DNA of 64,000 bases from positions 186,001-250,000 of the forward strand of contig NZ_ARQM01000010.1 of NCBI RefSeq assembly GCF_000385135.1, given 5' to 3'. This stretch comes from Promicromonospora sukumoe 327MFSha3.1 (GTDB lineage: Bacteria; Actinomycetota; Actinomycetes; Actinomycetales; Cellulomonadaceae). The position numbers were made by a program, and so were the translations under genes. The stretch's first letter is position 1. Every line of letters starts with the position of its first letter. The notes under the pieces were generated by a model. That model ran no database searches and was not told the DNA's origin. It saw only the letters and a program-made list of their open reading frames with translations. Below, piece by piece: positions 1 to 64,000 of the stretch.

Positions 1-520
1 GGTAGCGGTTGATCCACCGCTTCAGCCCGCGGTGCTGCCGGACGCCCTCCTCCGTGAACGCGATCGTGTCGTTCTCGATGTCCGGGTCCTTGCCCATCTT
101 GTTGGGGTTGGCGTGGTGCCGGGTGTGCTTGGTCATCCACCACGAGTAGCTGATGCCTACGACGACGTTGGCGATCAGCCGGCCCCAGCGGTCGTTGCGG
201 GGGCCCGACTCGAAGACCTGCCGGTGCGAGGCCTCGTGCGCGACGAAGGCGAACTGGGTCAGGACGAGGCCGAGCGCGCCGGCCATCAGGAGCTGGAACC
301 ACGAGTCGCCCAGGAGCACGAACCCGGTGACGATCCCGCCGAGCGCGACGGTGAGCGCGGCGAGGGTCCAGGCGTAGTAGTGGTGTGCCCGGCGCAGCAG
401 CCCGGCGTCGCGCACGGTGCGGGCCAGGGACGAATACGTGCTGGTCACGGGTTCGGCAAGAGGATCACGTGGTTTGGTCGGGCGGAAGCCGTCGCGGACG
501 ACGGGGGCAGCTTGGGCCAT
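1..520 (-). CDS. fatty acid (acyl) desaturase, N-terminal part, runs off the window start
   Basis: Membrane-bound di-iron desaturase that would introduce a double bond into acyl chains of lipids. About 173 residues are visible. The first histidine box reads HEASH and the second HTRHHANPN, both diagnostic of the family, separated by hydrophobic stretches (around residues 50-95) expected for membrane spans. The third box lies beyond the window edge. The start is the ATG at 518-520, giving MAQAAPVVRDGF; it is only 7 bases after a possible 51-residue upstream gene on the same strand, so coupled translation is possible. Family assignment is secure from the two boxes; the exact substrate position (for example delta-9) cannot be told from this fragment. 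Confidence 0.93.
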   Translation of the reverse strand, partial: MAQAAPVVRDGFRPTKPRDPLAEPVTSTYSSLARTVRDAGLLRRAHHYYAWTLAALTVALGGIVTGFVLLGDSWFQLLMAGALGLVLTQFAFVAHEASHRQVFESGPRNDRWGRLIANVVVGISYSWWMTKHTRHHANPNKMGKDPDIENDTIAFTEEGVRQHRGLKRWINRY

Positions 521-527
521 GCGGTCC

Positions 528-683
528 TCAATGCTCGGGTTCGACTTCCCAGCCGTGGAGTCGGACGGTGTCGCCCGTCATGCGGATGGCGTCGAGCCTA
601 CGGGTGCGTAGGTTGTGGCCCGAGGGGCAGATGTGGACACATCGCGAAGAGTTGAAGACGATGTTTTTACCTTCGCCAGACAT
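528..683 (-). CDS. possible 51-residue small protein upstream of the desaturase
   Basis: An open frame from ATG (681-683) to TGA (528-530) encodes 51 residues beginning MSGEGKNIVF and ending GWEVEPEH. It contains a short CVHICPSGHN stretch whose two cysteines and two histidines could bind metal. It lies in the same orientation as the desaturase, 7 bases upstream of it. Third-position GC is only about 75%, lower than clear genes here, and there is no strong Shine-Dalgarno sequence, so it may equally be the untranslated leader of the desaturase. I do not recognise a family. The 709-908 repeat lies directly upstream. Confidence 0.35.
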   Translation of the reverse strand: MSGEGKNIVFNSSRCVHICPSGHNLRTRRLDAIRMTGDTVRLHGWEVEPEH

Positions 684-708
684 TTCGGACTGCGCGTGCG
701 CTCCGCTC

Positions 709-908
709 CGGCTCAGTCCTCGATTCCTTTGGTCGGACTCAGCCTGCGCTCCGTTCCGGGCGCGTGCCTCGTTCCTCGCCCCGCACCCTGCACTGCGCTC
801 CGGCTCAGTCCTCGATTCCTTTGGTCGGACTCAGCCTGCGCTCCGTTCCGGGCGCGTGCCTCGTTCCTCGCCCCGCACCCTGCACTGCGCTCCGGCTCAG
901 TCCTCGAT
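709..908. repeat. 92-bp tandem repeat, two full copies plus a partial third
   Basis: Two identical 92-bp units occupy 709-800 and 801-892, followed by about 16 bases of a third. The partial third copy contains the last codons and stop (897-899) of the minus-strand methyltransferase gene, so the repeat appears to include a duplicated gene 3' end. On the opposite strand the unit reads TGAGCCGGAG, then a GCAGGGTG stretch and CGAGGAACGAGGCAC; a diverged relative follows rpmA at 5193-5275. No transcription signal is obvious in it. Confidence 0.9.
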
Positions 909-1490
909 GAGCGGGACGAACCGGTAGCCGCCGTGGTCGGTCGCGCGGGTGCGCCCGTCGGGCAGCCGCTCGATGAGCAGCAGCGTCGTTCGCACGGGGA
1001 TGACCATGCGCCCACCGATCCCGACCTGTTCCACCAGGGTGCGGGGGAGGGCGGCGGCCGCCGCCGAGACCAGGATCCGGTCCCAGCCGTTCTCCTGGGG
1101 CTGGCCGAGCACCCCGGGCTCGGTGTGCTGGAGCGTCGCCCAGCCCATTCCGGTGCGCGCCACGTTGGCGGCGCCCCAGTCGGCGAGCCGGCTGTCGCGC
1201 TCGACGCCGAGCACCCAGCCCTGCGGCCCGGTCAGGTAGGCGAGCAGCGCCGTCGTCCAGCCGGAGCCTGCGCCGACGTCGAGCACGCGCGCGCCGAGCG
1301 GCACACGGAGCAGGCGCAGCATCGCGGCCACGGTGCTGGGCTGCGATGACGTCTGGCCGCGCCCGATCGGCAGCGGCTGGTCCTGGCCCGCGAACGTCCG
1401 CTGCGAGCGGGGCAGGAAATCGCGGCGGGGTACGGCGCGCATCGCCCGGGCGATGTCGTCGTGCTCGGCGGCGGGCTCGGAAACCATCAC
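897..1490 (-). CDS. pcm: protein-L-isoaspartate O-methyltransferase family protein
   Basis: Predicted cytosolic SAM-dependent methyltransferase of 197 residues that would methylate L-isoaspartyl residues in aged proteins. The SAM-binding motif I is LDVGAGSGW (around residues 70-78), and the preceding GQTSSQPSTVA matches the conserved ISQP-type substrate region of the family. The length is normal for bacterial Pcm. The gene is divergent from the permease-fusion gene at 1605. The last residues (PLIED) and stop lie inside the partial copy of the 92-bp repeat, so the very C-terminus has been copied into, or supplied by, repeat DNA. An alternative start one codon downstream (second Met) is possible. 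Confidence 0.85.
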   Translation of the reverse strand: MMVSEPAAEHDDIARAMRAVPRRDFLPRSQRTFAGQDQPLPIGRGQTSSQPSTVAAMLRLLRVPLGARVLDVGAGSGWTTALLAYLTGPQGWVLGVERDSRLADWGAANVARTGMGWATLQHTEPGVLGQPQENGWDRILVSAAAAALPRTLVEQVGIGGRMVIPVRTTLLLIERLPDGRTRATDHGGYRFVPLIED

Positions 1491-1604
1491 GTATCACCTG
1501 AGCCCAGGGTAGGCACAGCCCGATCGAGGTCGCCAGGTGCCCCGGTCCGCGCCGGTGTCCCCGTAGACTGCGCCGGCCCGTGACCGTGCGTACCAGGAGA
1601 GGCC

Positions 1605-4316
1605 TTGGCCACCGAGACGTCCGTCCCACCGAAGCTGTCCGTAGCGGCCGTCACGATCGCGGCGCTCACCGCTGTCGCCTTCTGGTCGCTCAAACCGGTC
1701 TTCATCTCGATCATCGGCGACCGCGGCGACTTCGCCGAGGTGTACGTCGTGGCCGGGGCCATCTCGGTGCTCACGAGCCTGGTCGGCGCCCTGGTGCTGC
1801 GCCGCAAGAGCCTGGCGGTGCTGCGGGGCGGGCGGTCCAGCCTCTCCGGCGCCGGGTCGGCGGCGATCTCGGGGCTCTTCCTCGCGCTCTGGTACTACGG
1901 CTTCTACCGCGCCCTGTACGGCGCGCCCAAGGTGGACGCGACGATCATCGCCTTCACCTGGCCGCTCATCGCGGTGATCGCCATGCGCATCTTCTCCCCG
2001 GCGACGGCAGCCAAGCTCCGCTGGAACGAGTGGCTGATGGTGCTGGCCTCCTTCGTGGGGGCGGCCGCGATCGGCGTCTCGAACGTCGGGGCGGCGCAGT
2101 CCGGCGCCGGCGACAGCGGCGAGATCGTCTGGGCCTTCGTCGCGGCGGTCGGCAGCGGGCTCTACCTGCCCTTCGCGATCAACTCGACCCGGTCGTTCGA
2201 CCGCGTGGTGGACTCCCGGCCTATCGCAACCTTCTACGCGATCTCGGTGGCCAACGCCACGGCCCTGGTCGCGGTGCTCCTGGCCCTGTGGGCCACCGAC
2301 CACACCCTGCGCTTCTACGCCTTCGACGCCCAGGTGCTGCTGGTCTGCGCCCTGATCGGCATCGGTACGTACCTGGTCGCCGAGATCACCTGGACGTGGG
2401 CGTTCCAGGAGTACAAGTCCCTGACACTGTCCTCGCTCCCGTACTTCTCGCCCGCCGTCTCGGTCGTGCTGCTCTACCTGCTCTTCGACGAGCCGGTCCG
2501 CCCCATCGCCATCGTCGGCCTGGTCCTGATCCTCTTCTCCAACCTGACGCTGCACGCGCGCCACCGGTCCATGAACGCGCTGTCCCTGTCCCTGGTGGCC
2601 ACCGTGTACGTGGCGCTCGCCTCCCAGGTGCTGCCGCGGGACGTGCTCAGCTCCGTGCCGGAGATGGCGGCGGCGATCACCGGGCTGTTCGCGATCCTCG
2701 CCGGTTTCACGCTCGCGCAGGTGGCCAGCCGGCGTACGCAGGAGCTCGACGCGCGGGCGACCGTCGTGAGCCGAATGATCGCCACCGACGACTCGGCCGA
2801 CAAGGACGCCGCGGACGCGCTCCTGCAGGACCTCATCGAGCTGGAGTACGACTCGACCGCCGAGGGCAAGGAGAGTCGCGCGCTCCGCATCAAGCACGCC
2901 ATGGCCGGGGAGTCCGGAGTGCGCACCCCGGAGCAGGAGAGTGCCCTGGACGCGTTCAACGGCTGGCTCTCCATCCACCTCGACCGGCTCTCCCTGGGCG
3001 AGCGAGCCGCGCTGTGGCTCACCGGCCTGGGCTCCATCGTCTTCGTGCTGCTGCTGCGGGGCGACTCCCCGCTCGGCAACGCCGGCGCGATCGTCTTCGC
3101 GGGCGGCGCGTTCCTGGCGATGTTCGCGATCCGCGACTACGACCGCAACAACATCCACGGGTTCACCAGCCAGATCTGGCGGCTGGAGCAGGGCTTCCGC
3201 GAGATCGGCAAGAAGTACTACCTTCCCGCGGACATCCTCGAGTCAGGTGAGTTCACCGCCGCGCAGGTGCGCGACGGGATCCGGACGCGGGACGGTGACG
3301 GCCCCATCCGGGTGGTCGAGTCCCTTCCCGCCGGCCGCGGCTTCAACGTGTTCTACCTGGGCACCGCGACCCTCGTCATTCTCGCCGTCGTGCTCATGCC
3401 TACCGCGTTCAGCGGCAAGATCGGCACGGCCACCGCGTCCGCCCCGCGGCCCGGTGAGGTGCAGGCCGCTCCCGAGACCGAGCAGGCGACCGTCACCATC
3501 GCCGACCCGGGCTGGCCCGGGGCGAGCGTCACGGCCGAGATCCTGCAGGACGTGCTCGGCGACGCCGACGTCACGGTCCGGATCGAGGAGATGGACCACG
3601 TCGACGCCGTCGCCGGGATGGGCGCCGACGATCCTGCGGTCCAGGTCCATCCCGACCTGTGGCTGCAGAACCAGGGGGTGGCCGTCCGCGAGTGGGTCGC
3701 CGACGGGACCATCCGCCTGAGCGAGCACTCCTACACCGGCACGCAGGGCGTCTACGTGCTGGACGCCGCCGGCTCCGAGCGGGTGCTGACCGAGGCCGAG
3801 GACCTCTTTGATCCCGAGGTCGCCGCCCTGTTCGACAGCGACGGGGACGGCATCGGGGAGATGTGGATCGGCCCGCGCGGCTGGGCGTCGACCGAGAACT
3901 TGGCTGCCTGGCTGGACAGGCCAGGACACGAGGGGATCGAGGGTGAGTCCTACTCGGCGACGATCTTCAAGGCGCGGCTGGAGCAGGAGGCCGCGTCCGG
4001 GCGGCCGCTGCTCTTCTACGGGTACGAGCCGGACGGCATCCACGAGCAGTTCACGCTGCGCCGGCTCGCGTCGATCCCGTGGGCTGACGACCAGGGTGAC
4101 GAGCGCGTCGACGTGCACGTCGCCTGGGCCGCCACCCTGGCGGAGACGTCGCCCGTCGCGGCTCGGATCCTGCAGGACGTCGACCTCACCGACGACGACC
4201 TCAGCGCCTTCATCTCGGCTGTCGACCACGACGGGCTGGAGCCGGAGGAGGTCGCCGAGAAGTGGCTGGCCGACAACGGGGACCGGGTGGCCCGCTGGGG
4301 CGGATCGGACGACTGA
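1605..4316 (+). CDS. fusion protein: DMT/EamA-type permease plus glycine-betaine-type (OpuAC) binding domain
   Basis: A 903-residue membrane protein. Residues 1 to about 320 form two EamA-like halves with about ten hydrophobic spans. Two more spans follow (to about 385), then a charged helical segment (about 385-455), two spans (about 460-510), another soluble stretch, and a single span near 585-605. Residues about 625-900 resemble OpuAC substrate-binding proteins: IADPGWPGASV near the start, VHPDLWLQNQ, YTGTQGVYV, and the SDGDGIGEMWIGPRGW segment typical of quaternary-amine binders. I infer a secondary transporter with a tethered extracytoplasmic binding domain for a betaine-like solute; transport and substrate are unproven. 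The TTG start is chosen because AGGAGAGG lies directly upstream. I see no ABC ATPase nearby. It is an unusual domain combination. Confidence 0.75.
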   Translation: MATETSVPPKLSVAAVTIAALTAVAFWSLKPVFISIIGDRGDFAEVYVVAGAISVLTSLVGALVLRRKSLAVLRGGRSSLSGAGSAAISGLFLALWYYGFYRALYGAPKVDATIIAFTWPLIAVIAMRIFSPATAAKLRWNEWLMVLASFVGAAAIGVSNVGAAQSGAGDSGEIVWAFVAAVGSGLYLPFAINSTRSFDRVVDSRPIATFYAISVANATALVAVLLALWATDHTLRFYAFDAQVLLVCALIGIGTYLVAEITWTWAFQEYKSLTLSSLPYFSPAVSVVLLYLLFDEPVRPIAIVGLVLILFSNLTLHARHRSMNALSLSLVATVYVALASQVLPRDVLSSVPEMAAAITGLFAILAGFTLAQVASRRTQELDARATVVSRMIATDDSADKDAADALLQDLIELEYDSTAEGKESRALRIKHAMAGESGVRTPEQESALDAFNGWLSIHLDRLSLGERAALWLTGLGSIVFVLLLRGDSPLGNAGAIVFAGGAFLAMFAIRDYDRNNIHGFTSQIWRLEQGFREIGKKYYLPADILESGEFTAAQVRDGIRTRDGDGPIRVVESLPAGRGFNVFYLGTATLVILAVVLMPTAFSGKIGTATASAPRPGEVQAAPETEQATVTIADPGWPGASVTAEILQDVLGDADVTVRIEEMDHVDAVAGMGADDPAVQVHPDLWLQNQGVAVREWVADGTIRLSEHSYTGTQGVYVLDAAGSERVLTEAEDLFDPEVAALFDSDGDGIGEMWIGPRGWASTENLAAWLDRPGHEGIEGESYSATIFKARLEQEAASGRPLLFYGYEPDGIHEQFTLRRLASIPWADDQGDERVDVHVAWAATLAETSPVAARILQDVDLTDDDLSAFISAVDHDGLEPEEVAEKWLADNGDRVARWGGSDD

Positions 4317-4373
4317 TCACGAGCGAGCGGTCGTGGGCCGGTGGATCGTGGGCAAGGCCACGTGGCTACCGGT

Positions 4374-4402
4374 TTGAACCCGCTGAGGGCATCGCGTAAC
4401 CT
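4374..4402 (+). promoter_or_regulatory. probable sigma-70-type promoter of rplU-rpmA
   Basis: TTGAAC at 4374-4379 and TAACCT at 4397-4402 are separated by 17 bases. The following 140 bases to rplU form a GC-rich leader that could fold, but I recognise no known ribosomal-protein leader in it. The region 4317-4541 holds no other gene I can support. Confidence 0.5.
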
Positions 4403-4544
4403 TGATCTTCGGTGTGCTGTCTGCGCACCCGTCCTGCGTGCCCATGGCGCACCGCACTCGACCGCCGCGGCGGAGCGAGTCACAGCAAAGCCGGTGAGAT
4501 CCGTCGTGCGCGCACGCCAAGACTAGAGAGATGAGTTGAACGTG

Positions 4545-4850
4545 GTGTACGCGATCGTCAAGGCCGGTGGCCGCCAGGAGAAGGTGTCCGTCGGGACCAT
4601 CGTCGTCATGGACCGTGTCCAGGCGGCAGCCGGTGAGACCGTTGAGCTCCCGGCCCTGCTGCTCGTGGACGGGGAGAAGGTGACCACCGACGCGAAGAAG
4701 CTCGCGAAGGTCAAGGTCACCGCTGAGGTCGTGCGGGACGAGAAGGGTCCCAAGATCACGATCCTCAAGTACAAGAACAAGACCGGTTACCGCAAGCGTC
4801 AGGGCCACCGCCAGTCGCTGACCCGCGTCAAGGTCACCGGCATCAAGTGA
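4545..4850 (+). CDS. rplU: 50S ribosomal protein L21
   Basis: Primary 23S rRNA-binding protein of the large subunit. The 101-residue product begins [18 protein letters not shown], the standard L21 N-terminus, and ends in a basic stretch ([19 protein letters not shown]). I place the start at the second of two adjacent GTG codons (4545) because it gives the family-typical first residue context; 4542 would add one residue. It is followed after 87 bases by rpmA, the usual L21-L27-Obg order. Confidence 0.95.
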
Positions 4851-4937
4851 CTTCCGCTGCGGGCCTCCTCTGACGAGTGAGCCCGCGCGAGCCAGATACT
4901 TCTTCTTCTCCTTCGTCCCGAAAGACAGGTCAGCCAG

Positions 4938-5195
4938 ATGGCACACAAGAAGGGCGCGAGCTCCTCGCGCAACGGTCGTGACTCCAACGCCCAGCGCCTC
5001 GGCGTGAAGCGGTTCGGTGGCCAGGTCGTCAAGGCCGGCGAGATCATCGTCCGCCAGCGCGGCACCCACTTCCACCCCGGCGTGAACGTCGGCCGCGGCA
5101 AGGACGACACCCTGTTCGCCCTCGACGCCGGCGCCGTCCAGTTCGGCACCCGTCGTGGCCGCAAGGTCATCGACATCGTCGCCGCCGACGCCTGA
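4938..5195 (+). CDS. rpmA: 50S ribosomal protein L27
   Basis: Large-subunit protein whose N-terminal tail reaches the peptidyl transferase centre. The 85-residue product begins [16 protein letters not shown] and includes the conserved [20 protein letters not shown] segment. There is no N-terminal cleavable extension of the Firmicutes type. It lies between rplU and obg; the stop codon is the first base triplet of a sequence related to the 92-bp repeat. Confidence 0.97.
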
Positions 5196-5275
5196 GCCGG
5201 AGGTGCAGCGCAGGGTGAGAGCCGAGGAACGAGGCACTCGCCCGCAGCGTAACCGCAGGCTCAGGCGTCAAAGAG
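5193..5275. repeat. diverged relative of the 92-bp repeat, downstream of rpmA
   Basis: The stretch starts with the rpmA stop (TGAGCCGGAG) and continues through CGCAGGGTG, CGAGGAACGAGGCAC, CGCCCG and CGCAGGCT, matching in order the reverse complement of the 709-892 unit with substitutions and small gaps. The shared order over about 75 bases makes chance unlikely. Its role is unknown. Confidence 0.7.
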
Positions 5276-5298
5276 ACGCGGCCTGATTCGGCTTTCGC

Positions 5299-5341
5299 GT
5301 GAGGGGGCGCACCGGTGACGGTGCGCCCCCTCACGTCTTTT
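5299..5341 (+). terminator. intrinsic terminator after rpmA
   Basis: GTGAGGGGGCGCACC (5299-5313) pairs with GGTGCGCCCCCTCAC (5320-5334) around a short loop and is followed by GTCTTTT. It separates the ribosomal-protein genes from obg. Confidence 0.85.
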
Positions 5342-5394
5342 CACGAGCGGCTCCGGGCCGCTCCACCTTGAGCAGTACCTGAGAGGATCGAGAC

Positions 5395-6912
5395 ATGGCC
5401 AGCTTCGTGGACCGCGTGGTTCTGCACGCCGCCGGTGGTAACGGCGGGAACGGCTGCGCCTCGATCCGCCGGGAGAAGTTCAAGCCCCTGGCGGGGCCCG
5501 ACGGCGGTAACGGTGGTGACGGCGGCACGGTCAAGCTCGTCGTCGACGCCAACACCACCACCCTGCTCGAGTACCACCACTCGCCGCACCGGCGGGCGAC
5601 GTCGGGCACCCAGGGGATGGGCGACGACCGGGACGGCGCCAACGGCGGCGACCTCGTCCTGACCGTGCCGGACGGCACCGTCGTCAAGGACCTGGACGGC
5701 AACGTCCTGGCCGACCTCGTGGGCGCTGGCGCCGAGTACGTCGTCGCCGCGGGCGGCAAGGGTGGGCTCGGCAACCGCGCGCTGTCGTCGCCGAGGCGCA
5801 AGGCCCCCGGCTTCGCGCTGCTCGGCGAGGAGGGCGAGACCGCGGAGGTCGAGCTCGAGGTCAAGACCATCGCCGACGTCGCGCTGGTGGGCTTCCCGAG
5901 CGCGGGCAAGTCGTCGCTGATCGCCGCGATCTCGGCCGCGCGTCCCAAGATCGCCGACTACCCGTTCACCACGCTGGTGCCGAACCTCGGCGTGGTGCAG
6001 GCGGACCAGTCGCGGTTCACCGTCGCCGACGTGCCGGGCCTGATCCCGGGCGCGAGCGAGGGCAAGGGCCTGGGCCTGGAGTTCCTGCGGCACATCGAGC
6101 GCACGGCGATGATCGTGCACGTGCTGGACTGCGCCACGCTGGAGCCGGGCCGCGACCCGATCAGCGACCTCGACGTGATCGAGGCCGAGCTCGCCGCCTA
6201 CTCGGGCGACATCGGCATCGCGGGCGGCCGCGTGCCGCTCGCCGAGCGTCCGCGTCTCGTGGTGCTCAACAAGATCGATGTGCCCGAGGCGCGTGAGCTC
6301 GCGGACTTCGTCAAGGCCGACCTGGAGGCGCGCGGGCTGCGCGTCTTCGAGATCTCGACCGCGTCGCACGAGGGCCTGCGCGAGCTCAAGTTCGCCCTGG
6401 CCGAGGTGGTCGAGAAGGCCCGCGCGGACGCCCCCGCGCCGGACCCCGCGCCGATCGTGCTGCGCCCGCGCGCCGTGAACGAGTCGAAGTTCACTGTACG
6501 GCGGCTGGGTGGCGAGACCGCCTACTGGTTCGAGGTGCGCGGTACCAGGCCCGAGCGCTGGGTGAAGCAGACCGACTTCAACAACGACGAGGCCGTCGGC
6601 TTCCTCGCGGACCGGCTCGCGAAGCTCGGCGTCGAGGACGGCCTGTTCAAGGCGGGTGCCGTCGCGGGCGACGAGGTGCGCATCGGCGACCCGGACAACG
6701 CCGTCGTCTTCGACTGGGAGCCCACGCTGCAGACCGGCGCGGAGCTGCTGGGCGGCCGCGGCACCGACCTGCGGCTCGACCAGAACGAGCGGCCCACGCG
6801 CGGCGACAAGCGGCGCGAGTTCACCGAGCGCATGGACGCCAAGGCCGAGGCGCGGCGCGAGCTGTGGACGGAGCGCGAGGCGGGCCACTGGACGGACCCC
6901 GAGGACGACTAG
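5395..6912 (+). CDS. obg: Obg family GTPase
   Basis: Essential ribosome-assembly and growth-control GTPase of 505 residues. The N-terminal glycine-rich Obg fold (to about 158) is followed by the G domain: G1 GFPSAGKSS near residue 165, G2-region PFTTL, G3 DVPGL, G4 NKID and G5-like STAS. A C-terminal OCT domain (about 350-430) and an acidic/basic tail complete the long actinobacterial form. The ATG start is preceded by GAGAGGAT at a suitable distance. Position after L21 and L27 is the usual one. A terminator lies between rpmA and obg, so obg probably also has its own promoter. Confidence 0.97.
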
Positions 6913-6928
6913 GACCTGTCAGACCACA

Positions 6929-6984
6929 CCGCACGTGTCAGACCCACAGATCACTCTGGTGACCTGTACGTCTGACACGTGCGG
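6929..6984. repeat. 56-bp inverted repeat downstream of obg (family A palindrome)
   Basis: The arms CCGCACGTGTCAGAC (6929-6943) and GTCTGACACGTGCGG (6970-6984) are perfect, and the interior is largely complementary (about 24 of 28 pairs overall). No T-tract follows. The core CGTGTCAGAC...CAG.TCAC recurs in the palindrome at 44626-44671, about 37.7 kb away. Confidence 0.9.
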
Positions 6985-7045
6985 TTCTGTGCCCGGCTCG
7001 TGGAATGAGCGAGCGTCGCGGGCACCGCTCCGGAGAGGATGAGGT

Positions 7046-8236
7046 GTGAACTCCCTCGATCCCTCGGTCAACCGTCAGGACGCTCCGGACCTCAAGGACG
7101 CCCCGCCGGTCCCGGGTCCGCGGGCCGCGGTCGCCGCCGCCAAGCGCGTCGTGGTGAAGATCGGCTCCTCGTCGCTGACCGGCCCGGACGGGCACCTCGA
7201 CGTCGGGGCGCTGCGCGGTGTCGTCGAGGTGCTGGCCGCCCGGCAGGCCGCCGGCGCCCAGGTCGTGCTGGTCACCTCGGGTGCTGTCTCGGCGGGCATC
7301 GGGCCGCTCGGGCTGGGCACCCGGCCCCGCGACCTCGCCACGATGCAGGCCGCGGCCTCGGTGGGCCAGGGGCAGCTCGCGGGTCGCTACCAGGAGGAGT
7401 TCGGGGCGTTCGGCATCCAGATCGGCCAGATCCTGCTGACCGCCGAGGACACGGTGCGCCGCCACCGCTACCGCAACGCGCAGCGCGCGCTGGAGCGCCT
7501 GCTCGCGCTGGGCGTGGTGCCCGTCATCAACGAGAACGACGCCGTCACCACCGACGAGCTCAAGTTCGGTGACAACGACCGCCTCGCGGCGCTCGTGTCG
7601 CACCTGGTGCGGGCGGACGCCCTGCTGCTCCTGACCGACGTCGACGGCCTGCACGACGCCCCGCCGTCGCGCCCCGGGGCGCGCCGCATCCCGCTGGTCG
7701 ACGACCTCACGGAGATCGCGGGCGTCGAGGTGACCGCGCGCGGCAGCTCGGTCGGCACGGGCGGCATGGTCACCAAGTTGGAGTCGGTGCGGATCGCGAC
7801 CGGGGCGGGCGTGCCCGCCGTCCTCACGCTGACGGCCAACGCGGCCGCCGCGCTCGCCGGCGAGGACGTCGGCACGTTCTTCGCCGCGACCGGACGCCGC
7901 ACCTCGGCGCGCCGGCTCTGGATCGCGCACGCCGCCCGCACCCAGGGCCGGCTGCACCTGGACGACGGCGCCGCGCGCGCCGTGCTCGGCGGCCGTGCCT
8001 CGCTGCTGCCCGCCGGGATCACCCGGGCCGAGGGCCAGTTCGACGCGGGCGACCCGGTCGAGCTGGTCGCGCCCGACGGCGTCGTCGTCGCCCGGGGGCT
8101 CGTCGCCTTCGACGCGAGCGACCTCCCGGCGCTGCTCGGCCGGTCCACGTACGCGTTGCGCGAGGAGCTGGGGGAGGGGTACGACCGCGTCGTCGTGCAC
8201 CGGGACGACCTGGTGCTGGACCAGCCGAAGGGCTGA
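7046..8236 (+). CDS. proB: glutamate 5-kinase
   Basis: First step of proline synthesis: phosphorylates L-glutamate with ATP. The 396-residue product has the amino-acid-kinase core starting [11 protein letters not shown] (near residue 37), the [13 protein letters not shown] segment, NENDAV, and GTGGMVTKL; a C-terminal PUA domain occupies about 305-390. The start is a GTG with a purine-rich upstream stretch (GGAGAGGATGAGGT). A 30-residue N-terminal extension precedes the kinase fold. It is followed by proA after 182 bases that hold a repeat. Confidence 0.96.
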
Positions 8237-8260
8237 CAGGGTCCCTTCCAGGGACGGGAT

Positions 8261-8328
8261 TCGACTTCGGTCGGTTGCGTCGAGAGCGGTCAGTTGACCG
8301 ACCGGTCTCGGTGCAGCCGACCGATCTC
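8261..8328. repeat. 68-bp interspersed repeat between proB and proA (family B)
   Basis: The segment aligns without gaps to 47507-47574, with about 55 of 68 bases identical. Conserved blocks are TCGACTTCGGTC, TCGAGAGCGGTC, GACCGGTCTC and CGACCGATCTC, arranged as partial inverted repeats. A further CGAGTTCGGTCGGTTGCACC copy of its left part follows at about 8330. A small hairpin (8241-8255) lies just upstream. Confidence 0.8.
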
Positions 8329-8418
8329 GCCGAGTTCGGTCGGTTGCACCCGCTGGCGCCCGTCCCGCACCACGGAATCGACCTCGGCATCCGCCCGCAC
8401 CCGACGTACTCTCGACGC

Positions 8419-9825
8419 ATGACGATCGTGAGCCAGGACGAGGCGACCCCTGCCGGAGGCGATTCCGCGGGAGCCGGCACCCCGCCGCCGTCGGGCGCGG
8501 GCGCGGCCGGCGCCACGGGCACGCCCGCGGGCGAGGCCGGTGCCGCCGCCCCGGGTACCCAGGACGTCACCACCGCCGTGCACGACGTCGCCCGGCGCGC
8601 CAAGGTCGCCTCGCGCACCCTGGCCACGGCGAACCGCATGACCAAGGACGCCGCCCTGGGCGCCGTCGCCGACGCCCTCGTGGCCGACGCCGACCGGATC
8701 GTCGCGGCCAACGCCGAGGACCTGGAGCGCGGCCGCGCGAACGGCATGACGGACGGCCTGCTGGACCGGCTCGCCCTGACCCCCGAGCGGATCGCGCAGA
8801 TCGCCGCCGCGCTGCGCGACGTCGCCGGCCTGCCCGACCCGGTCGGCGAGGTGGTGCGCGGGCAGACGCTGCCGAACGGCCTGCGCCTGCGCCAGGTCCG
8901 CGTCCCGATGGGCGTCGTCGGCATGATCTACGAGGCCCGCCCCAACGTGACCGTCGACGCCGCGGGCCTCGCGCTCAAGTCCGGCAACGCGGTGATCCTG
9001 CGCGGCGGCAGCGCCGCGGCGTCGTCCAACTCGGTGATCGTCGAGGTGATGCGCGGCGCGCTGGAGGCGCGCGGCCTGCCCGCCGACCTTGTCCAGTCCA
9101 TCGACGCCTACGGCCGCGCCGGCGGCGTGGCGCTCATGCGCGCCCGCGGCCTCGTGGACGTGCTCATCCCGCGCGGCGGCGCCGACCTCATCCAGACGGT
9201 CGTGCGCGAGTCCCTGGTGCCCGTCATCGAGACGGGCGTGGGCAACGTGCACGTCTACGTGGACGCCACGGCCGACGTCGACATGGCGGTGGCGATCGTG
9301 ATGAACGCCAAGACCCAGCGCGTCGGAGTCTGCAACGCGGCCGAGACGCTGCTCGTCCACGAGGACGCCGCCGCGGCCTTCCTCCCGGCGGCGCTCACGG
9401 CGCTGTCCGACGCCGGCGTGGTGCTGCACGGTGATGCGGCGGCCCTGTCCTTTGCCCCTGCCGGGGCCACCGCCGTCCCTGCCACGGACGAGGACTGGGC
9501 AACGGAGTACCTGGCCCTGGAGCTCGGGGTCCGGGTGGTGCCGTCGCTGGACGAGGCGATCGAGCACATCCGCACCTGGTCCTCGGGGCACACCGAGGCG
9601 ATCGTGACGCGGGACATCGCCGCGGCCGACCGCTTCGTGGCGGAGGTCGACTCCGCCGCGGTGATGGTGAACGCGTCCACCCGGTTCACCGACGGCGGCG
9701 AGCTCGGCCTCGGTGCCGAGATCGGCATCTCCACGCAAAAGCTGCATGCGCGCGGCCCCATGGGACTGACGGAGCTCACCACCACCAAGTGGGTCGTCAC
9801 GGGCGACGGTCACGTCAAGCCGTGA
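8419..9825 (+). CDS. proA: gamma-glutamyl phosphate reductase
   Basis: Second step of proline synthesis: NADPH-dependent reduction of glutamyl-5-phosphate to glutamate semialdehyde. The 468-residue product carries the conserved [18 protein letters not shown] and [13 protein letters not shown] segments and the catalytic cysteine in [16 protein letters not shown]. About 48 N-terminal residues are an Ala/Gly/Pro-rich extension not needed for the fold. I take the ATG at 8419 because the upstream frame is repeat DNA. There is no Shine-Dalgarno sequence, and a -10-like TACTCT ends 6 bases before the ATG, so the message may be leaderless. Confidence 0.95.
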
Positions 9826-9952
9826 CGGCTCGCTGGCGTCCGGGAGACCTCCGCAGGATCTCCTTGCGACCCAGTGCCGCGGTGTGCCCGCCGCAATTCG
9901 TCCGTGAGAGACTAAAGCCCACCTGAGCACGTTCGACTGGGAGGAACCACCC

Positions 9953-10105
9953 GTGCTGCACACCGCTGTCCTGGCCGCCGAGGCCGCCACGGAGCACGCC
10001 AACGAGCCGATCGCCCCGATCGCCCTCGGCCTGATCGCCTTCGGTGCGCTCGTGGCCGCGCTGCTCGTCACGTACGCGTTCCGCAACGTCGGCAACCGGC
10101 ACTGA
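9953..10105 (+). CDS. 50-residue single-span membrane protein
   Basis: A small GTG-initiated gene with a good GGGAGGAA ribosome site. The product begins MLHTAVLAAEAATEHANEP, has one hydrophobic span (about residues 21-42) and a short basic tail ending NVGNRH. Codon use is strongly GC at third positions. It lies between proA and nadD; I recall similar small membrane proteins at this place in related actinobacteria, but their function is not known to me. Confidence 0.75.
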   Translation: MLHTAVLAAEAATEHANEPIAPIALGLIAFGALVAALLVTYAFRNVGNRH

Positions 10106-10150
10106 GCCGTCGAAACGGGAGCCTGACGACCAGATGAGCCCACGCACCGT

Positions 10151-10765
10151 ATGAGTGCCCCCGCTGGGACCAGGCCGCGCATCGGGGTGATGGGCGGCAC
10201 CTTCGACCCCATCCACCACGGTCACCTCGTCGCCGCCAGCGAAGCGGTCGCGCAGCTGGAGCTGGACGAGGTCGTCTTCGTTCCCACCGGCCGGCCGGGC
10301 TTCAAGCAGAAGCAGCGGGTCACCCCCGCGGAGCACCGCTATCTCATGACGGTGATCGCCACGGCGTCCAACCCGCGGTTCACGGTGAGCCGCGTGGACA
10401 TCGACCGGGAAGGCCTCACCTACACGGTGGACACGCTCCGGGACCTGCGTACGCAGCGCCCGGACGCGGACCTCTATTTCATCTCGGGAGCGGACGCCAT
10501 CCAGCAGATTCTCTCGTGGAAGGATGCCGAGAAGCTGTGGGACATGGCACACTTCGTCGCTGTCACACGGCCCGGGCACAAGCTCACCGTGGACGGGCTT
10601 CCTCGGGACGGCGTGACGACGCTCGAGGTCCCTGCACTAGCAATCTCCTCGACCGACTGTCGTCGTCGGGCCGAGGAGGGCTTGCCGGTCTGGTATCTGG
10701 TGCCTGACGGCGTGGTCCAGTACATCGCCAAGCACGGACTGTATCGAGGTCTTCACGATGAGTGA
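10151..10765 (+). CDS. nadD: nicotinate-nucleotide adenylyltransferase
   Basis: Cytosolic enzyme that transfers AMP from ATP to nicotinate mononucleotide in NAD synthesis. The 204-residue product has the nucleotidyltransferase motif [12 protein letters not shown] near residue 15 and the ISSTDCRRR motif (variant of ISST.IR) near 160. Length is typical. The ATG start has no clear ribosome site. The stop overlaps the start of the next gene by 8 bases, so the two are probably translated together with rsfS. Confidence 0.95.
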
Positions 10766-11906
10766 CAACAAGGGTCGTCCCATGACGCGCCGCGAGATCC
10801 GCGAGCGTGAGGCTGCTGCGGCCGCCGCTGCCGGCAACGGTGGCAACGGTGGCGGCTACCCGCCCCAGGGCGGGCAGCAGCAGCCTCCGCACCGCGGCGC
10901 GCCCGCACCCGCGCCCGCCCCGGAGGGCGGCTGGGCACCCGGCAACCCGCCGGTCGCCCGCCCGCCGCAGGCGACGGGCGGCTCGCGCGGCGTGGACGCG
11001 ACCGGCCGGCTCACCCCGGTGCAGCAGCCCGGCGGCAACAACCCGCCGCCCCCGTTCGGCCCCGGTGCCGGCCAGACCCGCCCGGGCGGCCCGCCCGCCC
11101 CGGGCCAGGGTGCGCCCACCGGCGGCCAGGGTGGCCCCGGCGGCCCCGGCCAGGGCGCGCCGCCCAGCCCGTTCGGCTCGCGCCCGTCGAGCGCGCCCGT
11201 GCCGCCCGCCCCGCAGCAGGGCCGGTCGGGCCGGTTCGCGCCGCCTCCGGCGCCCGGCGCCCCGTCGGCCCCCGCCGACGCCGGTCAGACCACGCAGTGG
11301 GGGGCCGCGCCGTCGGCCCCGACCCAGCAGCCGCCGTCGCCGTTCGGCGCCCGTCCGGGTGCGCCGAGCGCGCCCGGCGGTCCCGGTCAGCAGCGCCCCG
11401 GCGCCCCGGGTCGCCCGGCCGGCGCCCCGCCCAGCGGTGCGGCGGCGGGCGGCGCGGCCGCCCTGCCCTGGGAGGCCGGCGCGGCTGCGGCCCCGCAGGC
11501 GGTGCCGTCCGGCCCCGGGCCCACGGCTCCCGGTTCCCCGTTCCCCGGGCGCCCCGGCGCCCAGCCCGGCCCCGGTGGCCCGGGCGGTCCCGGCTCCGGC
11601 CCGATGGGCGGACCGGGTCAGCAGCGCCCGGGTGGTCCCGGCGCGCAGTTCGGCGCCGGCCCCGTCGCCCCGTCCCGTTCCTCCCGCCGCGAGGTGGAGG
11701 AGGAGTGGGGCGAGGAGGAGGACGAGGGTCCCCAGTACACCTGGCTGCACTACATCATCCTGGTGGTCGTCGCGTTCGTGCTCGGCCTCCTGATCTGGAA
11801 GCTCGTGCTCGAGGGGGACAGCGGCTTCCCCGAGGAGCAGGCGGCGGCCCTGCTGGGCACCCTGCCGGGCGGGCTGCCCGGCTTCACCGGAGGTAATGCG
11901 GCATGA
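10758..11906 (+). CDS. proline/glycine-rich single-span membrane protein
   Basis: A 382-residue protein with a basic N-terminus ([13 protein letters not shown]), then about 280 residues of low-complexity Pro/Gly/Ala/Gln sequence, an acidic patch ([11 protein letters not shown]) and one membrane span (about 333-352: [18 protein letters not shown]). No catalytic domain is visible. The long disordered segment would lie in the cytoplasm if the acidic patch faces inward. It overlaps nadD by 8 bases and rsfS by 4, which ties it to this housekeeping operon. Function unknown; a scaffold or envelope role is only a guess. Confidence 0.85.
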
Positions 11907-12340
11907 CGGCAACCGAGCGGGCTACCGAGCTCGCGATCATCGCTGCGCGGGCGGCCAGCGACATCAAGGCGCAGGAGATCATCGCGCTCGACGTCAGCGA
12001 GCAGCTCGTGCTGACCGACGTGTTCCTGATCGCCTCGGGCGCCAGCGAGCGTCAGGTCTCCGCGATCGTGGACTCCGTCGAGGAGGCGCTCTTCAAGGAG
12101 GGCGTCAAGCCGATCCGGCGCGAGGGCAAGTCCGAGGCACGGTGGGTGCTGATCGACTTCGGTGACGTCGTGGTGCACGTGCAGCACGCCGAGGACCGGA
12201 CCTACTACGCGCTCGAGCGCCTGTGGAAGGACTGCCCGCCGATCCCGCTGCCGGAGGACGCCCGCGGCGGTGGCGACACCGGCGAGTACAGCGACCCCGA
12301 CGACGGGGCGATCCACCTCGCCGGGGACCCCCGCCTGTGA
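11903..12340 (+). CDS. rsfS: ribosomal silencing factor RsfS
   Basis: Binds ribosomal protein L14 and blocks joining of the 30S and 50S subunits under nutrient limitation. The 145-residue product carries the family core: the DVFLIASGASERQVSAI stretch, EGKSEARWVLIDFGDVVVHV and YYALERLW. A short acidic tail follows. The ATG is preceded by GGAGGTAAT and overlaps the previous stop by 4 bases; the next gene overlaps its stop by 4 bases. The nadD-rsfS-phosphatase order is common in actinobacteria. Confidence 0.96.
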   Translation: MTATERATELAIIAARAASDIKAQEIIALDVSEQLVLTDVFLIASGASERQVSAIVDSVEEALFKEGVKPIRREGKSEARWVLIDFGDVVVHVQHAEDRTYYALERLWKDCPPIPLPEDARGGGDTGEYSDPDDGAIHLAGDPRL

Positions 12341-13002
12341 CCGCTGGAACGATCGTCCTGCTGCGCCACGCGCGCACGGCGTACAACGCCAGCCTGCGGC
12401 TCCAGGGCCAGATCGACATCCCGCTCGACGAGGTCGGGCGGTGGCAGGCGGAGCAGGGCGCCACGGCGCTGGCGGCGTCGCACAAGGCCTCCCTCGTGGT
12501 GGCCAGCGACCTGCAGCGGGCCCAGGACACGGCGGCCGCGTACGCGCGGCACCTCGACCTCGAGGTGGTGCCCGACGCCGGCCTGCGCGAGCGGTCGTTC
12601 GGCGACTGGGAGGGCCTGACCGACGCCGAGATCGCCGAGCGCTGGCCGCACGAGCACGCGGTCTGGCGCAGCGGCGGCGAGCCGGCGGCGAACGGCGTCG
12701 AGTCCAAGGAGGTCACCGCCCGGCGCATGGAGGAGGCGGTGCTGCGGCACGCGGCCGGCCTCGGCTCGGGGGAGACGCTCGTGGTCGTCTCGCACGGTTC
12801 GGCGATCACGCAGGCCATCACCCGGCTGCTGGGTCTGGACCCCGCCACGTGGCGCGGGCTGCACGGCCTGCACAACGTGCACTGGTCGCACCTGCGGGCC
12901 TCCGGGCCCGGCGCGTCGCCCGCGTGGCGGCTCGTCGCGCACAACGTCGGGGCCGGATACCCGCTCGACACGTGGCAGGCTGGGCCCGAGTCTCGGCAGT
13001 GA
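12337..13002 (+). CDS. histidine phosphatase family protein
   Basis: A 221-residue cytosolic phosphatase of the phosphoglycerate-mutase-like branch. The phosphohistidine motif is LRHARTAYN (RHG variant, RHA) near residue 9, the second histidine is in VVVSHGSAI near 150, and ERSFGDWEG is typical of this branch. I start at the GTG that overlaps the rsfS stop (GTGA) rather than at an upstream ATG inside rsfS. Substrate is unknown; the conserved position in the nadD-rsfS operon is a feature of actinobacteria. Confidence 0.88.
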   Translation: MTAGTIVLLRHARTAYNASLRLQGQIDIPLDEVGRWQAEQGATALAASHKASLVVASDLQRAQDTAAAYARHLDLEVVPDAGLRERSFGDWEGLTDAEIAERWPHEHAVWRSGGEPAANGVESKEVTARRMEEAVLRHAAGLGSGETLVVVSHGSAITQAITRLLGLDPATWRGLHGLHNVHWSHLRASGPGASPAWRLVAHNVGAGYPLDTWQAGPESRQ

Positions 13003-13023
13003 CCGAGCGCACCCGGATTCGAT

Positions 13024-13052
13024 TTGGTCCCCGGCGTCGGTCTGCATAGACT
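13024..13052 (+). promoter_or_regulatory. promoter of the first tRNA-Ala gene
   Basis: TTGGTC (13024-13029), 17 bases, then TAGACT (13047-13052). The second tRNA-Ala gene has the same two hexamers (15825-15830 and 15849-15854), which supports both. Confidence 0.6.
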
Positions 13053-13094
13053 AGCGACGCTCGCCCGGCCGTACGGCTCGGGGGAGACCAATCT

Positions 13095-13167
13095 GGGGCT
13101 GTGGCGCAGCTGGTAGCGCACCTGCATGGCATGCAGGGGGTCGGGGGTTCGAGTCCCCCCAGCTCCA
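13095..13167 (+). tRNA. tRNA-Ala (anticodon GGC), copy 1
   Basis: Full cloverleaf of 73 bases: acceptor GGGGCTG/CAGCTCC, D stem GCGC/GCGC, anticodon stem CCTGC/GCAGG with loop ATGGCAT (anticodon GGC), and T stem GGGGG/CCCCC with loop TTCGAGT. The discriminator base is A; CCA is not encoded. Identical to 15889-15961. Confidence 0.97.
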
Positions 13168-13176
13168 CCCAGAAGA

Positions 13177-13216
13177 GATCCGGGGCCCGTCGATGACGGG
13201 CCCCGGATCTTTTTGT
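13177..13216 (+). terminator. intrinsic terminator after tRNA-Ala copy 1
   Basis: A perfect 15-bp stem (13177-13191 with 13195-13209) around a 3-base loop, followed by TTTTTGT. Confidence 0.92.
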
Positions 13217-13234
13217 CTCCGGCGCGGGTTGCGC

Positions 13235-13265
13235 AGGTCAGGTCAGGTCAGGTCAGGTCAGGTCA
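13235..13265. repeat. GGTCA pentanucleotide tandem repeat at a gene 3' end
   Basis: Six perfect GGTCA units (13236-13265). The last contains the stop codon of the minus-strand peptidase gene. A five-base unit could change length by slippage, but because the stop is in the unit nearest the gene the coding region itself would not be altered. Confidence 0.92.
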
Positions 13266-14945
13266 GAGACCGAGCCGCGCCAGGGTGTTCGCCCGCTCGC
13301 GCAGGCCGGAGCGGTCCAGCGCGAGGCCCGACGACGTCGACGCGGCGCAGAACACGTCCGACTTCGGCAGCTTCCCGTCGAGCAGGAACTTCGTCGTGGT
13401 GTTCAGGGCGCACGGGTTGTCGTCGTAGACGTAGACGCCGTGGTTGCCTGCGTCGACGCTGACCAGACGGGCCCGGTCGCCGAGCTCCGCGCGGGCGATC
13501 CTGCCGCCGAGGTGCGGGGTGGCGGGGTCGCGCAGGTTCTGCAGCACGAGCACGTTGTCCGGGCCCTCGGGGTTCAGTTCCAGCGGCGGCTCGTCCCGGT
13601 CGTGGTGCCAGAAGGCGCACGGCGTGATGTTCGCGCCCGCCCCGCCGAACAGCGGGTACTGCTCCCGGTCGGCGGCGACGTCGCGCCGGTAGGTCTCGAC
13701 GTCCTTGGGCCAGTCGGTGTCGTTGCAGGTCACCGCGAGGTAGGCGGACCAGGCGTTGTCGAACGGCGAGGGCGTCGCCTCAGCCTTCGTCTCCTGACCC
13801 CGCGGCTCGTCGGCGCCCGGCTCCTGGGCGGTGCCGGGCTGCATGGCGACGCCGGCCGCGGCCGGCGAGAGGCCGGGAACCAGCTCCCGCAGCTCCTCGG
13901 TCTGGCTGCGCACGGCCTCCGTGTCGCCGTCGGCGACCGACTGCCAGAACTGTCCGGCGGCGCCGAACCTGGCCTCCTTGTAGAGCATGACGAACAGGAG
14001 GAACCGGAACTGCGAGCCGTCGACCCCGGCCGAGGGCTCCCGGTCGAGCCGGTCGGCCGTCGCGAGGTAGTTCTCGCGGACCGCGGCCGGCGTGCGGCCC
14101 AGCTCGTAGCTCTCGTGGCGCTCGGCGGCCCACCGGGCGAAGTCGGGGAACCGCTTCTCCATGCCGGGCCCGAACCGGCGGTGCGAGTCGCGGTCGAGCG
14201 ACGTCGCGCCGAGGTTGCTGTCGATGACGATCCGGCCGCCCCGCTCGGGGAACAGCGACGCGTAGGCCCCGCCGAGCGCGCTGCCGTAGGACGCGCCGTA
14301 GAAGCTGAGCTTCTTCTCGCCCAGCGCCTCCCGGATCAGGTCCATGTCACGAGCGGTGTTGTCCGTGCTCATGTGCCGCATCCGGCCGTCGGTGTCGTGC
14401 GCGGCGCACTGGGCGGCGATCTCCTCGACGAACGCCGCCTGCTCGGCGACGGCGGCGTCGTCCGGCGCGTACGGCGGGATGTTCCCGGGGTAGTTCTGCT
14501 CGGCGGTGAAACCACAGCTCACGGGGGAGGAGTGGCCCACGCCGCGCGGGTCCATGCCGATCAGGTCGTAGGCGTCCAGCACGGAGGACGGGATGCCCAG
14601 GCCCTGCAGGTCGGCCGGCTGGCTCAGCCCCGAACCGCCGGGCCCGCCCGGGTTGAGCAGCAGCACCCCCTGGCGCTTCTCGGGATCGGCGCTGGCGAGC
14701 CGCGAGATCATGATCTCGATCTGCTCGCCGTCCGGGTCGTCGTGGTCCAGCGGCACGGGCACCGTGGCGCACTCCAGCGGCACCGTCGTGACGACGTCGG
14801 CCGGGCACTGCGCCCAGTCCGGTCCCGGGGGCGGCGCGCTCTGCCCGCCGTCGTCCCCCGCCGCCGGGCCGGCGAGGAGAGCCCCCGCCAGCCCCGCGAT
14901 CGTCGTCAGGGTCAGCCCTCGTCTGATCGTTCGTCGTGGATCCAT
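13263..14945 (-). CDS. secreted alpha/beta-hydrolase, tripeptidyl-aminopeptidase type (S33)
   Basis: A 560-residue serine hydrolase, probably exported. An N-terminal signal peptide (RRGLTLTTIAGLAGALLAGPAAG) is followed by the family core: LLLNPGGPGGSG (oxyanion region), DPRGVGHS, the nucleophile motif YGASYGSAL, and a C-terminal TAP-type segment with the acid in RDPATP and the histidine in GNHGVYV. Relatives remove tripeptides or act on peptide-like substrates outside the cell. The ATG start (14943-14945) has AGGGGT upstream. The stop lies in the GGTCA repeat. It is divergent from sodA, with the SoxR-like operator on the sodA side of the spacer. Confidence 0.9.
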   Translation of the reverse strand: MDPRRTIRRGLTLTTIAGLAGALLAGPAAGDDGGQSAPPPGPDWAQCPADVVTTVPLECATVPVPLDHDDPDGEQIEIMISRLASADPEKRQGVLLLNPGGPGGSGLSQPADLQGLGIPSSVLDAYDLIGMDPRGVGHSSPVSCGFTAEQNYPGNIPPYAPDDAAVAEQAAFVEEIAAQCAAHDTDGRMRHMSTDNTARDMDLIREALGEKKLSFYGASYGSALGGAYASLFPERGGRIVIDSNLGATSLDRDSHRRFGPGMEKRFPDFARWAAERHESYELGRTPAAVRENYLATADRLDREPSAGVDGSQFRFLLFVMLYKEARFGAAGQFWQSVADGDTEAVRSQTEELRELVPGLSPAAAGVAMQPGTAQEPGADEPRGQETKAEATPSPFDNAWSAYLAVTCNDTDWPKDVETYRRDVAADREQYPLFGGAGANITPCAFWHHDRDEPPLELNPEGPDNVLVLQNLRDPATPHLGGRIARAELGDRARLVSVDAGNHGVYVYDDNPCALNTTTKFLLDGKLPKSDVFCAASTSSGLALDRSGLRERANTLARLGL

Positions 14946-15060
14946 GTCTCGCACCCCTCGTCCGTGGTCCTTCGTCGGAACGTGCGTGCTCCACTCCAGC
15001 CCGTGCCCTCGGGGCACGGTCAAGCGGGGCGGTGTGACGCCTCTCACGCCCCGGGGCCCG

Positions 15061-15091
15061 TTGACCTGAACCATGGTTGAGGTTCTAGCGT
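15061..15091 (+). promoter_or_regulatory. SoxR-like (MerR-family) operator in a 19-bp-spacer promoter upstream of sodA
   Basis: TTGACC (15061-15066) and TAGCGT (15086-15091) are 19 bases apart, the stretched spacing used by MerR-family activators. The spacer holds a 20-bp imperfect palindrome, ACCTGAACCATGGTTGAGGT (15064-15083), which matches the SoxR half-sites ACCTCAA and TTGAGGT at 13 of 14 positions. I infer redox- or metabolite-activated transcription of sodA. No MerR-family gene is present in the window. Confidence 0.6.
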
Positions 15092-15119
15092 CGGGGGCAT
15101 CCGACGAGAGGACGCGGAA

Positions 15120-15746
15120 ATGCCCGTCTACACCCTGCCTGACCTGCCCTACGACTACGCGGCGCTCGAGCCGCACATCAGCGGGCGCATCATGGAGCTG
15201 CACCACGACAAGCACCACGCCGCGTACGTGGCCGGCGCCAACGCCGCGCTCGACGCGCTGGCCCAGGCCCGCGAGACCGGCGACCTGGCCGCCGTGAACC
15301 TGCACGAGAAGAACCTCGCGTTCAACCTGGGCGGCCACACCAACCACACCGTCTTCTGGAACAACCTCTCGCCCGACGGCGGCGGCGAGCCGGACGGCGA
15401 GCTCGGCGCGGCGATAGTGGACCAGTTCGGCAGCTTCGCGGCCTTCCAGGCGCACTTCGCCGCCGCGGCCACCGGCATCCAGGGCTCGGGCTGGGCGGTG
15501 CTCGGCTGGGACAGCATCGGCGGGCGGCTGCTCGTGTTCCAGCTCTTCGACCAGCAGTCGAACGTGCCGCTCGGTGTCACCCCGCTGCTCATGCTCGACA
15601 TGTGGGAGCACGCGTTCTACCTGGACTACCTCAACGTCAAGGCGGAGTACGTCAAGGCGTTCTGGAACCTCGCGAACTGGTCCGACGTCGGCGCGCGGCT
15701 CGACCGGGCACGGGCGACCACCAGCGGCCTGATCGTCGCGGCCTGA
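15120..15746 (+). CDS. sodA: superoxide dismutase (Mn/Fe type)
   Basis: Cytosolic enzyme that dismutates superoxide to peroxide and oxygen. The 208-residue product has all four metal ligands in their usual settings: His in the [10 protein letters not shown] region, His in [13 protein letters not shown], and Asp and His in [13 protein letters not shown]. Whether Mn or Fe is used cannot be settled by eye. The ATG has GAGAGGA 8 bases upstream. It is transcribed from the SoxR-like promoter and lies between two identical tRNA-Ala genes. Confidence 0.97.
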
Positions 15747-15824
15747 TGTTCGCTGCCTGACCGCCGTCGCGTGCGCGCCGGAACGCGGTCCTGACCGGCC
15801 GTGACGGGCGGTCCGGAGGCCGCT

Positions 15825-15854
15825 TTGGTCTGGCGGGCCGAATCGGTCTAGACT
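15825..15854 (+). promoter_or_regulatory. promoter of the second tRNA-Ala gene
   Basis: TTGGTC (15825-15830), 18 bases, then TAGACT (15849-15854); same hexamers as for copy 1. Confidence 0.55.
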
Positions 15855-15888
15855 GACGGCGCTCGCCCCCACCAGGGCGAACGCCTTT

Positions 15889-15961
15889 GGGGCTGTGGCG
15901 CAGCTGGTAGCGCACCTGCATGGCATGCAGGGGGTCGGGGGTTCGAGTCCCCCCAGCTCCA
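15889..15961 (+). tRNA. tRNA-Ala (anticodon GGC), copy 2
   Basis: Base-for-base identical to the 73-base gene at 13095-13167, with the same cloverleaf and anticodon GGC; CCA is not encoded. Flanking sequences differ apart from the promoter hexamers. Confidence 0.97.
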
Positions 15962-15972
15962 CCGAACGAGAC

Positions 15973-16014
15973 GCGGGACACCTGAGCACAGGTGTCCCGC
16001 GTTCTTTCGTTTTC
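15973..16014 (+). terminator. intrinsic terminator after tRNA-Ala copy 2
   Basis: GCGGGACACCT (15973-15983) pairs with AGGTGTCCCGC (15990-16000) around a 6-base loop and is followed by GTTCTTTCGTTTT. Confidence 0.88.
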
Positions 16015-16064
16015 CTGTCGCGGCGAGCCGATTCGGGGGAAGGTGTCTCCCGAGGAGGTGACCG

Positions 16065-17480
16065 ATGCGGTCGAGCTCGACACCGCCGGGGGCCTGGCGG
16101 GCCCTCCGCGACGCGCTGGACGGGACGGTCCTGGTGGCCGGGGACGAGGGCTACGAGTCCGCCCGCCCGCTGTTCAACGGCCGGTTCGCGCACCTGCGGC
16201 CCGCTGCCGTGGCCTACCCGGAGCACGCGGCGGACGTCGCCGCGTGCCTCGACCTCGCCCGGCGGCACGGCCTCCCGGTCGCGCTCCGCAGCGGCGGCCA
16301 CTCCTACGCGGGCTGGTCCAGCGGCACGGGCCGTCTCGTGGTCGACGTCGGCCGGATGGCGGGGGTGCGGGTCGACGGCGACACCGCCGTGGTCGGGGCG
16401 GGCGCCCGGCTCGGCACGGTGTACGACCTGCTCGCCCGGCAGGGCGTGACCGTGCCCGCGGGTACGTGCCCCACCGTCGGCATCGCCGGGCTCACGCTCG
16501 GCGGCGGGCACGGCGTCATGTCGCGTGCCTACGGCCTCACCTGCGACAACCTGGTCGGGGCGACCTTGGTTGCGGCCGACGGTCGCGAGGTCGTCTGCGA
16601 CGCCGAGCGGGACCCCGAGCTGTTCTGGGCGCTGCGCGGCGGCGGGGGCAACCTGTTCGGCGTCGTGACCGACCTGCGGTTCCGTACGCACCCGGCCGGG
16701 CGGACGGTGTCGGCGGACCTGACCTGGCCATGGCGGGACGCCCGCCGCGTGCTGGCGCGCTGGCAGGAGTGGACGCTGTCCCTGCCCGACCACGTCTGGA
16801 GCGCGCTGCGCCTCGTCAGCGCGAGCGACGGTCCCACGGTCGCCGCGACGGTGTTCAGCCTGGACGACCGGGACGAGCTGGAGCGGCTGGTCGACAGGCT
16901 GCCCGGCGGCACGCGGGGCGCGGACGTGCGCGAGGAGCCGCACGCGGACGCGATGCGCCGGCTGGGCGGTGACCAGGACGGCGAGTCCGGCCCGGCGGCA
17001 CCGCACCACTACGACGTGCGGAGCCAGTTCCTCCCGGACCTGCTGTCCCCGGCCGGCGTCGACGCCGTGGTCGGGGCCGTCGGGGCTGCCGGCCCGGGCA
17101 TCGAGGCCGTCGTCGCCCTCGTCGCGCTGGGTGGCGCGACGAACCGGGTGGGGCGGGACCGGACGGCGTTCGTCCACCGGGACAGCCGGTTCCTGGTGCA
17201 GCACGAGGCGTACTGGACGCCGGGAGCCGCGTCGTCGGCTCCGGCGTCGGCGAGCGCGCCGTCGTCGGGTGTCCCGCCCGAACGCGCCGCGGGGGACTGG
17301 CTCGAGCGCGTCCATGCCGCGCTGCGCCCGCACGCCTCCGGCGAGGCCTACCAGAACGTGCCCGACCCGAGGCTGAGGGACTGGGCGCGGGCCTACTACG
17401 GGGACGCCGTCCCGCGGCTGCGGCGGGTGAAGAGCCGGCTCGACCCCGACCGGATGTTCAGCCACCCCCATACGATCTGA
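16065..17480 (+). CDS. FAD-linked oxidase, berberine-bridge-enzyme / 6-hydroxynicotine-oxidase type
   Basis: A 471-residue flavoprotein oxidase. The PCMH-type FAD domain (about 40-215) contains RSGGHSYAGWS, whose histidine would bind FAD covalently, and YGLTCDNLVGATLV, whose cysteine would make the second covalent bond, so bicovalent flavin is predicted. The C-terminal BBE segment YQNVPDPRLRDWARAYYG ends the protein. Relatives oxidise sugars, alkaloids or polyketides; the substrate here is unknown. There is no clear signal peptide. The start is the ATG at 16065, preceded by GAGGAGGTG. Confidence 0.88.
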   Translation: MRSSSTPPGAWRALRDALDGTVLVAGDEGYESARPLFNGRFAHLRPAAVAYPEHAADVAACLDLARRHGLPVALRSGGHSYAGWSSGTGRLVVDVGRMAGVRVDGDTAVVGAGARLGTVYDLLARQGVTVPAGTCPTVGIAGLTLGGGHGVMSRAYGLTCDNLVGATLVAADGREVVCDAERDPELFWALRGGGGNLFGVVTDLRFRTHPAGRTVSADLTWPWRDARRVLARWQEWTLSLPDHVWSALRLVSASDGPTVAATVFSLDDRDELERLVDRLPGGTRGADVREEPHADAMRRLGGDQDGESGPAAPHHYDVRSQFLPDLLSPAGVDAVVGAVGAAGPGIEAVVALVALGGATNRVGRDRTAFVHRDSRFLVQHEAYWTPGAASSAPASASAPSSGVPPERAAGDWLERVHAALRPHASGEAYQNVPDPRLRDWARAYYGDAVPRLRRVKSRLDPDRMFSHPHTI

Positions 17481-17514
17481 GCGACCGGGAGCCGCGTCGC
17501 GGGAGAGGGAGCAG

Positions 17515-18147
17515 ATGGACAAGGTCGACCACAAGAAGAGCCTCGACGCCTACCAGGCCAAGCGGGACCAGTTCCGGATCGTCGACGTGCCCGAGCTGCG
17601 GTACCTCGCGGTCGACGGCCACGGCGACCCCAACACCTCGCCGGCCTTCGCGGAGGCGGTCGAGGCGCTCTACCCGGTGGCCTACACGCTCAAGTTCGCG
17701 AGCAAGCGTGAGCTCGGCCGGGACTACGTCGTCATGCCGCTCGAGGGGCTCTGGTGGGCCGACGACATGGACGCCTTCACGGCGGCCCGCGACAAGTCCC
17801 GCTGGGACTGGACCCTGCTGATCATGGTCCCGGACTGGACCGACCAGGCGACGTTCGACGCCGCGGTGGCGCAGGTCCGGGCGAAGGGCGGCCCCGCGCG
17901 CCTCGGCGACGTCCGACTGAAGACCCTGGAGGAGGGGCGCTGCGTGCAGACACTGCACGTGGGCTCCTTCGACGCCGAGGCGGAGACCCTCGCCCGGATG
18001 CACGACGAGTTCATCCCCGCCCAGGGGCTGCGCCGGACCGGCCGGCACCACGAGATCTACCTCAGCGACTTCCGCAGGGTCGCGCCCGAGAAGCAGCGGA
18101 CGATCCTCCGGCAGCCGGTCGCGGACGCCGCCGGGTCCGATCGGTGA
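17515..18147 (+). CDS. GyrI-like small-molecule-binding domain protein
   Basis: A 210-residue cytosolic protein resembling the GyrI-like family. Typical segments are VDVPELRYLAVDGHGDPN near the N-terminus, PLEGLWW in the middle and YLSDFRRVAPEKQRTILRQPV at the end. Such domains bind small molecules and often accompany or form part of regulators; no DNA-binding domain is present here. GGGAGAGGGAGCAG precedes the ATG. It follows the flavin oxidase after 34 bases and may be in one transcript with it. Confidence 0.82.
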   Translation: MDKVDHKKSLDAYQAKRDQFRIVDVPELRYLAVDGHGDPNTSPAFAEAVEALYPVAYTLKFASKRELGRDYVVMPLEGLWWADDMDAFTAARDKSRWDWTLLIMVPDWTDQATFDAAVAQVRAKGGPARLGDVRLKTLEEGRCVQTLHVGSFDAEAETLARMHDEFIPAQGLRRTGRHHEIYLSDFRRVAPEKQRTILRQPVADAAGSDR

Positions 18148-18178
18148 GGGCCCGCCCACCAGCCCCTACGCTGGCCCG

Positions 18179-18688
18179 GTGATCGACGGAGCCGGTTCCC
18201 GCCACGGCAGCGCAGGGCTGCGCCGCACCTACCTGAGCCTCGGCCTGGGCGAGCTGGCCGCGGTGGTGGTCTTCGTCGTCGCCCAGCCCGTGGTCGCCGC
18301 CCGGCTGGGCGACGCCGGCGGGCGGGCGCTGTGGTGGGCCATGGCGCCCTTGCTCGTGGTCCTGCTCCAGGGCAGCGCCTACTGGCTCGCCGCGCGCGGC
18401 TGGCTGCCCGGCTCCGGGCGGCCCGGGATGCCGCGCGGCATCGCCCTGGTCTACCGGGCGTTCCGGCTGCTCGACCCGGTGCTGCTCGCGGTCTGCCTCG
18501 CGGGCCTGCTGCTGACCGGCGCGGACGGCGGCGCCCTGGTCGTGTGCCTGCTCGTCTGGGCGTTCGGCGCACTGGAGTACGTCAACTACTTCGTGGTGCG
18601 GCTGTCGTACCCGCTCGCCGACTGGTTCGTGCTGGTCGGCCGACGGCGGACGCCCGCCCTGGTCCGGGACGTCGCCCGGGCGCTGTGA
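18179..18688 (+). CDS. integral membrane protein of unknown function, four spans
   Basis: A 169-residue protein with four hydrophobic segments (about 20-42, 50-70, 97-118, 122-145). A GTG start at 18179 gives MIDGAGSRHG. No catalytic motif is visible; the C-terminus is basic (RRRTPALVRDVARAL). It begins 31 bases after the GyrI-like gene. I do not recognise the family. Confidence 0.75.
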   Translation: MIDGAGSRHGSAGLRRTYLSLGLGELAAVVVFVVAQPVVAARLGDAGGRALWWAMAPLLVVLLQGSAYWLAARGWLPGSGRPGMPRGIALVYRAFRLLDPVLLAVCLAGLLLTGADGGALVVCLLVWAFGALEYVNYFVVRLSYPLADWFVLVGRRRTPALVRDVARAL

Positions 18689-18807
18689 CGCGCCGTCGGG
18701 GGAGGCACTGGCGTTGCCGGGCTCCCAGACCGTGGGTGGACGCGGCGCCGTCCGGGATCCACCCGGGGTCCGATGCCGCCGCCTGTCCGGGCGGGTAGTT
18801 TCCGAGC

Positions 18808-19434
18808 ATGCCCACGGTCGCCCGTACCTCGTTCGCCACCACTGCCGTCGCGCACCCCCTGTTGCGGTGCGGGCTCGTGCTGGTGTGCAGCTTTCTGCTC
18901 GGCGGCCTGACGTCGTACGCGCAGGGCTTCCTGCCGAGCGCGCTGAGCTCCTTCGCGAACTCCGCCAGCGGCTGGACCGTGCTCACGGCGCTGCTGGTGT
19001 ACGGCGCCCGGCTGCGCACGGCGCCGTCCGCGGTGCTCGGCGCGGCGAGCTTCGTGCTGCTCGTGCTCGGGTACACGGCGGCCGCACACCTGCGCGGCTA
19101 CGTGTACGACCCGATGCTCTTCTCCCTGGTCGGCGTCGTGGCAGGCCCGTTCGTCGGCGTCGCCGCGTCCTGGCTCCGGGCGACCGGGGTCCGCGCCGCG
19201 CTCGGCACCGCCCTGCTCGCGGGCATCGGCGTCGGCGAGTCCGTCTACGGGCTGACGATCATCCGCGAGTCGACCAGCCCGGTCTACTGGACGCTGATCG
19301 GCGTCGCGGGCCTCGCGCTGCTGGCCGGCATGCTGGTACGCCGCGTGCGCGGAGCACTGCCCGTGGCGCTCGCGGCCGGCGGGACGGCGCTGGTCGCCGC
19401 GACCTTCTACGTCACCTACTCCAACCTCTACTAA
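18808..19434 (+). CDS. integral membrane protein of unknown function
   Basis: A 208-residue protein with about six hydrophobic segments spread through its length and a short cytoplasmic N-terminus (MPTVARTSFATTAVAHP). It ends in TFYVTYSNLY. Codon use is that of a real gene. There is no motif that names a substrate or reaction. The 119-base gap before it shows no obvious signal. Confidence 0.75.
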   Translation: MPTVARTSFATTAVAHPLLRCGLVLVCSFLLGGLTSYAQGFLPSALSSFANSASGWTVLTALLVYGARLRTAPSAVLGAASFVLLVLGYTAAAHLRGYVYDPMLFSLVGVVAGPFVGVAASWLRATGVRAALGTALLAGIGVGESVYGLTIIRESTSPVYWTLIGVAGLALLAGMLVRRVRGALPVALAAGGTALVAATFYVTYSNLY

Positions 19435-19506
19435 CGATTTGTCGCAGCCGGATATCTGTTGTGGGCGCGTCGTTGGTGTCGCTGCCGTTCCTGCTGGCCG
19501 AGGTCC

Positions 19507-19586
19507 GAGGTTCTGTTCGAGCCACGATGTTGCAGCGTTTCAAGCTCGCTTATGCGGGCACGAGCTCGTGGTCTGAACAGAACCTC
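19507..19586. repeat. inverted repeat between convergent genes
   Basis: GAGGTTCTGTTC (19507-19518) pairs with GAACAGAACCTC (19575-19586), and the pairing continues inward with CCACGA/TCGTGG. The loop is about 38 bases. It separates the membrane-protein gene from the convergent TetR gene and could act as a bidirectional terminator, although there is no T-tract. Confidence 0.8.
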
Positions 19587-19594
19587 AAGCCGGG

Positions 19595-20281
19595 TCACGC
19601 CCCCACCAGGCGGTCGAGCAGGCGGTCCAGCAGGGCGTCCGCGCGCCCGGCGGCGCTCGCGTCGGCCAGCAGCGTCTGGGTCAGGCCGGCGGCCGCGGCC
19701 ATGATCAGCTCGGCGTCGAGGTCGGCGTCGCCGCCCTCGCCGCTGTCGGCCGACGACGTCGCGCGGGCGCGACGGAGCTGGTCGGCGATCGCGGCGATCA
19801 GGTACCGGGGTGCGCCCAGGGTGTCCTCGGCGCCGACGTCGGACCCAGCCCCGCCGTCGGACCCAGCCCCGCCGTCGGACCCGGCCCCGCGGCTGGACCC
19901 GGCACCGCCGTCGGCCCCGCCCGCGCTCAGGGCCCCCGCGTGGAACGCGTTGAGGACCACGGCGTCCTCCCGCCGTGCGGCGTCCGCCGGGAGCAGCTCG
20001 GTCAGGATCGCGCGGATCACCGCGCGGGGCCCCGGGTCCGTGCCGAGGGTCGCCAGCCGCCGCGTGAACCGCGCCCCGGCGTCGGCGACCACGGCCCGGT
20101 GCGTGGCGAGCAGGAACGCGCGCTTGGTGCCGAAGTAGTACTGGACCAGCCGCACCGAGATGCCGGCCTCGGCGGCCACGGACTGGAAGGTCGCGGCGCC
20201 CAGGCCGCCGCGGGCGATGACTCGGCGCGCGGCGTCGGTGATCTGCTCGCGCCGCTGATCGTGGTCGGCCAGCCGAGGCAT
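19595..20281 (-). CDS. TetR-family transcriptional regulator with a glycine/serine/aspartate repeat
   Basis: A 228-residue repressor-type protein. The helix-turn-helix covers about 12-55 (REQITDAARRVIARGGLG, then VAAEAGISVRLVQYYFGTK). The ligand domain is interrupted at about 124-150 by GGAGSD-type repeats encoded by four 18-bp units (19838-19909); this looks like a flexible insert in a loop. It is divergent from the hydrolase gene at 20395, with a matching palindrome between them, so autoregulation and control of the hydrolase are likely. The ligand is unknown. Confidence 0.88.
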   Translation of the reverse strand: MPRLADHDQRREQITDAARRVIARGGLGAATFQSVAAEAGISVRLVQYYFGTKRAFLLATHRAVVADAGARFTRRLATLGTDPGPRAVIRAILTELLPADAARREDAVVLNAFHAGALSAGGADGGAGSSRGAGSDGGAGSDGGAGSDVGAEDTLGAPRYLIAAIADQLRRARATSSADSGEGGDADLDAELIMAAAAGLTQTLLADASAAGRADALLDRLLDRLVGA

Positions 20282-20308
20282 GTGGTCCCGCCTTCTCTTC
20301 GTTCTTGA

Positions 20309-20347
20309 TGGTATGCGTGCACCATCATAAGTGATACGTTCATACCA
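20309..20347. promoter_or_regulatory. probable TetR operator between divergent genes
   Basis: TGGTATG (20309-20315) and CATACCA (20341-20347) form an inverted repeat with interior partial symmetry (GCACCATC, GTGATACG). It sits between the TetR gene start and the hydrolase start and overlaps the only AT-rich, promoter-like stretch there. Confidence 0.55.
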
Positions 20348-20394
20348 ACAAGATGATCGGCACGGTGTGCCGGCGAGGCGAGAAGGGGGCTTCC

Positions 20395-21264
20395 ATGGCG
20401 AGGGTCGGACGGTTCAGGAACGACGCGGCGCGCGCCGAGTACCTGCGCGCGTACGCCGCGATGGAGGGCCTCTGGCCTCTACCGGCGACGACGGCCGACG
20501 TGCCGACCGCCTACGGGCCCACGCACGTGCGCCGCTCCGGATCGGGCGAGGGGCTGCCCCTCGTGCTGCTCCACGGCTTCGGCGGCAACGGCCTGTACTG
20601 GCACGACGTCGTCGGCCCCCTTGCCGCCGACCGTGAGGTCCTGGCCCTGGACACCGTCGGCGCGGCCGGGCGCAGCGTGCAGACCGCGCCCCTGGCCCGC
20701 GACGCCGACTACGGCGCCTGGTTCGCGCAGGTGCTGGACGGGCTCGGGCTGGACCGGGTGCACGTGGCGGGGGAGTCGCTCGGGTCGTGGCACGCGGCCC
20801 TGGTGGCGCTGCACGCCCCGGACCGGGTGGCGAGCGTGTCCCTGATCGAGCCCAACGGCGTGGTCACCAGGACCCCGTTCCGGGCCCTGGTCCGGATGCT
20901 CGGCTTCGGCGCCAACCCCACCGAGGCGGGCTGGCGCCGGATGCGTGAGTGGCTGACGCCGGGGGTGTACCCGACCGACGCGGAGCTCGCGTGCATGCGG
21001 GCCGCGCTGGGCTACCGGACGGCGGCCGGCTGGGCGCGCCCGCTCAAGGACGCCGAGCTGGCGTCGATCGCCCCGCCCCTGCTGGCGCTGTACGGCGCGG
21101 AGTCGGTGCTCTCCGAGCCGGACGCGGCCCGGCTCCGGCTCGCCGAGCACCTGCCCGGCGCCGAGGTCGAGATCTTCCCCGGGGGTGGGCACGGCGTGCG
21201 CGGTCAGGTCCCGGACCGGGTCAGTGCCCGGATCGCGGGGTTCGTGGCGCGGAACGCTGTTTGA
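20395..21264 (+). CDS. alpha/beta-fold hydrolase
   Basis: A 289-residue cytosolic hydrolase. LLHGFGGNG (HG oxyanion motif, near residue 60) and the nucleophile elbow GESLGSWHAAL are clear; the C-terminal GGGHGVRGQ supplies the histidine. The start at 20395 has GAGAAGGGGG upstream; an earlier in-frame ATG at 20353 lies too close to the operator. The divergent TetR regulator probably controls it. The substrate (ester, lactone or similar) is unknown. Its stop codon is the first three bases of a Zur-like box for the next gene. Confidence 0.85.
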   Translation: MARVGRFRNDAARAEYLRAYAAMEGLWPLPATTADVPTAYGPTHVRRSGSGEGLPLVLLHGFGGNGLYWHDVVGPLAADREVLALDTVGAAGRSVQTAPLARDADYGAWFAQVLDGLGLDRVHVAGESLGSWHAALVALHAPDRVASVSLIEPNGVVTRTPFRALVRMLGFGANPTEAGWRRMREWLTPGVYPTDAELACMRAALGYRTAAGWARPLKDAELASIAPPLLALYGAESVLSEPDAARLRLAEHLPGAEVEIFPGGGHGVRGQVPDRVSARIAGFVARNAV

Positions 21265-21320
21265 GAATCGTTCTCACTTCTGGTTGACTCCTCCTCGGTA
21301 GCGAGAATGATTGTCATTCT
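21262..21320 (+). promoter_or_regulatory. two Zur/Fur-like boxes around the promoter of the zinc-chaperone gene
   Basis: TGAGAATCGTTCTCA (21262-21276) is a perfect 7-1-7 palindrome, and AGAATGATTGTCATTCT (21304-21320) is a perfect 7-3-7 palindrome. TTGACT (21284-21289) lies between them as a -35, and the second box covers the expected -10 position, an arrangement that fits zinc-dependent repression. The similarity is to the Fur superfamily; Zur is inferred from the target gene. Confidence 0.65.
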
Positions 21321-21359
21321 AGATGGAAGGAGCGGGCGGCTTGGACCGCCCCACCGACG

Positions 21360-22640
21360 ATGAGAAATCAACCCACCCGCGCGGCCGCCGGCCTCGGCGC
21401 GGCACTGTCCCTCGTCCTGCTCGCGGCCTGTGCGGCCGAGGGTGACCCGGCCGGCTCCGAGTCGGCGTCGGCCGACGCCCACGAGGAGCACGAGTCGCCG
21501 GACGCCACCGAGGCCCAGGCGCGCACGCCGCGCCTCGCGGTCACCTATGACGGCGGCGTCCTGGTGCTGGACGCCATGAGCCTGGAGACCGTGGGCGAGA
21601 TCGAGCTGGAGGGCTTCACCCGCCTCAACGCGGCGGGCGACGAGCGGCACCTGATGGTCTCCACGACCGGCGGCTTCCAGGCCCTCGACCTGGGCTCCTG
21701 GGCCGAGGCCCACGGGGACCACTCCCACTACTGGACCGCCGACCCGATCCTCACGGACGTGGCCTACGAGGCCTCCGAGCCCGGCCACGTCGTGGTGCAC
21801 GAGGGTCGTACCGCCCTGTTCGACGACGGCACCGGCCTGGTGCGCGTGCTCGACTCGGCCCACGTGGCCGACGCCGACGCCGCGGCCCGCGAGTACACGA
21901 CGCCGTCGGCCCACCACGGTGTGGCCGTCGAGCTGACCGACGACACCCTGGTGGTCTCCGAGGGCACCGAGGACGCGCGCACCGGCATCCGGGCGCTCGA
22001 CGGGGACGACAAGGAGATCGCGGCGTCCGACGAGTGCCCCGGGGTGCACGGCGAGGCCGTGGCCGCCGACGAGGCCGTCGTCATCGGTTGCGAGGACGGT
22101 GCCGTCGTCTACGCGGACGGCAAGATCACCAAGGTGAGCTCGCCCGACGACTACGGCCGCATCGGCAACCAGGCCGGCACCGAGGCGTCGCCGGTCGTGC
22201 TGGGCGACTACAAGAAGGACAAGGACGCCGAGCTCGAGCGGCCCACGCAGGTCTCGCTGATCGACACCCGTAGCGGCGACCTCCAGCTGGTCGACCTGCC
22301 GTCGTCCTACACCTTCCGTTCGCTCGCCCGGGGCGACGACGGCGAGGCGCTCGTGCTCGGAACGGACGGCCAGGTGCACGTGATCGACCCGGAGTCGGGC
22401 GAGCTGACCAAGTCGATCCCGGTGATCGACGAGTGGGAGGAGCCGGTCGAGTGGCAGGAGCCGCGGCCCGCGATCCTCACGCTGGACGGCTCGGTGTACG
22501 TGACCGACCCGGCGAACGACTCGATCCACGCGGTCGACGTCGAGACGGGCGAGGTCTGGAAGTCCGCCGAGCTGGGCGTCACCCCGAACGAGCTGAACGG
22601 CGTCACGGGCGGCGAGGCCCACTCGCACGAGGACCACTGA
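21360..22640 (+). CDS. AztD-like zinc-binding lipoprotein (beta-propeller metallochaperone)
   Basis: A 426-residue exported lipoprotein: signal peptide with lipobox LLAAC near residue 22. Histidine-rich patches occur near the N-terminus (HEEHE), at HGDHSHYW and at the C-terminus (HSHEDH). The rest is made of repeated beta-type segments such as GGVLVLDAMSLETVGEIEL, consistent with the propeller of AztD, which delivers zinc to an ABC importer's binding protein. The Zur-like boxes upstream agree with a zinc-starvation role. No zinc ABC transporter genes are next to it, unlike classic aztABCD clusters. Function is inferred from fold-like repeats, histidines and regulation. Confidence 0.72.
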   Translation: MRNQPTRAAAGLGAALSLVLLAACAAEGDPAGSESASADAHEEHESPDATEAQARTPRLAVTYDGGVLVLDAMSLETVGEIELEGFTRLNAAGDERHLMVSTTGGFQALDLGSWAEAHGDHSHYWTADPILTDVAYEASEPGHVVVHEGRTALFDDGTGLVRVLDSAHVADADAAAREYTTPSAHHGVAVELTDDTLVVSEGTEDARTGIRALDGDDKEIAASDECPGVHGEAVAADEAVVIGCEDGAVVYADGKITKVSSPDDYGRIGNQAGTEASPVVLGDYKKDKDAELERPTQVSLIDTRSGDLQLVDLPSSYTFRSLARGDDGEALVLGTDGQVHVIDPESGELTKSIPVIDEWEEPVEWQEPRPAILTLDGSVYVTDPANDSIHAVDVETGEVWKSAELGVTPNELNGVTGGEAHSHEDH

Positions 22641-22662
22641 CCTCACCCTGCCGAGATAGAAC

Positions 22663-22757
22663 CGTGGCGAAGTAGAACTCTGGCGAAGTAGAACGCTGGC
22701 CGAACCTGATCAAGGTTCCGCCGGCGTTCTACTTCGCCACCGGTTCTACTTCGGCGG
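22663..22757. repeat. long composite inverted repeat between convergent genes
   Basis: The left half carries the unit GGCGAAGTAGAAC twice as direct repeats, and the right half carries its complement GTTCTACTTCGCC and a second partial copy, around GAACCTGATCAAGGTTC. The right end contains the stop codon (22746-22748) of the minus-strand epoxide hydrolase. No T-tract is present; it could still end transcription from both sides. Confidence 0.88.
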
Positions 22758-23903
22758 GGCGGGGGTGGCGAAGAAGGTGCGGATGTCCGTGACGAGCTGG
22801 TCCGGGACCTCCATCGCCGCGTAGTGGCCGCCCGTCGGGTACTCGGCCCAGTGCTGGATGTTGGCGTTGTCCCGCTCGGCCAGCGACCGGATGGTCTGGA
22901 AGTCGTCGGCGAAGACGGCCACCCCGATCCGGCCCGTGCTCACTACCGGCTCCGCACCCGACCGCTGCTCGGTGTAGTGGTAGCGCACCGAGGTGGCGGA
23001 GGTGTTGGTGAACCAGTAGAGGCTGACCTGCGCGAGCACCTGGTCGAGCGAGACCAGGCTCGTGCCGTTGCCGAAGTTCTCGAACAGCTCGCTGTAGGCC
23101 AGCTGTGCCACGGGCGAGTCGCTGAGGCCCGCCGCGACCGTCTGCGGGCGGGAGGCGTTCATCGTGTTGTACGCGCCCACGCTCTGGAACCACTGCATGT
23201 GCGCCAGGGCGGCGAACTCCTTGGGCCCGAACCCGTCCATCTCGCCGTCGGCGCCCGAGGGGAACGAGAAGAGCTGCAGCAGGTGCGCGCCCAGGAACCC
23301 CTCGGGGTCCAGGACCGCCAGCTCGCGGCCGATCATCGTCCCGGCGTCGCTGCCGTGGGTGCCGTAGGACTCGTAGCCGAGCCGGCGCATCAGGGTGTCC
23401 CAGGTGCGGGCGACGCGGGCCATGGTCCAGGTGCCGCCGTCGGCCGGCTCGACCAGCGGGGTGCTGAAGCCGAAGCCGGGGATGGACGGGATCACCAGGT
23501 GGAACGCGTCCTCGGCTCGGCCGCCGTGCGCGACGGGGTCGGTGAGCGGGCCGATCATGTCGAGGAAGTCGAGCACCGAGCCCGGGTAGGTGTGGGTCAG
23601 GACGAGGGCGCGGGCCCCCGGCTCGGCGGAGCGCACGTGCAGGAAGTGCACGGTCTGACCGTCGATCTCGGTCAGGAACTGGGGGAACGCGTTGACGCGC
23701 TCCTCCACCGTGCGCCAGTCGAAGTCGTCGCGCCACTGCTCGACGGCCGAGCGGAGGTAGGACTCGGGCGTGCCGTAGTCCCAGGAGTCGCCGGGTGCGG
23801 CCGGCGCGAACCGGGTGCGGGCGAGGCGGTCGTTCAGGTCGTCGAGGTCGGCCTGGGGGATGTCGACGCGGAAGGGGCGGATGCTGGTGTCGTTGGTGTT
23901 CAT
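22746..23903 (-). CDS. epoxide hydrolase, microsomal type with N-terminal EHN domain
   Basis: A 385-residue alpha/beta hydrolase that would open epoxides to diols. The N-terminal EHN domain (VDIPQADLDDLNDRLARTRF) precedes the core. The nucleophile aspartate is in THGSDAGTMIG, and the final histidine in PTGGHYAAME. The usual oxyanion motif HGWPG is HTYPG here, a variant to note. The product ends PAPPK inside the palindrome at 22663-22757. It is divergent from the WYL regulator at 23995, which may control it. Confidence 0.88.
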   Translation of the reverse strand: MNTNDTSIRPFRVDIPQADLDDLNDRLARTRFAPAAPGDSWDYGTPESYLRSAVEQWRDDFDWRTVEERVNAFPQFLTEIDGQTVHFLHVRSAEPGARALVLTHTYPGSVLDFLDMIGPLTDPVAHGGRAEDAFHLVIPSIPGFGFSTPLVEPADGGTWTMARVARTWDTLMRRLGYESYGTHGSDAGTMIGRELAVLDPEGFLGAHLLQLFSFPSGADGEMDGFGPKEFAALAHMQWFQSVGAYNTMNASRPQTVAAGLSDSPVAQLAYSELFENFGNGTSLVSLDQVLAQVSLYWFTNTSATSVRYHYTEQRSGAEPVVSTGRIGVAVFADDFQTIRSLAERDNANIQHWAEYPTGGHYAAMEVPDQLVTDIRTFFATPAPPK

Positions 23904-23994
23904 GTCTCCGACACTACGAGCGGTTCAGGAACGTTTCTTTCCTCTATTCTGAAGAGGTCCCAGATCATTTTTCAGATGTCGAAGAGGAGCCGCG

Positions 23995-24942
23995 ATGACG
24001 ACGACGGCGGGGCGGCTGCTCGCCCTCCTGGGCCTGCTCCAGTCGCGTGCCGAGTGGACCGGGCCGGAGCTCGCGATGCGCCTGGACGTCACCGACCGCA
24101 CGGTGCGCAACGACGTCGCACGCCTGCGTGAGCTGGGCTATCCCGTCGACGCCGTGCGCGGGCCGGGTGGGCGGTACCGCCTCGGCGTGGGCGGCAAGCT
24201 GCCCCCGCTGGTGCTCGACGACGAGGAGGCGGTCGCCATCGCCGTCGGGCTGCGGGCGGCGACCGCCGTGGTGGGCATCGAGGAGTCCAGCGCCCGCGCG
24301 CTCGGCAAGCTGGAGCAGGTGCTGCCCGACCGGCTGCGCCGTCAGGTCGTGGCGCTGCGCGACGCGACGGAGGCCGGGCCGGTGAACACCGACAGCAACG
24401 TCGAGGACCCCGCTGTCGACCCCGCGCTGCTCACCGAGCTGGCCGCGGCGATCCGCGACCACCAGGGGCTGCGCTTCTGGTTCCGCGAGGAGCCCCGGGA
24501 GGTGGAGCCGGTCCGGCTCGTGGCGTGGCAGCGCCGGTGGTACCTCGTGGGGCGGGACGTCGGCTCGGGCCGCTGGGAGCCGTTCCGGGTGGACTGGCTC
24601 GAGCTGCGCCGGCCCGGCGGACGCCGCTTCACGCCCGTCGAGCCGCCGTTCGACCTGACCGAGTTCGTGGTGCGCGAGGTGGCGCGGACGGGCTGGGCGG
24701 TGCACACGCGGATCGTGGTGCACGCGCCGGCGCACGAGGTGCTCGACCGCATCAACCCGGCCGTGGGCACGGTGGAGCCGCGGGACGAGACGTCCTGCCT
24801 GCTCGTCACCGGCGGGGACAGCATCGAGACGGTCGCCGTGTGGATCGGGATGCTGGGCCTGGACTTCACGGTGACGGGTCCGCCGGGTCTGCTGGACCAC
24901 CTGGGGGTGCTGTCCCGGCGGTACGACCGGGCGGTGCACTGA
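23995..24942 (+). CDS. WYL-domain transcriptional regulator (YafY type)
   Basis: A 315-residue regulator. An HTH_11-type DNA-binding domain (about 5-60: GRLLALLGLLQSR, LDVTDRTVRNDVARLRELG) is followed by a WYL domain (about 140-215; WQRRWYLVGRD) and a WCX-like C-terminus. WYL domains sense nucleic-acid or small-molecule signals. The 91-base gap to the divergent epoxide hydrolase contains a short palindrome, CCTCTATTCTGAAGAGG, in an AT-richer stretch that may be the operator. The start is the ATG at 23995. Confidence 0.88.
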   Translation: MTTTAGRLLALLGLLQSRAEWTGPELAMRLDVTDRTVRNDVARLRELGYPVDAVRGPGGRYRLGVGGKLPPLVLDDEEAVAIAVGLRAATAVVGIEESSARALGKLEQVLPDRLRRQVVALRDATEAGPVNTDSNVEDPAVDPALLTELAAAIRDHQGLRFWFREEPREVEPVRLVAWQRRWYLVGRDVGSGRWEPFRVDWLELRRPGGRRFTPVEPPFDLTEFVVREVARTGWAVHTRIVVHAPAHEVLDRINPAVGTVEPRDETSCLLVTGGDSIETVAVWIGMLGLDFTVTGPPGLLDHLGVLSRRYDRAVH

Positions 24943-25084
24943 ATCGTCTCGCCGAAATCAGTCAGGTCGTGGCGGTCATTCGCGCTGAGTGCAAATCGGC
25001 GCAGGTTGTGCACAGTGCAGTTCTCGGATAGAGATGGGAACCGATTCGCTGGGAACCTGTTGGTGGGAGCACACGGGGGTCGGG

Positions 25085-25774
25085 ATGAGGAGCAATGTCC
25101 GAGCTGGTAACCAGTTTGATCGGGCGAGGCTGAGAAGATTCAAGGGCTGGAAAGCCGGCCTTGGGGTGGCGCTCGTGTTGGTCATCCCTGGTGTGGGTGC
25201 GGTTTCCGCGTCGGCTGAAGGCCAGCCGAGATCGAGCGAGGTTGTTGGATTGTCTGTGATCGGGGAACTGCCGCAGGGGCAGTTCGGTGCAGAAGAGCTG
25301 CGGCAGGTCGGCGTGACTGATGATGCGGTAGCTCAGATCGCTCGTGGCGTGGTTCCTACACGGTCGTTGACCGCCGCGAAGCAACAGGATGACCCAAACA
25401 GCCCGTATCAGGTTGTCGCAACGTGGAATGACAACACGGGCAGGGCGCTCGCGATGAGATGGGGAAGCGCCAGTTGGGGTTGGCTCAAGGTTTCCAACAA
25501 GCACAACCTCACGACCGCGGCAGCGCGCACGACAACGAAGCACCCGGAGTCTCGCGTCGTCGAGAGTCCGAGCGCGATCCGGTACAGGACCCCGGTTCAC
25601 CGCGTTGAGTGTTCTCCAGGCGGAATCGCCTGCCGGGTCGTCGAGACAAAGACCGTGCGAGTGATTGCGAACCCGATCCGCTTGACCGATGGTGAAGCCA
25701 AGGGCGTGATCACGGCCTACTGTGAAGGAGTGACCTGGTGCCCGAATTGGGTCAAGAATGCCGTCAATGCCTGA
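25085..25774 (+). CDS. secreted protein of unknown function in lower-GC DNA
   Basis: A 229-residue product with a long basic N-region and a signal peptide (GLGVALVLVIPGVGAVSASA). After it are four cysteines, two in CSPGGIAC and two in CEGVTWC near the C-terminus, suggesting two disulfides outside the cell. I start at the ATG at 25085, which follows GGGGGTCGGG; an in-frame ATG upstream would disturb the signal peptide. Base composition is clearly lower in GC than the neighbours, with many A/T third positions, a sign of recent transfer. I recognise no family. The next gene overlaps its end by 17 bases. Confidence 0.7.
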   Translation: MRSNVRAGNQFDRARLRRFKGWKAGLGVALVLVIPGVGAVSASAEGQPRSSEVVGLSVIGELPQGQFGAEELRQVGVTDDAVAQIARGVVPTRSLTAAKQQDDPNSPYQVVATWNDNTGRALAMRWGSASWGWLKVSNKHNLTTAAARTTTKHPESRVVESPSAIRYRTPVHRVECSPGGIACRVVETKTVRVIANPIRLTDGEAKGVITAYCEGVTWCPNWVKNAVNA

Positions 25775-26141
25775 TCGGAACCGGGCTGATCTCGTGATTG
25801 CGGATTCTTCGACGCTGCTTGACGAGGTGCGTCGAGCCTTCGCCACCACGCCCACTGGCCGCGAGCTGGGCCTGCTCGACGCCGAGATCGCGGACTCCAC
25901 GCTCCGCGTGACGTTCTCCGGTGCGCCGGACGATGCCGCGGGTCCTTACGGCGCGCGTATCCCGGTGCCTCATGACGCCTCCGACCCGCTCTGGACGATG
26001 TGGGACCCGGCAGCGGGGTTGGCGGAATGGGTCATGTACGCCGTCGTGCAGGCGATCGCCGAGGAGTACCTGACCGGTGGTGTCGGGCGCGGGTCCCGGT
26101 CGGCCGACGACGGGGTGGTCTGGCTCGTCCTCGACGACTAG
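25758..26141 (+). CDS. small acidic cytosolic protein overlapping the secreted-protein gene
   Basis: A 127-residue acidic protein without a signal peptide or membrane span. It begins MPSMPDRNRAD (alternative ATG at 25767) and overlaps the previous gene by 17 bases, so the two are probably translated together. GC content rises to the genome norm within it. No family is recognised. A secreted protein followed by a small acidic partner is an arrangement seen in toxin-immunity pairs, but nothing in the sequence shows a toxin. Confidence 0.6.
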   Translation: MPSMPDRNRADLVIADSSTLLDEVRRAFATTPTGRELGLLDAEIADSTLRVTFSGAPDDAAGPYGARIPVPHDASDPLWTMWDPAAGLAEWVMYAVVQAIAEEYLTGGVGRGSRSADDGVVWLVLDD

Positions 26142-26144
26142 GGC

Positions 26145-26804
26145 CTACGCCAGCATCCCGCGGAGCATCGCCGCGAGGATCCGGGCCAGGCGCGGCTCGA
26201 CGTCGACCAGGGCGTGCGACAGCCGGGGGTCCGACCGGTAGAGCGTGGCGACCTCCGGCCCCGGCGTCGCGATCTGGTGGAACGTGCCCGCCAGGGACGT
26301 CGCCGCCGCGACCAGGTCGACGCCGTCCTCCTCGGTGAGGCCCGGCAGGGCCGCGCGGACCGCGGGGACGATCCGGCCCAGGCCCTCGCCGGTGGTGAGC
26401 TTGAACTCCCGCACCTTCTCCACCGACACGTTGCGCTCCAGGTTCAGCGGTGTCTGCGCGAGCAGGTCGCAGAACATGCCGCGCTCCGCGAGCGTCGCGG
26501 CGACCACCGCGGCGACGCCGTCGGCGTCCGGCCGCTCGACGGCGCCCACCCGTTCGGCGAGGGCCGGCGCCCAGTCCCGCCAGCCCTCGGCGGTGAGCCG
26601 CAGGAAGATCTCCTCGCGCGTCTCGAAGTACCGCAGCATCGCGGACTTGTGCATGTCCACGGCGGCTGCGATGTCGGTCAGCGTCACCTCGCGGATGCCC
26701 CGCTCGGCCCCGAGCCTGCGCGCGGCGTCGAGGATGGCCGCCTCCCGGACGGCCTTGGCCTCGGGGGAGCGGGCCCGCTGGAAGTCCCGTGTCGTCATGC
26801 TCAC
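26145..26804 (-). CDS. TetR-family transcriptional regulator
   Basis: A 219-residue regulator: helix-turn-helix at about 22-66 (AILDAARRLGAERGIREV, then IAAAVDMHKSAMLRYFETRE) and a ligand domain resembling TetR_C proteins that bind hydrophobic molecules. The GTG at 26804 or the ATG at 26798 may be the start. It is divergent from the SDR gene at 26858; two GCAAC...GTTG elements lie in the 53-base spacer. Probably a repressor of itself and of the SDR. Confidence 0.88.
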   Translation of the reverse strand: MSMTTRDFQRARSPEAKAVREAAILDAARRLGAERGIREVTLTDIAAAVDMHKSAMLRYFETREEIFLRLTAEGWRDWAPALAERVGAVERPDADGVAAVVAATLAERGMFCDLLAQTPLNLERNVSVEKVREFKLTTGEGLGRIVPAVRAALPGLTEEDGVDLVAAATSLAGTFHQIATPGPEVATLYRSDPRLSHALVDVEPRLARILAAMLRGMLA

Positions 26805-26810
26805 ATCTTA

Positions 26811-26847
26811 GCGCAACAGGGTTGCGCAAGTTAGAGCAACGGTGTTG
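26811..26847. promoter_or_regulatory. paired TetR operator sites overlapping the SDR promoter
   Basis: GCGCAACAGGGTTGCGC (26811-26827) is a perfect 7-3-7 palindrome, and AGCAACGGTGTTGT (26834-26847) repeats its core GCAAC-NNN-GTTG. TTGCGC (26822-26827) and TTGTAT (26845-26850), 17 bases apart, fit a promoter whose start would fall on the SDR ATG at 26858. Confidence 0.6.
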
Positions 26848-26857
26848 TATTAACGAC

Positions 26858-27712
26858 ATGCAGCAGACATGGTTCATCACCGGTTCCTCGCGTGGCTTCG
26901 GCCGCGCACTCGCACTCGCCGCGCTCGCCGCGGGCGACCGGGTGGCGGCCACCGCCCGGCGTCCCGAGCAGCTCGACGACCTCGTCGCGCAGTACGGCGA
27001 GCGGGTCCTCCCGCTCCGGCTCGACGTCACCGACGCGGACGGCGTCCGCGCGGCGCTCGCCGAGGCCAAGGCTCGGTTCGGGCGCCTCGACGTCATCGTC
27101 AACAACGCGGGCTACGCCAACGTGGCCCCGATCGAGACCGGGGACGAGGCCGACTTCCGCACCCAGTTCGAGACCAACTTCTGGGGCGTCTACCACGTGT
27201 CCCGGGCCGCGATCCCGCTGCTCCGCGAGCAGGGCGGCGGCCTCGTGATCCAGTTCTCGTCGGTGGGCGGGCGGGTCGGCGGCTCGCCGGGCATCGCGTC
27301 CTACCAGGCCGCCAAGTTCGCGATCGACGGCTTCAGCCGGGTGCTGCGCGCCGAGACCGCGCCGTTCGGCGTCAAGGTGCTCGTCGTGGAGCCCAGCGGG
27401 TTCCGCACCGACTGGGCCGGCGCCTCCATGACCGTGCACGACGCCCCCGCCGGGTACGAGTCGACCGTCGGCGCCATGAACTCGCGGATGCGCCAGTCCG
27501 GGGCCGGCGCGGCCGGCGACCCGGACCGCGCCGCCCAGATCCTCGTGGCCGTGGCCAAGCGCGACGACGTGCCCGAGCACCTGCCGCTCGGGGTGAACGC
27601 CACCGAGATGTCCGTGGCCCAGGACCGCCGCCTGCTCGAGTCGGACCAGCGGTGGAGCGCGGTCAGCCGCTCGGCCGACTTCGGCGAGCCGTTCCCGGTC
27701 GCCCTGCCGTAG
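26858..27712 (+). CDS. short-chain dehydrogenase/reductase
   Basis: A 284-residue NAD(P)-dependent oxidoreductase of the classical SDR type. The cofactor motif is TGSSRGFG (residues 8-15), the structural motif NNAGY, and the catalytic YxxxK is in SYQAAKFAIDGFS. The substrate is unknown. There is no Shine-Dalgarno sequence and the promoter ends just before the ATG, so the message may be leaderless. Regulation by the divergent TetR protein is likely from the operator pair. Confidence 0.9.
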   Translation: MQQTWFITGSSRGFGRALALAALAAGDRVAATARRPEQLDDLVAQYGERVLPLRLDVTDADGVRAALAEAKARFGRLDVIVNNAGYANVAPIETGDEADFRTQFETNFWGVYHVSRAAIPLLREQGGGLVIQFSSVGGRVGGSPGIASYQAAKFAIDGFSRVLRAETAPFGVKVLVVEPSGFRTDWAGASMTVHDAPAGYESTVGAMNSRMRQSGAGAAGDPDRAAQILVAVAKRDDVPEHLPLGVNATEMSVAQDRRLLESDQRWSAVSRSADFGEPFPVALP

Positions 27713-27722
27713 TCGGGGCGTG

Positions 27723-27755
27723 TGCTCATCTGTGAGGGTCATCGTGCTCATCTGT
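27723..27755 (+). promoter_or_regulatory. SorC-type operator: two direct repeats upstream of the polyol dehydrogenase
   Basis: TGCTCATCTGT occurs at 27723-27733 and again at 27745-27755, 22 bases apart (two helical turns). The complement of the same ten bases occurs at 30327-30336 in the control region of the regulator and the importer. Confidence 0.6.
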
Positions 27756-27802
27756 TAGCCTGACGGCGATCAACAGAGTCGGAAGGGCGGCGGAGGAGCA
27801 CG

Positions 27803-29299
27803 ATGACGGCACTCGACGAGGAGACCGTGGGCGGCCTGGTGGCGTCCGCGCCCAGCGGCGCGGACCTCACGGTTCCCACCTATGACCGGTCCCGGCTGAC
27901 CACCGGGATCGTCCATCTCGGCGTGGGCGGCTTCCACCGCGCGCACCAGGCGATGTACCTCGACCGGCTGATGGCCGAGGGCAAGGCGCTCGACTGGGCG
28001 ATCTGCGGCGTCGGGGTGCTGCCGGGCGACGCCCGCATGCGCGACGCGCTCGCCGCCCAGGACGGCCTGTACACCCTGGTGCTCAAGCACCCGGACGGGC
28101 GCCTGGAGGCGCGCGTGATCGGGTCGATCAAGGAGTACCTGCTCGCCCCCGACGACCCGGAGGCGGTGCTGGAGAAGATGGCCTCGCCCGAAGTCCGGAT
28201 CGTCTCGCTGACCGTCACCGAGGGCGGCTACAACATCCACCACGTGACCGGCGAGTTCGACCTGGCCGACCCGGCGGTCGCCGCCGACCTGGCCGACGGC
28301 GCCGTCCCCGCCACGACGTTCGGGCTGGTCACCGAGGCCCTGCGCCGACGGCGGGACCGGGGCGTGCCGCCGTTCACCGTGATGAGCTGCGACAACATCC
28401 AGGGCAACGGCGAGGTCGCCAAGCGGGCGTTCACCACGTTCGCCCGGGCCAAGGACGCCGACCTGGCGGCCTGGATCGAGGAGAACGTCGCGTTCCCGAG
28501 CTCCATGGTCGACCGCATCACGCCCGTCACCACGGACGCCGACCGCGCCATGGTCGCCGAGCGGTTCGGCGTCGACGACGCCTGGCCCGTGGTGGCCGAG
28601 CCGTTCGAGCAGTGGGCGCTGGAGGACAGCTTCCCCGCCGGGCGGCCCCCGTTCGAGGACGCCGGCGTGCAGGTGGTCTCCGACGTCGAGCCGTACGAGC
28701 TGATGAAGCTGCGCCTGCTCAACGCCAGCCACCAGGCACTCTGCTACGTCGGCTACCTGTCCGGTCACCGGTACGCGCACGAGGTGGCCGGGCAGGACGT
28801 GTTCGCACGGTTCCTGCTCGGCTACATGGACCACGAGGGCACGCCCACGCTTGAGCCGGTGCCGGGCATCGACCTCGACCTGTACAAGCGCACCCTGATC
28901 GAGCGGTTCGCCAACCCGCACGTGGCCGACACCCTCGCGCGGCTGTGCGCCGAGTCCTCCGACCGCATCCCGAAGTGGCTGCTGCCCGTGGTCCGGCACC
29001 ATCTGGCGCACGGCGGGCCGATCGAGCACGCCGCGCTCGTGGTCGCGTCCTGGGCCCGGTACGACGAGGGCACCGACGAGGCCGGCGAGCCCATCGAGAT
29101 CGTGGACCGCCTGGCCGACCGGCTGCACGCCGCGGCCCTGGCGCAGCAGGAGGACCCGCTCGCGTTCCTGCGCGACCGCGAGGTCTTCGGCGACCTGGTC
29201 GACGACCAGCGGTTCACCGCCGAGTACTCGGCGGCGCTGGCGTCCCTGCACGAGCGGGGCGCCCGCGCCACGGTCGAGTCCCTGGTCGCCCGGGGCTAG
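27803..29299 (+). CDS. mannitol 2-dehydrogenase family polyol dehydrogenase
   Basis: A 498-residue long-chain polyol dehydrogenase that would oxidise D-mannitol (or a similar hexitol) to the ketose with NAD. The Rossmann region starts GIVHLGVGGFHRAHQA (near 35); the catalytic lysine-asparagine-histidine set is in KLRLLNASHQALCYVG. Length is typical. CGGAGGAGCACG precedes the ATG. Its stop overlaps the convergent SorC regulator gene by 4 bases. Together with the importer at 30389-33563 it forms a polyol uptake and oxidation locus; the product ketose would enter glycolysis after phosphorylation by an enzyme not seen here. Confidence 0.92.
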   Translation: MTALDEETVGGLVASAPSGADLTVPTYDRSRLTTGIVHLGVGGFHRAHQAMYLDRLMAEGKALDWAICGVGVLPGDARMRDALAAQDGLYTLVLKHPDGRLEARVIGSIKEYLLAPDDPEAVLEKMASPEVRIVSLTVTEGGYNIHHVTGEFDLADPAVAADLADGAVPATTFGLVTEALRRRRDRGVPPFTVMSCDNIQGNGEVAKRAFTTFARAKDADLAAWIEENVAFPSSMVDRITPVTTDADRAMVAERFGVDDAWPVVAEPFEQWALEDSFPAGRPPFEDAGVQVVSDVEPYELMKLRLLNASHQALCYVGYLSGHRYAHEVAGQDVFARFLLGYMDHEGTPTLEPVPGIDLDLYKRTLIERFANPHVADTLARLCAESSDRIPKWLLPVVRHHLAHGGPIEHAALVVASWARYDEGTDEAGEPIEIVDRLADRLHAAALAQQEDPLAFLRDREVFGDLVDDQRFTAEYSAALASLHERGARATVESLVARG

Positions 29300-30228
29300 C
29301 CCGGGACGATCGTCTCCAGGGCCGTCGCGGCGGCGTCGTCGACCACCAGGGTGTCGGCGACGCCGCCGTTCACCGCGGCCAGCAGGCCGGGCGCGACGGC
29401 GGAGCCGTAGCCGATGGCGATGACGCGCGGCGTGGCGACGAGCTGCTCCAGCGTCACCCCGACGACCCGCTCGTCGAGGCTGGTCCGCACGGGCCGGCCC
29501 GCGGCGTCGAACAGGCGGCCCGAGCACTCGGCGATGGCGCCCGCCGCCGTGGCGGCCTGCTGCTCCTCGGCGCTGATCTGCGGGAACACGGTCGAGCTGC
29601 GTTCCGACCAGTGGCCGATCGCGACGACGGCGACGTCCAGGCGGTCGGCCCGCGCGAGCGCGTCGGCGATCTCCGGCTGCCGGCGCAGGCCTGCGGCGGT
29701 GGCGGCGTCGGCCACCAGGAGCGGCGACCACACCGGCCAGGTGCGCACGCCCGGCATCTGGGCGAACGCGGTGATCAGGGCCAGCGAGTTGCCGCTGCCC
29801 TCGACGGGCAGCGCGCCCACGAGCTGGACGACGTCGCAGTGGGGGAGCTGCCCGATGTGCCGCACCGCGGCCTCGACGGTGCGCGACCACGAGACGCCGA
29901 CGGTGGAGCCCTCCGTGATGTGCTCCCGGGCGGCGCGCGCCAGCTCGACGGCGACGTGCTCGCGCGTCGCGGTGGGGTCCTGGCCGCTGGGTGCGATCAG
30001 GATCTCGCGCGCGCCGAGGCGGGCGGCCAGCCGGGCGCCGCGCTCGCCGTCGACCTGGGGCGCGGTGATCTCGATGCGCACCACGCCCTGCTCGCGGGCC
30101 TGCGCGAGCAGGCGGGCGACCTGGAAGCGGGAGATGCCGCGGTCGCGCGCGATCTCCACCTTGGACTTGCCGTCGAGGTAGTAGTCGGTGCTCACCTCGA
30201 CCATGAGGTTCGAGTCGTTCTGGGTCAC
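29296..30228 (-). CDS. SorC/DeoR-family sugar-sensing regulator
   Basis: A 310-residue regulator. The helix-turn-helix (about 12-50: YYLDGKSKVEIARDRGISRFQVARLL) is typical of SorC proteins, followed by a sugar-phosphate-isomerase-like ligand domain (about 55-310, with GVSWSRTVEA and GYGSAVAPGLL). It is convergent with the dehydrogenase and divergent from the ABC importer, so it can control both; repeated TGCTCA-type sites near all three promoters support this. The inducer is probably the polyol or a phosphorylated derivative. Confidence 0.88.
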   Translation of the reverse strand: MTQNDSNLMVEVSTDYYLDGKSKVEIARDRGISRFQVARLLAQAREQGVVRIEITAPQVDGERGARLAARLGAREILIAPSGQDPTATREHVAVELARAAREHITEGSTVGVSWSRTVEAAVRHIGQLPHCDVVQLVGALPVEGSGNSLALITAFAQMPGVRTWPVWSPLLVADAATAAGLRRQPEIADALARADRLDVAVVAIGHWSERSSTVFPQISAEEQQAATAAGAIAECSGRLFDAAGRPVRTSLDERVVGVTLEQLVATPRVIAIGYGSAVAPGLLAAVNGGVADTLVVDDAAATALETIVPG

Positions 30229-30291
30229 CTGCGTTCCTCACTCCCGCAGGCGGCGCGGGGGCTGATCGAGCGACTTCTGAGCGGGGGGCCT

Positions 30292-30358
30292 TGCTCACCT
30301 GAGCATACCCAACTACTCTGCGGATGCAGATGAGCAGTTTCAATTTCTCAAATGAGCG
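30292..30358. promoter_or_regulatory. SorC-type operators between the regulator and the polyol importer
   Basis: TGCTCACCTGAGCA (30292-30305) is a palindrome; CAGATGAGCA (30327-30336) is the complement of the repeat upstream of the dehydrogenase; TCTCAAATGAGCG (30347-30359) is a weaker copy. They lie between the divergent regulator and importer genes. Confidence 0.58.
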
Positions 30359-30388
30359 TGGCGGAGAAGCCGCGAGGAGAGGACGAGG

Positions 30389-31780
30389 ATGTTCCGACCT
30401 CCGAGGGGTAAGTCGGCGCCGGGTGCTTCGGTGAGAGCGACTGCCGTGGCGGCGACGGCGACCGTCGCACTGGCCCTGTCCGGCTGTGCCGGGGCGGGCG
30501 CCGTGGCCGGCGGCGAGGGCGAGCAGATCGTCGTGGCGATCGTGTCCAACCCGCAGATGCAGGACGCGATCTCGTTGCAGGACGAGTTCCGCGCCGCCCA
30601 TCCGGGCGTGGACGTACGGTTCGTGTCGCTGCCGGAGAACGAGGCCCGCGCCAAGATCACGGCGTCCGTGGCGACCGGCGGCGGCGAGTTCGACGTCGTC
30701 ATGATCTCCAACTACGAGACGCCGATGTGGGCCGAGAACGGCTGGATCGAGAACCTCCAGCCGTACATCGACGAGACCGAGGGGTACGACGCCGAGGACT
30801 TCGTCCCGAGCGTCCGCGAGGCGCTGTCGCGCGACGGCGACATGTACTCCGTGCCGTTCTACGGCGAGTCGTCGTTCCTGGCCTACCGCGCCGACCTGTT
30901 CGAGGAGGCGGGGCTGGAGATGCCCGCCAACCCGACGTGGGACGAGGTCCAGGAGCTGGCCGCCGAGCTGAACGAGCCCGCGGAGGACTTCTCGGGCATC
31001 TGCCTGCGCGGCCTGGCCGGCTGGGGCGAGGTCATGGCCCCCATGAGCACCGCGATCAACACGTTCGGCGGCGGCTGGTTCGACGAGGACTGGAACGCCA
31101 CCCTCGACTCGCCCGAGAGCCGCGAGGCGATCGAGACCTACATCGACACCGTGCAGACCTCCGGCCAGCCCGGCGCCGCGACGTCCGGGTTCGGCGACTG
31201 CCTCACCCGGTTCGCCCAGGGCCAGTCGGCCATGTGGTACGACGCGACGTCGATGGTGTCCTCCATCGAGGACCCGGCGTCGTCCACGGTGGCGGGCAAG
31301 GTGGGCTACGCGCCCGCGCCCGTGGCCGAGACCGGCACCGCGGGCTGGCTGTACAGCTGGTCGCTCGCCATCCCGTCCACCAGCGAGCACAAGGATGCCG
31401 CCTGGGACTTCGTCTCCTGGATGACGGACAAGGAGTACATCAAGACCGTCGGCGAGGAGATCGGCTGGGAGCGGGTGCCCCCGGGCAGCCGGCTGTCCAC
31501 CTACGAGATCCCCGAGTACGCCGAGGTCTCCGAGGCGTACGCCGACGCGACCCTGGAGTCGATGAACGGGGCCACCCAGGAGTCCGCGATGACCCACCCC
31601 GTGCCCTACCCGGGCATCCAGTTCGTGGGCATCCCCGAGTTCCAGGACCTCGGCACCCGCGTGGGCCAGCAGATGTCCGCGGCCATCGCCGGCCAGGTGA
31701 CCGTGGACGAGGCCATCGCACAGTCCCAGCGCTACGCCGAAACCGTGGCGGAGACCTACCGGGCCCAGGAGGGGCAATGA
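30389..31780 (+). CDS. ABC importer substrate-binding lipoprotein for a polyol/sugar
   Basis: A 463-residue family-1 extracellular binding protein. The signal peptide ends in the lipobox ALSGC near residue 33. Mature-protein segments such as FDVVMISNYETPMWAENGWI and YSVPFYGESSFLAYRADLF match the polyol (mannitol/sorbitol) binding proteins of the SmoE/MtlE type. It is the first gene of an importer operon; the stop overlaps the next start (ATGA). Regulation by the SorC protein is inferred from the sites upstream. The specific ligand is inferred from the neighbouring dehydrogenase. Confidence 0.9.
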   Translation: MFRPPRGKSAPGASVRATAVAATATVALALSGCAGAGAVAGGEGEQIVVAIVSNPQMQDAISLQDEFRAAHPGVDVRFVSLPENEARAKITASVATGGGEFDVVMISNYETPMWAENGWIENLQPYIDETEGYDAEDFVPSVREALSRDGDMYSVPFYGESSFLAYRADLFEEAGLEMPANPTWDEVQELAAELNEPAEDFSGICLRGLAGWGEVMAPMSTAINTFGGGWFDEDWNATLDSPESREAIETYIDTVQTSGQPGAATSGFGDCLTRFAQGQSAMWYDATSMVSSIEDPASSTVAGKVGYAPAPVAETGTAGWLYSWSLAIPSTSEHKDAAWDFVSWMTDKEYIKTVGEEIGWERVPPGSRLSTYEIPEYAEVSEAYADATLESMNGATQESAMTHPVPYPGIQFVGIPEFQDLGTRVGQQMSAAIAGQVTVDEAIAQSQRYAETVAETYRAQEGQ

Positions 31781-32724
31781 GCACCTCGACCATCGACCGG
31801 CTCGAAGGCTCGCGCCGGGCCGCCCGCGCCGCCGCGGCGGAGCGCACGATCAGCAAGGCCGAGGGGTGGCGCCGCCGCGGCCCGCTCCTGCCCGCGCTGA
31901 TCTTCACCGTGATCGTCACGCAGCTGCCGTTCCTGGTGACCATCTGGTACTCGCTGCGCGGGCAGAACCTGCTGCGGCCGGGCGAGGACATCTTCGTGGG
32001 GCTGTCGAACTACATCGACATCGCCCAGGACTCGACGTTCCGGCAGACGGCGCTGAACTCCGTGGTCATCACGCTCGGCTGCGTGCTGGTGGCGATGGTG
32101 CTCGGCATCGTGCTGGCGCTGCTGCTCGACCGGCCGTTCTTCGGCCGGGGCGTGGCCCGCACCATGCTCATCACGCCGTTCCTGGTGATGCCGGTGGCGA
32201 CGTCGGTCCTGTGGTCCGTCGCGCTGCTCAACCCCACGTACGGCCTGTTCAACTGGGTGCTCGGCGTGTTCGGCATCGAGGCGGTCGACTGGACGTCGAC
32301 CTACCCGATCATCGCGATCCTGATGGCGCTGGTCTGGCAGTGGACGCCGTTCATGATGCTGCTCGTGCTCGCCGGCCTCCAGGCCCAGGCCAAGGACGTG
32401 CTGGAGGCCGCTTCGGTCGACGGCGCCGGCCCGTGGCGCACCTTCCGCTCGATCACGCTGCCGCACCTGCGCCGGTACATCGAGCTGGGCGTGCTGCTCG
32501 GCGTCATCTACGTGGTCAACACGTTCGACCAGATCTACCTCATGACGGCGGGCGGGCCCGGTACGGCCAGCGCCAACCTGCCGTTCTACATCTACCAGCG
32601 CGCGTTCCTCGGCTTCGACATCGGGCAGGCCGCCGCCATGGGCGTCGTCGTCGTGATCGCCACGATCATCGTGGCCTCGGCCGCGCTGCGCCTCATCTTC
32701 CGCAGCTTCGAGGTCAAGGAGTGA
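31777..32724 (+). CDS. ABC importer permease, sugar type 1
   Basis: A 315-residue membrane protein with six spans, the first after a 35-residue cytoplasmic N-terminus. The EAA loop is VLEAASVDGAGPWRTFRSITLPHL, which contacts the ATPase. It overlaps the binding-protein gene by 4 bases and is followed after 2 bases by the second permease. It is the MalF-like half of the importer. Confidence 0.93.
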   Translation: MSTSTIDRLEGSRRAARAAAAERTISKAEGWRRRGPLLPALIFTVIVTQLPFLVTIWYSLRGQNLLRPGEDIFVGLSNYIDIAQDSTFRQTALNSVVITLGCVLVAMVLGIVLALLLDRPFFGRGVARTMLITPFLVMPVATSVLWSVALLNPTYGLFNWVLGVFGIEAVDWTSTYPIIAILMALVWQWTPFMMLLVLAGLQAQAKDVLEAASVDGAGPWRTFRSITLPHLRRYIELGVLLGVIYVVNTFDQIYLMTAGGPGTASANLPFYIYQRAFLGFDIGQAAAMGVVVVIATIIVASAALRLIFRSFEVKE

Positions 32725-32726
32725 GC

Positions 32727-33563
32727 ATGTCCGACGTGACGCGCGCGTACCGCCGTCGAGCCACCGGTGGCGTGCTGACCACGCTGACCTGGCTCCTGGC
32801 GCTCGCCTTCTTCTTCCCGGTGGCCTGGATGGCCGCCACGGCGTTCAAGCAGGAGAACCAGGCGGCGTCCGACCCGCCGACGTGGTTCTTCACGCCCACG
32901 CTCGACCAGTTCCGGGCCGTGATCGAGGGCGGGTCCGCGGTCTACGTGGCCAACTCCGCCATCGCGACCGGCGTCTCGACGGTGCTGGTGCTGCTGCTGG
33001 GCATCCCGGCGGCGTACGCGCTGTCGATCCGGCCGGTGGAGAAGGTCAGCGACGTGCTGTTCTTCTTCATCTCCACCAAGATGCTGCCGGTCGTGGCGGT
33101 CATCGTGCCGATCTACGTGGTGGCCGGGCAGCTCAAGGTGCTCGACAACATCTGGACCCTGGTGGTCCTGTACACCGCGATGAACCTGCCGATCGCGGTG
33201 TGGATGATGCGGTCGTTCTTCCTGGAGGTGCCCGGGGAGGTGCTGGAGGCGGCGTCCGTCGACGGCGCCGGGCTGATGCGGACCCTGCGGTCCGTGCTCA
33301 TCCCGATGGTGGCCCCCGGCATCGCGGCCACGGCGCTGATCTGCGTGATCTTCTCGTGGAACGAGTTCTTCTTCGCGCTCAACCTCACCGCCTCCCGGGC
33401 GGCGACGGTGCCGGTGCTCATCGTGTCGACCATGACGAGCGAGGGCCTGTTCCTGGCCCGGCTCTGCGCGGCGGCGCTGCTGGCGTCGCTGCCGGTGATC
33501 CTGGCGGGCTGGATCGCGCAGAAGCAGCTGGTGCGAGGGCTGTCGATGGGTGCGATCAAGTAG
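32727..33563 (+). CDS. ABC importer permease, sugar type 2
   Basis: A 278-residue six-span membrane protein, the MalG-like half. The EAA loop is VLEAASVDGAGLMRTLRSVLIP. The ATG at 32727 follows AAGGAGTGAGC. No ATPase gene is in this locus; like many actinobacterial sugar importers it may use a shared MsmK-type ATPase encoded elsewhere. A long palindrome follows 25 bases after the stop. Confidence 0.93.
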   Translation: MSDVTRAYRRRATGGVLTTLTWLLALAFFFPVAWMAATAFKQENQAASDPPTWFFTPTLDQFRAVIEGGSAVYVANSAIATGVSTVLVLLLGIPAAYALSIRPVEKVSDVLFFFISTKMLPVVAVIVPIYVVAGQLKVLDNIWTLVVLYTAMNLPIAVWMMRSFFLEVPGEVLEAASVDGAGLMRTLRSVLIPMVAPGIAATALICVIFSWNEFFFALNLTASRAATVPVLIVSTMTSEGLFLARLCAAALLASLPVILAGWIAQKQLVRGLSMGAIK

Positions 33564-33588
33564 GTGTTGGTCGTTCGTTTGTTGCTCT

Positions 33589-33643
33589 CTACCCAGTGAT
33601 TGGGCCCGGAACCGACTCGGTTTCGGGCCCAATCACTGGGTAG
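33589..33643. repeat. 55-bp near-perfect palindrome after the polyol importer operon
   Basis: Left arm 33589-33615 and right arm 33617-33643 pair at 26 of 27 positions around a single base. The arm begins CTACCCAGTGATTGGGCCC. There is no T-tract. A role in ending transcription or stabilising the mRNA 3' end is possible. Confidence 0.92.
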
Positions 33644-33793
33644 ACCAACCGTCTGCGGCAGCGGCTGTGGCTGGCCGGCTGGACTGAGCCCCGTTCAGCA
33701 GGCCGGAAGCGACCGTTTACTGGTCGGTTGCGGCCCTCTGGAGCCTGGTGAACCGGGGTCAGTAGTGGTGGAACCGGAAGTGTCGGGTTGTGG

Positions 33794-33858
33794 CAGAATT
33801 CCCTACTTTTTCTGTCGGGTACTTGCCGGAGAAAATCGGGCCCCGTTCGATGGGCCGC
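33794..33858 (+). promoter_or_regulatory. conserved promoter/operator block upstream of the GH43 gene
   Basis: CAGAATT (33794-33800), six bases, then a 30-bp imperfect palindrome (33807-33836) with half-sites TTTTTCTG.CGG and CCGGAGAAAAT. TTGCCG (33823-33828) and TTCGAT (33846-33851), 17 bases apart, place the transcription start at about 33858, next to the ATG. The same block occurs in front of the ROK regulator gene at 36553-36618. The region 33644-33790 shows no gene. Confidence 0.65.
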
Positions 33859-36384
33859 ATGCGCCTTGGATCAGATCAACGGAGACCTGTCCGCACCGCC
33901 TGGGTCGCGGCGTGCGCCGCTGCTGTGCTCGCCGGGGGCCTCGGCCCTGTCGTGCCGGCCGTGGCCGACGCCGACGCCGACGTCGGCACCGCCGCTGACG
34001 CCGTCGCCGCGCCTGTCGCCGACGTCGCGCCCGGTGCCGCCGACGTCGCGCCCGGTGCCGCCGACGTCGCGACGTCCGCCGCCCCGCCGAAGCCCGCTGC
34101 CCCACCGAGCACCCCGTCCGCGACCTACACCAACCCCGTCACCGCCGGGGTCACCGACACCTTTCCCGACCCCGCCGTCATCCGCGGCAAGGACGGCGCC
34201 TGGTACGCGTACGGCACCCAGAACCCGGTGTTCAACAGCCAGGGCGAGCCGGGGGAGCGCATCCTGCCGATCCTGCGCTCGACGGACCTGGTGACCTGGG
34301 AGTACGCGGGCGAGGTGATCCAGCCCGACGAGGTGCCGGCCACCTGGCGCGACAACTCCCGCGCCTGGGCGCCCGACATCCGCTACGTCGACGGCGAGTA
34401 CCTGCTCACCTACGGGCTCTCCACGGGCGGGCTCGCCGTGGCCACCGCGCCGACCCCGACCGGCCCGTGGACCCACCGCGACGAGCTGCTGGTCGGTTCG
34501 GCGCCGGTCGAGGGCTGCCCCACCGGCAACATCGACCAGGCCCTGTTCACCGACGACGACGGCACGCTCTACCTGTACTGGGGCAGCTACGACGTCGTCT
34601 GCGTCTCGGAGCTGACGCCCGGCGCGGGGGAGCTGACCGGGCCCGTGACCCAGGTCGCGCAGGGCCGCCGCATGGAGGGCGCGTACGTGGTGCGCCACGA
34701 CGACCTCTACTACCTGATGTACTCCGACGCCGGCTGCTGCGAGGGTGCGTACAGCGGGTACACCGTCAAGGTGGGGCGCGGCGAGAGCCCGCGGGGCCCC
34801 TTCCTGGACGACGACGGAGTCGACCTCATGGCCGAGTCGAGCAAGGGCGGCTACGTGCTGACCTCGAACGGGAACGGGTTCGCGGGCCCCGGGCACCACT
34901 CGCTGATCACCGACCTGGCGGGCCAGGACTGGATGGCGTACCACGCGATCCCGGAGGCCGACCCCGACTTCCCGCCCGTGGACACCCGCAACGGCGTGCT
35001 GAACCTGTCCAAGCGGCCGCTCATGATCGACCGGCTCGACTGGATCGACGGCTGGCCCGTGGTCAACGCGGGCGCCGGGCCGTCGTCCGGGCCGCAGCGT
35101 GCCCCGGTGACCGACGGCGCCGTCGCCACCACGTTCGCGGACGGATCGCTGGCCGGATGGCGGGCCGACGGCGCCGTCGTCGTCGGCGAGGAGCCGGACG
35201 CCGGGCCGTACGTGGCCCTCGACGGCGGGTCGCTCACCAGCCGGGAGCGGGCGGGCGGTGACCTGCGCGCCCAGGCGGACCTGCGGGTGACCAGCGGTGA
35301 CGGGGCCGCGGGGCTCGCGCTGGGTTCCGGGGCCGGCTCCGGGGCCGCTTCCGGGGCCGTGACCGCCTGGATCGACCGGGCCGCGGGCGAGCTGCGGCTG
35401 GAGACGGGGCGCGGGCCCCGGGCCCAGCGGGCGGTGGCGGCGCTGCCGGACGACTTCCCGTACGCCGACTGGAACGTCGTGACCCTCGACCGGGAGGCGC
35501 GCTCGGGCGCGTACACGGCCACGGTCTCCGCCGACGACCTCGGGGAGCCGCTCGGCACGGCCACCCTCCGGGTGCGCGGGGGCGCCGGCCGGGTCCCGGT
35601 GAGTGTGACCGCGCGCGGCGGCGCCGACGCCGACAACGTGAGCCTGGTCGCGGCGGCGCGTCACGTGACCGAGCGGGTCCCCGACCCGGAGCCCGGCGCA
35701 CTGCTGCCGGAGCACTCGGACGAGTTCGACGGCGGCGGTCTGCCGGGCGCCGTCGAGCCGGGCGCCGTCGAGCCGGGCGCGGCCGCGGCAGAGGATTCCG
35801 GCTGGTCCTGGGTGCGCGGCCCGGCCGCCGGTGCGCACCTGGACGACGGCGCCCTGGCCTGGCCCACCCAGAACGCCGAGCTGTACCTGGGCACCAACAC
35901 GGCCTCGGTGCTGACCCGCGATGCTCCCGCCGGGGACTACCTGGTGGAGACGAAGCTCGACCTCGACGGCGTGGGCGTCAACCGGCAGGCCGGGCTCGTG
36001 CTCCACGCGGGCGACGACCAGTTCGTGAAGCTGGTGCACTCCCAGCTCGGGCTGCTGCGCAAGCCCGGGAGCGCGGCGCAGACGGTGGAGTTCACCAAGG
36101 AGGCCGCCCGGCCCACGAGCACGCCGCCCGCCGCCGCGTACAGCGCCCCGATGTTCGGCGCGGCCCCGGGGGAGACCACGTGGCTGCGGCTCGCCGTGCA
36201 CCGGGACGCGGCGAACGACGAGTACGAGGTGCGCATGGCGTCCAGCACCGACGGCGAGACCTGGCGGTGGGGCGGCGTCTGGACCCTGCCCGACGACCGG
36301 GCCCCGCGGATCGGCCTGGTCTCGATGAACACGGCGGGTGCGACGGCGACGTTCGACTACGTCCGCACGTACGCGCTGCCCTGA
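33859..36384 (+). CDS. secreted multidomain glycoside hydrolase, family 43
   Basis: An 841-residue exported enzyme. After a signal peptide (WVAACAAAVLAGGLGPVVPAVA) and an Ala/Pro-rich linker (about 30-85), the five-bladed GH43 domain spans about 88-400: catalytic base Asp in FPDPAVI, Asp in IDQALFTDDDGTLYLYWGSY, catalytic acid Glu in RRMEGAYVV. Residues about 430-600 and 620-840 look like two beta-sandwich domains, the last resembling the C-terminal domain of GH43 xylosidases and arabinosidases, joined by a GAVEPGAVEPGA linker. Likely acts on arabinan/xylan-type chains. I choose the ATG at 33859 because promoter spacing predicts a leaderless start there; 33850 is an alternative. Confidence 0.87.
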   Translation: MRLGSDQRRPVRTAWVAACAAAVLAGGLGPVVPAVADADADVGTAADAVAAPVADVAPGAADVAPGAADVATSAAPPKPAAPPSTPSATYTNPVTAGVTDTFPDPAVIRGKDGAWYAYGTQNPVFNSQGEPGERILPILRSTDLVTWEYAGEVIQPDEVPATWRDNSRAWAPDIRYVDGEYLLTYGLSTGGLAVATAPTPTGPWTHRDELLVGSAPVEGCPTGNIDQALFTDDDGTLYLYWGSYDVVCVSELTPGAGELTGPVTQVAQGRRMEGAYVVRHDDLYYLMYSDAGCCEGAYSGYTVKVGRGESPRGPFLDDDGVDLMAESSKGGYVLTSNGNGFAGPGHHSLITDLAGQDWMAYHAIPEADPDFPPVDTRNGVLNLSKRPLMIDRLDWIDGWPVVNAGAGPSSGPQRAPVTDGAVATTFADGSLAGWRADGAVVVGEEPDAGPYVALDGGSLTSRERAGGDLRAQADLRVTSGDGAAGLALGSGAGSGAASGAVTAWIDRAAGELRLETGRGPRAQRAVAALPDDFPYADWNVVTLDREARSGAYTATVSADDLGEPLGTATLRVRGGAGRVPVSVTARGGADADNVSLVAAARHVTERVPDPEPGALLPEHSDEFDGGGLPGAVEPGAVEPGAAAAEDSGWSWVRGPAAGAHLDDGALAWPTQNAELYLGTNTASVLTRDAPAGDYLVETKLDLDGVGVNRQAGLVLHAGDDQFVKLVHSQLGLLRKPGSAAQTVEFTKEAARPTSTPPAAAYSAPMFGAAPGETTWLRLAVHRDAANDEYEVRMASSTDGETWRWGGVWTLPDDRAPRIGLVSMNTAGATATFDYVRTYALP

Positions 36385-36411
36385 CACGGCGCTGGTTCCG
36401 TCGCTGGTCCC

Positions 36412-36530
36412 GTCGCCGGTCGAGCTTGTCGAGACCCGGGTCTCGACAAGCTCGACCGGCGACGAAGGCTCGACCAGCGGTGTCGGGTCTCGACAAGCTC
36501 GACCAGCGGACGGGCTCGACCAGCGGTTGA
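36412..36530. repeat. palindromic repeat cluster with the GTCTCGACAAGCTCGACC unit
   Basis: 36412-36463 is a perfect 52-bp palindrome (26-bp arms, axis between 36437 and 36438). It is followed by further copies of GTCTCGACAAGCTCGACCAGCGG at about 36487-36510 and shorter GGCTCGACCAGCGG fragments to 36530. Closely related units are found inside the hutH coding region at 59226-59330. I recall the core sequence as a repeat seen in other high-GC actinobacteria. Confidence 0.93.
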
Positions 36531-36552
36531 GGCGGGTTCTGATTGATTCCGA

Positions 36553-36618
36553 CAGAATTGGTTGGTTTTTCTGCCGGGTCGTTGACGGAAAAATTCGGGG
36601 GTCCTTATGGTCGCCAGC
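36553..36618 (+). promoter_or_regulatory. conserved promoter/operator block upstream of the ROK-sulfatase operon
   Basis: CAGAATT (36553-36559), six bases, then a 30-bp element (36566-36595) identical at 24 of 30 positions to 33807-33836, followed in both by TCGGG. TTGACG (36582-36587) and TTATGG (36605-36610), 17 bases apart, predict a start at about 36618, next to the ATG at 36619. The best candidate binder is the ROK protein encoded directly downstream. Confidence 0.65.
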
Positions 36619-37893
36619 ATGTCGACGACGACAACACCGGGCAGCGCCGCACGGCGGGCCCACGAGAGCCGCGTGGTGGCCGCGCTGCGGGACGGCCCCC
36701 TGAGCCGTGCCGAGCTCGCCCGCCGCGTGGGCCTGTCCCGCACCACCCTGTCCGAGACCACGGCCGAGCTGCTGCGCCGCGGCGCCGTCGTCGTGGTCGA
36801 CACCGACGCCGCCACCCGGCGTGGCAGCGGCCGGCCCGCCGAGCGGCTCGCGCTCGACCCGGGCTCGGGCCAGTACCTCGGCGTCGACTTCGGGCACCGC
36901 CGGGTGCGCGCCGCCGTGGCCGACGCCGCCCGCGAGACCGTCGCGTCCGGCGTCGAGCACTACGACGACGACACCCCGTGGACCGAGCGCCTCGACCGCG
37001 CCTTCCGGCTCGTCGACCGGCTCGCGAAGGAGCACGGCCTGCACTTCGGCGAGCTCCAGGCGGTCGGCATCGGCGTCGTCGGCCCGTACGGCGGGTGGCG
37101 CGTCGACGGCAAGCAGGTCTCCTGGGCCCGCCGCTCCGCCCCGCACGACGTGCACGGCGCGTTCGCCGAGCGGTTCGGCGCGCCCGTCGTCGTCGACAAC
37201 AACACGCGCCTGGCGGCGCTCGCGGAGGCGGTGTCGCAGCCCGAGAACGCGACCGACCTCCTGTACGTGCGGCTGTCCGACGGCGTGGGCGGCGGACTCG
37301 TCGTCTGCGGCCGGATCGGCACCGGGGCGCACGGGTTCGCCGGCGAGCTGGGGCACGTGTCGGTGGACCCCGCCGGCAGCCGGTGCCGCTGCGGCAAGCG
37401 CGGCTGCCTGGAGACCGTGGCCTCCGCCCCGGCCGTGCTCGCGGCGTGCCGGGCCAAGGGCGTCGAGGTGAGCACGCTCGACGACCTCGCCGCCGTCGTC
37501 GCCACCAGCGACCCCGTGGTCGAGGGCGTGCTGCGCGAGGTCGGCGCCGCCGTCGGGCGCGTGCTGAGCATGGCGGCCCTGACCCTGGACCCCGACGAGA
37601 TCGTGATCGGCGGCGAGATCGTGCACGTCGCGCCCGTGATCGTCGAGCAGGCCGCCGCCACGCTGCGCTACGAGCTGCACCCGCTGCCCACCGACGAGCC
37701 CGTCGTCGTCCGGGCCGGGCGGCTGCGCGACACCGACGGGGCGCTGGGCGCCCTGGCCGCCGCCTTCCATCTCTCCCCGCTCCTGGTCGGCTACCCCCAG
37801 CCCGAGGCCGCCGACGGACGCGAGGACCTGCGCGGAACCCTGCGCACCCCGATGCCCGCACCCCTGCACGCACGCCTGAGGAGAACCCTGTGA
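36619..37893 (+). CDS. ROK-family transcriptional regulator (NagC/XylR type)
   Basis: A 424-residue regulator: winged helix-turn-helix (about 12-60: [32 protein letters not shown]) followed by a ROK sugar-binding domain with [13 protein letters not shown], the [12 protein letters not shown] segment and the zinc motif [10 protein letters not shown]. Sugars or sugar phosphates are the usual ligands. I use the ATG at 36619 because the promoter predicts a leaderless message there; 36607 would add four residues. Its stop overlaps the permease start (GTGA), so it heads the importer-sulfatase operon, and the shared upstream block suggests that it also controls the GH43 gene. Confidence 0.9.
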
Positions 37894-38702
37894 CCACGTC
37901 GACCGTGTCGACCCCCACCCCGGCGAGGAACGGGTCACCACCCCGCCGCCGGGCGGGCAAGCACGCCACGCTGCTGACCCTGAACGCCGTCTCGATCGTG
38001 GGTGGCATCGGGGTCTGGTGGGTGCTGGCCCTGACCGGCCTCCAGCTCCCGACGCCGCCCGAGGTGCTGGCCAAGGGCATCGAGCTCGCCGCGAGCGGGA
38101 CCCTCGCCGAGGACCTGCTGGCCAGCCTCGGCCGCGTCCTGGCCGGGTTCCTGCTCGGCTCGGCCGCCGCGATCCCGGTCGGGTTCCTCATGGGCTGGTA
38201 CACACCCGCCCGGGGCCTGTTCGAGCCGTGGATCCAGTTCTTCCGCACCATCCCGCCGCTGGCGCTGCTGCCGCTCGTGCTGGTGCTGATGGGCATCGGC
38301 GAGCTGCCCAAGGTGTTCGTCATCTTCCTCGCGGCGTTCCTGGCCTGCGTCATCTCGACGTACCAGGGCGTCGTCAGCGTGGACCGGACGCTCATCAACG
38401 CGGCCCGCGTGCTCGGCGCCAAGGACGGCACGATCTTCCTGCGCGTGGTGGTGCCGGCGTCCTCGCCGTTCATCCTCGTGGGCATGCGCGTGGGCCTCGG
38501 CTCGGCGTGGGCCACCCTCGTGGCCGCCGAGCTGCTGGCCGCGCAGGCGGGCCTCGGGTTCCGCATGCAGCAGGCCCAGACCTACTACGACCTCGCGACG
38601 ATCTTCGTCTCCATCGTCGCCATCGGCGTGCTCGGCCTCGTGATGGACCGGCTGCTGCTGCTCGCGGAGACCCGGCTGACCGGATGGCAGGAACGACGAT
38701 GA
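37890..38702 (+). CDS. ABC importer permease, NitT/TauT (SsuC-like) type
   Basis: A 270-residue membrane protein with about six spans. The EAA-type loop is [27 protein letters not shown]. Family members import sulfonates, taurine, nitrate or pyrimidine-type molecules. It starts with a GTG overlapping the regulator's stop and ends overlapping the ATPase start, so all are translated as a unit. Confidence 0.9.
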
Positions 38703-39523
38703 GCACCGACACCCCCACCCTGACGGGCACCGCCAAGATCTCGGTGCGTCAGACCCGCAAGACGTTCGCCCTCAAGGACGAGGAGTTCGTCGCGCTCGAC
38801 GGCGTCGACCTCGACGTGGCCGACAACGAGTTCGTCACCGTCGTGGGCCCCTCGGGCTGCGGCAAGTCCACCCTGATGAACATCGTCGCGGGCCTGGAGA
38901 CGCCGACGTCGGGCGAGGTGCTGGTGGACGGCGCCGGCGTGACCGGCCCCGGCCCCGAGCGCGGCGTCATCTTCCAGCAGTACGCGCTGTTCCCGTGGCT
39001 CACGGTGCGCAAGAACGTCGAGTTCGGTCTCAAGGTCGCGGGCCTGCCCGCCGCCGAGCGGCGCGAGCGCGCCGAGCACTACGTGCGCCTGGTGGGCCTG
39101 GAGCAGTTCGCGGACGCACTGCCCAAGACGCTGTCGGGCGGCATGAAGCAGCGGTGCGCCATCGCCCGCGCCTACGCCGTCAACCCGTCGATCCTGCTGA
39201 TGGACGAGCCCTTCGGGGCGCTCGACGCCCTGACCCGCGTGCGGCTCCAGGAGCAGCTCCTGGACACGTGGAGCACCGAGAAGCGCACCGTCCTGTTCAT
39301 CACCCACGACGTGGACGAGGCCGTGTTCCTCGCCGGCCGCGTGGTGGTCATGGCCGCCCGGCCGGGCCGCATCCACGAGGTGGTCGACGTGAACCTGCCG
39401 TACCCGCGCACCGAGGAGGTGCGGCTCAGCCCCGAGTTCGCCGAGCTGCGCAACCGCGTGTGGCGCGCCGTGTACCACCAGACCCAGCCCCAGACCCAGC
39501 CCCAGACCCGGACCAAGAACTGA
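38699..39523 (+). CDS. ABC importer ATPase, NitT/TauT (SsuB-like) type
   Basis: A 274-residue ATPase. Walker A is GPSGCGKST, the Q-loop [12 protein letters not shown], the signature LSGGMKQR, Walker [13 protein letters not shown], and the H-loop FITHDVDEA. The C-terminal tail has a [10 protein letters not shown] repeat encoded by 12-bp units. It overlaps the permease gene by 4 bases. It energises import of the substrate that the sulfatase probably cleaves. Confidence 0.94.
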
Positions 39524-39531
39524 GGACCCCC

Positions 39532-40533
39532 ATGCGAATCTCCAGGAGAACTCTCGGCGCGGCCGCGGCCGGCCTCGCCCTCGTGCTGTCCCTCGGTGCC
39601 TGCTCCGCCGAGGCCGGCGCCGGCGGCGAGGACGGCACGATCGAGGTCAGCTTCGGCTACATCCCCGACTTCAACGGCACCAGCCTGCTGGCCATCGCCG
39701 AGGACCAGGGGCTGTGGGACGAGCACGGCATCGACGCCACGACGTCGTCGTTCACGAACGGCCCGCTGCAGATCCAGGCGCTCGGCACGGGCGACCTCGA
39801 CTTCGGGTACATCGGGCCCGGCGCCTTCTGGCTGCCCGCCTCCGGGCAGGCCAAGGTGGTCGCCCTGAACACGCTCGGCCGCGCCGACCGCGTGGTGGCG
39901 CAGCCCGGCATCGACTCCGTCGAGGACCTCAAGGGCAAGACCGTCGCCGTGCCGGAGGGCACCTCGGGCGACATGATCCTCACCCTCGCCCTGGCGGAGG
40001 CGGGCATGACCAAGGACGACGTCGAGCTGGTGCCCATGGAGCCGCCGGCCATCGTGGCCGCGCTCTCCTCCGGGCAGGTCGACGCCGCCGGCTTCTGGTA
40101 CCCGGCGCTCGCGACGGTCAAGAAGCAGGTGCCCGACCTCGTGGAGCTCGCCCAGAACACCGACTTCGAGGAGACCGTCGCGTTCCCGACGGCGTTCGTG
40201 GCCGGCAACGACGTCGTGGCCGACGACCCCGAGAAGGTCGACGCCGTGCTCAAGGTGCTGCGCGAGGCCATGGCCTACCGCACCGAGAACATGGACGAGG
40301 CGATCGCGCTCACCGCCGAGTTCAACGACCTCCCGGAGGCCGACGTCGAGGCGGACGCCGCGAACGTGCAGGTGCTCGACGCCGAAGAGATCGACGGGCT
40401 GACCCAGGACGGCACCACCGACACGTGGCTGACCGGCATGCAGGACTACTTCGTCGGGGCCGGGCAGCTCCCGGAGGCCGTGGACCCGGGCGAGTTCTAC
40501 CTGGGCGACCAGTTCGTCAAGGCGGGTGAGTGA
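39532..40533 (+). CDS. ABC importer substrate-binding lipoprotein, NitT/TauT (SsuA-like) type
   Basis: A 333-residue lipoprotein: signal peptide with lipobox SLGAC at about residue 24. The mature part has the family pattern GYIPDFNGTSLLAIAEDQGLW, GDLDFGYIGPGAFWLP and LKGKTVAVPEGTSGD. Relatives bind sulfonates or related organic anions. Since the operon ends in a sulfatase, a sulfate ester is a reasonable ligand; this is inference. Its stop lies inside the sulfatase start region. Confidence 0.88.
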   Translation: MRISRRTLGAAAAGLALVLSLGACSAEAGAGGEDGTIEVSFGYIPDFNGTSLLAIAEDQGLWDEHGIDATTSSFTNGPLQIQALGTGDLDFGYIGPGAFWLPASGQAKVVALNTLGRADRVVAQPGIDSVEDLKGKTVAVPEGTSGDMILTLALAEAGMTKDDVELVPMEPPAIVAALSSGQVDAAGFWYPALATVKKQVPDLVELAQNTDFEETVAFPTAFVAGNDVVADDPEKVDAVLKVLREAMAYRTENMDEAIALTAEFNDLPEADVEADAANVQVLDAEEIDGLTQDGTTDTWLTGMQDYFVGAGQLPEAVDPGEFYLGDQFVKAGE

Positions 40534-42040
40534 CGCGGTGGCAGCCAAGAACGTCCTGTTCCTGATGACCGACCAGCACCGGGCCGACACGCTGGGCGCC
40601 TACGGCAACCCGCTGGCGTCCACGCCGGTGCTGGACGGGCTCGCGGCGTCGGGCACGCGGTTCGACCGCTGGTACACGCCGACGGCGATCTGCACGCCGT
40701 CGCGCGCGAGCCTGCTCACCGGGCAGGCGCCGTTCCGGCACCAGGTGCTGGCCAACCACGAGCGCAACGTGGGCTACCAGGAGGACCTGGCCGAGGGGAC
40801 CTTCACCTTCGTGGAGGCGCTGCGGGAGCGCGGGTACAACACCGGCCTGGTCGGCAAGTGGCACGCGGGCACGGAGAAGAACGCGGCGTCGTTCGGGTTC
40901 GACGGGCCGGACCTGCCCGGCTGGCACAACCCGGTCGACAACCCGGACTACCTGGCCTACCTGGCGGAGCACGACCTGCCGCCGTACGAGATCAGCGACC
41001 GCGTGCGCGGCACGCTGCCCAACGGCGGCCCCGGCAACCTGCTCGCGGCGCGACTGCACCAGCCGGTCGAGGCCACGTTCGAGCACTACCTGGCCACGCG
41101 CACCATCGAGCTGCTGGAACGGTACGCGGACGACTTCCGGTCGGGGGAGCGGCCCTTCTTCCTGGAGCTGAGCTTCTTCGGCCCGCACCTGCCGTACATC
41201 GTGCCGGACGAGTACTTCGACATGTTCGACCCGGCCGACGTCGAGCTGCCCGCCTCCATCGCGGAGACGTTCGAGGGCAAGCCGCCCGTGCAGGCCAACT
41301 ACAGCGCGCACTGGACGTTCGACACCATGCCGATCGAGGTGACGCGCAAGCTCATCGCGGTCTACTGGGGCTACGTGACGCTCATCGACCAGCAGATCGG
41401 GCGCGTCATGGACGCGCTGGAGCGGCTGGGGCTCGTGGACGACACCGCGGTGTTCTTCACGTGCGACCACGGCGAGTTCACGGGCGCGCACCGGCTGCAC
41501 GACAAGGGTCCGGCGATGTACGAGGACATCTACCGCACGCCCGGCCTGCTGCGGGTACCGGGCGGCCCTGCGGGCCAGGTGCGCACCGAGTTCGTCAGCC
41601 TGCTGGACTGCACGGCCACGATCCTGGAGCTGGCCGGGATCGACCCGGCACCCGCGGTGGACTCGCGCAGCCTGCTGCCGCTGGCGGCCGGTGAGGACGT
41701 GGAGTGGCAGCAGGACATCGTGTGCGAGTTCCACGGCCACCACTTCCCCTACCCGCAGCGCATGCTGCGGGAGGACCGGTACAAGCTGGTGGTCAACCCG
41801 GACTCGGTCAACGAGCTCTATGACCTGCACACCGACCCGGACGAGCTGACCAACGCCTACGCCTACGCCGACCCGGGCCTGGCCGACGTGCGGCGCCGCA
41901 TGATGGGGCGGCTGTACCGGCTGCTCCGGGATCGTGGCGACAACTTCTACCACTGGATGACCACGATGTACGACGTCGGCGAGGTGGACCACGACCCGAC
42001 CCAGTCGGGCCTGGACGAGACGACGTACGCGGCGCGGTAG
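40526..42040 (+). CDS. cytoplasmic sulfatase (type I, formylglycine-dependent)
   Basis: A 504-residue sulfatase. The signature CTPSRASLLTG (near residue 56) holds the cysteine that must be oxidised to formylglycine; metal ligands are seen in LMTDQHRAD and CDHGEFTGAH. No signal peptide is present, so it acts in the cytoplasm on an imported sulfate ester. A formylglycine-generating enzyme must come from elsewhere. The GTG at 40526 overlaps the binding-protein gene by 8 bases; a GTG at 40538 is an alternative. The closest general resemblance is to aryl or choline sulfatases; the substrate is unknown, but a ROK regulator suggests a sulfated sugar. Confidence 0.92.
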   Translation: MSDAVAAKNVLFLMTDQHRADTLGAYGNPLASTPVLDGLAASGTRFDRWYTPTAICTPSRASLLTGQAPFRHQVLANHERNVGYQEDLAEGTFTFVEALRERGYNTGLVGKWHAGTEKNAASFGFDGPDLPGWHNPVDNPDYLAYLAEHDLPPYEISDRVRGTLPNGGPGNLLAARLHQPVEATFEHYLATRTIELLERYADDFRSGERPFFLELSFFGPHLPYIVPDEYFDMFDPADVELPASIAETFEGKPPVQANYSAHWTFDTMPIEVTRKLIAVYWGYVTLIDQQIGRVMDALERLGLVDDTAVFFTCDHGEFTGAHRLHDKGPAMYEDIYRTPGLLRVPGGPAGQVRTEFVSLLDCTATILELAGIDPAPAVDSRSLLPLAAGEDVEWQQDIVCEFHGHHFPYPQRMLREDRYKLVVNPDSVNELYDLHTDPDELTNAYAYADPGLADVRRRMMGRLYRLLRDRGDNFYHWMTTMYDVGEVDHDPTQSGLDETTYAAR

Positions 42041-42080
42041 GCCGGCGCAGCCAGGTCGGGCGGGGCGTGGCCGGTCGCGG

Positions 42081-42665
42081 TCACGCCCTGCGCAGGTAGT
42101 CGATCATCAGGTCGAACGCGGCCTCGAGCTGGTCGGACCGGCCCGTGGCGCGCAGTACCTGGACCCCGCCCTGGATGCCGGCGACGAACGCCGCCGCCGT
42201 CCGGTCGGGGTCCAGGTCGGCACGCACCTGGCCGCTCGCCTGCATCGAGACCACCCCGGCGCGGATCGCCCGCTGCCACTGCGCCAGCAGCTCCGTGATC
42301 ACCTCGGCGGTGCCGGGCGAGCCCGACATCTGGTCCATCAGCGCGCCGAGCGGGCAGTGCCGGCCCTGGGCCCGGTACCGAGCGACCACGGCGTCGCGCC
42401 ACGCGGTCCACGACTCCCACGTGTCGAGCGCGCTGAGGTGCGGCTCCTGGTCGGTCAGCACGCCGTCCGCCTCGTGCCGCGCCACGGCGAGCAGCAGCCC
42501 CTCCTTGCCGTCGGGGAAGTAGTGGAAGATCTGGCCCTTGCTCGTGCGCGTCACCGCGCCGACGTCGTCCAGCGTGACGGAGCCCGGGCTGTTGCTCCGC
42601 AGGTACTCGGCGGCGCCCTCGACGATGCGCTGCCGGGTCGCCTGGCCCTTCGGGGTGAACTTCAC
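42081..42665 (-). CDS. TetR-family transcriptional regulator
   Basis: A 194-residue regulator. The helix-turn-helix is at about 8-50 (RQRIVEGAAEYLRSNSPG, then VGAVTRTSKGQIFHYFPDGKEGLL). The C-terminal domain (GRHCPLGALMDQM) resembles the TetR_C group that often controls neighbouring reductases. I start at the GTG at 42665. It is divergent from an SDR gene 63 bases away, and the AT-rich gap contains a palindrome. Confidence 0.88.
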   Translation of the reverse strand: MKFTPKGQATRQRIVEGAAEYLRSNSPGSVTLDDVGAVTRTSKGQIFHYFPDGKEGLLLAVARHEADGVLTDQEPHLSALDTWESWTAWRDAVVARYRAQGRHCPLGALMDQMSGSPGTAEVITELLAQWQRAIRAGVVSMQASGQVRADLDPDRTAAAFVAGIQGGVQVLRATGRSDQLEAAFDLMIDYLRRA

Positions 42666-42697
42666 GTCGTCGACTGTAGTCGTTTTTTGTACTTGCT

Positions 42698-42715
42698 GGT
42701 CCAAAATTTGGTTCC
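42698..42715. promoter_or_regulatory. probable TetR operator in the TetR/SDR spacer
   Basis: TGGTCCAAAATTTGGTTC is a near-palindrome centred on CCAAAATTTGG, the most AT-rich stretch of the spacer. It lies 14 bases before the SDR start. Confidence 0.45.
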
Positions 42716-42728
42716 TAGCGTCAAGGGC

Positions 42729-43499
42729 ATGACACAGCGACTGCAGGACCGCACCGCCCTCGTCACGGGCTCCACCAGCAACATCGGCCGCGCCATCGCC
42801 CAGCGGCTCGCGGCGGAGGGCGCGCACGTCGTCGTCTCCGGCCGGGACGCGGAGCGCGGCGAGGCCGTCGTCGCGGGCATCCGGGCCGACGGCGGAAAGG
42901 CCGACTTCGTCCGGGCCGACCTCGACGGCAGCCGGGAGGCGAGCCACGCGCTCGCGGCCGAGGCGGCGGACGTGCTGGGCGGGCGGATCGACGTGCTGGT
43001 GAACAACGCCGGCATCTACCGCACGGCCCCGACCCTGGCCGACACCGACGCCGACGCGCTCGACCAGCTCTACGCCGTGAACGTCAAGGCGCCGTACTTC
43101 CTCACCCAGGCCGTTGCGCCCCGGATGGTGGCCGACGGCGGCGGCGCGATCGTCAACCTGGGCTCGTGGGTCGCGCGGCTGGCCGCGCCGTCGGGCGGCG
43201 CCTACGCCTCGACCAAGGCCGCGCTGGAGTCCCTGACGCGGTCCTGGGCCGCCGAGCTCGGCGCCCAGGGCGTGCGGGTCAACGCGGTCTCGCCGGGCGT
43301 CGTCCGCCCGCCGGAGCTCGACCCGGCCGTCTCGTTCTCGGAGAACATGACGCTCGGCACCCCGGCCGGCGCGCCCGGGCACCCGGACGCGATCGCCGCC
43401 GCGGTGGCGTACCTCGCCTCCGACGACGCGCGGTTCGTGCACGGCTCGGTGCTCGACGTCGACGGCGGGCGCACCGGCGTGGCGGTCGTGGCCGCCTGA
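42729..43499 (+). CDS. short-chain dehydrogenase/reductase (FabG-like)
   Basis: A 256-residue classical SDR. The cofactor motif is TGSTSNIGRAIA near residue 14, NNAGIYR follows, and the active site is S(138-region LGSWVA) with YASTK. The C-terminal DVDGGRT is common in this subgroup. The substrate is unknown. The divergent TetR protein probably controls it. CAAGGGC precedes the ATG. Confidence 0.9.
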   Translation: MTQRLQDRTALVTGSTSNIGRAIAQRLAAEGAHVVVSGRDAERGEAVVAGIRADGGKADFVRADLDGSREASHALAAEAADVLGGRIDVLVNNAGIYRTAPTLADTDADALDQLYAVNVKAPYFLTQAVAPRMVADGGGAIVNLGSWVARLAAPSGGAYASTKAALESLTRSWAAELGAQGVRVNAVSPGVVRPPELDPAVSFSENMTLGTPAGAPGHPDAIAAAVAYLASDDARFVHGSVLDVDGGRTGVAVVAA

Positions 43500-43554
43500 C
43501 GGCCGGCGGCCTGACTCCGACGGCCCGAGCCCGACGGTCCGACTCCGACGTACC

Positions 43555-43607
43555 GACCATGCACTTTCTGCCGGTATCGCGCTGCATCTGGCAGCAAGTG
43601 CATGGTC
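43555..43607. repeat. 53-bp inverted repeat after the SDR gene
   Basis: GACCATGCACTT (43555-43566) pairs perfectly with AAGTGCATGGTC (43596-43607); CTGCC/GGCAG extends the stem after one mismatch. There is no T-tract. The region 43500-43751 holds no gene I can support; an AT-richer stretch at 43636-43672 (AAAGTTTACTGATGG) may be the promoter of the endonuclease gene. Confidence 0.85.
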
Positions 43608-43751
43608 CGTGATCGGATGAAAGCGAGGCTTGTCGGTAGATTTCACCCAAAGTTTACTGATGGCACGACAGGTCACGCTCCCGGCGTGGAAGTGTGGTGG
43701 CGGCACCGGGGCCCGCAGGGGGTCGCGGGCGGACTCACACGGAGGTCGACG

Positions 43752-44618
43752 ATGCGCACACGTCTCGGACGGGCACGGGGTCTCGGGCGGGCACAGGGTC
43801 TCGGAAAGGCCTGGGGGAGCGGGCTGTCGGCCCTGGCGGTCGCCGCCGGGGTGCTGGTCGCGGCGCCGGGCGCGGTCGCGCAGGACGGCGCGGCGACCGT
43901 CGCGGCAGCCGACGCCGCGCCGTCTGACGTCCCCGCCGGCTACTACGACAGCGCCGAGGGCCTGACGGGCGAGGCGCTGAAGGCCGAGCTGAACGACATC
44001 ATCAGCGTGAGCGACTCGGTCTCCTACAGCGAGGTGTGGGACGGCCTGATGGCCAGCGACGAGGACCCCGCGAACCCGGACAACGTGATCCTCCTGTACA
44101 CGGGCGAGTCGCGCGCCAAGAGCCTGAACGGCGGCGACGTCGGCGACTGGAACCGCGAGCACGTCTGGGCCAAGTCGCACGGCGACTTCGGCACGGCCAC
44201 CGGGCCCGGCACCGACCTGCACCACCTGCGCCCCACGGACGTGCAGGTCAACAGCATCCGCGGCAACAAGGACTTCGACGAGGGCGGCAGCACGGTGTCC
44301 GGCGCGCCCGGCAACTACACCGACTCCGACTCGTTCGAGCCGCGCGACGAGGTGAAGGGCGACGTCGCGCGGATGATCCTGTACATGGCCGTGCGCTGGG
44401 AGGGCGAGGACAGCTTCGCCGACCTGGAGCCCAACGACACCGTGAACAACGGATCCGCGCCGTACCACGGCAAGCTCTCCACGCTGCTGGAGTGGAACGA
44501 CGCCGACCCGGTGTCCACGTTCGAGGCCAACCGGAACGACGTCATCTACGAGCAGTTCCAGCACAACCGGAACCCGTTCGTCGACCACCCGGAGTGGGCC
44601 GACGCCATCTGGGGCTGA
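43752..44618 (+). CDS. secreted endonuclease I family nuclease
   Basis: A 288-residue exported nuclease. The signal peptide has an unusual repetitive basic N-region (RGLGRAQGLGKAWG) before the hydrophobic core. The mature protein contains the His-Me core of the EndA/BsnI family: WNREHVWAKSHG, then DLHHLRPTDVQVNSIRGNKDF, and C-terminal HNRNPFVDHPEWADAIWG. It would cut extracellular DNA or RNA for nutrient use. CACACGGAGGTCGACG precedes the ATG. A perfect palindrome lies 8 bases after the stop. Confidence 0.92.
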   Translation: MRTRLGRARGLGRAQGLGKAWGSGLSALAVAAGVLVAAPGAVAQDGAATVAAADAAPSDVPAGYYDSAEGLTGEALKAELNDIISVSDSVSYSEVWDGLMASDEDPANPDNVILLYTGESRAKSLNGGDVGDWNREHVWAKSHGDFGTATGPGTDLHHLRPTDVQVNSIRGNKDFDEGGSTVSGAPGNYTDSDSFEPRDEVKGDVARMILYMAVRWEGEDSFADLEPNDTVNNGSAPYHGKLSTLLEWNDADPVSTFEANRNDVIYEQFQHNRNPFVDHPEWADAIWG

Positions 44619-44625
44619 CCCTGCA

Positions 44626-44671
44626 CGTGTCAGACCTACAGGTCACCCGGGTGACCTGTAGGTCTGACACG
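44626..44671. repeat. 46-bp perfect palindrome (family A) after the endonuclease gene
   Basis: Two 23-base arms meet at CCC|GGG (44648/44649). The arm CGTGTCAGACCTACAGGTCA matches both arms of the palindrome after obg (6929-6984), so these are copies of one element. There is no T-tract. It lies between the endonuclease and reductase genes. Confidence 0.95.
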
Positions 44672-44713
44672 GCTGGTCTCCGTACCCTGGAGGGAGCACC
44701 GGAGGTGGTCACC

Positions 44714-45193
44714 GTGTCGAACGAGGTGAGCTCAGCCCCGCGGATCCCGCCGCGCTGGTTCGTCCGGCTCGCCTGGCAGGTGCACCGCGGCATGTACCGC
44801 GTCAGCGGCGGCCGGCTCGGCCTGCGCCGCCCCCGCGGACACCGCTGGGGCATGCTGCGCGTGACCACCACGGGGCGTCGCACCGGGTGCGAGCACAGCG
44901 TGATCCTCGCCTACCTGGACGACGGCGCCGACCTGGTCGCCCTCGCGATGAACGGCTGGGCCGACGGCGAGCCCAACTGGTGGCTCAACCTCAAGGTCCA
45001 CCCCGAGGCCACCGTGGACCTCGTCGGCGAGTCCCGCACCGTGCGCGCCCACGCCGCGCAGGGCGCCGAACGCGACCGGCTCTGGGCCGCGTGGCGCACC
45101 TACGACCACCGGCTCGACGCGTACGCCGCGCTGCGTACCACCGAGACGGCGGTCGTGGTCCTGGAGCGGTGGGAGGAGCCCGGGCACTCCTGA
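44714..45193 (+). CDS. F420-dependent (Ddn-type) nitroreductase family protein
   Basis: A 159-residue protein of the deazaflavin-dependent nitroreductase family. Typical features are VTTTGRRTGCEHSVILAYL, then ALAMNGWADGEPNWWLNLK (the family's N.G...P.W..NL pattern). Relatives use reduced F420 to reduce quinones or other acceptors near the membrane. I choose the GTG at 44714 with GGAGGTGG 5-6 bases upstream. Confidence 0.88.
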   Translation: MSNEVSSAPRIPPRWFVRLAWQVHRGMYRVSGGRLGLRRPRGHRWGMLRVTTTGRRTGCEHSVILAYLDDGADLVALAMNGWADGEPNWWLNLKVHPEATVDLVGESRTVRAHAAQGAERDRLWAAWRTYDHRLDAYAALRTTETAVVVLERWEEPGHS

Positions 45194-45212
45194 AGAGCGA
45201 CGACGGCGCAGG

Positions 45213-46169
45213 TCACAGCGTGGCCGTCGCCAGCGCCTCCTCGTGCCCGCCGAGCGTGATCTCGATGCGGTCCATGTCCGTGAGCGACACCGCCGTCGAC
45301 GCGTCCAGCCCCGTCGTCTCGCCGCCCGACCACGACCACGTCGCCGCGACCGTGCGCGCGCCGTCCCGGCCCACGAGCACCAGCTCGTACCTGATCGGCT
45401 CCGACGGGATGTAGGCGCCCTCCGGCGGCTGGTCCCCGGGATCGGGCGGGTAGTGGCACGACCACTTGAACTTGGTGCCCCAGGTGGTGGGCGTCGCCAC
45501 CACCTCGGCGCGCATGTCCGCGCCGTCGACGGGTCGCAGCTCGATGGTCCGGGCCTCGGCCGCCGTGGTTCCGGGGGGCGTGCTCGACGGCGGGGTGGCC
45601 GACGACGGCGGGGCCGACGACGCCGTGGCGCCCGCCCCGAGCGGGGTGCCGCCGTCCGACGTGCCGAACAGGCCGCCCCCGGAGAGCACCGAACCGCCCA
45701 CCGCCCCGGCGACCACCAGGGCGCTCGCGGCCACAGCGCCCAGGGCGCGGCGCCGGAACCGGGAGCGGCGCGCGGCGCGGGCCAGCGGCGCGAGCGGGAC
45801 CACCGGTGCGCGGACGGCGGGGGACGGGCCGCCGTCGTCGGCCGTGCGGTGCCCGGCGCTGTCGACCGTGCGGCCCCCGAGCCCGACGCCGCCGCCCCCG
45901 ACGCCGCCGCCCCCGACGCCCACCGCCCCGCCGTCCGCTGGCGCACCAGGCACGGCGTCGTCCTCGGTCAGCGCCCGCGCGTGCGCGGGGCTGATGGTGC
46001 CGAGCAGACCCGGCAGGCCCGCGAGCTCGGCCACGGCGGAGCGGCACGCGGCGCACCCGGCCAGGTGCCGCTCGTAGGCGCGCCGGTCGCTCGGGCCGAG
46101 GGCGCCGAGCACGTAGGCCGCGTCCCACTCGGCGAACTCGTCGCCGTCTCCTGTCCCCGCGGGGATCAT
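45213..46169 (-). CDS. membrane anti-sigma factor with zinc-binding domain
   Basis: A 318-residue partner of the upstream sigma factor. The N-terminal zinc-type anti-sigma domain has H-x3-C-x2-C in HLAGCAACRSA (about residue 35). A Gly-rich repeat (GVGGGGVGGGGVGLGG, encoded by 15-bp units at 45886-45930) links to a membrane span (about 143-163: ALGAVAASALVVAGAVGGSVL) and an extracytoplasmic domain (about 200-318) of beta type with KWSCHYPP. It overlaps the sigma gene by 4 bases. The outer domain may sense the signal. Resembles the RskA group only in layout. Confidence 0.87.
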   Translation of the reverse strand: MIPAGTGDGDEFAEWDAAYVLGALGPSDRRAYERHLAGCAACRSAVAELAGLPGLLGTISPAHARALTEDDAVPGAPADGGAVGVGGGGVGGGGVGLGGRTVDSAGHRTADDGGPSPAVRAPVVPLAPLARAARRSRFRRRALGAVAASALVVAGAVGGSVLSGGGLFGTSDGGTPLGAGATASSAPPSSATPPSSTPPGTTAAEARTIELRPVDGADMRAEVVATPTTWGTKFKWSCHYPPDPGDQPPEGAYIPSEPIRYELVLVGRDGARTVAATWSWSGGETTGLDASTAVSLTDMDRIEITLGGHEEALATATL

Positions 46170-46669
46170 GCCGTGACTCCTTTCTCCTGCAGCGCCAGCC
46201 GCAGCGCCCGCAGGCCGTAGTGCAGGCGGGACTTGACCGTCCCCGCCGGGACGCCCAGCTCGGCCGAGAGCTCGGCCACCGAGCGGCCCCCGTAGTACGC
46301 GCCCACCACCACCGCGCGGTGCGGCGGCGAGAGCGACAGCAGCGCGTCGGCGACCAGCCACGAGTCCAGCACGGCCTGGGTCGTGTCGCGACCCTCCCGG
46401 TCGGGCACGTGCCCGGTCGGGTGCTCGCGGGTGCGCCGGGCGCTGCGGAGGTGGTCCACCGTGAGGTTGCGCGCCACCGTGAACAGCCATGCGCGCACGG
46501 AGTCCTCGGAGCGTTCCAGCACCTCCGGGTGCCGCCAGGCGCGCAGCAGGGTCTCCTGCACGACGTCGCGCGCCTCCTCCTCGTCGCCCGTGCGGCGCAC
46601 GACGTACCGGTACAGCGCGTCGGCGTGCGTGTCGTGCACCGCCTCGAGGAGCTCGTCCTCGGCACCCAC
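46166..46669 (-). CDS. ECF RNA polymerase sigma factor
   Basis: A 167-residue sigma factor. Region 2 (about 12-75) includes RDVVQETLLRAWRHP and RAWLFTVARNLTVDHLR; region 4 (about 105-155) includes AVVVGAYYGGRSVAELSAELGVPAGTVKSRLHYGLRAL. There is no extra C-terminal domain. The GTG start follows AAGGAGC. It is cotranscribed with the anti-sigma gene. The YceI-like gene 57 bases upstream on the same strand may belong to the same unit or regulon. Confidence 0.93.
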   Translation of the reverse strand: MGAEDELLEAVHDTHADALYRYVVRRTGDEEEARDVVQETLLRAWRHPEVLERSEDSVRAWLFTVARNLTVDHLRSARRTREHPTGHVPDREGRDTTQAVLDSWLVADALLSLSPPHRAVVVGAYYGGRSVAELSAELGVPAGTVKSRLHYGLRALRLALQEKGVTA

Positions 46670-46726
46670 GAGCGGCTCCTTCCCTGTCGTCGCTGCTCTC
46701 TCGTTCCCGGCCCGGCTACCGCGCGG

Positions 46727-47410
46727 TCACTGGCCCGGGGCCAGCTGCAGCGAGAACTCGATGCTGCCCTCATCCTCCACCGTCACGAAGCCCAGGTCCG
46801 GCGCCTCGACGCCGAAGTCCTCGAACGTGACCGGCACGCTGCCCACCACCTGCACGGGGTCGCCGCTGGTCGCGTCGCCCGCCACCTCGGCGTCGACCGT
46901 GGCCGGCTGCGTGACGCCGTGCACGGTGAGGTCGCCGGTCAGCGCGACGGACGTGGCGCCCTCCTCGATCGGTGCGGGCTCCGTGAGCACGAACGTCGCG
47001 GTCGGGAACTGGTCCACCTCCATCGCGGTGTCGCGGAAGTACCCGTCGCGGTTGGCCTCGTCCGTGGCCACGCTCGCGATGTCCACCTCGATGTCGGCGG
47101 CGGTGATGGCGCCGTCCGCCACCGTGACCGAACCCGTGACGTCCTCGGTGCGCCCGGTCACCGTCACGTCCTCGCCCTGGAGCACCTCGTCCACGCGGTA
47201 GCCCGCGAAGGACCCGTCGGTCACGGTCCACGTGCCGGCCGCGGCCTCGGCGTCGGGCAGGGGTGCCGCCTCCGCCGCGAGGCTCGGGGCCGCCTCCGCT
47301 GCCTCGTTGGCCCAGTCCGCGTAGAGGCCCGGCCCGAAGATCGCCGCCGCCCCGCCGATGACGACCACTGCCGCTCCGACGCCGATGCCTACCTTTGCCC
47401 CAGTGCGCAC
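46727..47410 (-). CDS. YceI-like lipocalin-type protein with membrane anchor
   Basis: A 227-residue protein: N-terminal membrane anchor (VGIGVGAAVVVIGGAAAIFG), an Ala-rich spacer, then a YceI-like beta-barrel (about 58-225; GTWTVTDGSFAGYRV, FPTATFVLTEP, GDLTVHGVTQP). YceI proteins bind long isoprenoid or amide lipids outside the cytoplasm and are often stress-linked. Upstream of an ECF sigma/anti-sigma pair in the same orientation, it may be part of an envelope-stress unit. The start is the GTG at 47410. Confidence 0.85.
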   Translation of the reverse strand: MRTGAKVGIGVGAAVVVIGGAAAIFGPGLYADWANEAAEAAPSLAAEAAPLPDAEAAAGTWTVTDGSFAGYRVDEVLQGEDVTVTGRTEDVTGSVTVADGAITAADIEVDIASVATDEANRDGYFRDTAMEVDQFPTATFVLTEPAPIEEGATSVALTGDLTVHGVTQPATVDAEVAGDATSGDPVQVVGSVPVTFEDFGVEAPDLGFVTVEDEGSIEFSLQLAPGQ

Positions 47411-47506
47411 GTGCCGCCCCTCTCGTTCGCAGGCCGACCGGATATCAGCCTCTGCCCGGTACTACGGGCGAAATGGCAGATCGGTTCAATCAGGGGACCG
47501 AACTCA

Positions 47507-47574
47507 TCGACTTCGGTCCCCTGTATCGAGAGCGGTCCGTCAACTGACCGGTCTCAAGGCAGGCGACCGATCTC
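47507..47574. repeat. 68-bp interspersed repeat (family B), second copy
   Basis: Gap-free match (about 55 of 68) to 8261-8328 between proB and proA. Here the left flank adds a GGGGACCGAA...TTCGGTCCCC hairpin (about 47494-47522). It lies in the spacer between the divergent YceI and SRPBCC genes. Confidence 0.8.
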
Positions 47575-47674
47575 ATTTCCCCGGAGGGGAGGGGAGGGGA
47601 TGAGTTCCGCTGTGCCGTGCCGTCTACAGCAGCAGGGACGCGTGTCGCGCCCCCCGAGCGCACCTGGAGGCAGC

Positions 47675-48154
47675 ATGACCGACACCTTCGACGTCGACGT
47701 GACCCGCGACCTCGACGGACCCGTGGAGGCGGCGTGGGCCGCGTGGAGCACGCCCGAGGGCCTGCGCGCCTGGTGGGGGCCGGGCCCGTTCACCTGCCCC
47801 GCCGCCGAGGTCGACCTGCGGGTGGGCGGCCGCGCCCTGCTCGCGATGCGCGCCCCCGCCGAGTACGGCGGCGGAGACACGTGGTCCACCTGGGACTTCA
47901 CGGTCGTCGAGCCGGTGCGGCGCATCGAGTACACGTTCCGGTTCACCGACGCCGCCGGCCTCCCCGAGGCTCCGCCGATGCCGGACGTGCCCGCCGAGGG
48001 GCACCACGAGGTCGAGATCACCGGCCTCGGCGACGGGCGCAGCCGCATCCACATGGTCGAGCACGGGTACACCAGTGCGGCGGCCCGCGACATGTCGCAG
48101 CAGGGGCTGGAGGCGTGCCTCGACAAGATGGCGGTATACGTAGCGGGCGCCTGA
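47675..48154 (+). CDS. SRPBCC (AHSA1-like) domain protein
   Basis: A 159-residue soluble protein with the START/Bet v1 fold typical of the AHSA1 group: VTRDLDGPVEAAWAAWSTPEGLRAWWGPGP at the N-terminus, a central VGGRALLAM strand, and a long C-terminal helix (SQQGLEACLDKMAVYV). Such proteins bind hydrophobic ligands in an internal cavity; no catalytic residues are evident. CTGGAGGCAGC precedes the ATG. Convergent with the MFS gene. Confidence 0.85.
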   Translation: MTDTFDVDVTRDLDGPVEAAWAAWSTPEGLRAWWGPGPFTCPAAEVDLRVGGRALLAMRAPAEYGGGDTWSTWDFTVVEPVRRIEYTFRFTDAAGLPEAPPMPDVPAEGHHEVEITGLGDGRSRIHMVEHGYTSAAARDMSQQGLEACLDKMAVYVAGA

Positions 48155-48176
48155 CTTTCGTCGGCGCGCGGCCCCG

Positions 48177-49370
48177 TCACCGCCGTACCCGCAGCAGGAC
48201 GACGGCGAGGCCCACGAGCAGCAGCCCCGCCACCGGTGCCTGCGCCAGGGCGGCCGGCGCGCCCCAGACGTCGGCGGCCCGGCCCGCGAGCGACGCCGCC
48301 AGCGCCGAGCCGGCGGCGCTCGCGGAGTTGTTCCAGGTGAACGCCTGGGTGAGCACGGACGCCCGCACCGACCGCTCGGTCAGCACGGTGAGCAGCACCA
48401 GGGTGGGCGGCACGGCGGCCTCGGTGAGCACCAGGGCCGCGCCGAGCCAGCCCGCCGACGGCGCGAACGGCAGCAGCGCCGCCGTCGCCGTCAGATAGGT
48501 GGTGACGGCCACGAGCTGCACGCGGGCCGGGGTGCCGCGCCGTCGTCGGCCGTACAGCCAGCCCGAGGCGAGGCCGGCGAGGCTCCCGGCGGCGATGATC
48601 GGCGTCGCGGCCCCGGGCGTGCCCTGGCCGACGGCGAACGCCGTGACCGCCACGCCCATGGTGCCGAAGTAGAGGCCGATCGCGAGGTTGAGCAGGGCCA
48701 GCAGCAGGAACGCCGGAGCGAGCAGCGAGGACCGCGCGGCCCGCCCGGCGCTGGCGTGCTCGCCGAGCGGGTGCGGCGGCGGCGCGGTGCGGCGCTGGAG
48801 GGCCAGGGCGGTGCCGCCGCCGAGGATCAGCCCGGCCGCCAGAAAGCTGCCCGCTGTCGGGTACCCCGCCGCGCCCAGCGCGGTGACCAGCACCGGCCCG
48901 AGCAGGAAGCTCGTGGCGTTCGCGAGCGACTCCAGGGAGAACGCGGTGGGCAGGTCGTCGTCCCGCGTGCCGTGCAGCAGGTGCGCCCAGCGGGCGGCGG
49001 ACAGGGCGCCGAGCTGGGGCACCGCCGCGCCCGCGCAGGCCGCGGCGACGACCGCACCGGCCGGCGTCGTCGACAGCAGGACGCCGGCGACGGCGCAGCC
49101 GTGCGCGACCAGGTAGAGGGGGAGCATGCGGGTCTGGCCGAACCGGTCGACCAGCCGGGCCAGGTGCGGGCCCACGAGCGCCTCCGCGAGGGCGAAGGCT
49201 GCGGTGGCCAGTCCGGCCGTCGCGTAGGAGCCGGTCCGGTCGTGCAGCAGCCAGACCAGGCCGAGGCCCGTCATGGCGATGCCGACCCGGCCGGAGGTGG
49301 CGCTGATGAAGAAGGCGGCGGCGCCGGGCGCGCGCAGCAGTGAGCGGTAGCCGCCGGTGGCAGCAGACAT
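48177..49370 (-). CDS. MFS transporter
   Basis: A 397-residue membrane protein with about twelve spans and a central loop around residue 205 (RRTAPPPHPLGEHASAG). It belongs to the major facilitator superfamily, probably an exporter; the ARLVDRFGQTRML segment is the loop between spans 2 and 3. The start at 49370 (MSAATGGYRSLLR) removes an implausible hydrophilic extension. The substrate is unknown. The 49371-49592 gap shows no clear gene. Confidence 0.87.
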   Translation of the reverse strand: MSAATGGYRSLLRAPGAAAFFISATSGRVGIAMTGLGLVWLLHDRTGSYATAGLATAAFALAEALVGPHLARLVDRFGQTRMLPLYLVAHGCAVAGVLLSTTPAGAVVAAACAGAAVPQLGALSAARWAHLLHGTRDDDLPTAFSLESLANATSFLLGPVLVTALGAAGYPTAGSFLAAGLILGGGTALALQRRTAPPPHPLGEHASAGRAARSSLLAPAFLLLALLNLAIGLYFGTMGVAVTAFAVGQGTPGAATPIIAAGSLAGLASGWLYGRRRRGTPARVQLVAVTTYLTATAALLPFAPSAGWLGAALVLTEAAVPPTLVLLTVLTERSVRASVLTQAFTWNNSASAAGSALAASLAGRAADVWGAPAALAQAPVAGLLLVGLAVVLLRVRR

Positions 49371-49592
49371 GGGTGTCCTTCGTCGCCGTCCGGCGGGACG
49401 GGCCACCCGGGGTCGCCGGCGCCTGGTGCTGCGAAGTGCTGCTGGGGTGCGACCCGTGGCCCGCCTGGGGGCATCCTGGGCTGCGGTGGGACGGGACACG
49501 CGCCCCTGCCGCCGCCCCCGACACCGGGCGGTATGCAAACGATGTGCCCGGGCCGATGCGGACCCGGACGACTGCCAGGGACGCTAGCAGGA

Positions 49593-50129
49593 CTAGCTGC
49601 CCAGCGGAACCTCGTCGTGCCGGGCCACGCCGAACGTGGCGCCCGGATACCGCAGCCCGGAGAAGTACATGTTGGTGTGGGCCACGATCTGCTCGCCGGT
49701 GATCGGCACGCCGTCCCACTCGGTGTCGGTGGTGGTGTGCGCGTCGCTCACGAGCGTCACGTCGTAGCCAAGCGCGGCGGCTCGCTGCGTCGTCGTGCGC
49801 ACGCAGAAGTCGGACTGCGCGCCGGCCACGACCAGGCGCGTCGTGCCGAGCCCGGTCAGCACCTCACCGAGGTCGGTGTCGGCGAACGAGTCGCGGTAGG
49901 CCTTGTGTACCAGCGGCTCGTCGGGGTGGCGGGCGAGCCCGTCCGCGAAGGCCCAGCCCGGTGTGTCCCGCTCCAGGCCGGGCTCGTGGTGCTGCACCCA
50001 GACGACGGGCGTCCCGGCGGCGCGGGCCCGCTCCGCGAGGGCGGCCGAGCGGGCGACGACGCCGTCGGCGTCGAAGCAGCCGCGGACGACGTCGGCCTGG
50101 AGGTCGATCAGGAGGACGGCGGTGGTCAT
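49593..50129 (-). CDS. isochorismatase-family cysteine hydrolase
   Basis: A 178-residue hydrolase of the isochorismatase/nicotinamidase fold. The triad is visible: Asp in LLIDLQAD (near 9), Lys in VHKAYRDSF, Cys in [11 protein letters not shown]. Relatives cleave amides such as nicotinamide or N-carbamoyl compounds; substrate unknown. It ends a three-gene minus-strand operon (GNAT, small membrane protein, this) with 4-base overlaps throughout. Confidence 0.92.
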
Positions 50130-50467
50130 GGGCAGGGGACCTCTCTGAAACGGTCGGGGTCGGTGAGGGGGAAGTGGTAGCAGACGGTGTCGGCGTCCCC
50201 GGTGGGCTGCCCCGTCCAGTCCTGGATCTCGCGGGAGTACTCGACCACCACATCGCTCGCGGACTCCTGGACCACGGTCCCGTCCTCGATCGCGTCCGGG
50301 TGCGGCGAGAGGTGCAGCTCGTTGCGGTCCAGGTCGGCGAGGCGCCAGGCCCACCGGTCCTGGGCGGTGTCGAACGCGGCCATGCCGAGCGCGACCAGCA
50401 GGACGACGGCCGCGGTGAGGACGGCCGCCACGATCCAGGGCGTGCGGCCGCGGGGCTTCGACGTCAT
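50126..50467 (-). CDS. small membrane-anchored protein of unknown function
   Basis: A 113-residue protein with a short basic N-terminus ([10 protein letters not shown]), one membrane span (about 11-31) and an outer domain with two cysteines, one in VCYHFPL and one in the final PCP. It overlaps both neighbours by 4 bases, which supports it as a real gene. No family is recognised. Confidence 0.75.
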
Positions 50468-50892
50468 GGCTCGCGCCGTGCCAGGCGCATCGCGATGCTC
50501 GCCGGCGCCGTCTCGACGAAGCCCAGGCTGCGGTAGAGGGGCCGGCCCGGCTCGTCCGCGTTGAGCGTGATGTAGGCACCCGCGGGGGCGCGGTCCGCGA
50601 TCTGGTCCAGGAGCCAGTTCATGACCCGGCGGCCCAGGCCGCGGCTCTGGTGCTCGGGCAGCGTCGCGATGTCCGCGATGTGGAAGTACCAGCCGCCGTC
50701 GCCGAGCGTGCGGCCCATGGCGACGGCGCGGTCCGTCGCGGCCTCGCGGACGTGGCAGAAGGCCCAGCTCGCCGTCAGCACGGGCGCGGCCTGCTCGGCG
50801 GACTTGGGGGACAGGCCTGCGGCCGAGCGCAGGTGCAGGTACTCGTCGAGGCTGGGGGCGGTCGGGACCAGGACGTAGGGGACGTCGCTCAT
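50464..50892 (-). CDS. GNAT-family N-acetyltransferase
   Basis: A 142-residue acyltransferase. The acetyl-CoA motif is [14 protein letters not shown] (Q/R-x2-G-x-G), followed by [17 protein letters not shown] near the C-terminus, typical of motif B. The acceptor substrate is unknown. First gene of a three-gene minus-strand operon; divergent from the gene at 50946. Confidence 0.9.
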
Positions 50893-50945
50893 GCGAGCAC
50901 CCTAAGGCGGGTTCGCCGGACGAACGGCACCCGTAGAGTCTGCGC

Positions 50946-51338
50946 ATGCTGCGAACCCGCACCGTGGTGACGCTCGTGATCGCGGGCCTCGCGCTCGTCG
51001 GCGCGGTCCTGGCGGCGCCCCCGCTGTGGCTGGCCCTCGACGAGTCCGCGGTGCCGCCCGTGTCGACCTTCCCGGACCTGCCCGACGGCGCCCGCGTCAC
51101 CTCGGTGGACATCGGCTGCGGTTCGGGAGGCTGCTGGCAGGAGCTGACCGTGCTGGCCCCGGCCGGCACGACGGGCGCGGCGCTCGCGGCCGAGGTGGCG
51201 CCCGAGGGCGAGGAGTGTCCCGTCCGGAGCCTGATCGACCTGCGCCGGGTGTGCACCGGGGTGGTCGCGACCGGGACCCTGGACGAGCCCGATGCGACCG
51301 ACGCCGTGCGGTTCTACGTGCAGTACGACCGGTCGTGA
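50946..51338 (+). CDS. membrane-anchored protein of unknown function
   Basis: A 130-residue protein with an N-terminal anchor (VVTLVIAGLALVGAVLAAPPLWL) and an outer domain with four cysteines (CGSGGCW, EECP, RRVC), suggesting disulfides. No family is recognised. Codon use is normal for the genome. It ends 27 bases before the phosphotransferase gene. Confidence 0.72.
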   Translation: MLRTRTVVTLVIAGLALVGAVLAAPPLWLALDESAVPPVSTFPDLPDGARVTSVDIGCGSGGCWQELTVLAPAGTTGAALAAEVAPEGEECPVRSLIDLRRVCTGVVATGTLDEPDATDAVRFYVQYDRS

Positions 51339-51365
51339 TCCCGGACCCCGCTACCGTGGCTGCGC

Positions 51366-52277
51366 ATGACGCATGCCGACACCGTGATCGACGCCCACCT
51401 GATCCGGGACCTGCTCCGCGAACAGCACCCTGACCTGGCAGAGCTCCCGCTGGAGCTCGGCGCCCGCGGCTGGGACAACCAGCTCTGGCGCCTGGGTGAC
51501 GAGCTCGCCGTCCGGCTGCCGTGGGCCACGGAGTCCGCGGACGAGCTGCTGCGCAAGGAGCACGCCTGGCTGCCCGCGCTGGCGCCGGGCCTGCCCCTGC
51601 CGGTCCCGGTGCCGCAGCGGCTCGGCGAGCCGGCCGAGCGGTTCCCGCGGCCCTGGCTCGTGACCACCTGGGTGCCGGGCGCGCCGGCCGACCGCTCCCC
51701 GGTCACGCGGGGCGAGGAGGCCGCGCGGACGCTGGCCGAGTTCCTGACGGCGCTGCACCGGCCCGCTCCCGAGGGGGCGCCGTCGGGCCGTGGCCGGGGC
51801 GGGGCGCTCGCCGAGCACACCCCGGGCTTCGCGCTGCAGCTCGCCGAGACCGTGGAGCGGGGCCTGGTCGCCGACCCGGAGGCGGTGCGCGCCGTCTGGG
51901 ACGACGCCGCCGCGGCGCCCGAGTGGGCGGGCCCGTCGCTGTGGCTGCACGGTGACCTGCACCCGGCCAACGTGCTGACGGCGGACGGCACCCTGTGCGG
52001 CGTCATCGATTTCGGTGACCTGTTCGCCGGTGACCCGGCCGTCGACCTCGCCGCGGCCTGGCTGCTCCTGCCGGACGGCGGGGTCGACGCCTTCCACGCC
52101 GCCTACGGGCCCGCCGTGGACGACGCGACGCTCCGGCGCGCCCGCGGCTGGGCCGTGGCGAAGTCGCTGGTGGGGCTGCTCATCGGCGAGGCCGGCGAGC
52201 ACGGCCGGCCGGGCGGCAAGAAGTCGTGGGGCCCGCCGGCACGGGCGTCGCTGGAGCGGCTGCTGGCGACGGCGTGA
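51366..52277 (+). CDS. aminoglycoside-phosphotransferase-like kinase
   Basis: A 303-residue kinase-fold protein. Brenner-type catalytic motif HGDLHPANVL and the metal-binding IDFGD are clear; the N-terminal lobe includes DELAVRLPW. APH-family genes in chromosomes often phosphorylate sugars, choline or antibiotics; nothing here shows resistance. The ATG at 51366 is preceded only by a weak purine stretch. Confidence 0.88.
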   Translation: MTHADTVIDAHLIRDLLREQHPDLAELPLELGARGWDNQLWRLGDELAVRLPWATESADELLRKEHAWLPALAPGLPLPVPVPQRLGEPAERFPRPWLVTTWVPGAPADRSPVTRGEEAARTLAEFLTALHRPAPEGAPSGRGRGGALAEHTPGFALQLAETVERGLVADPEAVRAVWDDAAAAPEWAGPSLWLHGDLHPANVLTADGTLCGVIDFGDLFAGDPAVDLAAAWLLLPDGGVDAFHAAYGPAVDDATLRRARGWAVAKSLVGLLIGEAGEHGRPGGKKSWGPPARASLERLLATA

Positions 52278-52319
52278 TCCCGGGGCGCTGTCGCTGATCC
52301 CGGGTCGCCGTCGCTCGGC

Positions 52320-52895
52320 CTAAGCCGCCAGCTCGGCGAGGAGGCACTCCCGCAGCGCGACGAGCTGGTCGGCTGACTCGCCGGGGCCGACGCCGTCGGT
52401 GAAGACCGTGGCGGCGGCGACCTCGGCGGCCAGGGGGTCGGCCACCCAGGCGGCGATCCAGTCGCGCCCCTCGATGATCCAGTCCTTGCCCCGGGCGGCG
52501 ACCGCGCGCTCGCGCAGCACGGTCACCGACCGCTCCGGGTCGGGGCTGGGCAGCAGGTGGATCACGTCAGGGACCGGCGCCAGCGCGCGGCGCACCTGCT
52601 CGGCGCACGCGGGGTCGGTGAAGCTGGTGTACCCGGCGCCGAGCGCGATCACGGCGTCCGGGTGCTCCGAGACGGCCCGCGCGACGGCGTGGGCGCGGGC
52701 CGGCTCCCACTCGCGCTCCGCGGCTGCCCAGCCGACGGCGTCGTCGCGCTCCAGCAGCCGGTCGAGGCTCCAGCCGACCTCGGCGCAGTAGGACCAGGCG
52801 ATGTCGTCGATGTCGACGAACGCGTGACCGAGCCGCTCGGCGACGAGCGCGCCGAGCGTGGACTTCCCTGCCGCGAGCGGGCCAACCAGGATCAT
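52320..52895 (-). CDS. shikimate-kinase-like P-loop kinase
   Basis: A 191-residue P-loop protein. Walker A is GPLAAGKST (near residue 5), and VDIDDIAW is similar to the D-x-D of shikimate and gluconate kinases. It is longer than AroK and lacks its other hallmarks, so the substrate is unknown. Convergent with the phosphotransferase gene. The ATG is preceded by GGAGGCTCTCG on the minus strand. Confidence 0.8.
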   Translation of the reverse strand: MILVGPLAAGKSTLGALVAERLGHAFVDIDDIAWSYCAEVGWSLDRLLERDDAVGWAAAEREWEPARAHAVARAVSEHPDAVIALGAGYTSFTDPACAEQVRRALAPVPDVIHLLPSPDPERSVTVLRERAVAARGKDWIIEGRDWIAAWVADPLAAEVAAATVFTDGVGPGESADQLVALRECLLAELAA

Positions 52896-52963
52896 CGAGA
52901 GCCTCCGGCTACTGGGTGAAATATCCCAGTATCACCTATAGGTCGGGCTCGGCGTGATCCGAC

Positions 52964-53494
52964 TCAGGCGGCTCCCGGCCGGCGGTGGTCGAGGTAGTTC
53001 TGCGTGGTGGTCAGGGTCGTCATGTCAGGCATCCGGTCGAGGTAGACCAGCCCGTCCAGGTGGTCGATCTCGTGCTGGAACACACGGGCGGCGTACCCGG
53101 TGACCTCGTCGGTGACCGTCTGCCCGGTCTCGTCGGTGTACCGCACCGTGATGCGCTCGGACCGCGGCACCAGGCCCATGTAGCCGGGCACGCTGAAGCA
53201 GCCCTCCCAGTCGAGCACCGTCTCGGCGGAGCGCTCGAGGATCGTGGGGTTCAGGATCTGGATCAGGCCGGTCTCGGGCCGGTCGGGGAACATCTCGGTC
53301 CTGCGGACCTCGATGATCGCGGCGCGGACCGAGATGCCGATCTGCGGCGCGGCGAGCCCGGCGCCGTGGAGGCTGCGGAGCAGGGTGGTCAGGGCGTCGA
53401 GGACGTCGCGCGCCTCAGTGGCCTCGATCTCCGCGGTGGGCGCCTTGAGGCGGGGGTCCCCGATGGTGACGAGATCGTCGTCGGTGAGATGCAT
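52964..53494 (-). CDS. def: peptide deformylase
   Basis: Removes the formyl group from new proteins; metal-dependent, cytosolic. The 176-residue product has all three motifs: GAGLAAPQIG, EGCFSVPG (Phe for the usual Leu, cysteine metal ligand kept) and QHEIDHLDG. Actinobacteria often carry more than one copy; this one is not next to a formyltransferase gene, so it may be an extra copy. Confidence 0.93.
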   Translation of the reverse strand: MHLTDDDLVTIGDPRLKAPTAEIEATEARDVLDALTTLLRSLHGAGLAAPQIGISVRAAIIEVRRTEMFPDRPETGLIQILNPTILERSAETVLDWEGCFSVPGYMGLVPRSERITVRYTDETGQTVTDEVTGYAARVFQHEIDHLDGLVYLDRMPDMTTLTTTQNYLDHRRPGAA

Positions 53495-53571
53495 GGTCAG
53501 GTCGCCTCCGAGATGTGGTCTGCCTGCACAGGCTAGGCGGCATCGAACGTGCCCGATGCCAGACTGTCGTC

Positions 53572-54471
53572 ATGGCCGCGCCGGCGTTATTGCTCCCCTC
53601 ACCGATCGAGGTGTTGGATGACGAACGCCTCGATGCCGCTGGCGTCCGTCTCCTGCTCAAGCGTGATGACCTGATCCATCCGGATCTGCCGGGCAACAAG
53701 TGGCGCAAGCTCAAGTACAACCTCAAGGCAGCTCGTGCGGCTGGTGCCCCGAGGCTGCTGACGTTTGGTGGTGCGTACTCCAATCACATTCGGGCGGTGG
53801 CGGCTGCAGGTGCTCTGTTCGGTTTCGAGACGATCGGCGTCATCCGGGGCGAGGCGTACGACCCGCTGAACACGTCGCTGCAGTTCGCCGTCGACCATGG
53901 AATGCAACTGACCTATCTGAATCGACAGACGTATCGAATGAAGGCCGATCCGGTGGTGATCGACCAACTTCATCGTGATCTCGGGGGTTTCTATCTGATT
54001 CCGGAGGGTGGCAGCAACGCTCTGGCCGTGCGCGGGTGCGCCGAGATGGTCGGCGAGATCGCCGAGCACTTCGACGTCATCTGCTGTGGTGTCGGCACTG
54101 GTGGCACCCTGGCTGGTATCGCGGCGGGGCTGAGTGCCGGGCAACGTGCGATCGGTTTCTCGTCACTCAAGAGCGGAGATTTCCTGGTCGACGATGTCGC
54201 GACTCTCCAGCGTGATGCGCTGGGTGATGCGACCAGCAACTGGCAGGTCGAAACCGGCTATCACTTCGGTGGATACGCCAAGACCAAGCCCGAGCTGACA
54301 GCGTTCGTCGATGACTTCGAGAGCCGCCACGGCTTGAGGCTCGACTGGGTCTACGTGGCCAAGATGATGTTCGGGATCTATGACCTTGTGGCTCAGGGCC
54401 GGTTTCCGGCAGGGACCCAGATCGTCGCGGTGATCACTGGGCCGGACTTCGACGATCAGATCTGCTCGTAG
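53572..54471 (+). CDS. PLP-dependent ACC deaminase / D-cysteine desulfhydrase family enzyme
   Basis: A 299-residue fold-type II PLP enzyme. The cofactor lysine is in LPGNKWRKLKYNL, the phosphate/substrate region is FGGAYSNHIRAV, and GVGTGGTLAGIAAGL binds the PLP phosphate. Members deaminate 1-aminocyclopropane-1-carboxylate or cleave D-cysteine; residues separating the two were not resolved by eye. Codon use has many A/T third positions, unlike the flanks, a sign of transfer. The 3' end overlaps a minus-strand gene remnant. The ATG has no strong ribosome site. Confidence 0.87.
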   Translation: MAAPALLLPSPIEVLDDERLDAAGVRLLLKRDDLIHPDLPGNKWRKLKYNLKAARAAGAPRLLTFGGAYSNHIRAVAAAGALFGFETIGVIRGEAYDPLNTSLQFAVDHGMQLTYLNRQTYRMKADPVVIDQLHRDLGGFYLIPEGGSNALAVRGCAEMVGEIAEHFDVICCGVGTGGTLAGIAAGLSAGQRAIGFSSLKSGDFLVDDVATLQRDALGDATSNWQVETGYHFGGYAKTKPELTAFVDDFESRHGLRLDWVYVAKMMFGIYDLVAQGRFPAGTQIVAVITGPDFDDQICS

Positions 54472-54734
54472 TAACCCCGCTGGGCGGACTTTCTGGTGGA
54501 TCCCTCTTGCCAGGTGAGGGTCCACTCGCCGGCGTTCACGCTGAACCGGCGCCCGAATCCGAGCCACATCCCGTGCATGGTGCGTCCGCTGGGGTCGATC
54601 ACCATCTGCAGCGCACCGTGATACGTGCCCGGCTTCGAGCTGCCCTCGCCTGGTGAGGTCCCGACGACGTGCACTTGCCGGACGCCCCCGCCCCCGCCAG
54701 GATCGCGGGCGGGTCGCGACACCAGGGGAGACAC
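54456..54734 (-). pseudogene. C-terminal remnant of an unidentified protein
   Basis: The frame ends at 54456-54458 and reads GTYHGALQMVIDPSGRTM, then HGMWLGFGRRFSVNAGEWTL and ends QRGYYEQI, which looks like the conserved end of a protein domain. Further upstream (about 54660-54734) it becomes Gly/Pro-rich and lacks any plausible gene start before the phosphotransferase gene. I take it as a truncated gene left by an insertion or deletion. Its stop overlaps the convergent PLP-enzyme gene. I do not recognise the parent family with confidence. Confidence 0.45.
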
Positions 54735-55556
54735 ATGTCAGACGAACGCCGGGACTGGCTCGCCAAGCAGCTCGCCGCGGCCGCCGTCCGCCTTGGTGTG
54801 ACGATCGACGGCGAGCCGGTGCGCGGGTCCTACGACCGCACACTCGCCGTCCGGACGTCGGGGCCCGCGTGGCTGCGGGTCACCGCGCAGGAGCCGCAGT
54901 GGGCTCGCGGCGAGTACTGGGACGGCATCGCGACGGCGACGGGCGCGCCGTTCGACGCCGTCCCGATGCCCCGGCACCTGCACTCCGCCGAGTGGGCCGA
55001 CGGCGGCCAGGTCGTCCGGGCGGACCTGCTCACCCTCGTGGACGAGCCCGCCGTCGGCTCCAGCCTGGTGCTGGACCACCCGGTCGACCTGCCCGACACC
55101 TGGTGGGCCGCGCTCCGGGCGGGCCTCGACGCCCTGCGCGCCGCCACCGGCACCGAACGCCGGGTGCTCCGGCCCGAGGAGCTCACGGAGGCGATCCGCG
55201 CCCGGTTCGGCATCGAGATCGACGCCGGCCGCGTCGAGTGGGAGGTGGCCCACGGCGACCTGCACTTCGGCAACCTCACGGGCCCGCGCCTGACGATCCT
55301 CGACTGGGAGTACTGGGGCTGGGCGCCCGCCGGGTACGACGCCGCCGTCCTGGCCTGCTCCGCCGTCCTCCAGCCCGACATCGCCGCCCGCGTCCGCGCC
55401 GAGTTCGCCGACGTGCTCGGCACCTACTCGGGCGCGGTCGCCCAGCTCGCCGCGGCGGAGAAGTACCTGCGGCTGGTCGACATCGGCGCGCACCCGGAGG
55501 TCGCGGAGCCCGTGCGGCGGCTGGCCGACGTCGTCGTCCGCGAGCGGTTCGCCTGA
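54735..55556 (+). CDS. phosphotransferase-family (APH-like) protein
   Basis: A 273-residue kinase-fold protein. The catalytic loop is AHGDLHFGNL and the metal site LDWEYWGW. The N-terminal lobe contains GSYDRTLAVRTSG and PAWLRVTAQ. Small relatives phosphorylate unknown metabolites or have lost activity; key catalytic residues are kept here. CCAGGGGAGACAC precedes the ATG at 54735. Convergent with the MurG-like gene. Confidence 0.83.
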   Translation: MSDERRDWLAKQLAAAAVRLGVTIDGEPVRGSYDRTLAVRTSGPAWLRVTAQEPQWARGEYWDGIATATGAPFDAVPMPRHLHSAEWADGGQVVRADLLTLVDEPAVGSSLVLDHPVDLPDTWWAALRAGLDALRAATGTERRVLRPEELTEAIRARFGIEIDAGRVEWEVAHGDLHFGNLTGPRLTILDWEYWGWAPAGYDAAVLACSAVLQPDIAARVRAEFADVLGTYSGAVAQLAAAEKYLRLVDIGAHPEVAEPVRRLADVVVRERFA

Positions 55557-55569
55557 CCGAAGCCGAGGC

Positions 55570-56742
55570 TCACGCCCCGGGCTTCGCGACCTCCAGCAGC
55601 AGGTCGACGAGCCGCTCGGCGGCGTCCGGCACGCCGTTGCTCCGTGCGGCCCTGGCCATGCGGTCGCGCCGTCCGGCGTCGTCGAGCAGGCCGGCCAACG
55701 CCCCACGGAGGTCGGAGAAGCTGAGGTCGCCCTCCAGCGAGACCGCCGCGCCCAGGTCCTGGAGGCGGCGGGCGCCCAGCACCTGCTCGTTCCCGGCCGC
55801 CGACGCCAGCGGGATCAGCACGGCGGGCTTGCCCAGCGCCGTCAGCTCGGCGAGGGTCCCGGCCCCGCTCCGGGAGACGACGACGTCGGCCAGCGCCAGC
55901 ACGTCCGGCAGCTCCGCCCCGACGAACCCGAGCACCCGGTAGCGCGGAGCCAGCTCGGGGCCGAGCTTCGCGGTGCGCTCGAACATCTCCTTGAGGTTGT
56001 TCGGGCCGCACTGGTGGATCACGTTGGCGCGCTGGAGCAGCCAGGGCAGCGTCTCGGCGACCAGGTCGTTGATCTGCACCGACCCCTGGGCACCGCCCGT
56101 GACGTACAGGACGGGCAGGTCGGGGTCGAACGAGTCGAGGCCGAGCGCGTCGACGGCCTTGATCGGCTCGCCGGTCAGCACCTCGGCGCGCACCGGGTTG
56201 CCGGTCACGACGGCCCGCTCGTGCACCGCCTCCGGCAGCAGCTCGATGGTCGACGGCGAGGACACCGCGACGCGCGTCGCCCGCTTGGCCAGCAGGCGGT
56301 TGGCCAGGCCGAGCCGGACGGTCTGCTCGTGCACCACGAGCGGACGCCGGAGCAGCCCCGCCGCGATGCCGACCGGCACGGCGACGTAGCCGCCGGTCGA
56401 GAGGATCACGTCGGGCTTGAACTCCGAGACGATCGACCGCGCCTGCGCGACGCCGAGCGGCACCCGCGCCATGTCCTTCATGTTGCTGGCCGACAGCATG
56501 CCCAGCGGGTTGCTCGACCGGCGCAGCTTGCCCGTGGCCACCGGCACGAACCGGATGCCCTCGGACGCCGTGACGCGGGCCTCCAGCCCGTCGGCCGTGC
56601 CCGCCCAGAGGACGCTCACCGCGGTGCCCTCCTCGGCCAGCCGCGCCTGGAGCGCGCGCAGCGTGGTGAGCGCCGGGTAGGTGTGGCCGCCGGTGCCGCC
56701 ACCGGTGACGAGCAGGCGGAACTCGGACGGCTGTGAACTCAC
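55570..56742 (-). CDS. MurG-like glycosyltransferase (GT28)
   Basis: A 390-residue glycosyltransferase resembling MurG, which adds GlcNAc to lipid I. N-terminal VTGGGTGGHTYPAL and LSTGGYVAVPVGIAAGLLRRPLVVHEQ, and C-terminal VTGGAQGS and SRSGAGTLAE, match MurG motifs. It is not in a division/cell-wall cluster; the neighbours are unrelated. It may be a paralogue for another lipid-linked or antibiotic-like glycan, or the only MurG moved from its usual place. The ATG is at 56742. The last residues (AKPGA) are at the end of the gene with no terminator in sight. Confidence 0.88.
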   Translation of the reverse strand: MSSQPSEFRLLVTGGGTGGHTYPALTTLRALQARLAEEGTAVSVLWAGTADGLEARVTASEGIRFVPVATGKLRRSSNPLGMLSASNMKDMARVPLGVAQARSIVSEFKPDVILSTGGYVAVPVGIAAGLLRRPLVVHEQTVRLGLANRLLAKRATRVAVSSPSTIELLPEAVHERAVVTGNPVRAEVLTGEPIKAVDALGLDSFDPDLPVLYVTGGAQGSVQINDLVAETLPWLLQRANVIHQCGPNNLKEMFERTAKLGPELAPRYRVLGFVGAELPDVLALADVVVSRSGAGTLAELTALGKPAVLIPLASAAGNEQVLGARRLQDLGAAVSLEGDLSFSDLRGALAGLLDDAGRRDRMARAARSNGVPDAAERLVDLLLEVAKPGA

Positions 56743-57103
56743 GAGACATCTCCCAGGACGGCGGCGGAAGGGGTGTGATGCCCACTCTAGGGGGTCTGCG
56801 GCGGTCGTCCGCTTCGCCAGTGAGGTACGGATAGTCCCAGGTCAGCGTGTCGGGGTGGGGTCCGCAGGATGCGGCCGGGGAGGGCCTGGCGCAGACCTAC
56901 GGAAACGGGCGTTCGAGTAAAGAAATGTGCCGACATGAATGCTGGAAATGTGTTCTATTTCTACTTCTGCATTTGTCTTGACGGCTCTCCGTAATTGCTG
57001 GCAGGATCTCGGCCACCCATCGATCTGGGTGCCAAATGGTCACGAGACGAACGTTGAAAATCGGTCGGCCCTGGCTCGGAATTGCGACAGAGAGTAGAAG
57101 GTT
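56743..57103. other. AT-richer intergenic region before the 62-residue gene
   Basis: About 360 bases of lower GC than the flanks. TTGACG at 56978-56983 with CAGGAT 18 bases on (57002-57007) is the best promoter candidate for the gene at 57104. No coding frame of good codon use is visible on either strand. Confidence 0.4.
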
Positions 57104-57292
57104 ATGGCCGGCGTGATCGCCACGGGCGTCTACGTGAGGGTGACCGGGATGTCGAGCATGGAGCGCGGCTCCGAGGGCATCGTGAAGACCGTCCGGCAGG
57201 GCTGGGCTGGTAAGGAGGCCGTGGTGGTGGCTCCCGGCCCGCTGCGGTCCCGAGAGTTCACCGTCCCGCTGGTCGACCTCTCGATGAAGTGA
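57104..57292 (+). CDS. 62-residue small beta-type protein
   Basis: A short gene with strongly GC third positions. The product begins MAGVIATGVYVRVTGMSS, has a GSEGIVKTV segment that resembles the KOW/SH3-like turn, and ends VPLVDLSMK. AGAAGG lies just before the ATG (short spacing). It may be a small nucleic-acid- or protein-binding beta barrel; this is a guess. No relative is recognised. Confidence 0.55.
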   Translation: MAGVIATGVYVRVTGMSSMERGSEGIVKTVRQGWAGKEAVVVAPGPLRSREFTVPLVDLSMK

Positions 57293-57491
57293 GCCGCGGC
57301 GCCCGTGCGGAGGGTGCGGCGACGTCAATTCCGGACGACGCCAGGCGCGTTGTCCGGGGCATCGGAGAAGATGCTTTTGCCTGCTGTTCGAATGGGCTGT
57401 AGAACGGCGCATTCTTGCAGTTCAGGAGCCCTTTTCGCGGCGGTGTCCGGCCGCTGTTCGCCCCCCTGAGGTCGGCAGTTTGCAGCGCGAA

Positions 57492-57551
57492 GTCGGCACT
57501 CTGCATCGAGGTCGGTCCAGGCCTGTGCCGACCTCGATGCAGAGTGCCGAC
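57492..57551. repeat. 60-bp inverted repeat with perfect 24-bp arms
   Basis: GTCGGCACTCTGCATCGAGG starts the left arm (57492-57515), which pairs perfectly with 57528-57551 around a 12-base loop. A partial copy (GAGGTCGGCAG, about 57468-57478) precedes it. There is no T-tract. It lies in the 311-base gap between the 62-residue gene and the 3' end of the IclR gene; nothing else was found in that gap. Confidence 0.93.
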
Positions 57552-57603
57552 CGACCCACGAGCACGCCCGCCCCTCTGCGCGATCGTCGGCGTCGTCTGG
57601 ACC

Positions 57604-58371
57604 TCACCTTGCCCCCAGCCTTCGGCTGACCTCCTGGGCTGCCTTGGTCGCCTGCTCCGCGAGCCCGGCGCGGGCGGCGTCGTCGTACGACTCGGAGCGG
57701 AACGTGATCGCCAGGCCCGCGACCGGTCGTCCCGTGTGGTCGACGACGGCGGCGGCCACCGACGCGAAGCCCGCCGTCACCTCGCCGTCCTCCACCGCGA
57801 AGCCACGCTCGCGCGACAGCCGGAGCACGTCGCGGAGCTCGCGCAGGGTGCTCGGTCCCGAGCCGGTCAGGTCCGTGAACGAACCCGGCGTCGGGTACAG
57901 GGCCCGCACCTGCGCCGGCGGCAGCAGCGCGAGCACGGCCCGCCCGCTCGCGGTGAGGTGGCTCGGGAGGTGGACGTCGACGTCGGTCACCAGGGGCGGG
58001 CGCCCCGCCGCCCGCTGCTCCACCAGATACAACACCTCGCGGCCGTTGAGCACCGCGAGGTGCCCGTTCTCGCCGGCGGCCTCCACCAGGCGCGCGACGA
58101 CGGGCGCGGCCAGCCTCGTGAGCGGCGCCTGCCGCGTGTACGCGCTGCCCAGGCCGAGGGCCGCGACGCCCAGGCCGTAGCGGCGCTCGTCGGGGAAGTG
58201 CCGCACGAAGCCCTCGTCGCCCAGCACCGAAAGCAGGTGGTAGACGCTGGAGCGGGGCACCCCGATGCCGTGCGCGATCGCGCCCGCGGGCACCGGCCCG
58301 GGCTGCGCCGCGAGGAACGAGAGCAGCCGCGCGGTGTGGCGCGCGGCGGGAACGGCGCTGCTGGTGCCCAC
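57604..58371 (-). CDS. IclR-family transcriptional regulator of the hut operon
   Basis: A 255-residue regulator: winged helix-turn-helix (about 8-65: HTARLLSFLAAQPGPVPAGA, GVPRSSVYHLLSVL) and the IclR effector domain (about 80-250; SHLTASGRAVLALLP, CysC-like end without the usual cysteine). It is divergent from hutH and so probably controls histidine use, with urocanate or a related molecule as ligand; this is inference. I start at the GTG at 58371, which has GGAGGT upstream; longer frames read into the palindrome. Confidence 0.87.
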   Translation of the reverse strand: MGTSSAVPAARHTARLLSFLAAQPGPVPAGAIAHGIGVPRSSVYHLLSVLGDEGFVRHFPDERRYGLGVAALGLGSAYTRQAPLTRLAAPVVARLVEAAGENGHLAVLNGREVLYLVEQRAAGRPPLVTDVDVHLPSHLTASGRAVLALLPPAQVRALYPTPGSFTDLTGSGPSTLRELRDVLRLSRERGFAVEDGEVTAGFASVAAAVVDHTGRPVAGLAITFRSESYDDAARAGLAEQATKAAQEVSRRLGAR

Positions 58372-58408
58372 GGGGTGACCTCCTGCTGGGGCTGATGCTG
58401 AGTTGGCT

Positions 58409-58504
58409 GGTCGGCAGTTCCGGGTGGTCGGCAGAACGTCAGGTAGTCGGCAACCCGGGTTACCGACTACCTGACGTTCTGCCGACCACCCCGAACTACC
58501 GACC
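58409..58504. repeat. 96-bp inverted repeat in the IclR-hutH spacer
   Basis: Arms of about 42 bases match at 40 positions; the arm contains GGTCGGCAGAACGTCAGG and AGGTAGTCGG. The loop holds CCCGGG. Unlike the other palindromes it lies between divergent 5' ends. A separate candidate operator for hutH, GTCTCGTATCCCAGAC, is at 58550-58565. Confidence 0.92.
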
Positions 58505-58619
58505 ACACGCACTCCACGACCCGCACCCCCGATCTCGCTCGGGGCAGATGTCTCGTATCCCAGACTCTATCGCCGGTTCCGGCCGCGCCACGGAGGCCCT
58601 GGCGGGGTTCTATGAGCGC

Positions 58620-60377
58620 ATGAGCACCCTGCACGACGCGGCGACGACGCCCGCCACCGGCGCGGCCGGCACCGAGCTGCCCCAGGACCAGCAGCGCCAG
58701 GACCCGCACCAGGACGCGCAGAACAGCGACCTGCCCGGGCACGTCGTCCTCGATGGCACACCGCTCACGGTGGAGCAGGTCGTCGCCGTCGCCCGCCACG
58801 GCGTGTCCGTCGAGATCCACGAGACAGCGCTGGCCCGCATGGAGCGGACCCGCGCCGTCATCGAGGACCTCGCGCACGACACCGTGCCCCACTACGGCGT
58901 CTCCACCGGCTTCGGCGCGCTCGCCCGCCGGCACATCCCCACCGAGATGCGGGCCCAGCTCCAGCTCAGCCTCGTGCGCTCGCACGCCGCGGGCTCGGGC
59001 GCGCACGTCGAGACCGAGGTGGTGCGAGCGCTGCAGCTCCTGCGCCTCGCGACCCTGGTGACCGGACACACGGGCGCCCGTCCGGTCACGGCGCAGACCT
59101 ACGCCGCGATGCTCAACGCGGGCATCACGCCCGTCGTGCACGAGTACGGGTCGCTCGGCTGCTCCGGCGACCTCGCGCCGCTCGCCCACGTTGCGCTCGC
59201 CGCCATGGGGGAGGGGCAGGTGCGGGTCGGGGCCTCGACGGGCTCGGGGGTCTCGACAGGCTCGACCAGCGGGGTCGGCTCGGGGGTCTCGACAGGCTCG
59301 ACCAGCGAGGGAAGCTCGACCAGCGAGAGCGTCGTCGACGCCGCCCAGGCGCTCGCCGACGCCGGGATCGAGCCCCTCGTCCTCGCCGAGAAGGAGGGCC
59401 TGGCCCTCATCAACGGCACCGACGGCATGCTCGGCATGCTCTGCCTCGCGATCCACGACCTGCGCCGCCTGCTCACCACGGCCGACGTCGCCGCCGCCCT
59501 GTCCGTCGAGGCCCTCCTCGGCTCGGACGCACCGTTCGCCGAGGACCTGGTGGGCATGCGACCGCACCCGGGCCAGGCGGCGTCGGCGGCGAACCTGCGC
59601 CGCCTGCTGGCGGGCTCGCCCCTGATGGCGAGCCACCGCGAGCTGGACGACGCCGGAAACCCCGCGTGCACCCGCGTGCAGGACGCCTACTCGCTGCGCT
59701 GCGCGCCGCAGGTGCACGGCGCCGTCCGCGACACGCTGGACCACGCCGCCACGGTCGCGGGCCGGGAGTTGGCCTCGGCGATCGACAACCCCGTCGTCAC
59801 GACGGACGGGCGCGTCGAGTCGAACGGCAACTTCCACGGGGCGCCCGTCGCCTACGTGCTCGACTTCCTCGCCATCGCGGCCGCCGACCTGGCCAGCATG
59901 AGCGAGCGGCGCACCGACCGGTTCCTCGACGTGGCGCGCTCCGAGGGGCTGCCCGCCTTCCTGGCGGCCGACCCCGGCGTCGACTCCGGGCACATGATCG
60001 CCCAGTACACGGCCGCCGGGATCGTCTCGGAGCTCAAGCGCCTGGCCGCTCCCGCGAGCGTGGACTCGATCCCGAGCTCCGCCATGCAGGAGGACCACGT
60101 GTCGATGGGCTGGTCCGGCGCCCGCAAGCTGCGCCGCTCGGTGGACGGGCTCGGCCGCGTGCTCGCGATCGAGGTGCTGACGGCGACGCGCGCGCTCGAC
60201 CTGCGGGAAGAGGCCCCGGCCGCGGGAACGGGCGCGGTGCACGACGCCGTCCGCGCCGTCGTGCCCGGTCCCGGACCCGACCGGTACCTGGCGCCGGAGA
60301 TCGAGCACGTCGTAGGGCTCGTGACCGGCGGGCAGGTCGCGGCGGCCGCCGCGGACGCCGTCGGACAGCTCCACTGA
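58620..60377 (+). CDS. hutH: histidine ammonia-lyase
   Basis: First step of histidine breakdown: removes ammonia to give urocanate. The 585-residue product has the MIO cofactor triad as Cys-Ser-Gly in [14 protein letters not shown] (usual Ala-Ser-Gly), and the active-site segment [11 protein letters not shown]. About 38 N-terminal residues are a Gln/Asp-rich extension. Between GEGQVRV and [12 protein letters not shown] there is a Gly/Ser/Thr-rich insert of about 35 residues encoded by interspersed repeat DNA. I choose the ATG at 58620 because codon use becomes normal there; 58548 is the longer alternative. First gene of the hut operon. Confidence 0.93.
59226..59330 (+). repeat. interspersed repeat DNA inside hutH, in frame
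   Basis: GGGGGTCTCGACAGGCTCGA occurs twice (from about 59247 and 59285), with GACCAGCG and a further AGCTCGACCAGCGAG, the same units as in the cluster at 36412-36530. It encodes [20 protein letters not shown] and the next few residues of the protein without a frameshift or stop. Confidence 0.88.
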
Positions 60378-60427
60378 ACCCGCCCGCACCCGCCCGAACC
60401 TGCCGACCTGAGTCGAAGGAGACCGAA

Positions 60428-62104
60428 GTGAACCAGCCGTACGACCGGGGGACCCCCGTCGCCGTCCGCGCCCCGCGCGGCACCACCCTGACCGCCCGGA
60501 GCTGGCAGACCGAGGCGCCGCTGCGCATGCTCATGAACAACCTCGACCCCGAGGTGGCCGAGCGGCCCGACGACCTGGTGGTCTACGGCGGCACCGGCCG
60601 GGCGGCGCGCGATTGGCCGAGCTACCACGCGATCGTCCGCTCGCTCACCGACCTGCGCGAGGACGAGACGCTGATGGTGCAGTCGGGCCGCCCGGTGGGC
60701 GTGCTGCGGACGCACGAGTGGGCGCCGCGCGTGCTGATCGCCAACTCCAACCTCGTGGGCGACTGGGCGAGCTGGCCCGAGTTCCGGCGCCTGGAGCAGC
60801 TCGGGCTGACGATGTACGGGCAGATGACGGCCGGTTCCTGGATCTACATCGGTACCCAGGGGATCCTGCAGGGCACGTACGAGACGTTCGCGGCCGTGGC
60901 CGCGAAGAAGTTCTCCGGCACGCTGGCCGGCACGCTCACCCTGACCGGCGGCTGCGGCGGCATGGGCGGCGCCCAGCCCCTGGCCGTCACGCTGAACGGG
61001 GGCGTGTGCCTCGTGGTGGACGTCGACCCGGCGCGCCTGCACCGGCGCGTCGAGACGCGCTACCTCGACGTCGTCGCGTCCTCGCTCGATGAGGGGGTCG
61101 AGCTGGCGCTCGCCGCGAAGAAGGACCGGCGCGCGCTGTCGGTGGGCGTGGTCGGCAACTCGGCCGACGTCGTGCCGGAGCTGCTGCGCCGCGGCGTCGA
61201 GGTGGACGTCGTCACGGACCAGACCTCGGCGCATGACCCGCTCTCCTACCTGCCGTCCGGGGTGGCGCTGGAGGACTGGGCCTCGGAGGCGGAGAAGGAC
61301 CCCGAGGGGTTCACCGAGCGGGCGCGCGAGTCGATGGCCCGGCACGTCGAGGGCATGGTCGGCTTCCAGGACGCGGGCGCCGAGGTGTTCGACTACGGCA
61401 ACTCGATCCGCGACGAGGCCCGCCAGGGCGGGTACGGGCGGGCGTTCGACTTCCCGGGGTTCGTGCCCGCGTACATCCGGCCGCTGTTCGCCGAGGGCAA
61501 GGGGCCGTTCCGGTGGGCGGCGCTCTCCGGGGACCCGAAGGACATCGCGGTGACCGACCGGGCCGTGCTCGACCTGTTCCCCGACAACGACCACCTGGGC
61601 CGCTGGATCCGCGCCGCCCAGGACCGGGTCGCGTTCCAGGGGCTGCCGGCCCGCATCTGCTGGCTCGGGCACGGGGAGCGCGACGTCGCCGGGCTGCGGT
61701 TCAACGAGCTCGTCGCGTCGGGGGAGATCTCCGCGCCGCTCGCGATCGGCCGCGACCACCTCGACTCGGGCTCCGTGGCGTCCCCGTACCGGGAGACCGA
61801 GTCGATGGCCGACGGCTCCGACGCGATCGCGGACTGGCCGCTGCTCAACGCCCTGATGAACACCGCGTCGGGCGCGACGTGGGTGTCGCTGCACCACGGC
61901 GGCGGCGTCGGCATGGGGCGGTCGATCCACGCCGGGCAGGTGTCCGTCGCGGACGGGACGCCGCTCGCGGCCGAGAAGCTCGCCCGGGTGCTCGCCAACG
62001 ACCCCGCGACGGGCGTGCTGCGGCACGTCGACGCCGGGTACGACGACGCCGCCGCTGCGGCGGAGCGCGGCGGGCTGCGCGTGCCGATGCGGGAGGGGGC
62101 GTGA
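60428..62104 (+). CDS. hutU: urocanate hydratase
   Basis: Second step of histidine breakdown: NAD-dependent hydration of urocanate to imidazolonepropionate. The 558-residue product has the family core [32 protein letters not shown] (NAD-binding, glycine-rich, with the catalytic-region cysteine) and [13 protein letters not shown]. Length is typical. The GTG start has GAAGGAGACC upstream. It follows hutH after 50 bases and overlaps the next gene by 4. Confidence 0.97.
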
Positions 62105-63723
62105 CGGGCTCGTCCGGCGTCGGCGCCCTGCTCGACGCGATCGCCGACGTCGGACGGGCGGCGTCCGGCGGGTACGAGCGGTTCGCCTGGACCGCGCACG
62201 ACCTGACCCTGCGCGAGTGGTTCGCCGCCGAGGCGGCCGCGCGCGGGCTCGACGTCGTGCTGGACCGCGCGGGGAACCAGTGGGCGTGGTGGGGCGACCC
62301 GGACGCCGACGGGCCCGGCGTCGTCACGGGCAGTCACCTCGACTCGGTGCCGGGCGGCGGCGCCTTCGACGGCCCGCTGGGTGTGGCGGGCGCGTTCGCG
62401 GCGCTGGACGCGCTGCGGGCGTCCGGCGTCGTGCCCGTGCGGCCGCTCGGGATCGTGAACTTCTCCGACGAGGAGGGGGCGCGGTTCGGGCTGGCGTGCC
62501 TCGGGTCGCGGGCCGTGACCGGGACGGTTCCGGCCGACCGGCTGCTCGCGCTGCGGGACGGGGCCGGGGACAGGTTGGCGGAGGTGCTGGGGGCTGCGGT
62601 CCGGGGCGTGCCGCTCGAGCACTATGGCCGGGACCCCGAGACGCTGGCGCGGATCGGCGTCTTCGTCGAGCTCCACGTGGAACAGGGCCGGTACCTCGCC
62701 GACCTGCCCGAACATGAGGCCGCCCCCGTCGCGGTCGGCGCGGTGATCTGGCCGCACGGCCGCTGGCGGGTCGATCTCGCGGGCGAGGCCAACCACGCCG
62801 GCACCACGCCGCTGGCCCACCGGCACGATCCGATGCTCGACCTCGCGCGCCTCATCACCGACGTCCGCGCCGCCGCCGAGCACGCCGGGGCGCTCGCGAC
62901 CCTGGCGAAGGTGCAGGTCGAGCCCAACGGCGTCAACGCGATCCCGTCGCGCGTCCGGGCGTGGATCGACGCCCGCGCCGAAACGGAACACGCCGTCCGT
63001 TCCGTGATCGGCGCGCCGGCGAGCGAGGGTCGGTCGGGTGGCGCGGCGTCGAACGTAGGGGTTGTCGCTGCATCAGGGCTCAGAGACCGAGCAGGCCTAC
63101 GTTCGACGGCGCACGTTGCCGGCGGGCCGAGCGATGGTTCGGCGAACGTAGAGGTAGTCGGCGCATCAGGGCTCATGGACCGAGCAGGCCTACGTTCGAC
63201 GGCGGAGCTGGCCGGCGGCCTGAGCGGCAGTCTGGCCGGCGTGCCAGGCGTCGGGCTCGCCCGGTGGCAGCCCGTCGAGGAGTCGTGGACCCCCGCGACC
63301 GTCTTCGACCCGGCCCTCGCGGCCCGGCTCGCCGACGTCGTCGGGCGGCCCGGCTCCGGCCTGCCCGCGCCCGTGATCGGCACGGGCGCCGGGCACGACG
63401 CCGGCATCCTCGCCGCGGCCGGAATCCCCACGGCGATGCTGTTCGTGCGCAACCCGACCGGCGTCTCCCACTCGCCGGCCGAGCACGCCGAACCGGCCGA
63501 CTGCGACGCCGGAGTCCACGCCCTGACCGCCGTCCTCGCCGACCTGCTGACGGCCCCGGACCTGGAGCGGTCCCCGGCGGGCCCGGAGCCTGTCCCAACG
63601 GCAGCGACGCCGACCTCGGCAGCCCCGACCCCGCTCCCCCCGACCCCGACTCCGCTCCCGACAGCCCCGGCGTCGGCCCCGGCCGGTCCGTCCCGGGACT
63701 CGACCCGCCACGATCACCTTTGA
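62101..63723 (+). CDS. allantoate-amidohydrolase-like M20 hydrolase of the hut operon
   Basis: A 540-residue metal-dependent amidohydrolase. Metal ligands are seen in [18 protein letters not shown] (H, D) and SDEEGARF (E), and ELHVEQG; the C-terminal end of the catalytic domain is [17 protein letters not shown]. Between hutU and hutF it most likely cleaves the last hut intermediate (N-formylglutamate), as proposed for similarly placed genes in Streptomyces; allantoate or carbamoyl amino acids are alternatives. Two repeat copies (63048-63200) add about 55 residues between the dimerisation and C-terminal parts. A Pro/Ala/Thr-rich tail of about 50 residues ends in a palindrome that holds the stop codon. 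Confidence 0.85.
63048..63200 (+). repeat. two copies of a 60-bp palindromic repeat inside the amidohydrolase gene
   Basis: Copy 1 (63048-63107) has perfect arms GTCGAACGTAGG and CCTACGTTCGAC around 36 bases; copy 2 (63141-63200) has the same right arm, a slightly changed left arm and a nearly identical middle (GCATCAGGGCTCA...GACCGAGCAGG). Both are read in frame ([13 protein letters not shown] and [13 protein letters not shown]). Confidence 0.93.
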
Positions 63724-63785
63724 GGCCTAAGTTTCTTCGCTTTGGGCCACGCCAAAGCGAAGAAACTTAGGCCTCAAAGGTGATC
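63712..63785. repeat. 74-bp palindrome with perfect 34-bp arms inside the hut operon
   Basis: Left arm 63712-63745 and right arm 63752-63785 pair without mismatch around GCCACG. The stop codon of the amidohydrolase gene (63721-63723) is in the left arm. It ends 32 bases before the hutF start, so transcripts crossing it carry a very stable hairpin between two operon genes. There is no T-tract. Confidence 0.97.
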
Positions 63786-63817
63786 AGCGACGGGACACCG
63801 AGCACGAGAGGAGAAGC

Positions 63818-64000
63818 ATGAGCGACTACTGGTGCGAGCGAGCCTGGCTGCCCGGACCCGGCGAACCAGGCTCACCCGGCGAACCCCGCGGCCACATCGC
63901 CGAGTCCGTCCGGGTCGAGACCGAGGCCGGCCGGATCGTCGCCGTCGAGCACGGCGTCCCGGCCGCCGACGGCGACGTGCGCCTCCGCGGTGTCGTCCTC
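63818..64000 (+). CDS. hutF: formimidoylglutamate deiminase, N-terminal part, runs off the window end
   Basis: The 61 visible residues begin MSDYWCERAWLPGPG and continue VRVETEAGRIVAVEHGVPA, the usual N-terminus of HutF, which converts formiminoglutamate to formylglutamate. GAGAGGAGAAGC precedes the ATG. Position after hutU and the amidohydrolase supports the call. The metal-binding motifs lie beyond the window. Confidence 0.82.
   Translation, partial: MSDYWCERAWLPGPGEPGSPGEPRGHIAESVRVETEAGRIVAVEHGVPAADGDVRLRGVVL

Follow-up and report, generated by a model that had tools for sequence, protein, structure and literature searches.

Can a secondary carrier of the DMT type work with a solute-binding domain that is part of its own polypeptide chain? 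The question is raised by a gene at positions 1605-4316 (+ strand) of the window, by which is meant the whole stretch of 64,000 nucleotides of Promicromonospora sukumoe 327MFSha3.1 DNA that was analysed. The reading frame starts with TTG, contains no internal stop codon and encodes 903 amino acids; the sequence AGGAGAGG (positions 1595-1602, + strand) is likely to be its ribosome-binding site. A preliminary description of the locus had placed a ten-span EamA-like permease in the first third of the protein and an OpuAC-type binding domain in the last third, tethered through extra membrane spans.

Profile searches agree with that outline, and both families match within one unbroken frame. When the whole protein was scanned against Pfam, the OpuAC profile (PF04069) matched residues 628-889 (positions 3486-4271, + strand) with an E-value of 1.9e-28 and 100.2 bits, against a cut-off of 21.2 bits, and the OpuAC part scanned alone gave 1.3e-29 and 104 bits, covering profile positions 1-256 of 257. 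The EamA profile (PF00892) matched the whole protein in two stretches (E-value 2.4e-07, 31.6 bits, curated cut-off 28.2), and the permease part alone (residues 1-318; positions 1605-2558, + strand) reached 8.1e-11 and 42.8 bits. In a hydropathy scan with a window of 19 residues and a threshold of 1.2, this part shows ten spans within residues 11-316. No family besides EamA and OpuAC matched the whole protein at E ≤ 1 in Pfam, the BCCT family (PF02028) included, and no ABC domain was found in it. The NCBIfam models that match the OpuAC part are choline-binding and ProX models, and those that match the permease part are YddG and a carboxylate/amino acid/amine model; all of these scores are far below the respective cut-offs.

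Between the two recognised domains lies a middle region (residues 319-598; positions 2559-3398, + strand) that contains five further hydropathy spans, at residues 325-343, 356-374, 468-486, 491-509 and 580-598, and these are the extra spans of the proposed tether. It also contains two charged loops, of 93 residues (375-467, 12 K+R) and 70 residues (510-579, 11 K+R). The C-terminal tail that follows span fifteen comprises 305 residues and is acidic, with 60 D+E versus 18 K+R. An N-terminus inside the cell is usual for ten-span DMT carriers and, given this orientation, the fifteen spans would place the OpuAC domain outside the cell.

For the middle region itself, no family in Pfam or NCBIfam gave a score of any significance, and its profile matched solved chains in the PDB at chance level only. 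SLATT_1 gave a weak Pfam match to this region in four of the five family members described below, with a best E-value of 0.038. Models built from a five-row alignment were poor, with a mean pLDDT of 43 for the whole protein and 57 for the middle region. In Foldseek searches the whole-protein model (pLDDT 43) matched SLC35-type DMT structures (6xbo, E-value 0.44; 5oge, 1.7), and a profile of the permease part retrieved chance matches but no DMT chain from the PDB at E ≤ 10. The top Foldseek match of the middle-region model (pLDDT 57) was a Klebsiella bestrophin (E-value 0.29, probability 0.89), with TM values of 0.35-0.38 in this top row and mostly about 0.3-0.4 in the lower rows. Bestrophin recurs among the matches of the full-length model, and none of these matches reaches an E-value of 0.001. 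The Pfam families listed at E ≤ 10 for the five members did not include bestrophin, in a search where the HMMER filters drop most matches above 0.1, and hhalign of the middle region against E. coli YneE returned a probability of 0.1. The profile search and hhalign give no support to a kinship of the middle region with the bestrophins, for which the Foldseek ranking makes them a candidate.

The same architecture is found at full length in four further species, namely P. thailandica (86% identical; strain DSM 26652), P. panici (84%), Microlunatus speluncae (60%) and a metagenome-assembled genome of Brevibacterium senegalense (53%). The fusion is therefore known from five species of three actinobacterial genera, and is free of stop codons in all five genomes. 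Genome contigs were scanned with short peptide patterns, a procedure that yields close relatives only. The OpuAC domain scores 90-103 bits in the four other fusions. EamA scores 26.4, 33.8, 27.7 and 31.4 bits (E-values 9.3e-06 to 4.9e-08) in L004, L005, L006 (Microlunatus) and L007 (Brevibacterium), so that the cut-off of 28.2 is passed in three of the five fusions (window, L005 and L007) and slightly missed in L004 and L006. The preliminary description had allowed that a sequencing error might have joined two genes, to be recognised by a stop or frameshift in related strains, or that an OpuAC match might be absent from the C-terminal part; no such stop and no such absence was found. Full-length genes in independent genomes of three genera, purifying selection on both sides of the junctions, and a locus that is empty at this position in six congeners leave virtually no room for a sequencing or assembly artefact.

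Purifying selection acts on all three parts of the protein. Among the three Promicromonospora copies, dN/dS is 0.094-0.115 for the EamA part, 0.113-0.175 for the middle region and 0.158-0.255 for the OpuAC part, which makes EamA the most conserved part, with one pair nearly tied (0.115 versus 0.113 for the middle region). Values of 0.26-0.56 were obtained for the three inter-genus pairs that were computed, at dS of 0.7-1.1, where the estimate is unsure. The amino acid identities to the window protein follow the same order, at 92, 87, 71 and 66% for the EamA part and 77, 77, 49 and 41% for the OpuAC part in the four other fusions. Moreover, a relative of the EamA part exists as a stand-alone protein of 313 residues, 53% identical, on a plasmid record of Tsukamurella tyrosinosolvens (EamA 26.4 bits, slightly under the cut-off); no OpuAC-like annotation occurs in the 16.9 kb around that gene, where many genes are labelled 'hypothetical'.

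These observations bear on a reading of the protein as a sensor, or 'transceptor', in which the OpuAC domain would sense an osmoprotectant outside the cell, the middle region would signal inside and the DMT part would be a degenerate carrier. The 93- and 70-residue charged loops, predicted to be cytoplasmic, and the absence of any known family in the middle region speak for such a reading. However, a permease that is the best conserved part of the chain, one near tie aside, and that also exists alone is as expected of a working carrier, and neither Pfam nor NCBIfam recognised a signalling domain in the fusion protein. A sensor is accordingly regarded as unlikely.

The fusion is rare. It was found in three of 59 relatives, in one of 394 genomes of the class and in one of 396 of the order, the own genome being included each time. 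The middle region alone was found in one of 396 genomes of the phylum, again the own one; for the EamA part taken by itself, with a threshold of E ≤ 1e-20, the count was one of 296 genomes of the class, own genome included. A full fusion was present in one of 147 Propionibacteriaceae, together with one OpuAC-only match, and in one of 60 Brevibacteriaceae, the known carrier being counted in both families. These genome samples overlap, and distant relatives may have been missed in the class, order, phylum and Propionibacteriaceae searches because only some first-look candidates per genome were scored. An origin from a phage or plasmid was considered and rejected: viral contigs yielded no relative, whether they were searched with the complete alignment or with its OpuAC or EamA part, and a plasmid collection returned part-matches only, in 25 records, all of them covering less than 80% of the query.

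The gene neighbourhoods differ among the three genera, which fits a self-contained transporter. In Promicromonospora the order is a PCMT-family gene, the fusion, rplU, obgE and a ProB-type kinase gene. The Microlunatus fusion, which has a tRNA-Ser gene about 110 bases upstream, is surrounded by MFS, AlkZ-like, SDR, glyoxalase, kinase (APH) and carboxylesterase genes (10 of 53 frames scanned), and that of Brevibacterium by MDMPI, LamB/YcsF, lyase, SDF carrier and ECH genes (10 of 34 frames scanned). The neighbours scanned include no partner gene common to the three genera. Nor was an ABC gene recognised in these 20 frames or in four genes of the window, the first being PCMT and the last the ProB-type kinase gene. 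Elsewhere, in a Propionibacteriaceae genome (L053), a stand-alone OpuAC protein is encoded 0.5 kb from a gene for an RbtT/DalT-type MFS carrier; a partnership between the two was considered and the proximity taken as coincidence.

In Promicromonospora the fusion occupies a slot whose left border is the PCMT-family gene (positions 897-1490, - strand; PF01135, E-value 7.7e-42), present in 13 of 13 congeners, and whose right border is rplU, encoding ribosomal protein L21 (positions 4536-4850, + strand; PF00829, 1.3e-29). Comparison of 13 Promicromonospora genomes showed that the slot holds the fusion in three (G000, G009 and G011), a BCCT gene in four and neither in six. In the last group (G001, G003, G005, G006, G007 and G010) the borders are separated by about 0.25-0.30 kb without a carrier gene, and in G002, G004, G008 and G012 by about 2.2-2.35 kb. 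Among themselves the main pieces of the long gaps are 83-92% alike, without matching the fusion (best tblastn E-value 0.016). Slot genes from two of the four long gaps were scanned with Pfam and proved to encode BCCT proteins (6.1e-163 and 4e-161), which pass the cut-off of the NCBIfam BCCT subfamily and miss that of the glycine betaine equivalog. A genome-wide search with PF02028 placed a BCCT gene at the slot coordinates in all four long-gap genomes. The slot BCCT gene lies on the strand opposite to the fusion, which makes the two separate arrivals.

A tree of the flanking genes (1,326 aligned bases, 12 of the 13 genomes) placed the fusion genome G011 as sister to the BCCT genome G008 with support of 100, G000 among the empty-slot genomes and G009 near the other BCCT genomes with support of 44; the tree has weak nodes (44-60), and recombination could disturb its topology. 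Three-state parsimony requires four changes, and as few or fewer were needed in 129 of 2000 label shuffles. Together, the tree and the parsimony count make more than one turnover of the slot probable. The alternation of the OpuAC fusion with an unrelated carrier of the betaine/choline family is the best evidence that the two share a job, in a comparison that was made post hoc and concerns a single slot. The arrival of a BCCT gene there is made less remarkable by the richness of the slot-BCCT genomes in such genes, of which they have four or five each (slot copy included), compared with none to two in the empty-slot genomes; the fusion genomes G000, G009 and G011 have one, three and two, none of them in the slot.

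The BCCT family is known mainly for uptake. That some sister species carry a member in the same slot suggests that the fusion is probably an uptake carrier for such solutes, and the same observation weighs against an exporter, in which a YddG/EamA-like permease would release a solute and the outer OpuAC domain would gate export or recapture what is lost. The exporter YddG is the best named NCBIfam model for the permease part alone, at a score far below its cut-off. However, OpuAC domains serve uptake in the systems treated in the available portions of PMC10030565 and PMC9732360, and export is judged very unlikely.

What the binding domain might hold was approached through its solved relatives. 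A PDB sequence search with the OpuAC part returned 2reg, a putative choline/betaine-binding protein (1.7e-06), 2b4l, an OpuAC (0.00063), and 1r9l, which we take to be E. coli ProX (0.0008), together with weak matches to the OpuAC/permease-fused ABC importers 3l6g and 7ahc. In the alignment to 2reg, for which we assume that ChoX numbering equals the chain count plus an offset of 27, W637 (codon at positions 3513-3515, + strand) aligns with ChoX W43 and W686 (3660-3662, +) with ChoX W90. W760 (3882-3884, +) aligns with E. coli ProX W140 in the alignment to 1r9l, and Y807 (4023-4025, +) aligns with both ChoX W205 and ProX W188. We take W43, W90, Y119 and W205 to be the ChoX cage residues and ProX W140 and W188 to be ligand-site residues by role as well. 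Aromatic residues are present at three of the four aligned cage positions, the fourth (Y119) being G715, and W637, W686, W760 and Y807 are invariant in all five fusions.

A tree of 20 OpuAC domains was built from the five fused ones, four plasmid-borne, ten from the loci of the five genomes and one from genome G828, leaving out the remaining OpuAC matches of the genome search. The fused domains form one group (100/100). With midpoint rooting, and with weaker support (81/85), they fall together with the four plasmid-borne proteins, from Ruegeria, Paracoccus, Rhodobacteraceae M382 and Pseudomonas, which had been picked beforehand by similarity to the query. The motifs VHPxxW and GDGxGExWxG are common to the fusions and these four proteins, which are the nearest stand-alone binding proteins fetched (28-32% identical), the plasmid collection being their only source. 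ABC genes adjoin three of the four, and arginase, agmatinase, amidinotransferase, aminomethyltransferase or ETF/folate genes lie near all four, a setting that would fit the catabolism of N-methyl or guanidino compounds. In view of the arginase, agmatinase, amidinotransferase and aminomethyltransferase genes, the ligand of the fusion may not be betaine or choline; possible candidates include methylated amines, derivatives of amino acids and guanidino compounds. The Ruegeria protein (L011) is probably SPOA0231 of R. pomeroyi, since it alone of the four listed OpuAC tags is of the megaplasmid type. In the accessible part of PMC10030565, SPOA0231 does not bind DMSP, and a transcript table in that of PMC9038784 places it under proline.

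The ABC genes beside three of the four stand-alone relatives raise the further alternative that two independent machines share one chain, the OpuAC domain feeding a separate ABC importer and the DMT part carrying other cargo. It may be added on this side that the genome encodes other OpuAC proteins, one of them in a frame of 532 residues, long enough for a permease fusion. Against it, five species of three genera have kept the parts in one chain, no ABC gene was recognised in the 20 frames scanned beside the fusions of two genera or in the four window genes, and the alternative occupant of the slot is a BCCT protein and not an ABC system. Such an arrangement is thus considered quite unlikely.

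Overall, the preferred reading, to which we assign a probability of roughly 0.58, is that the fusion is a single-chain, binding-protein-dependent secondary importer of a betaine- or choline-type solute. We infer import as the direction, this substrate class, and a hand-over in cis: the OpuAC domain would catch the solute outside the cell and, tethered by the fifteenth span, release it into the outward-open cavity of the DMT permease, and the permease would bring it in by alternating access. Either the membrane potential or an ion gradient would supply the energy. The middle region would join the permease to OpuAC, and its charged cytoplasmic loops might contribute to oligomer formation or to regulation of the carrier. 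The secondary transporter for a quaternary amine that the preliminary description had in mind draws some independent support from context, through the BCCT carrier in the same slot of four congeners and the aromatic residues at three of the four ChoX cage positions. A broader proposition is put at slightly under an even chance: a rocker-switch DMT carrier would here be the basis of a new class of secondary importer that depends on a binding protein, with the tethered OpuAC providing high-affinity uptake of a betaine- or choline-type solute and with BCCT carriers as its alternates at one slot.

The locus had been described as a new transport design. For the combination of DMT and OpuAC this view stands as far as the open-licence literature goes, in which no published fusion of the two was found and of which the available parts of PMC4570203 and PMC9732360 describe none; the general design is not new, in the light of the TRAP, TTT and TAXI-GltS precedents. 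The closest is TAXI-GltS, reported in 2025, in which a binding protein is fused to a secondary carrier; the consulted portion of PMC12344293 treats Bordetella BP0402/BP0403 and finds the fused form mostly in Lachnospiraceae. According to the same portion, no carriers other than TRAP and TT had until then been known to use a soluble binding protein; its authors ask why more kinds of secondary carrier do not do so, and suggest that such use may depend on an elevator mechanism, which further classes would test. DMT-fold carriers are described as rocker-switch transporters (PMC12267056, in the part available). With its DMT carrier and tethered OpuAC, the fusion offers a test case for this proposal in a single gene. 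If the broader proposition is true, it would contradict the view that binding proteins cooperate with elevator carriers alone. The fusion would also add a Gram-positive route for the uptake of osmoprotectants or related solutes.

Among known systems, TAXI-GltS, as far as the available text of PMC12344293 describes it, resembles the window fusion in joining a binding domain and a secondary carrier in one chain, in its rarity and in hosts without a conventional periplasm. There, however, TAXI is N-terminal to a GltS carrier with a proposed elevator mechanism and glutamate as substrate, whereas here OpuAC is C-terminal to a DMT carrier and five extra spans stand between carrier and binding domain, a feature not shared with TAXI-GltS. 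TRAP and TTT systems are likewise secondary carriers that require a binding protein, but they belong to other membrane and binding protein families and mostly consist of separate subunits; in rare TRAP systems the binding protein is fused to the small membrane subunit (available part of PMC8276074). In the importers of the OpuA/EgtU type, too, OpuAC lies outside the cell and is tethered to a membrane domain (EgtUBC, in the accessible text of PMC9732360), but they combine an ABC permease with an ATPase, whereas the membrane domain of the fusion is a DMT carrier, and the neighbouring genes that were examined included none recognised as an ATPase gene. Carriers of the EamA/DMT kind, YddG for instance, share the ten-span permease of the first part; YddG and LicB are stand-alone proteins of about 300 residues without the binding domain that the fusion possesses. 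LicB, a choline importer, would be evidence that choline can enter through a DMT protein; no paper on LicB in this role was found in the open-licence literature. Finally, BCCT proteins (PF02028) are secondary carriers for betaine- and choline-type solutes that occupy the same slot in four congeners, but they belong to another family, have no binding domain and lie in the slot in the opposite orientation.

In four Promicromonospora genomes (G012, G004, G002 and G008; loci L072-L075), a BCCT carrier is positioned between the PCMT gene and rplU, which is the same slot that the fusion occupies in three congeners. Carriers of compatible solutes may be exchanged for one another at this PCMT-rplU position. 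Genomes with a BCCT carrier in the slot displayed 4-5 BCCT matches each, compared with 0-3 in the other nine Promicromonospora congeners searched. In congener G010, the PCMT gene is divided between the two ends of a short contig, C72 (loci L068 and L069), a pattern seen when a contig is misassembled or a circle has been cut open.

At the Microlunatus speluncae locus L006, a tRNA-Ser gene (7737-7822) is found upstream of the fusion at a distance of about 110 bases; such genes are frequent integration points for mobile elements. The window contains two tRNA-Ala genes (13094-13171 and 15889-15963), both with anticodon GGC, located on the same strand and spaced 2.7 kb apart.

Relatives of the OpuAC part at loci L011 and L013 are found within ABC operons that also include genes for agmatinase and for arginase-family enzymes, a hint that this branch of OpuAC domains may bind guanidino compounds. 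In the window, another OpuAC match, also weak (39652-40314), looks, by eye, like an ordinary SsuA/TauA-type binding protein; the surrounding region (38500-42040) was likewise read by eye as an ABC operon containing this type of protein, followed by a sulfatase-like gene. In the Propionibacteriaceae genome G828 (L053, 6000-8880), the gene for a 344-residue stand-alone OpuAC protein shares its strand with an RbtT/DalT-type MFS gene 0.5 kb away, an adjacency that is probably coincidental.

Sequence comparison gave no support for kinship between the middle region of the fusion (2559-3398) and the bestrophins. The first match of the weak structure model of this region was a Klebsiella bestrophin, and the region shows the two-hairpin arrangement typical of bestrophins.
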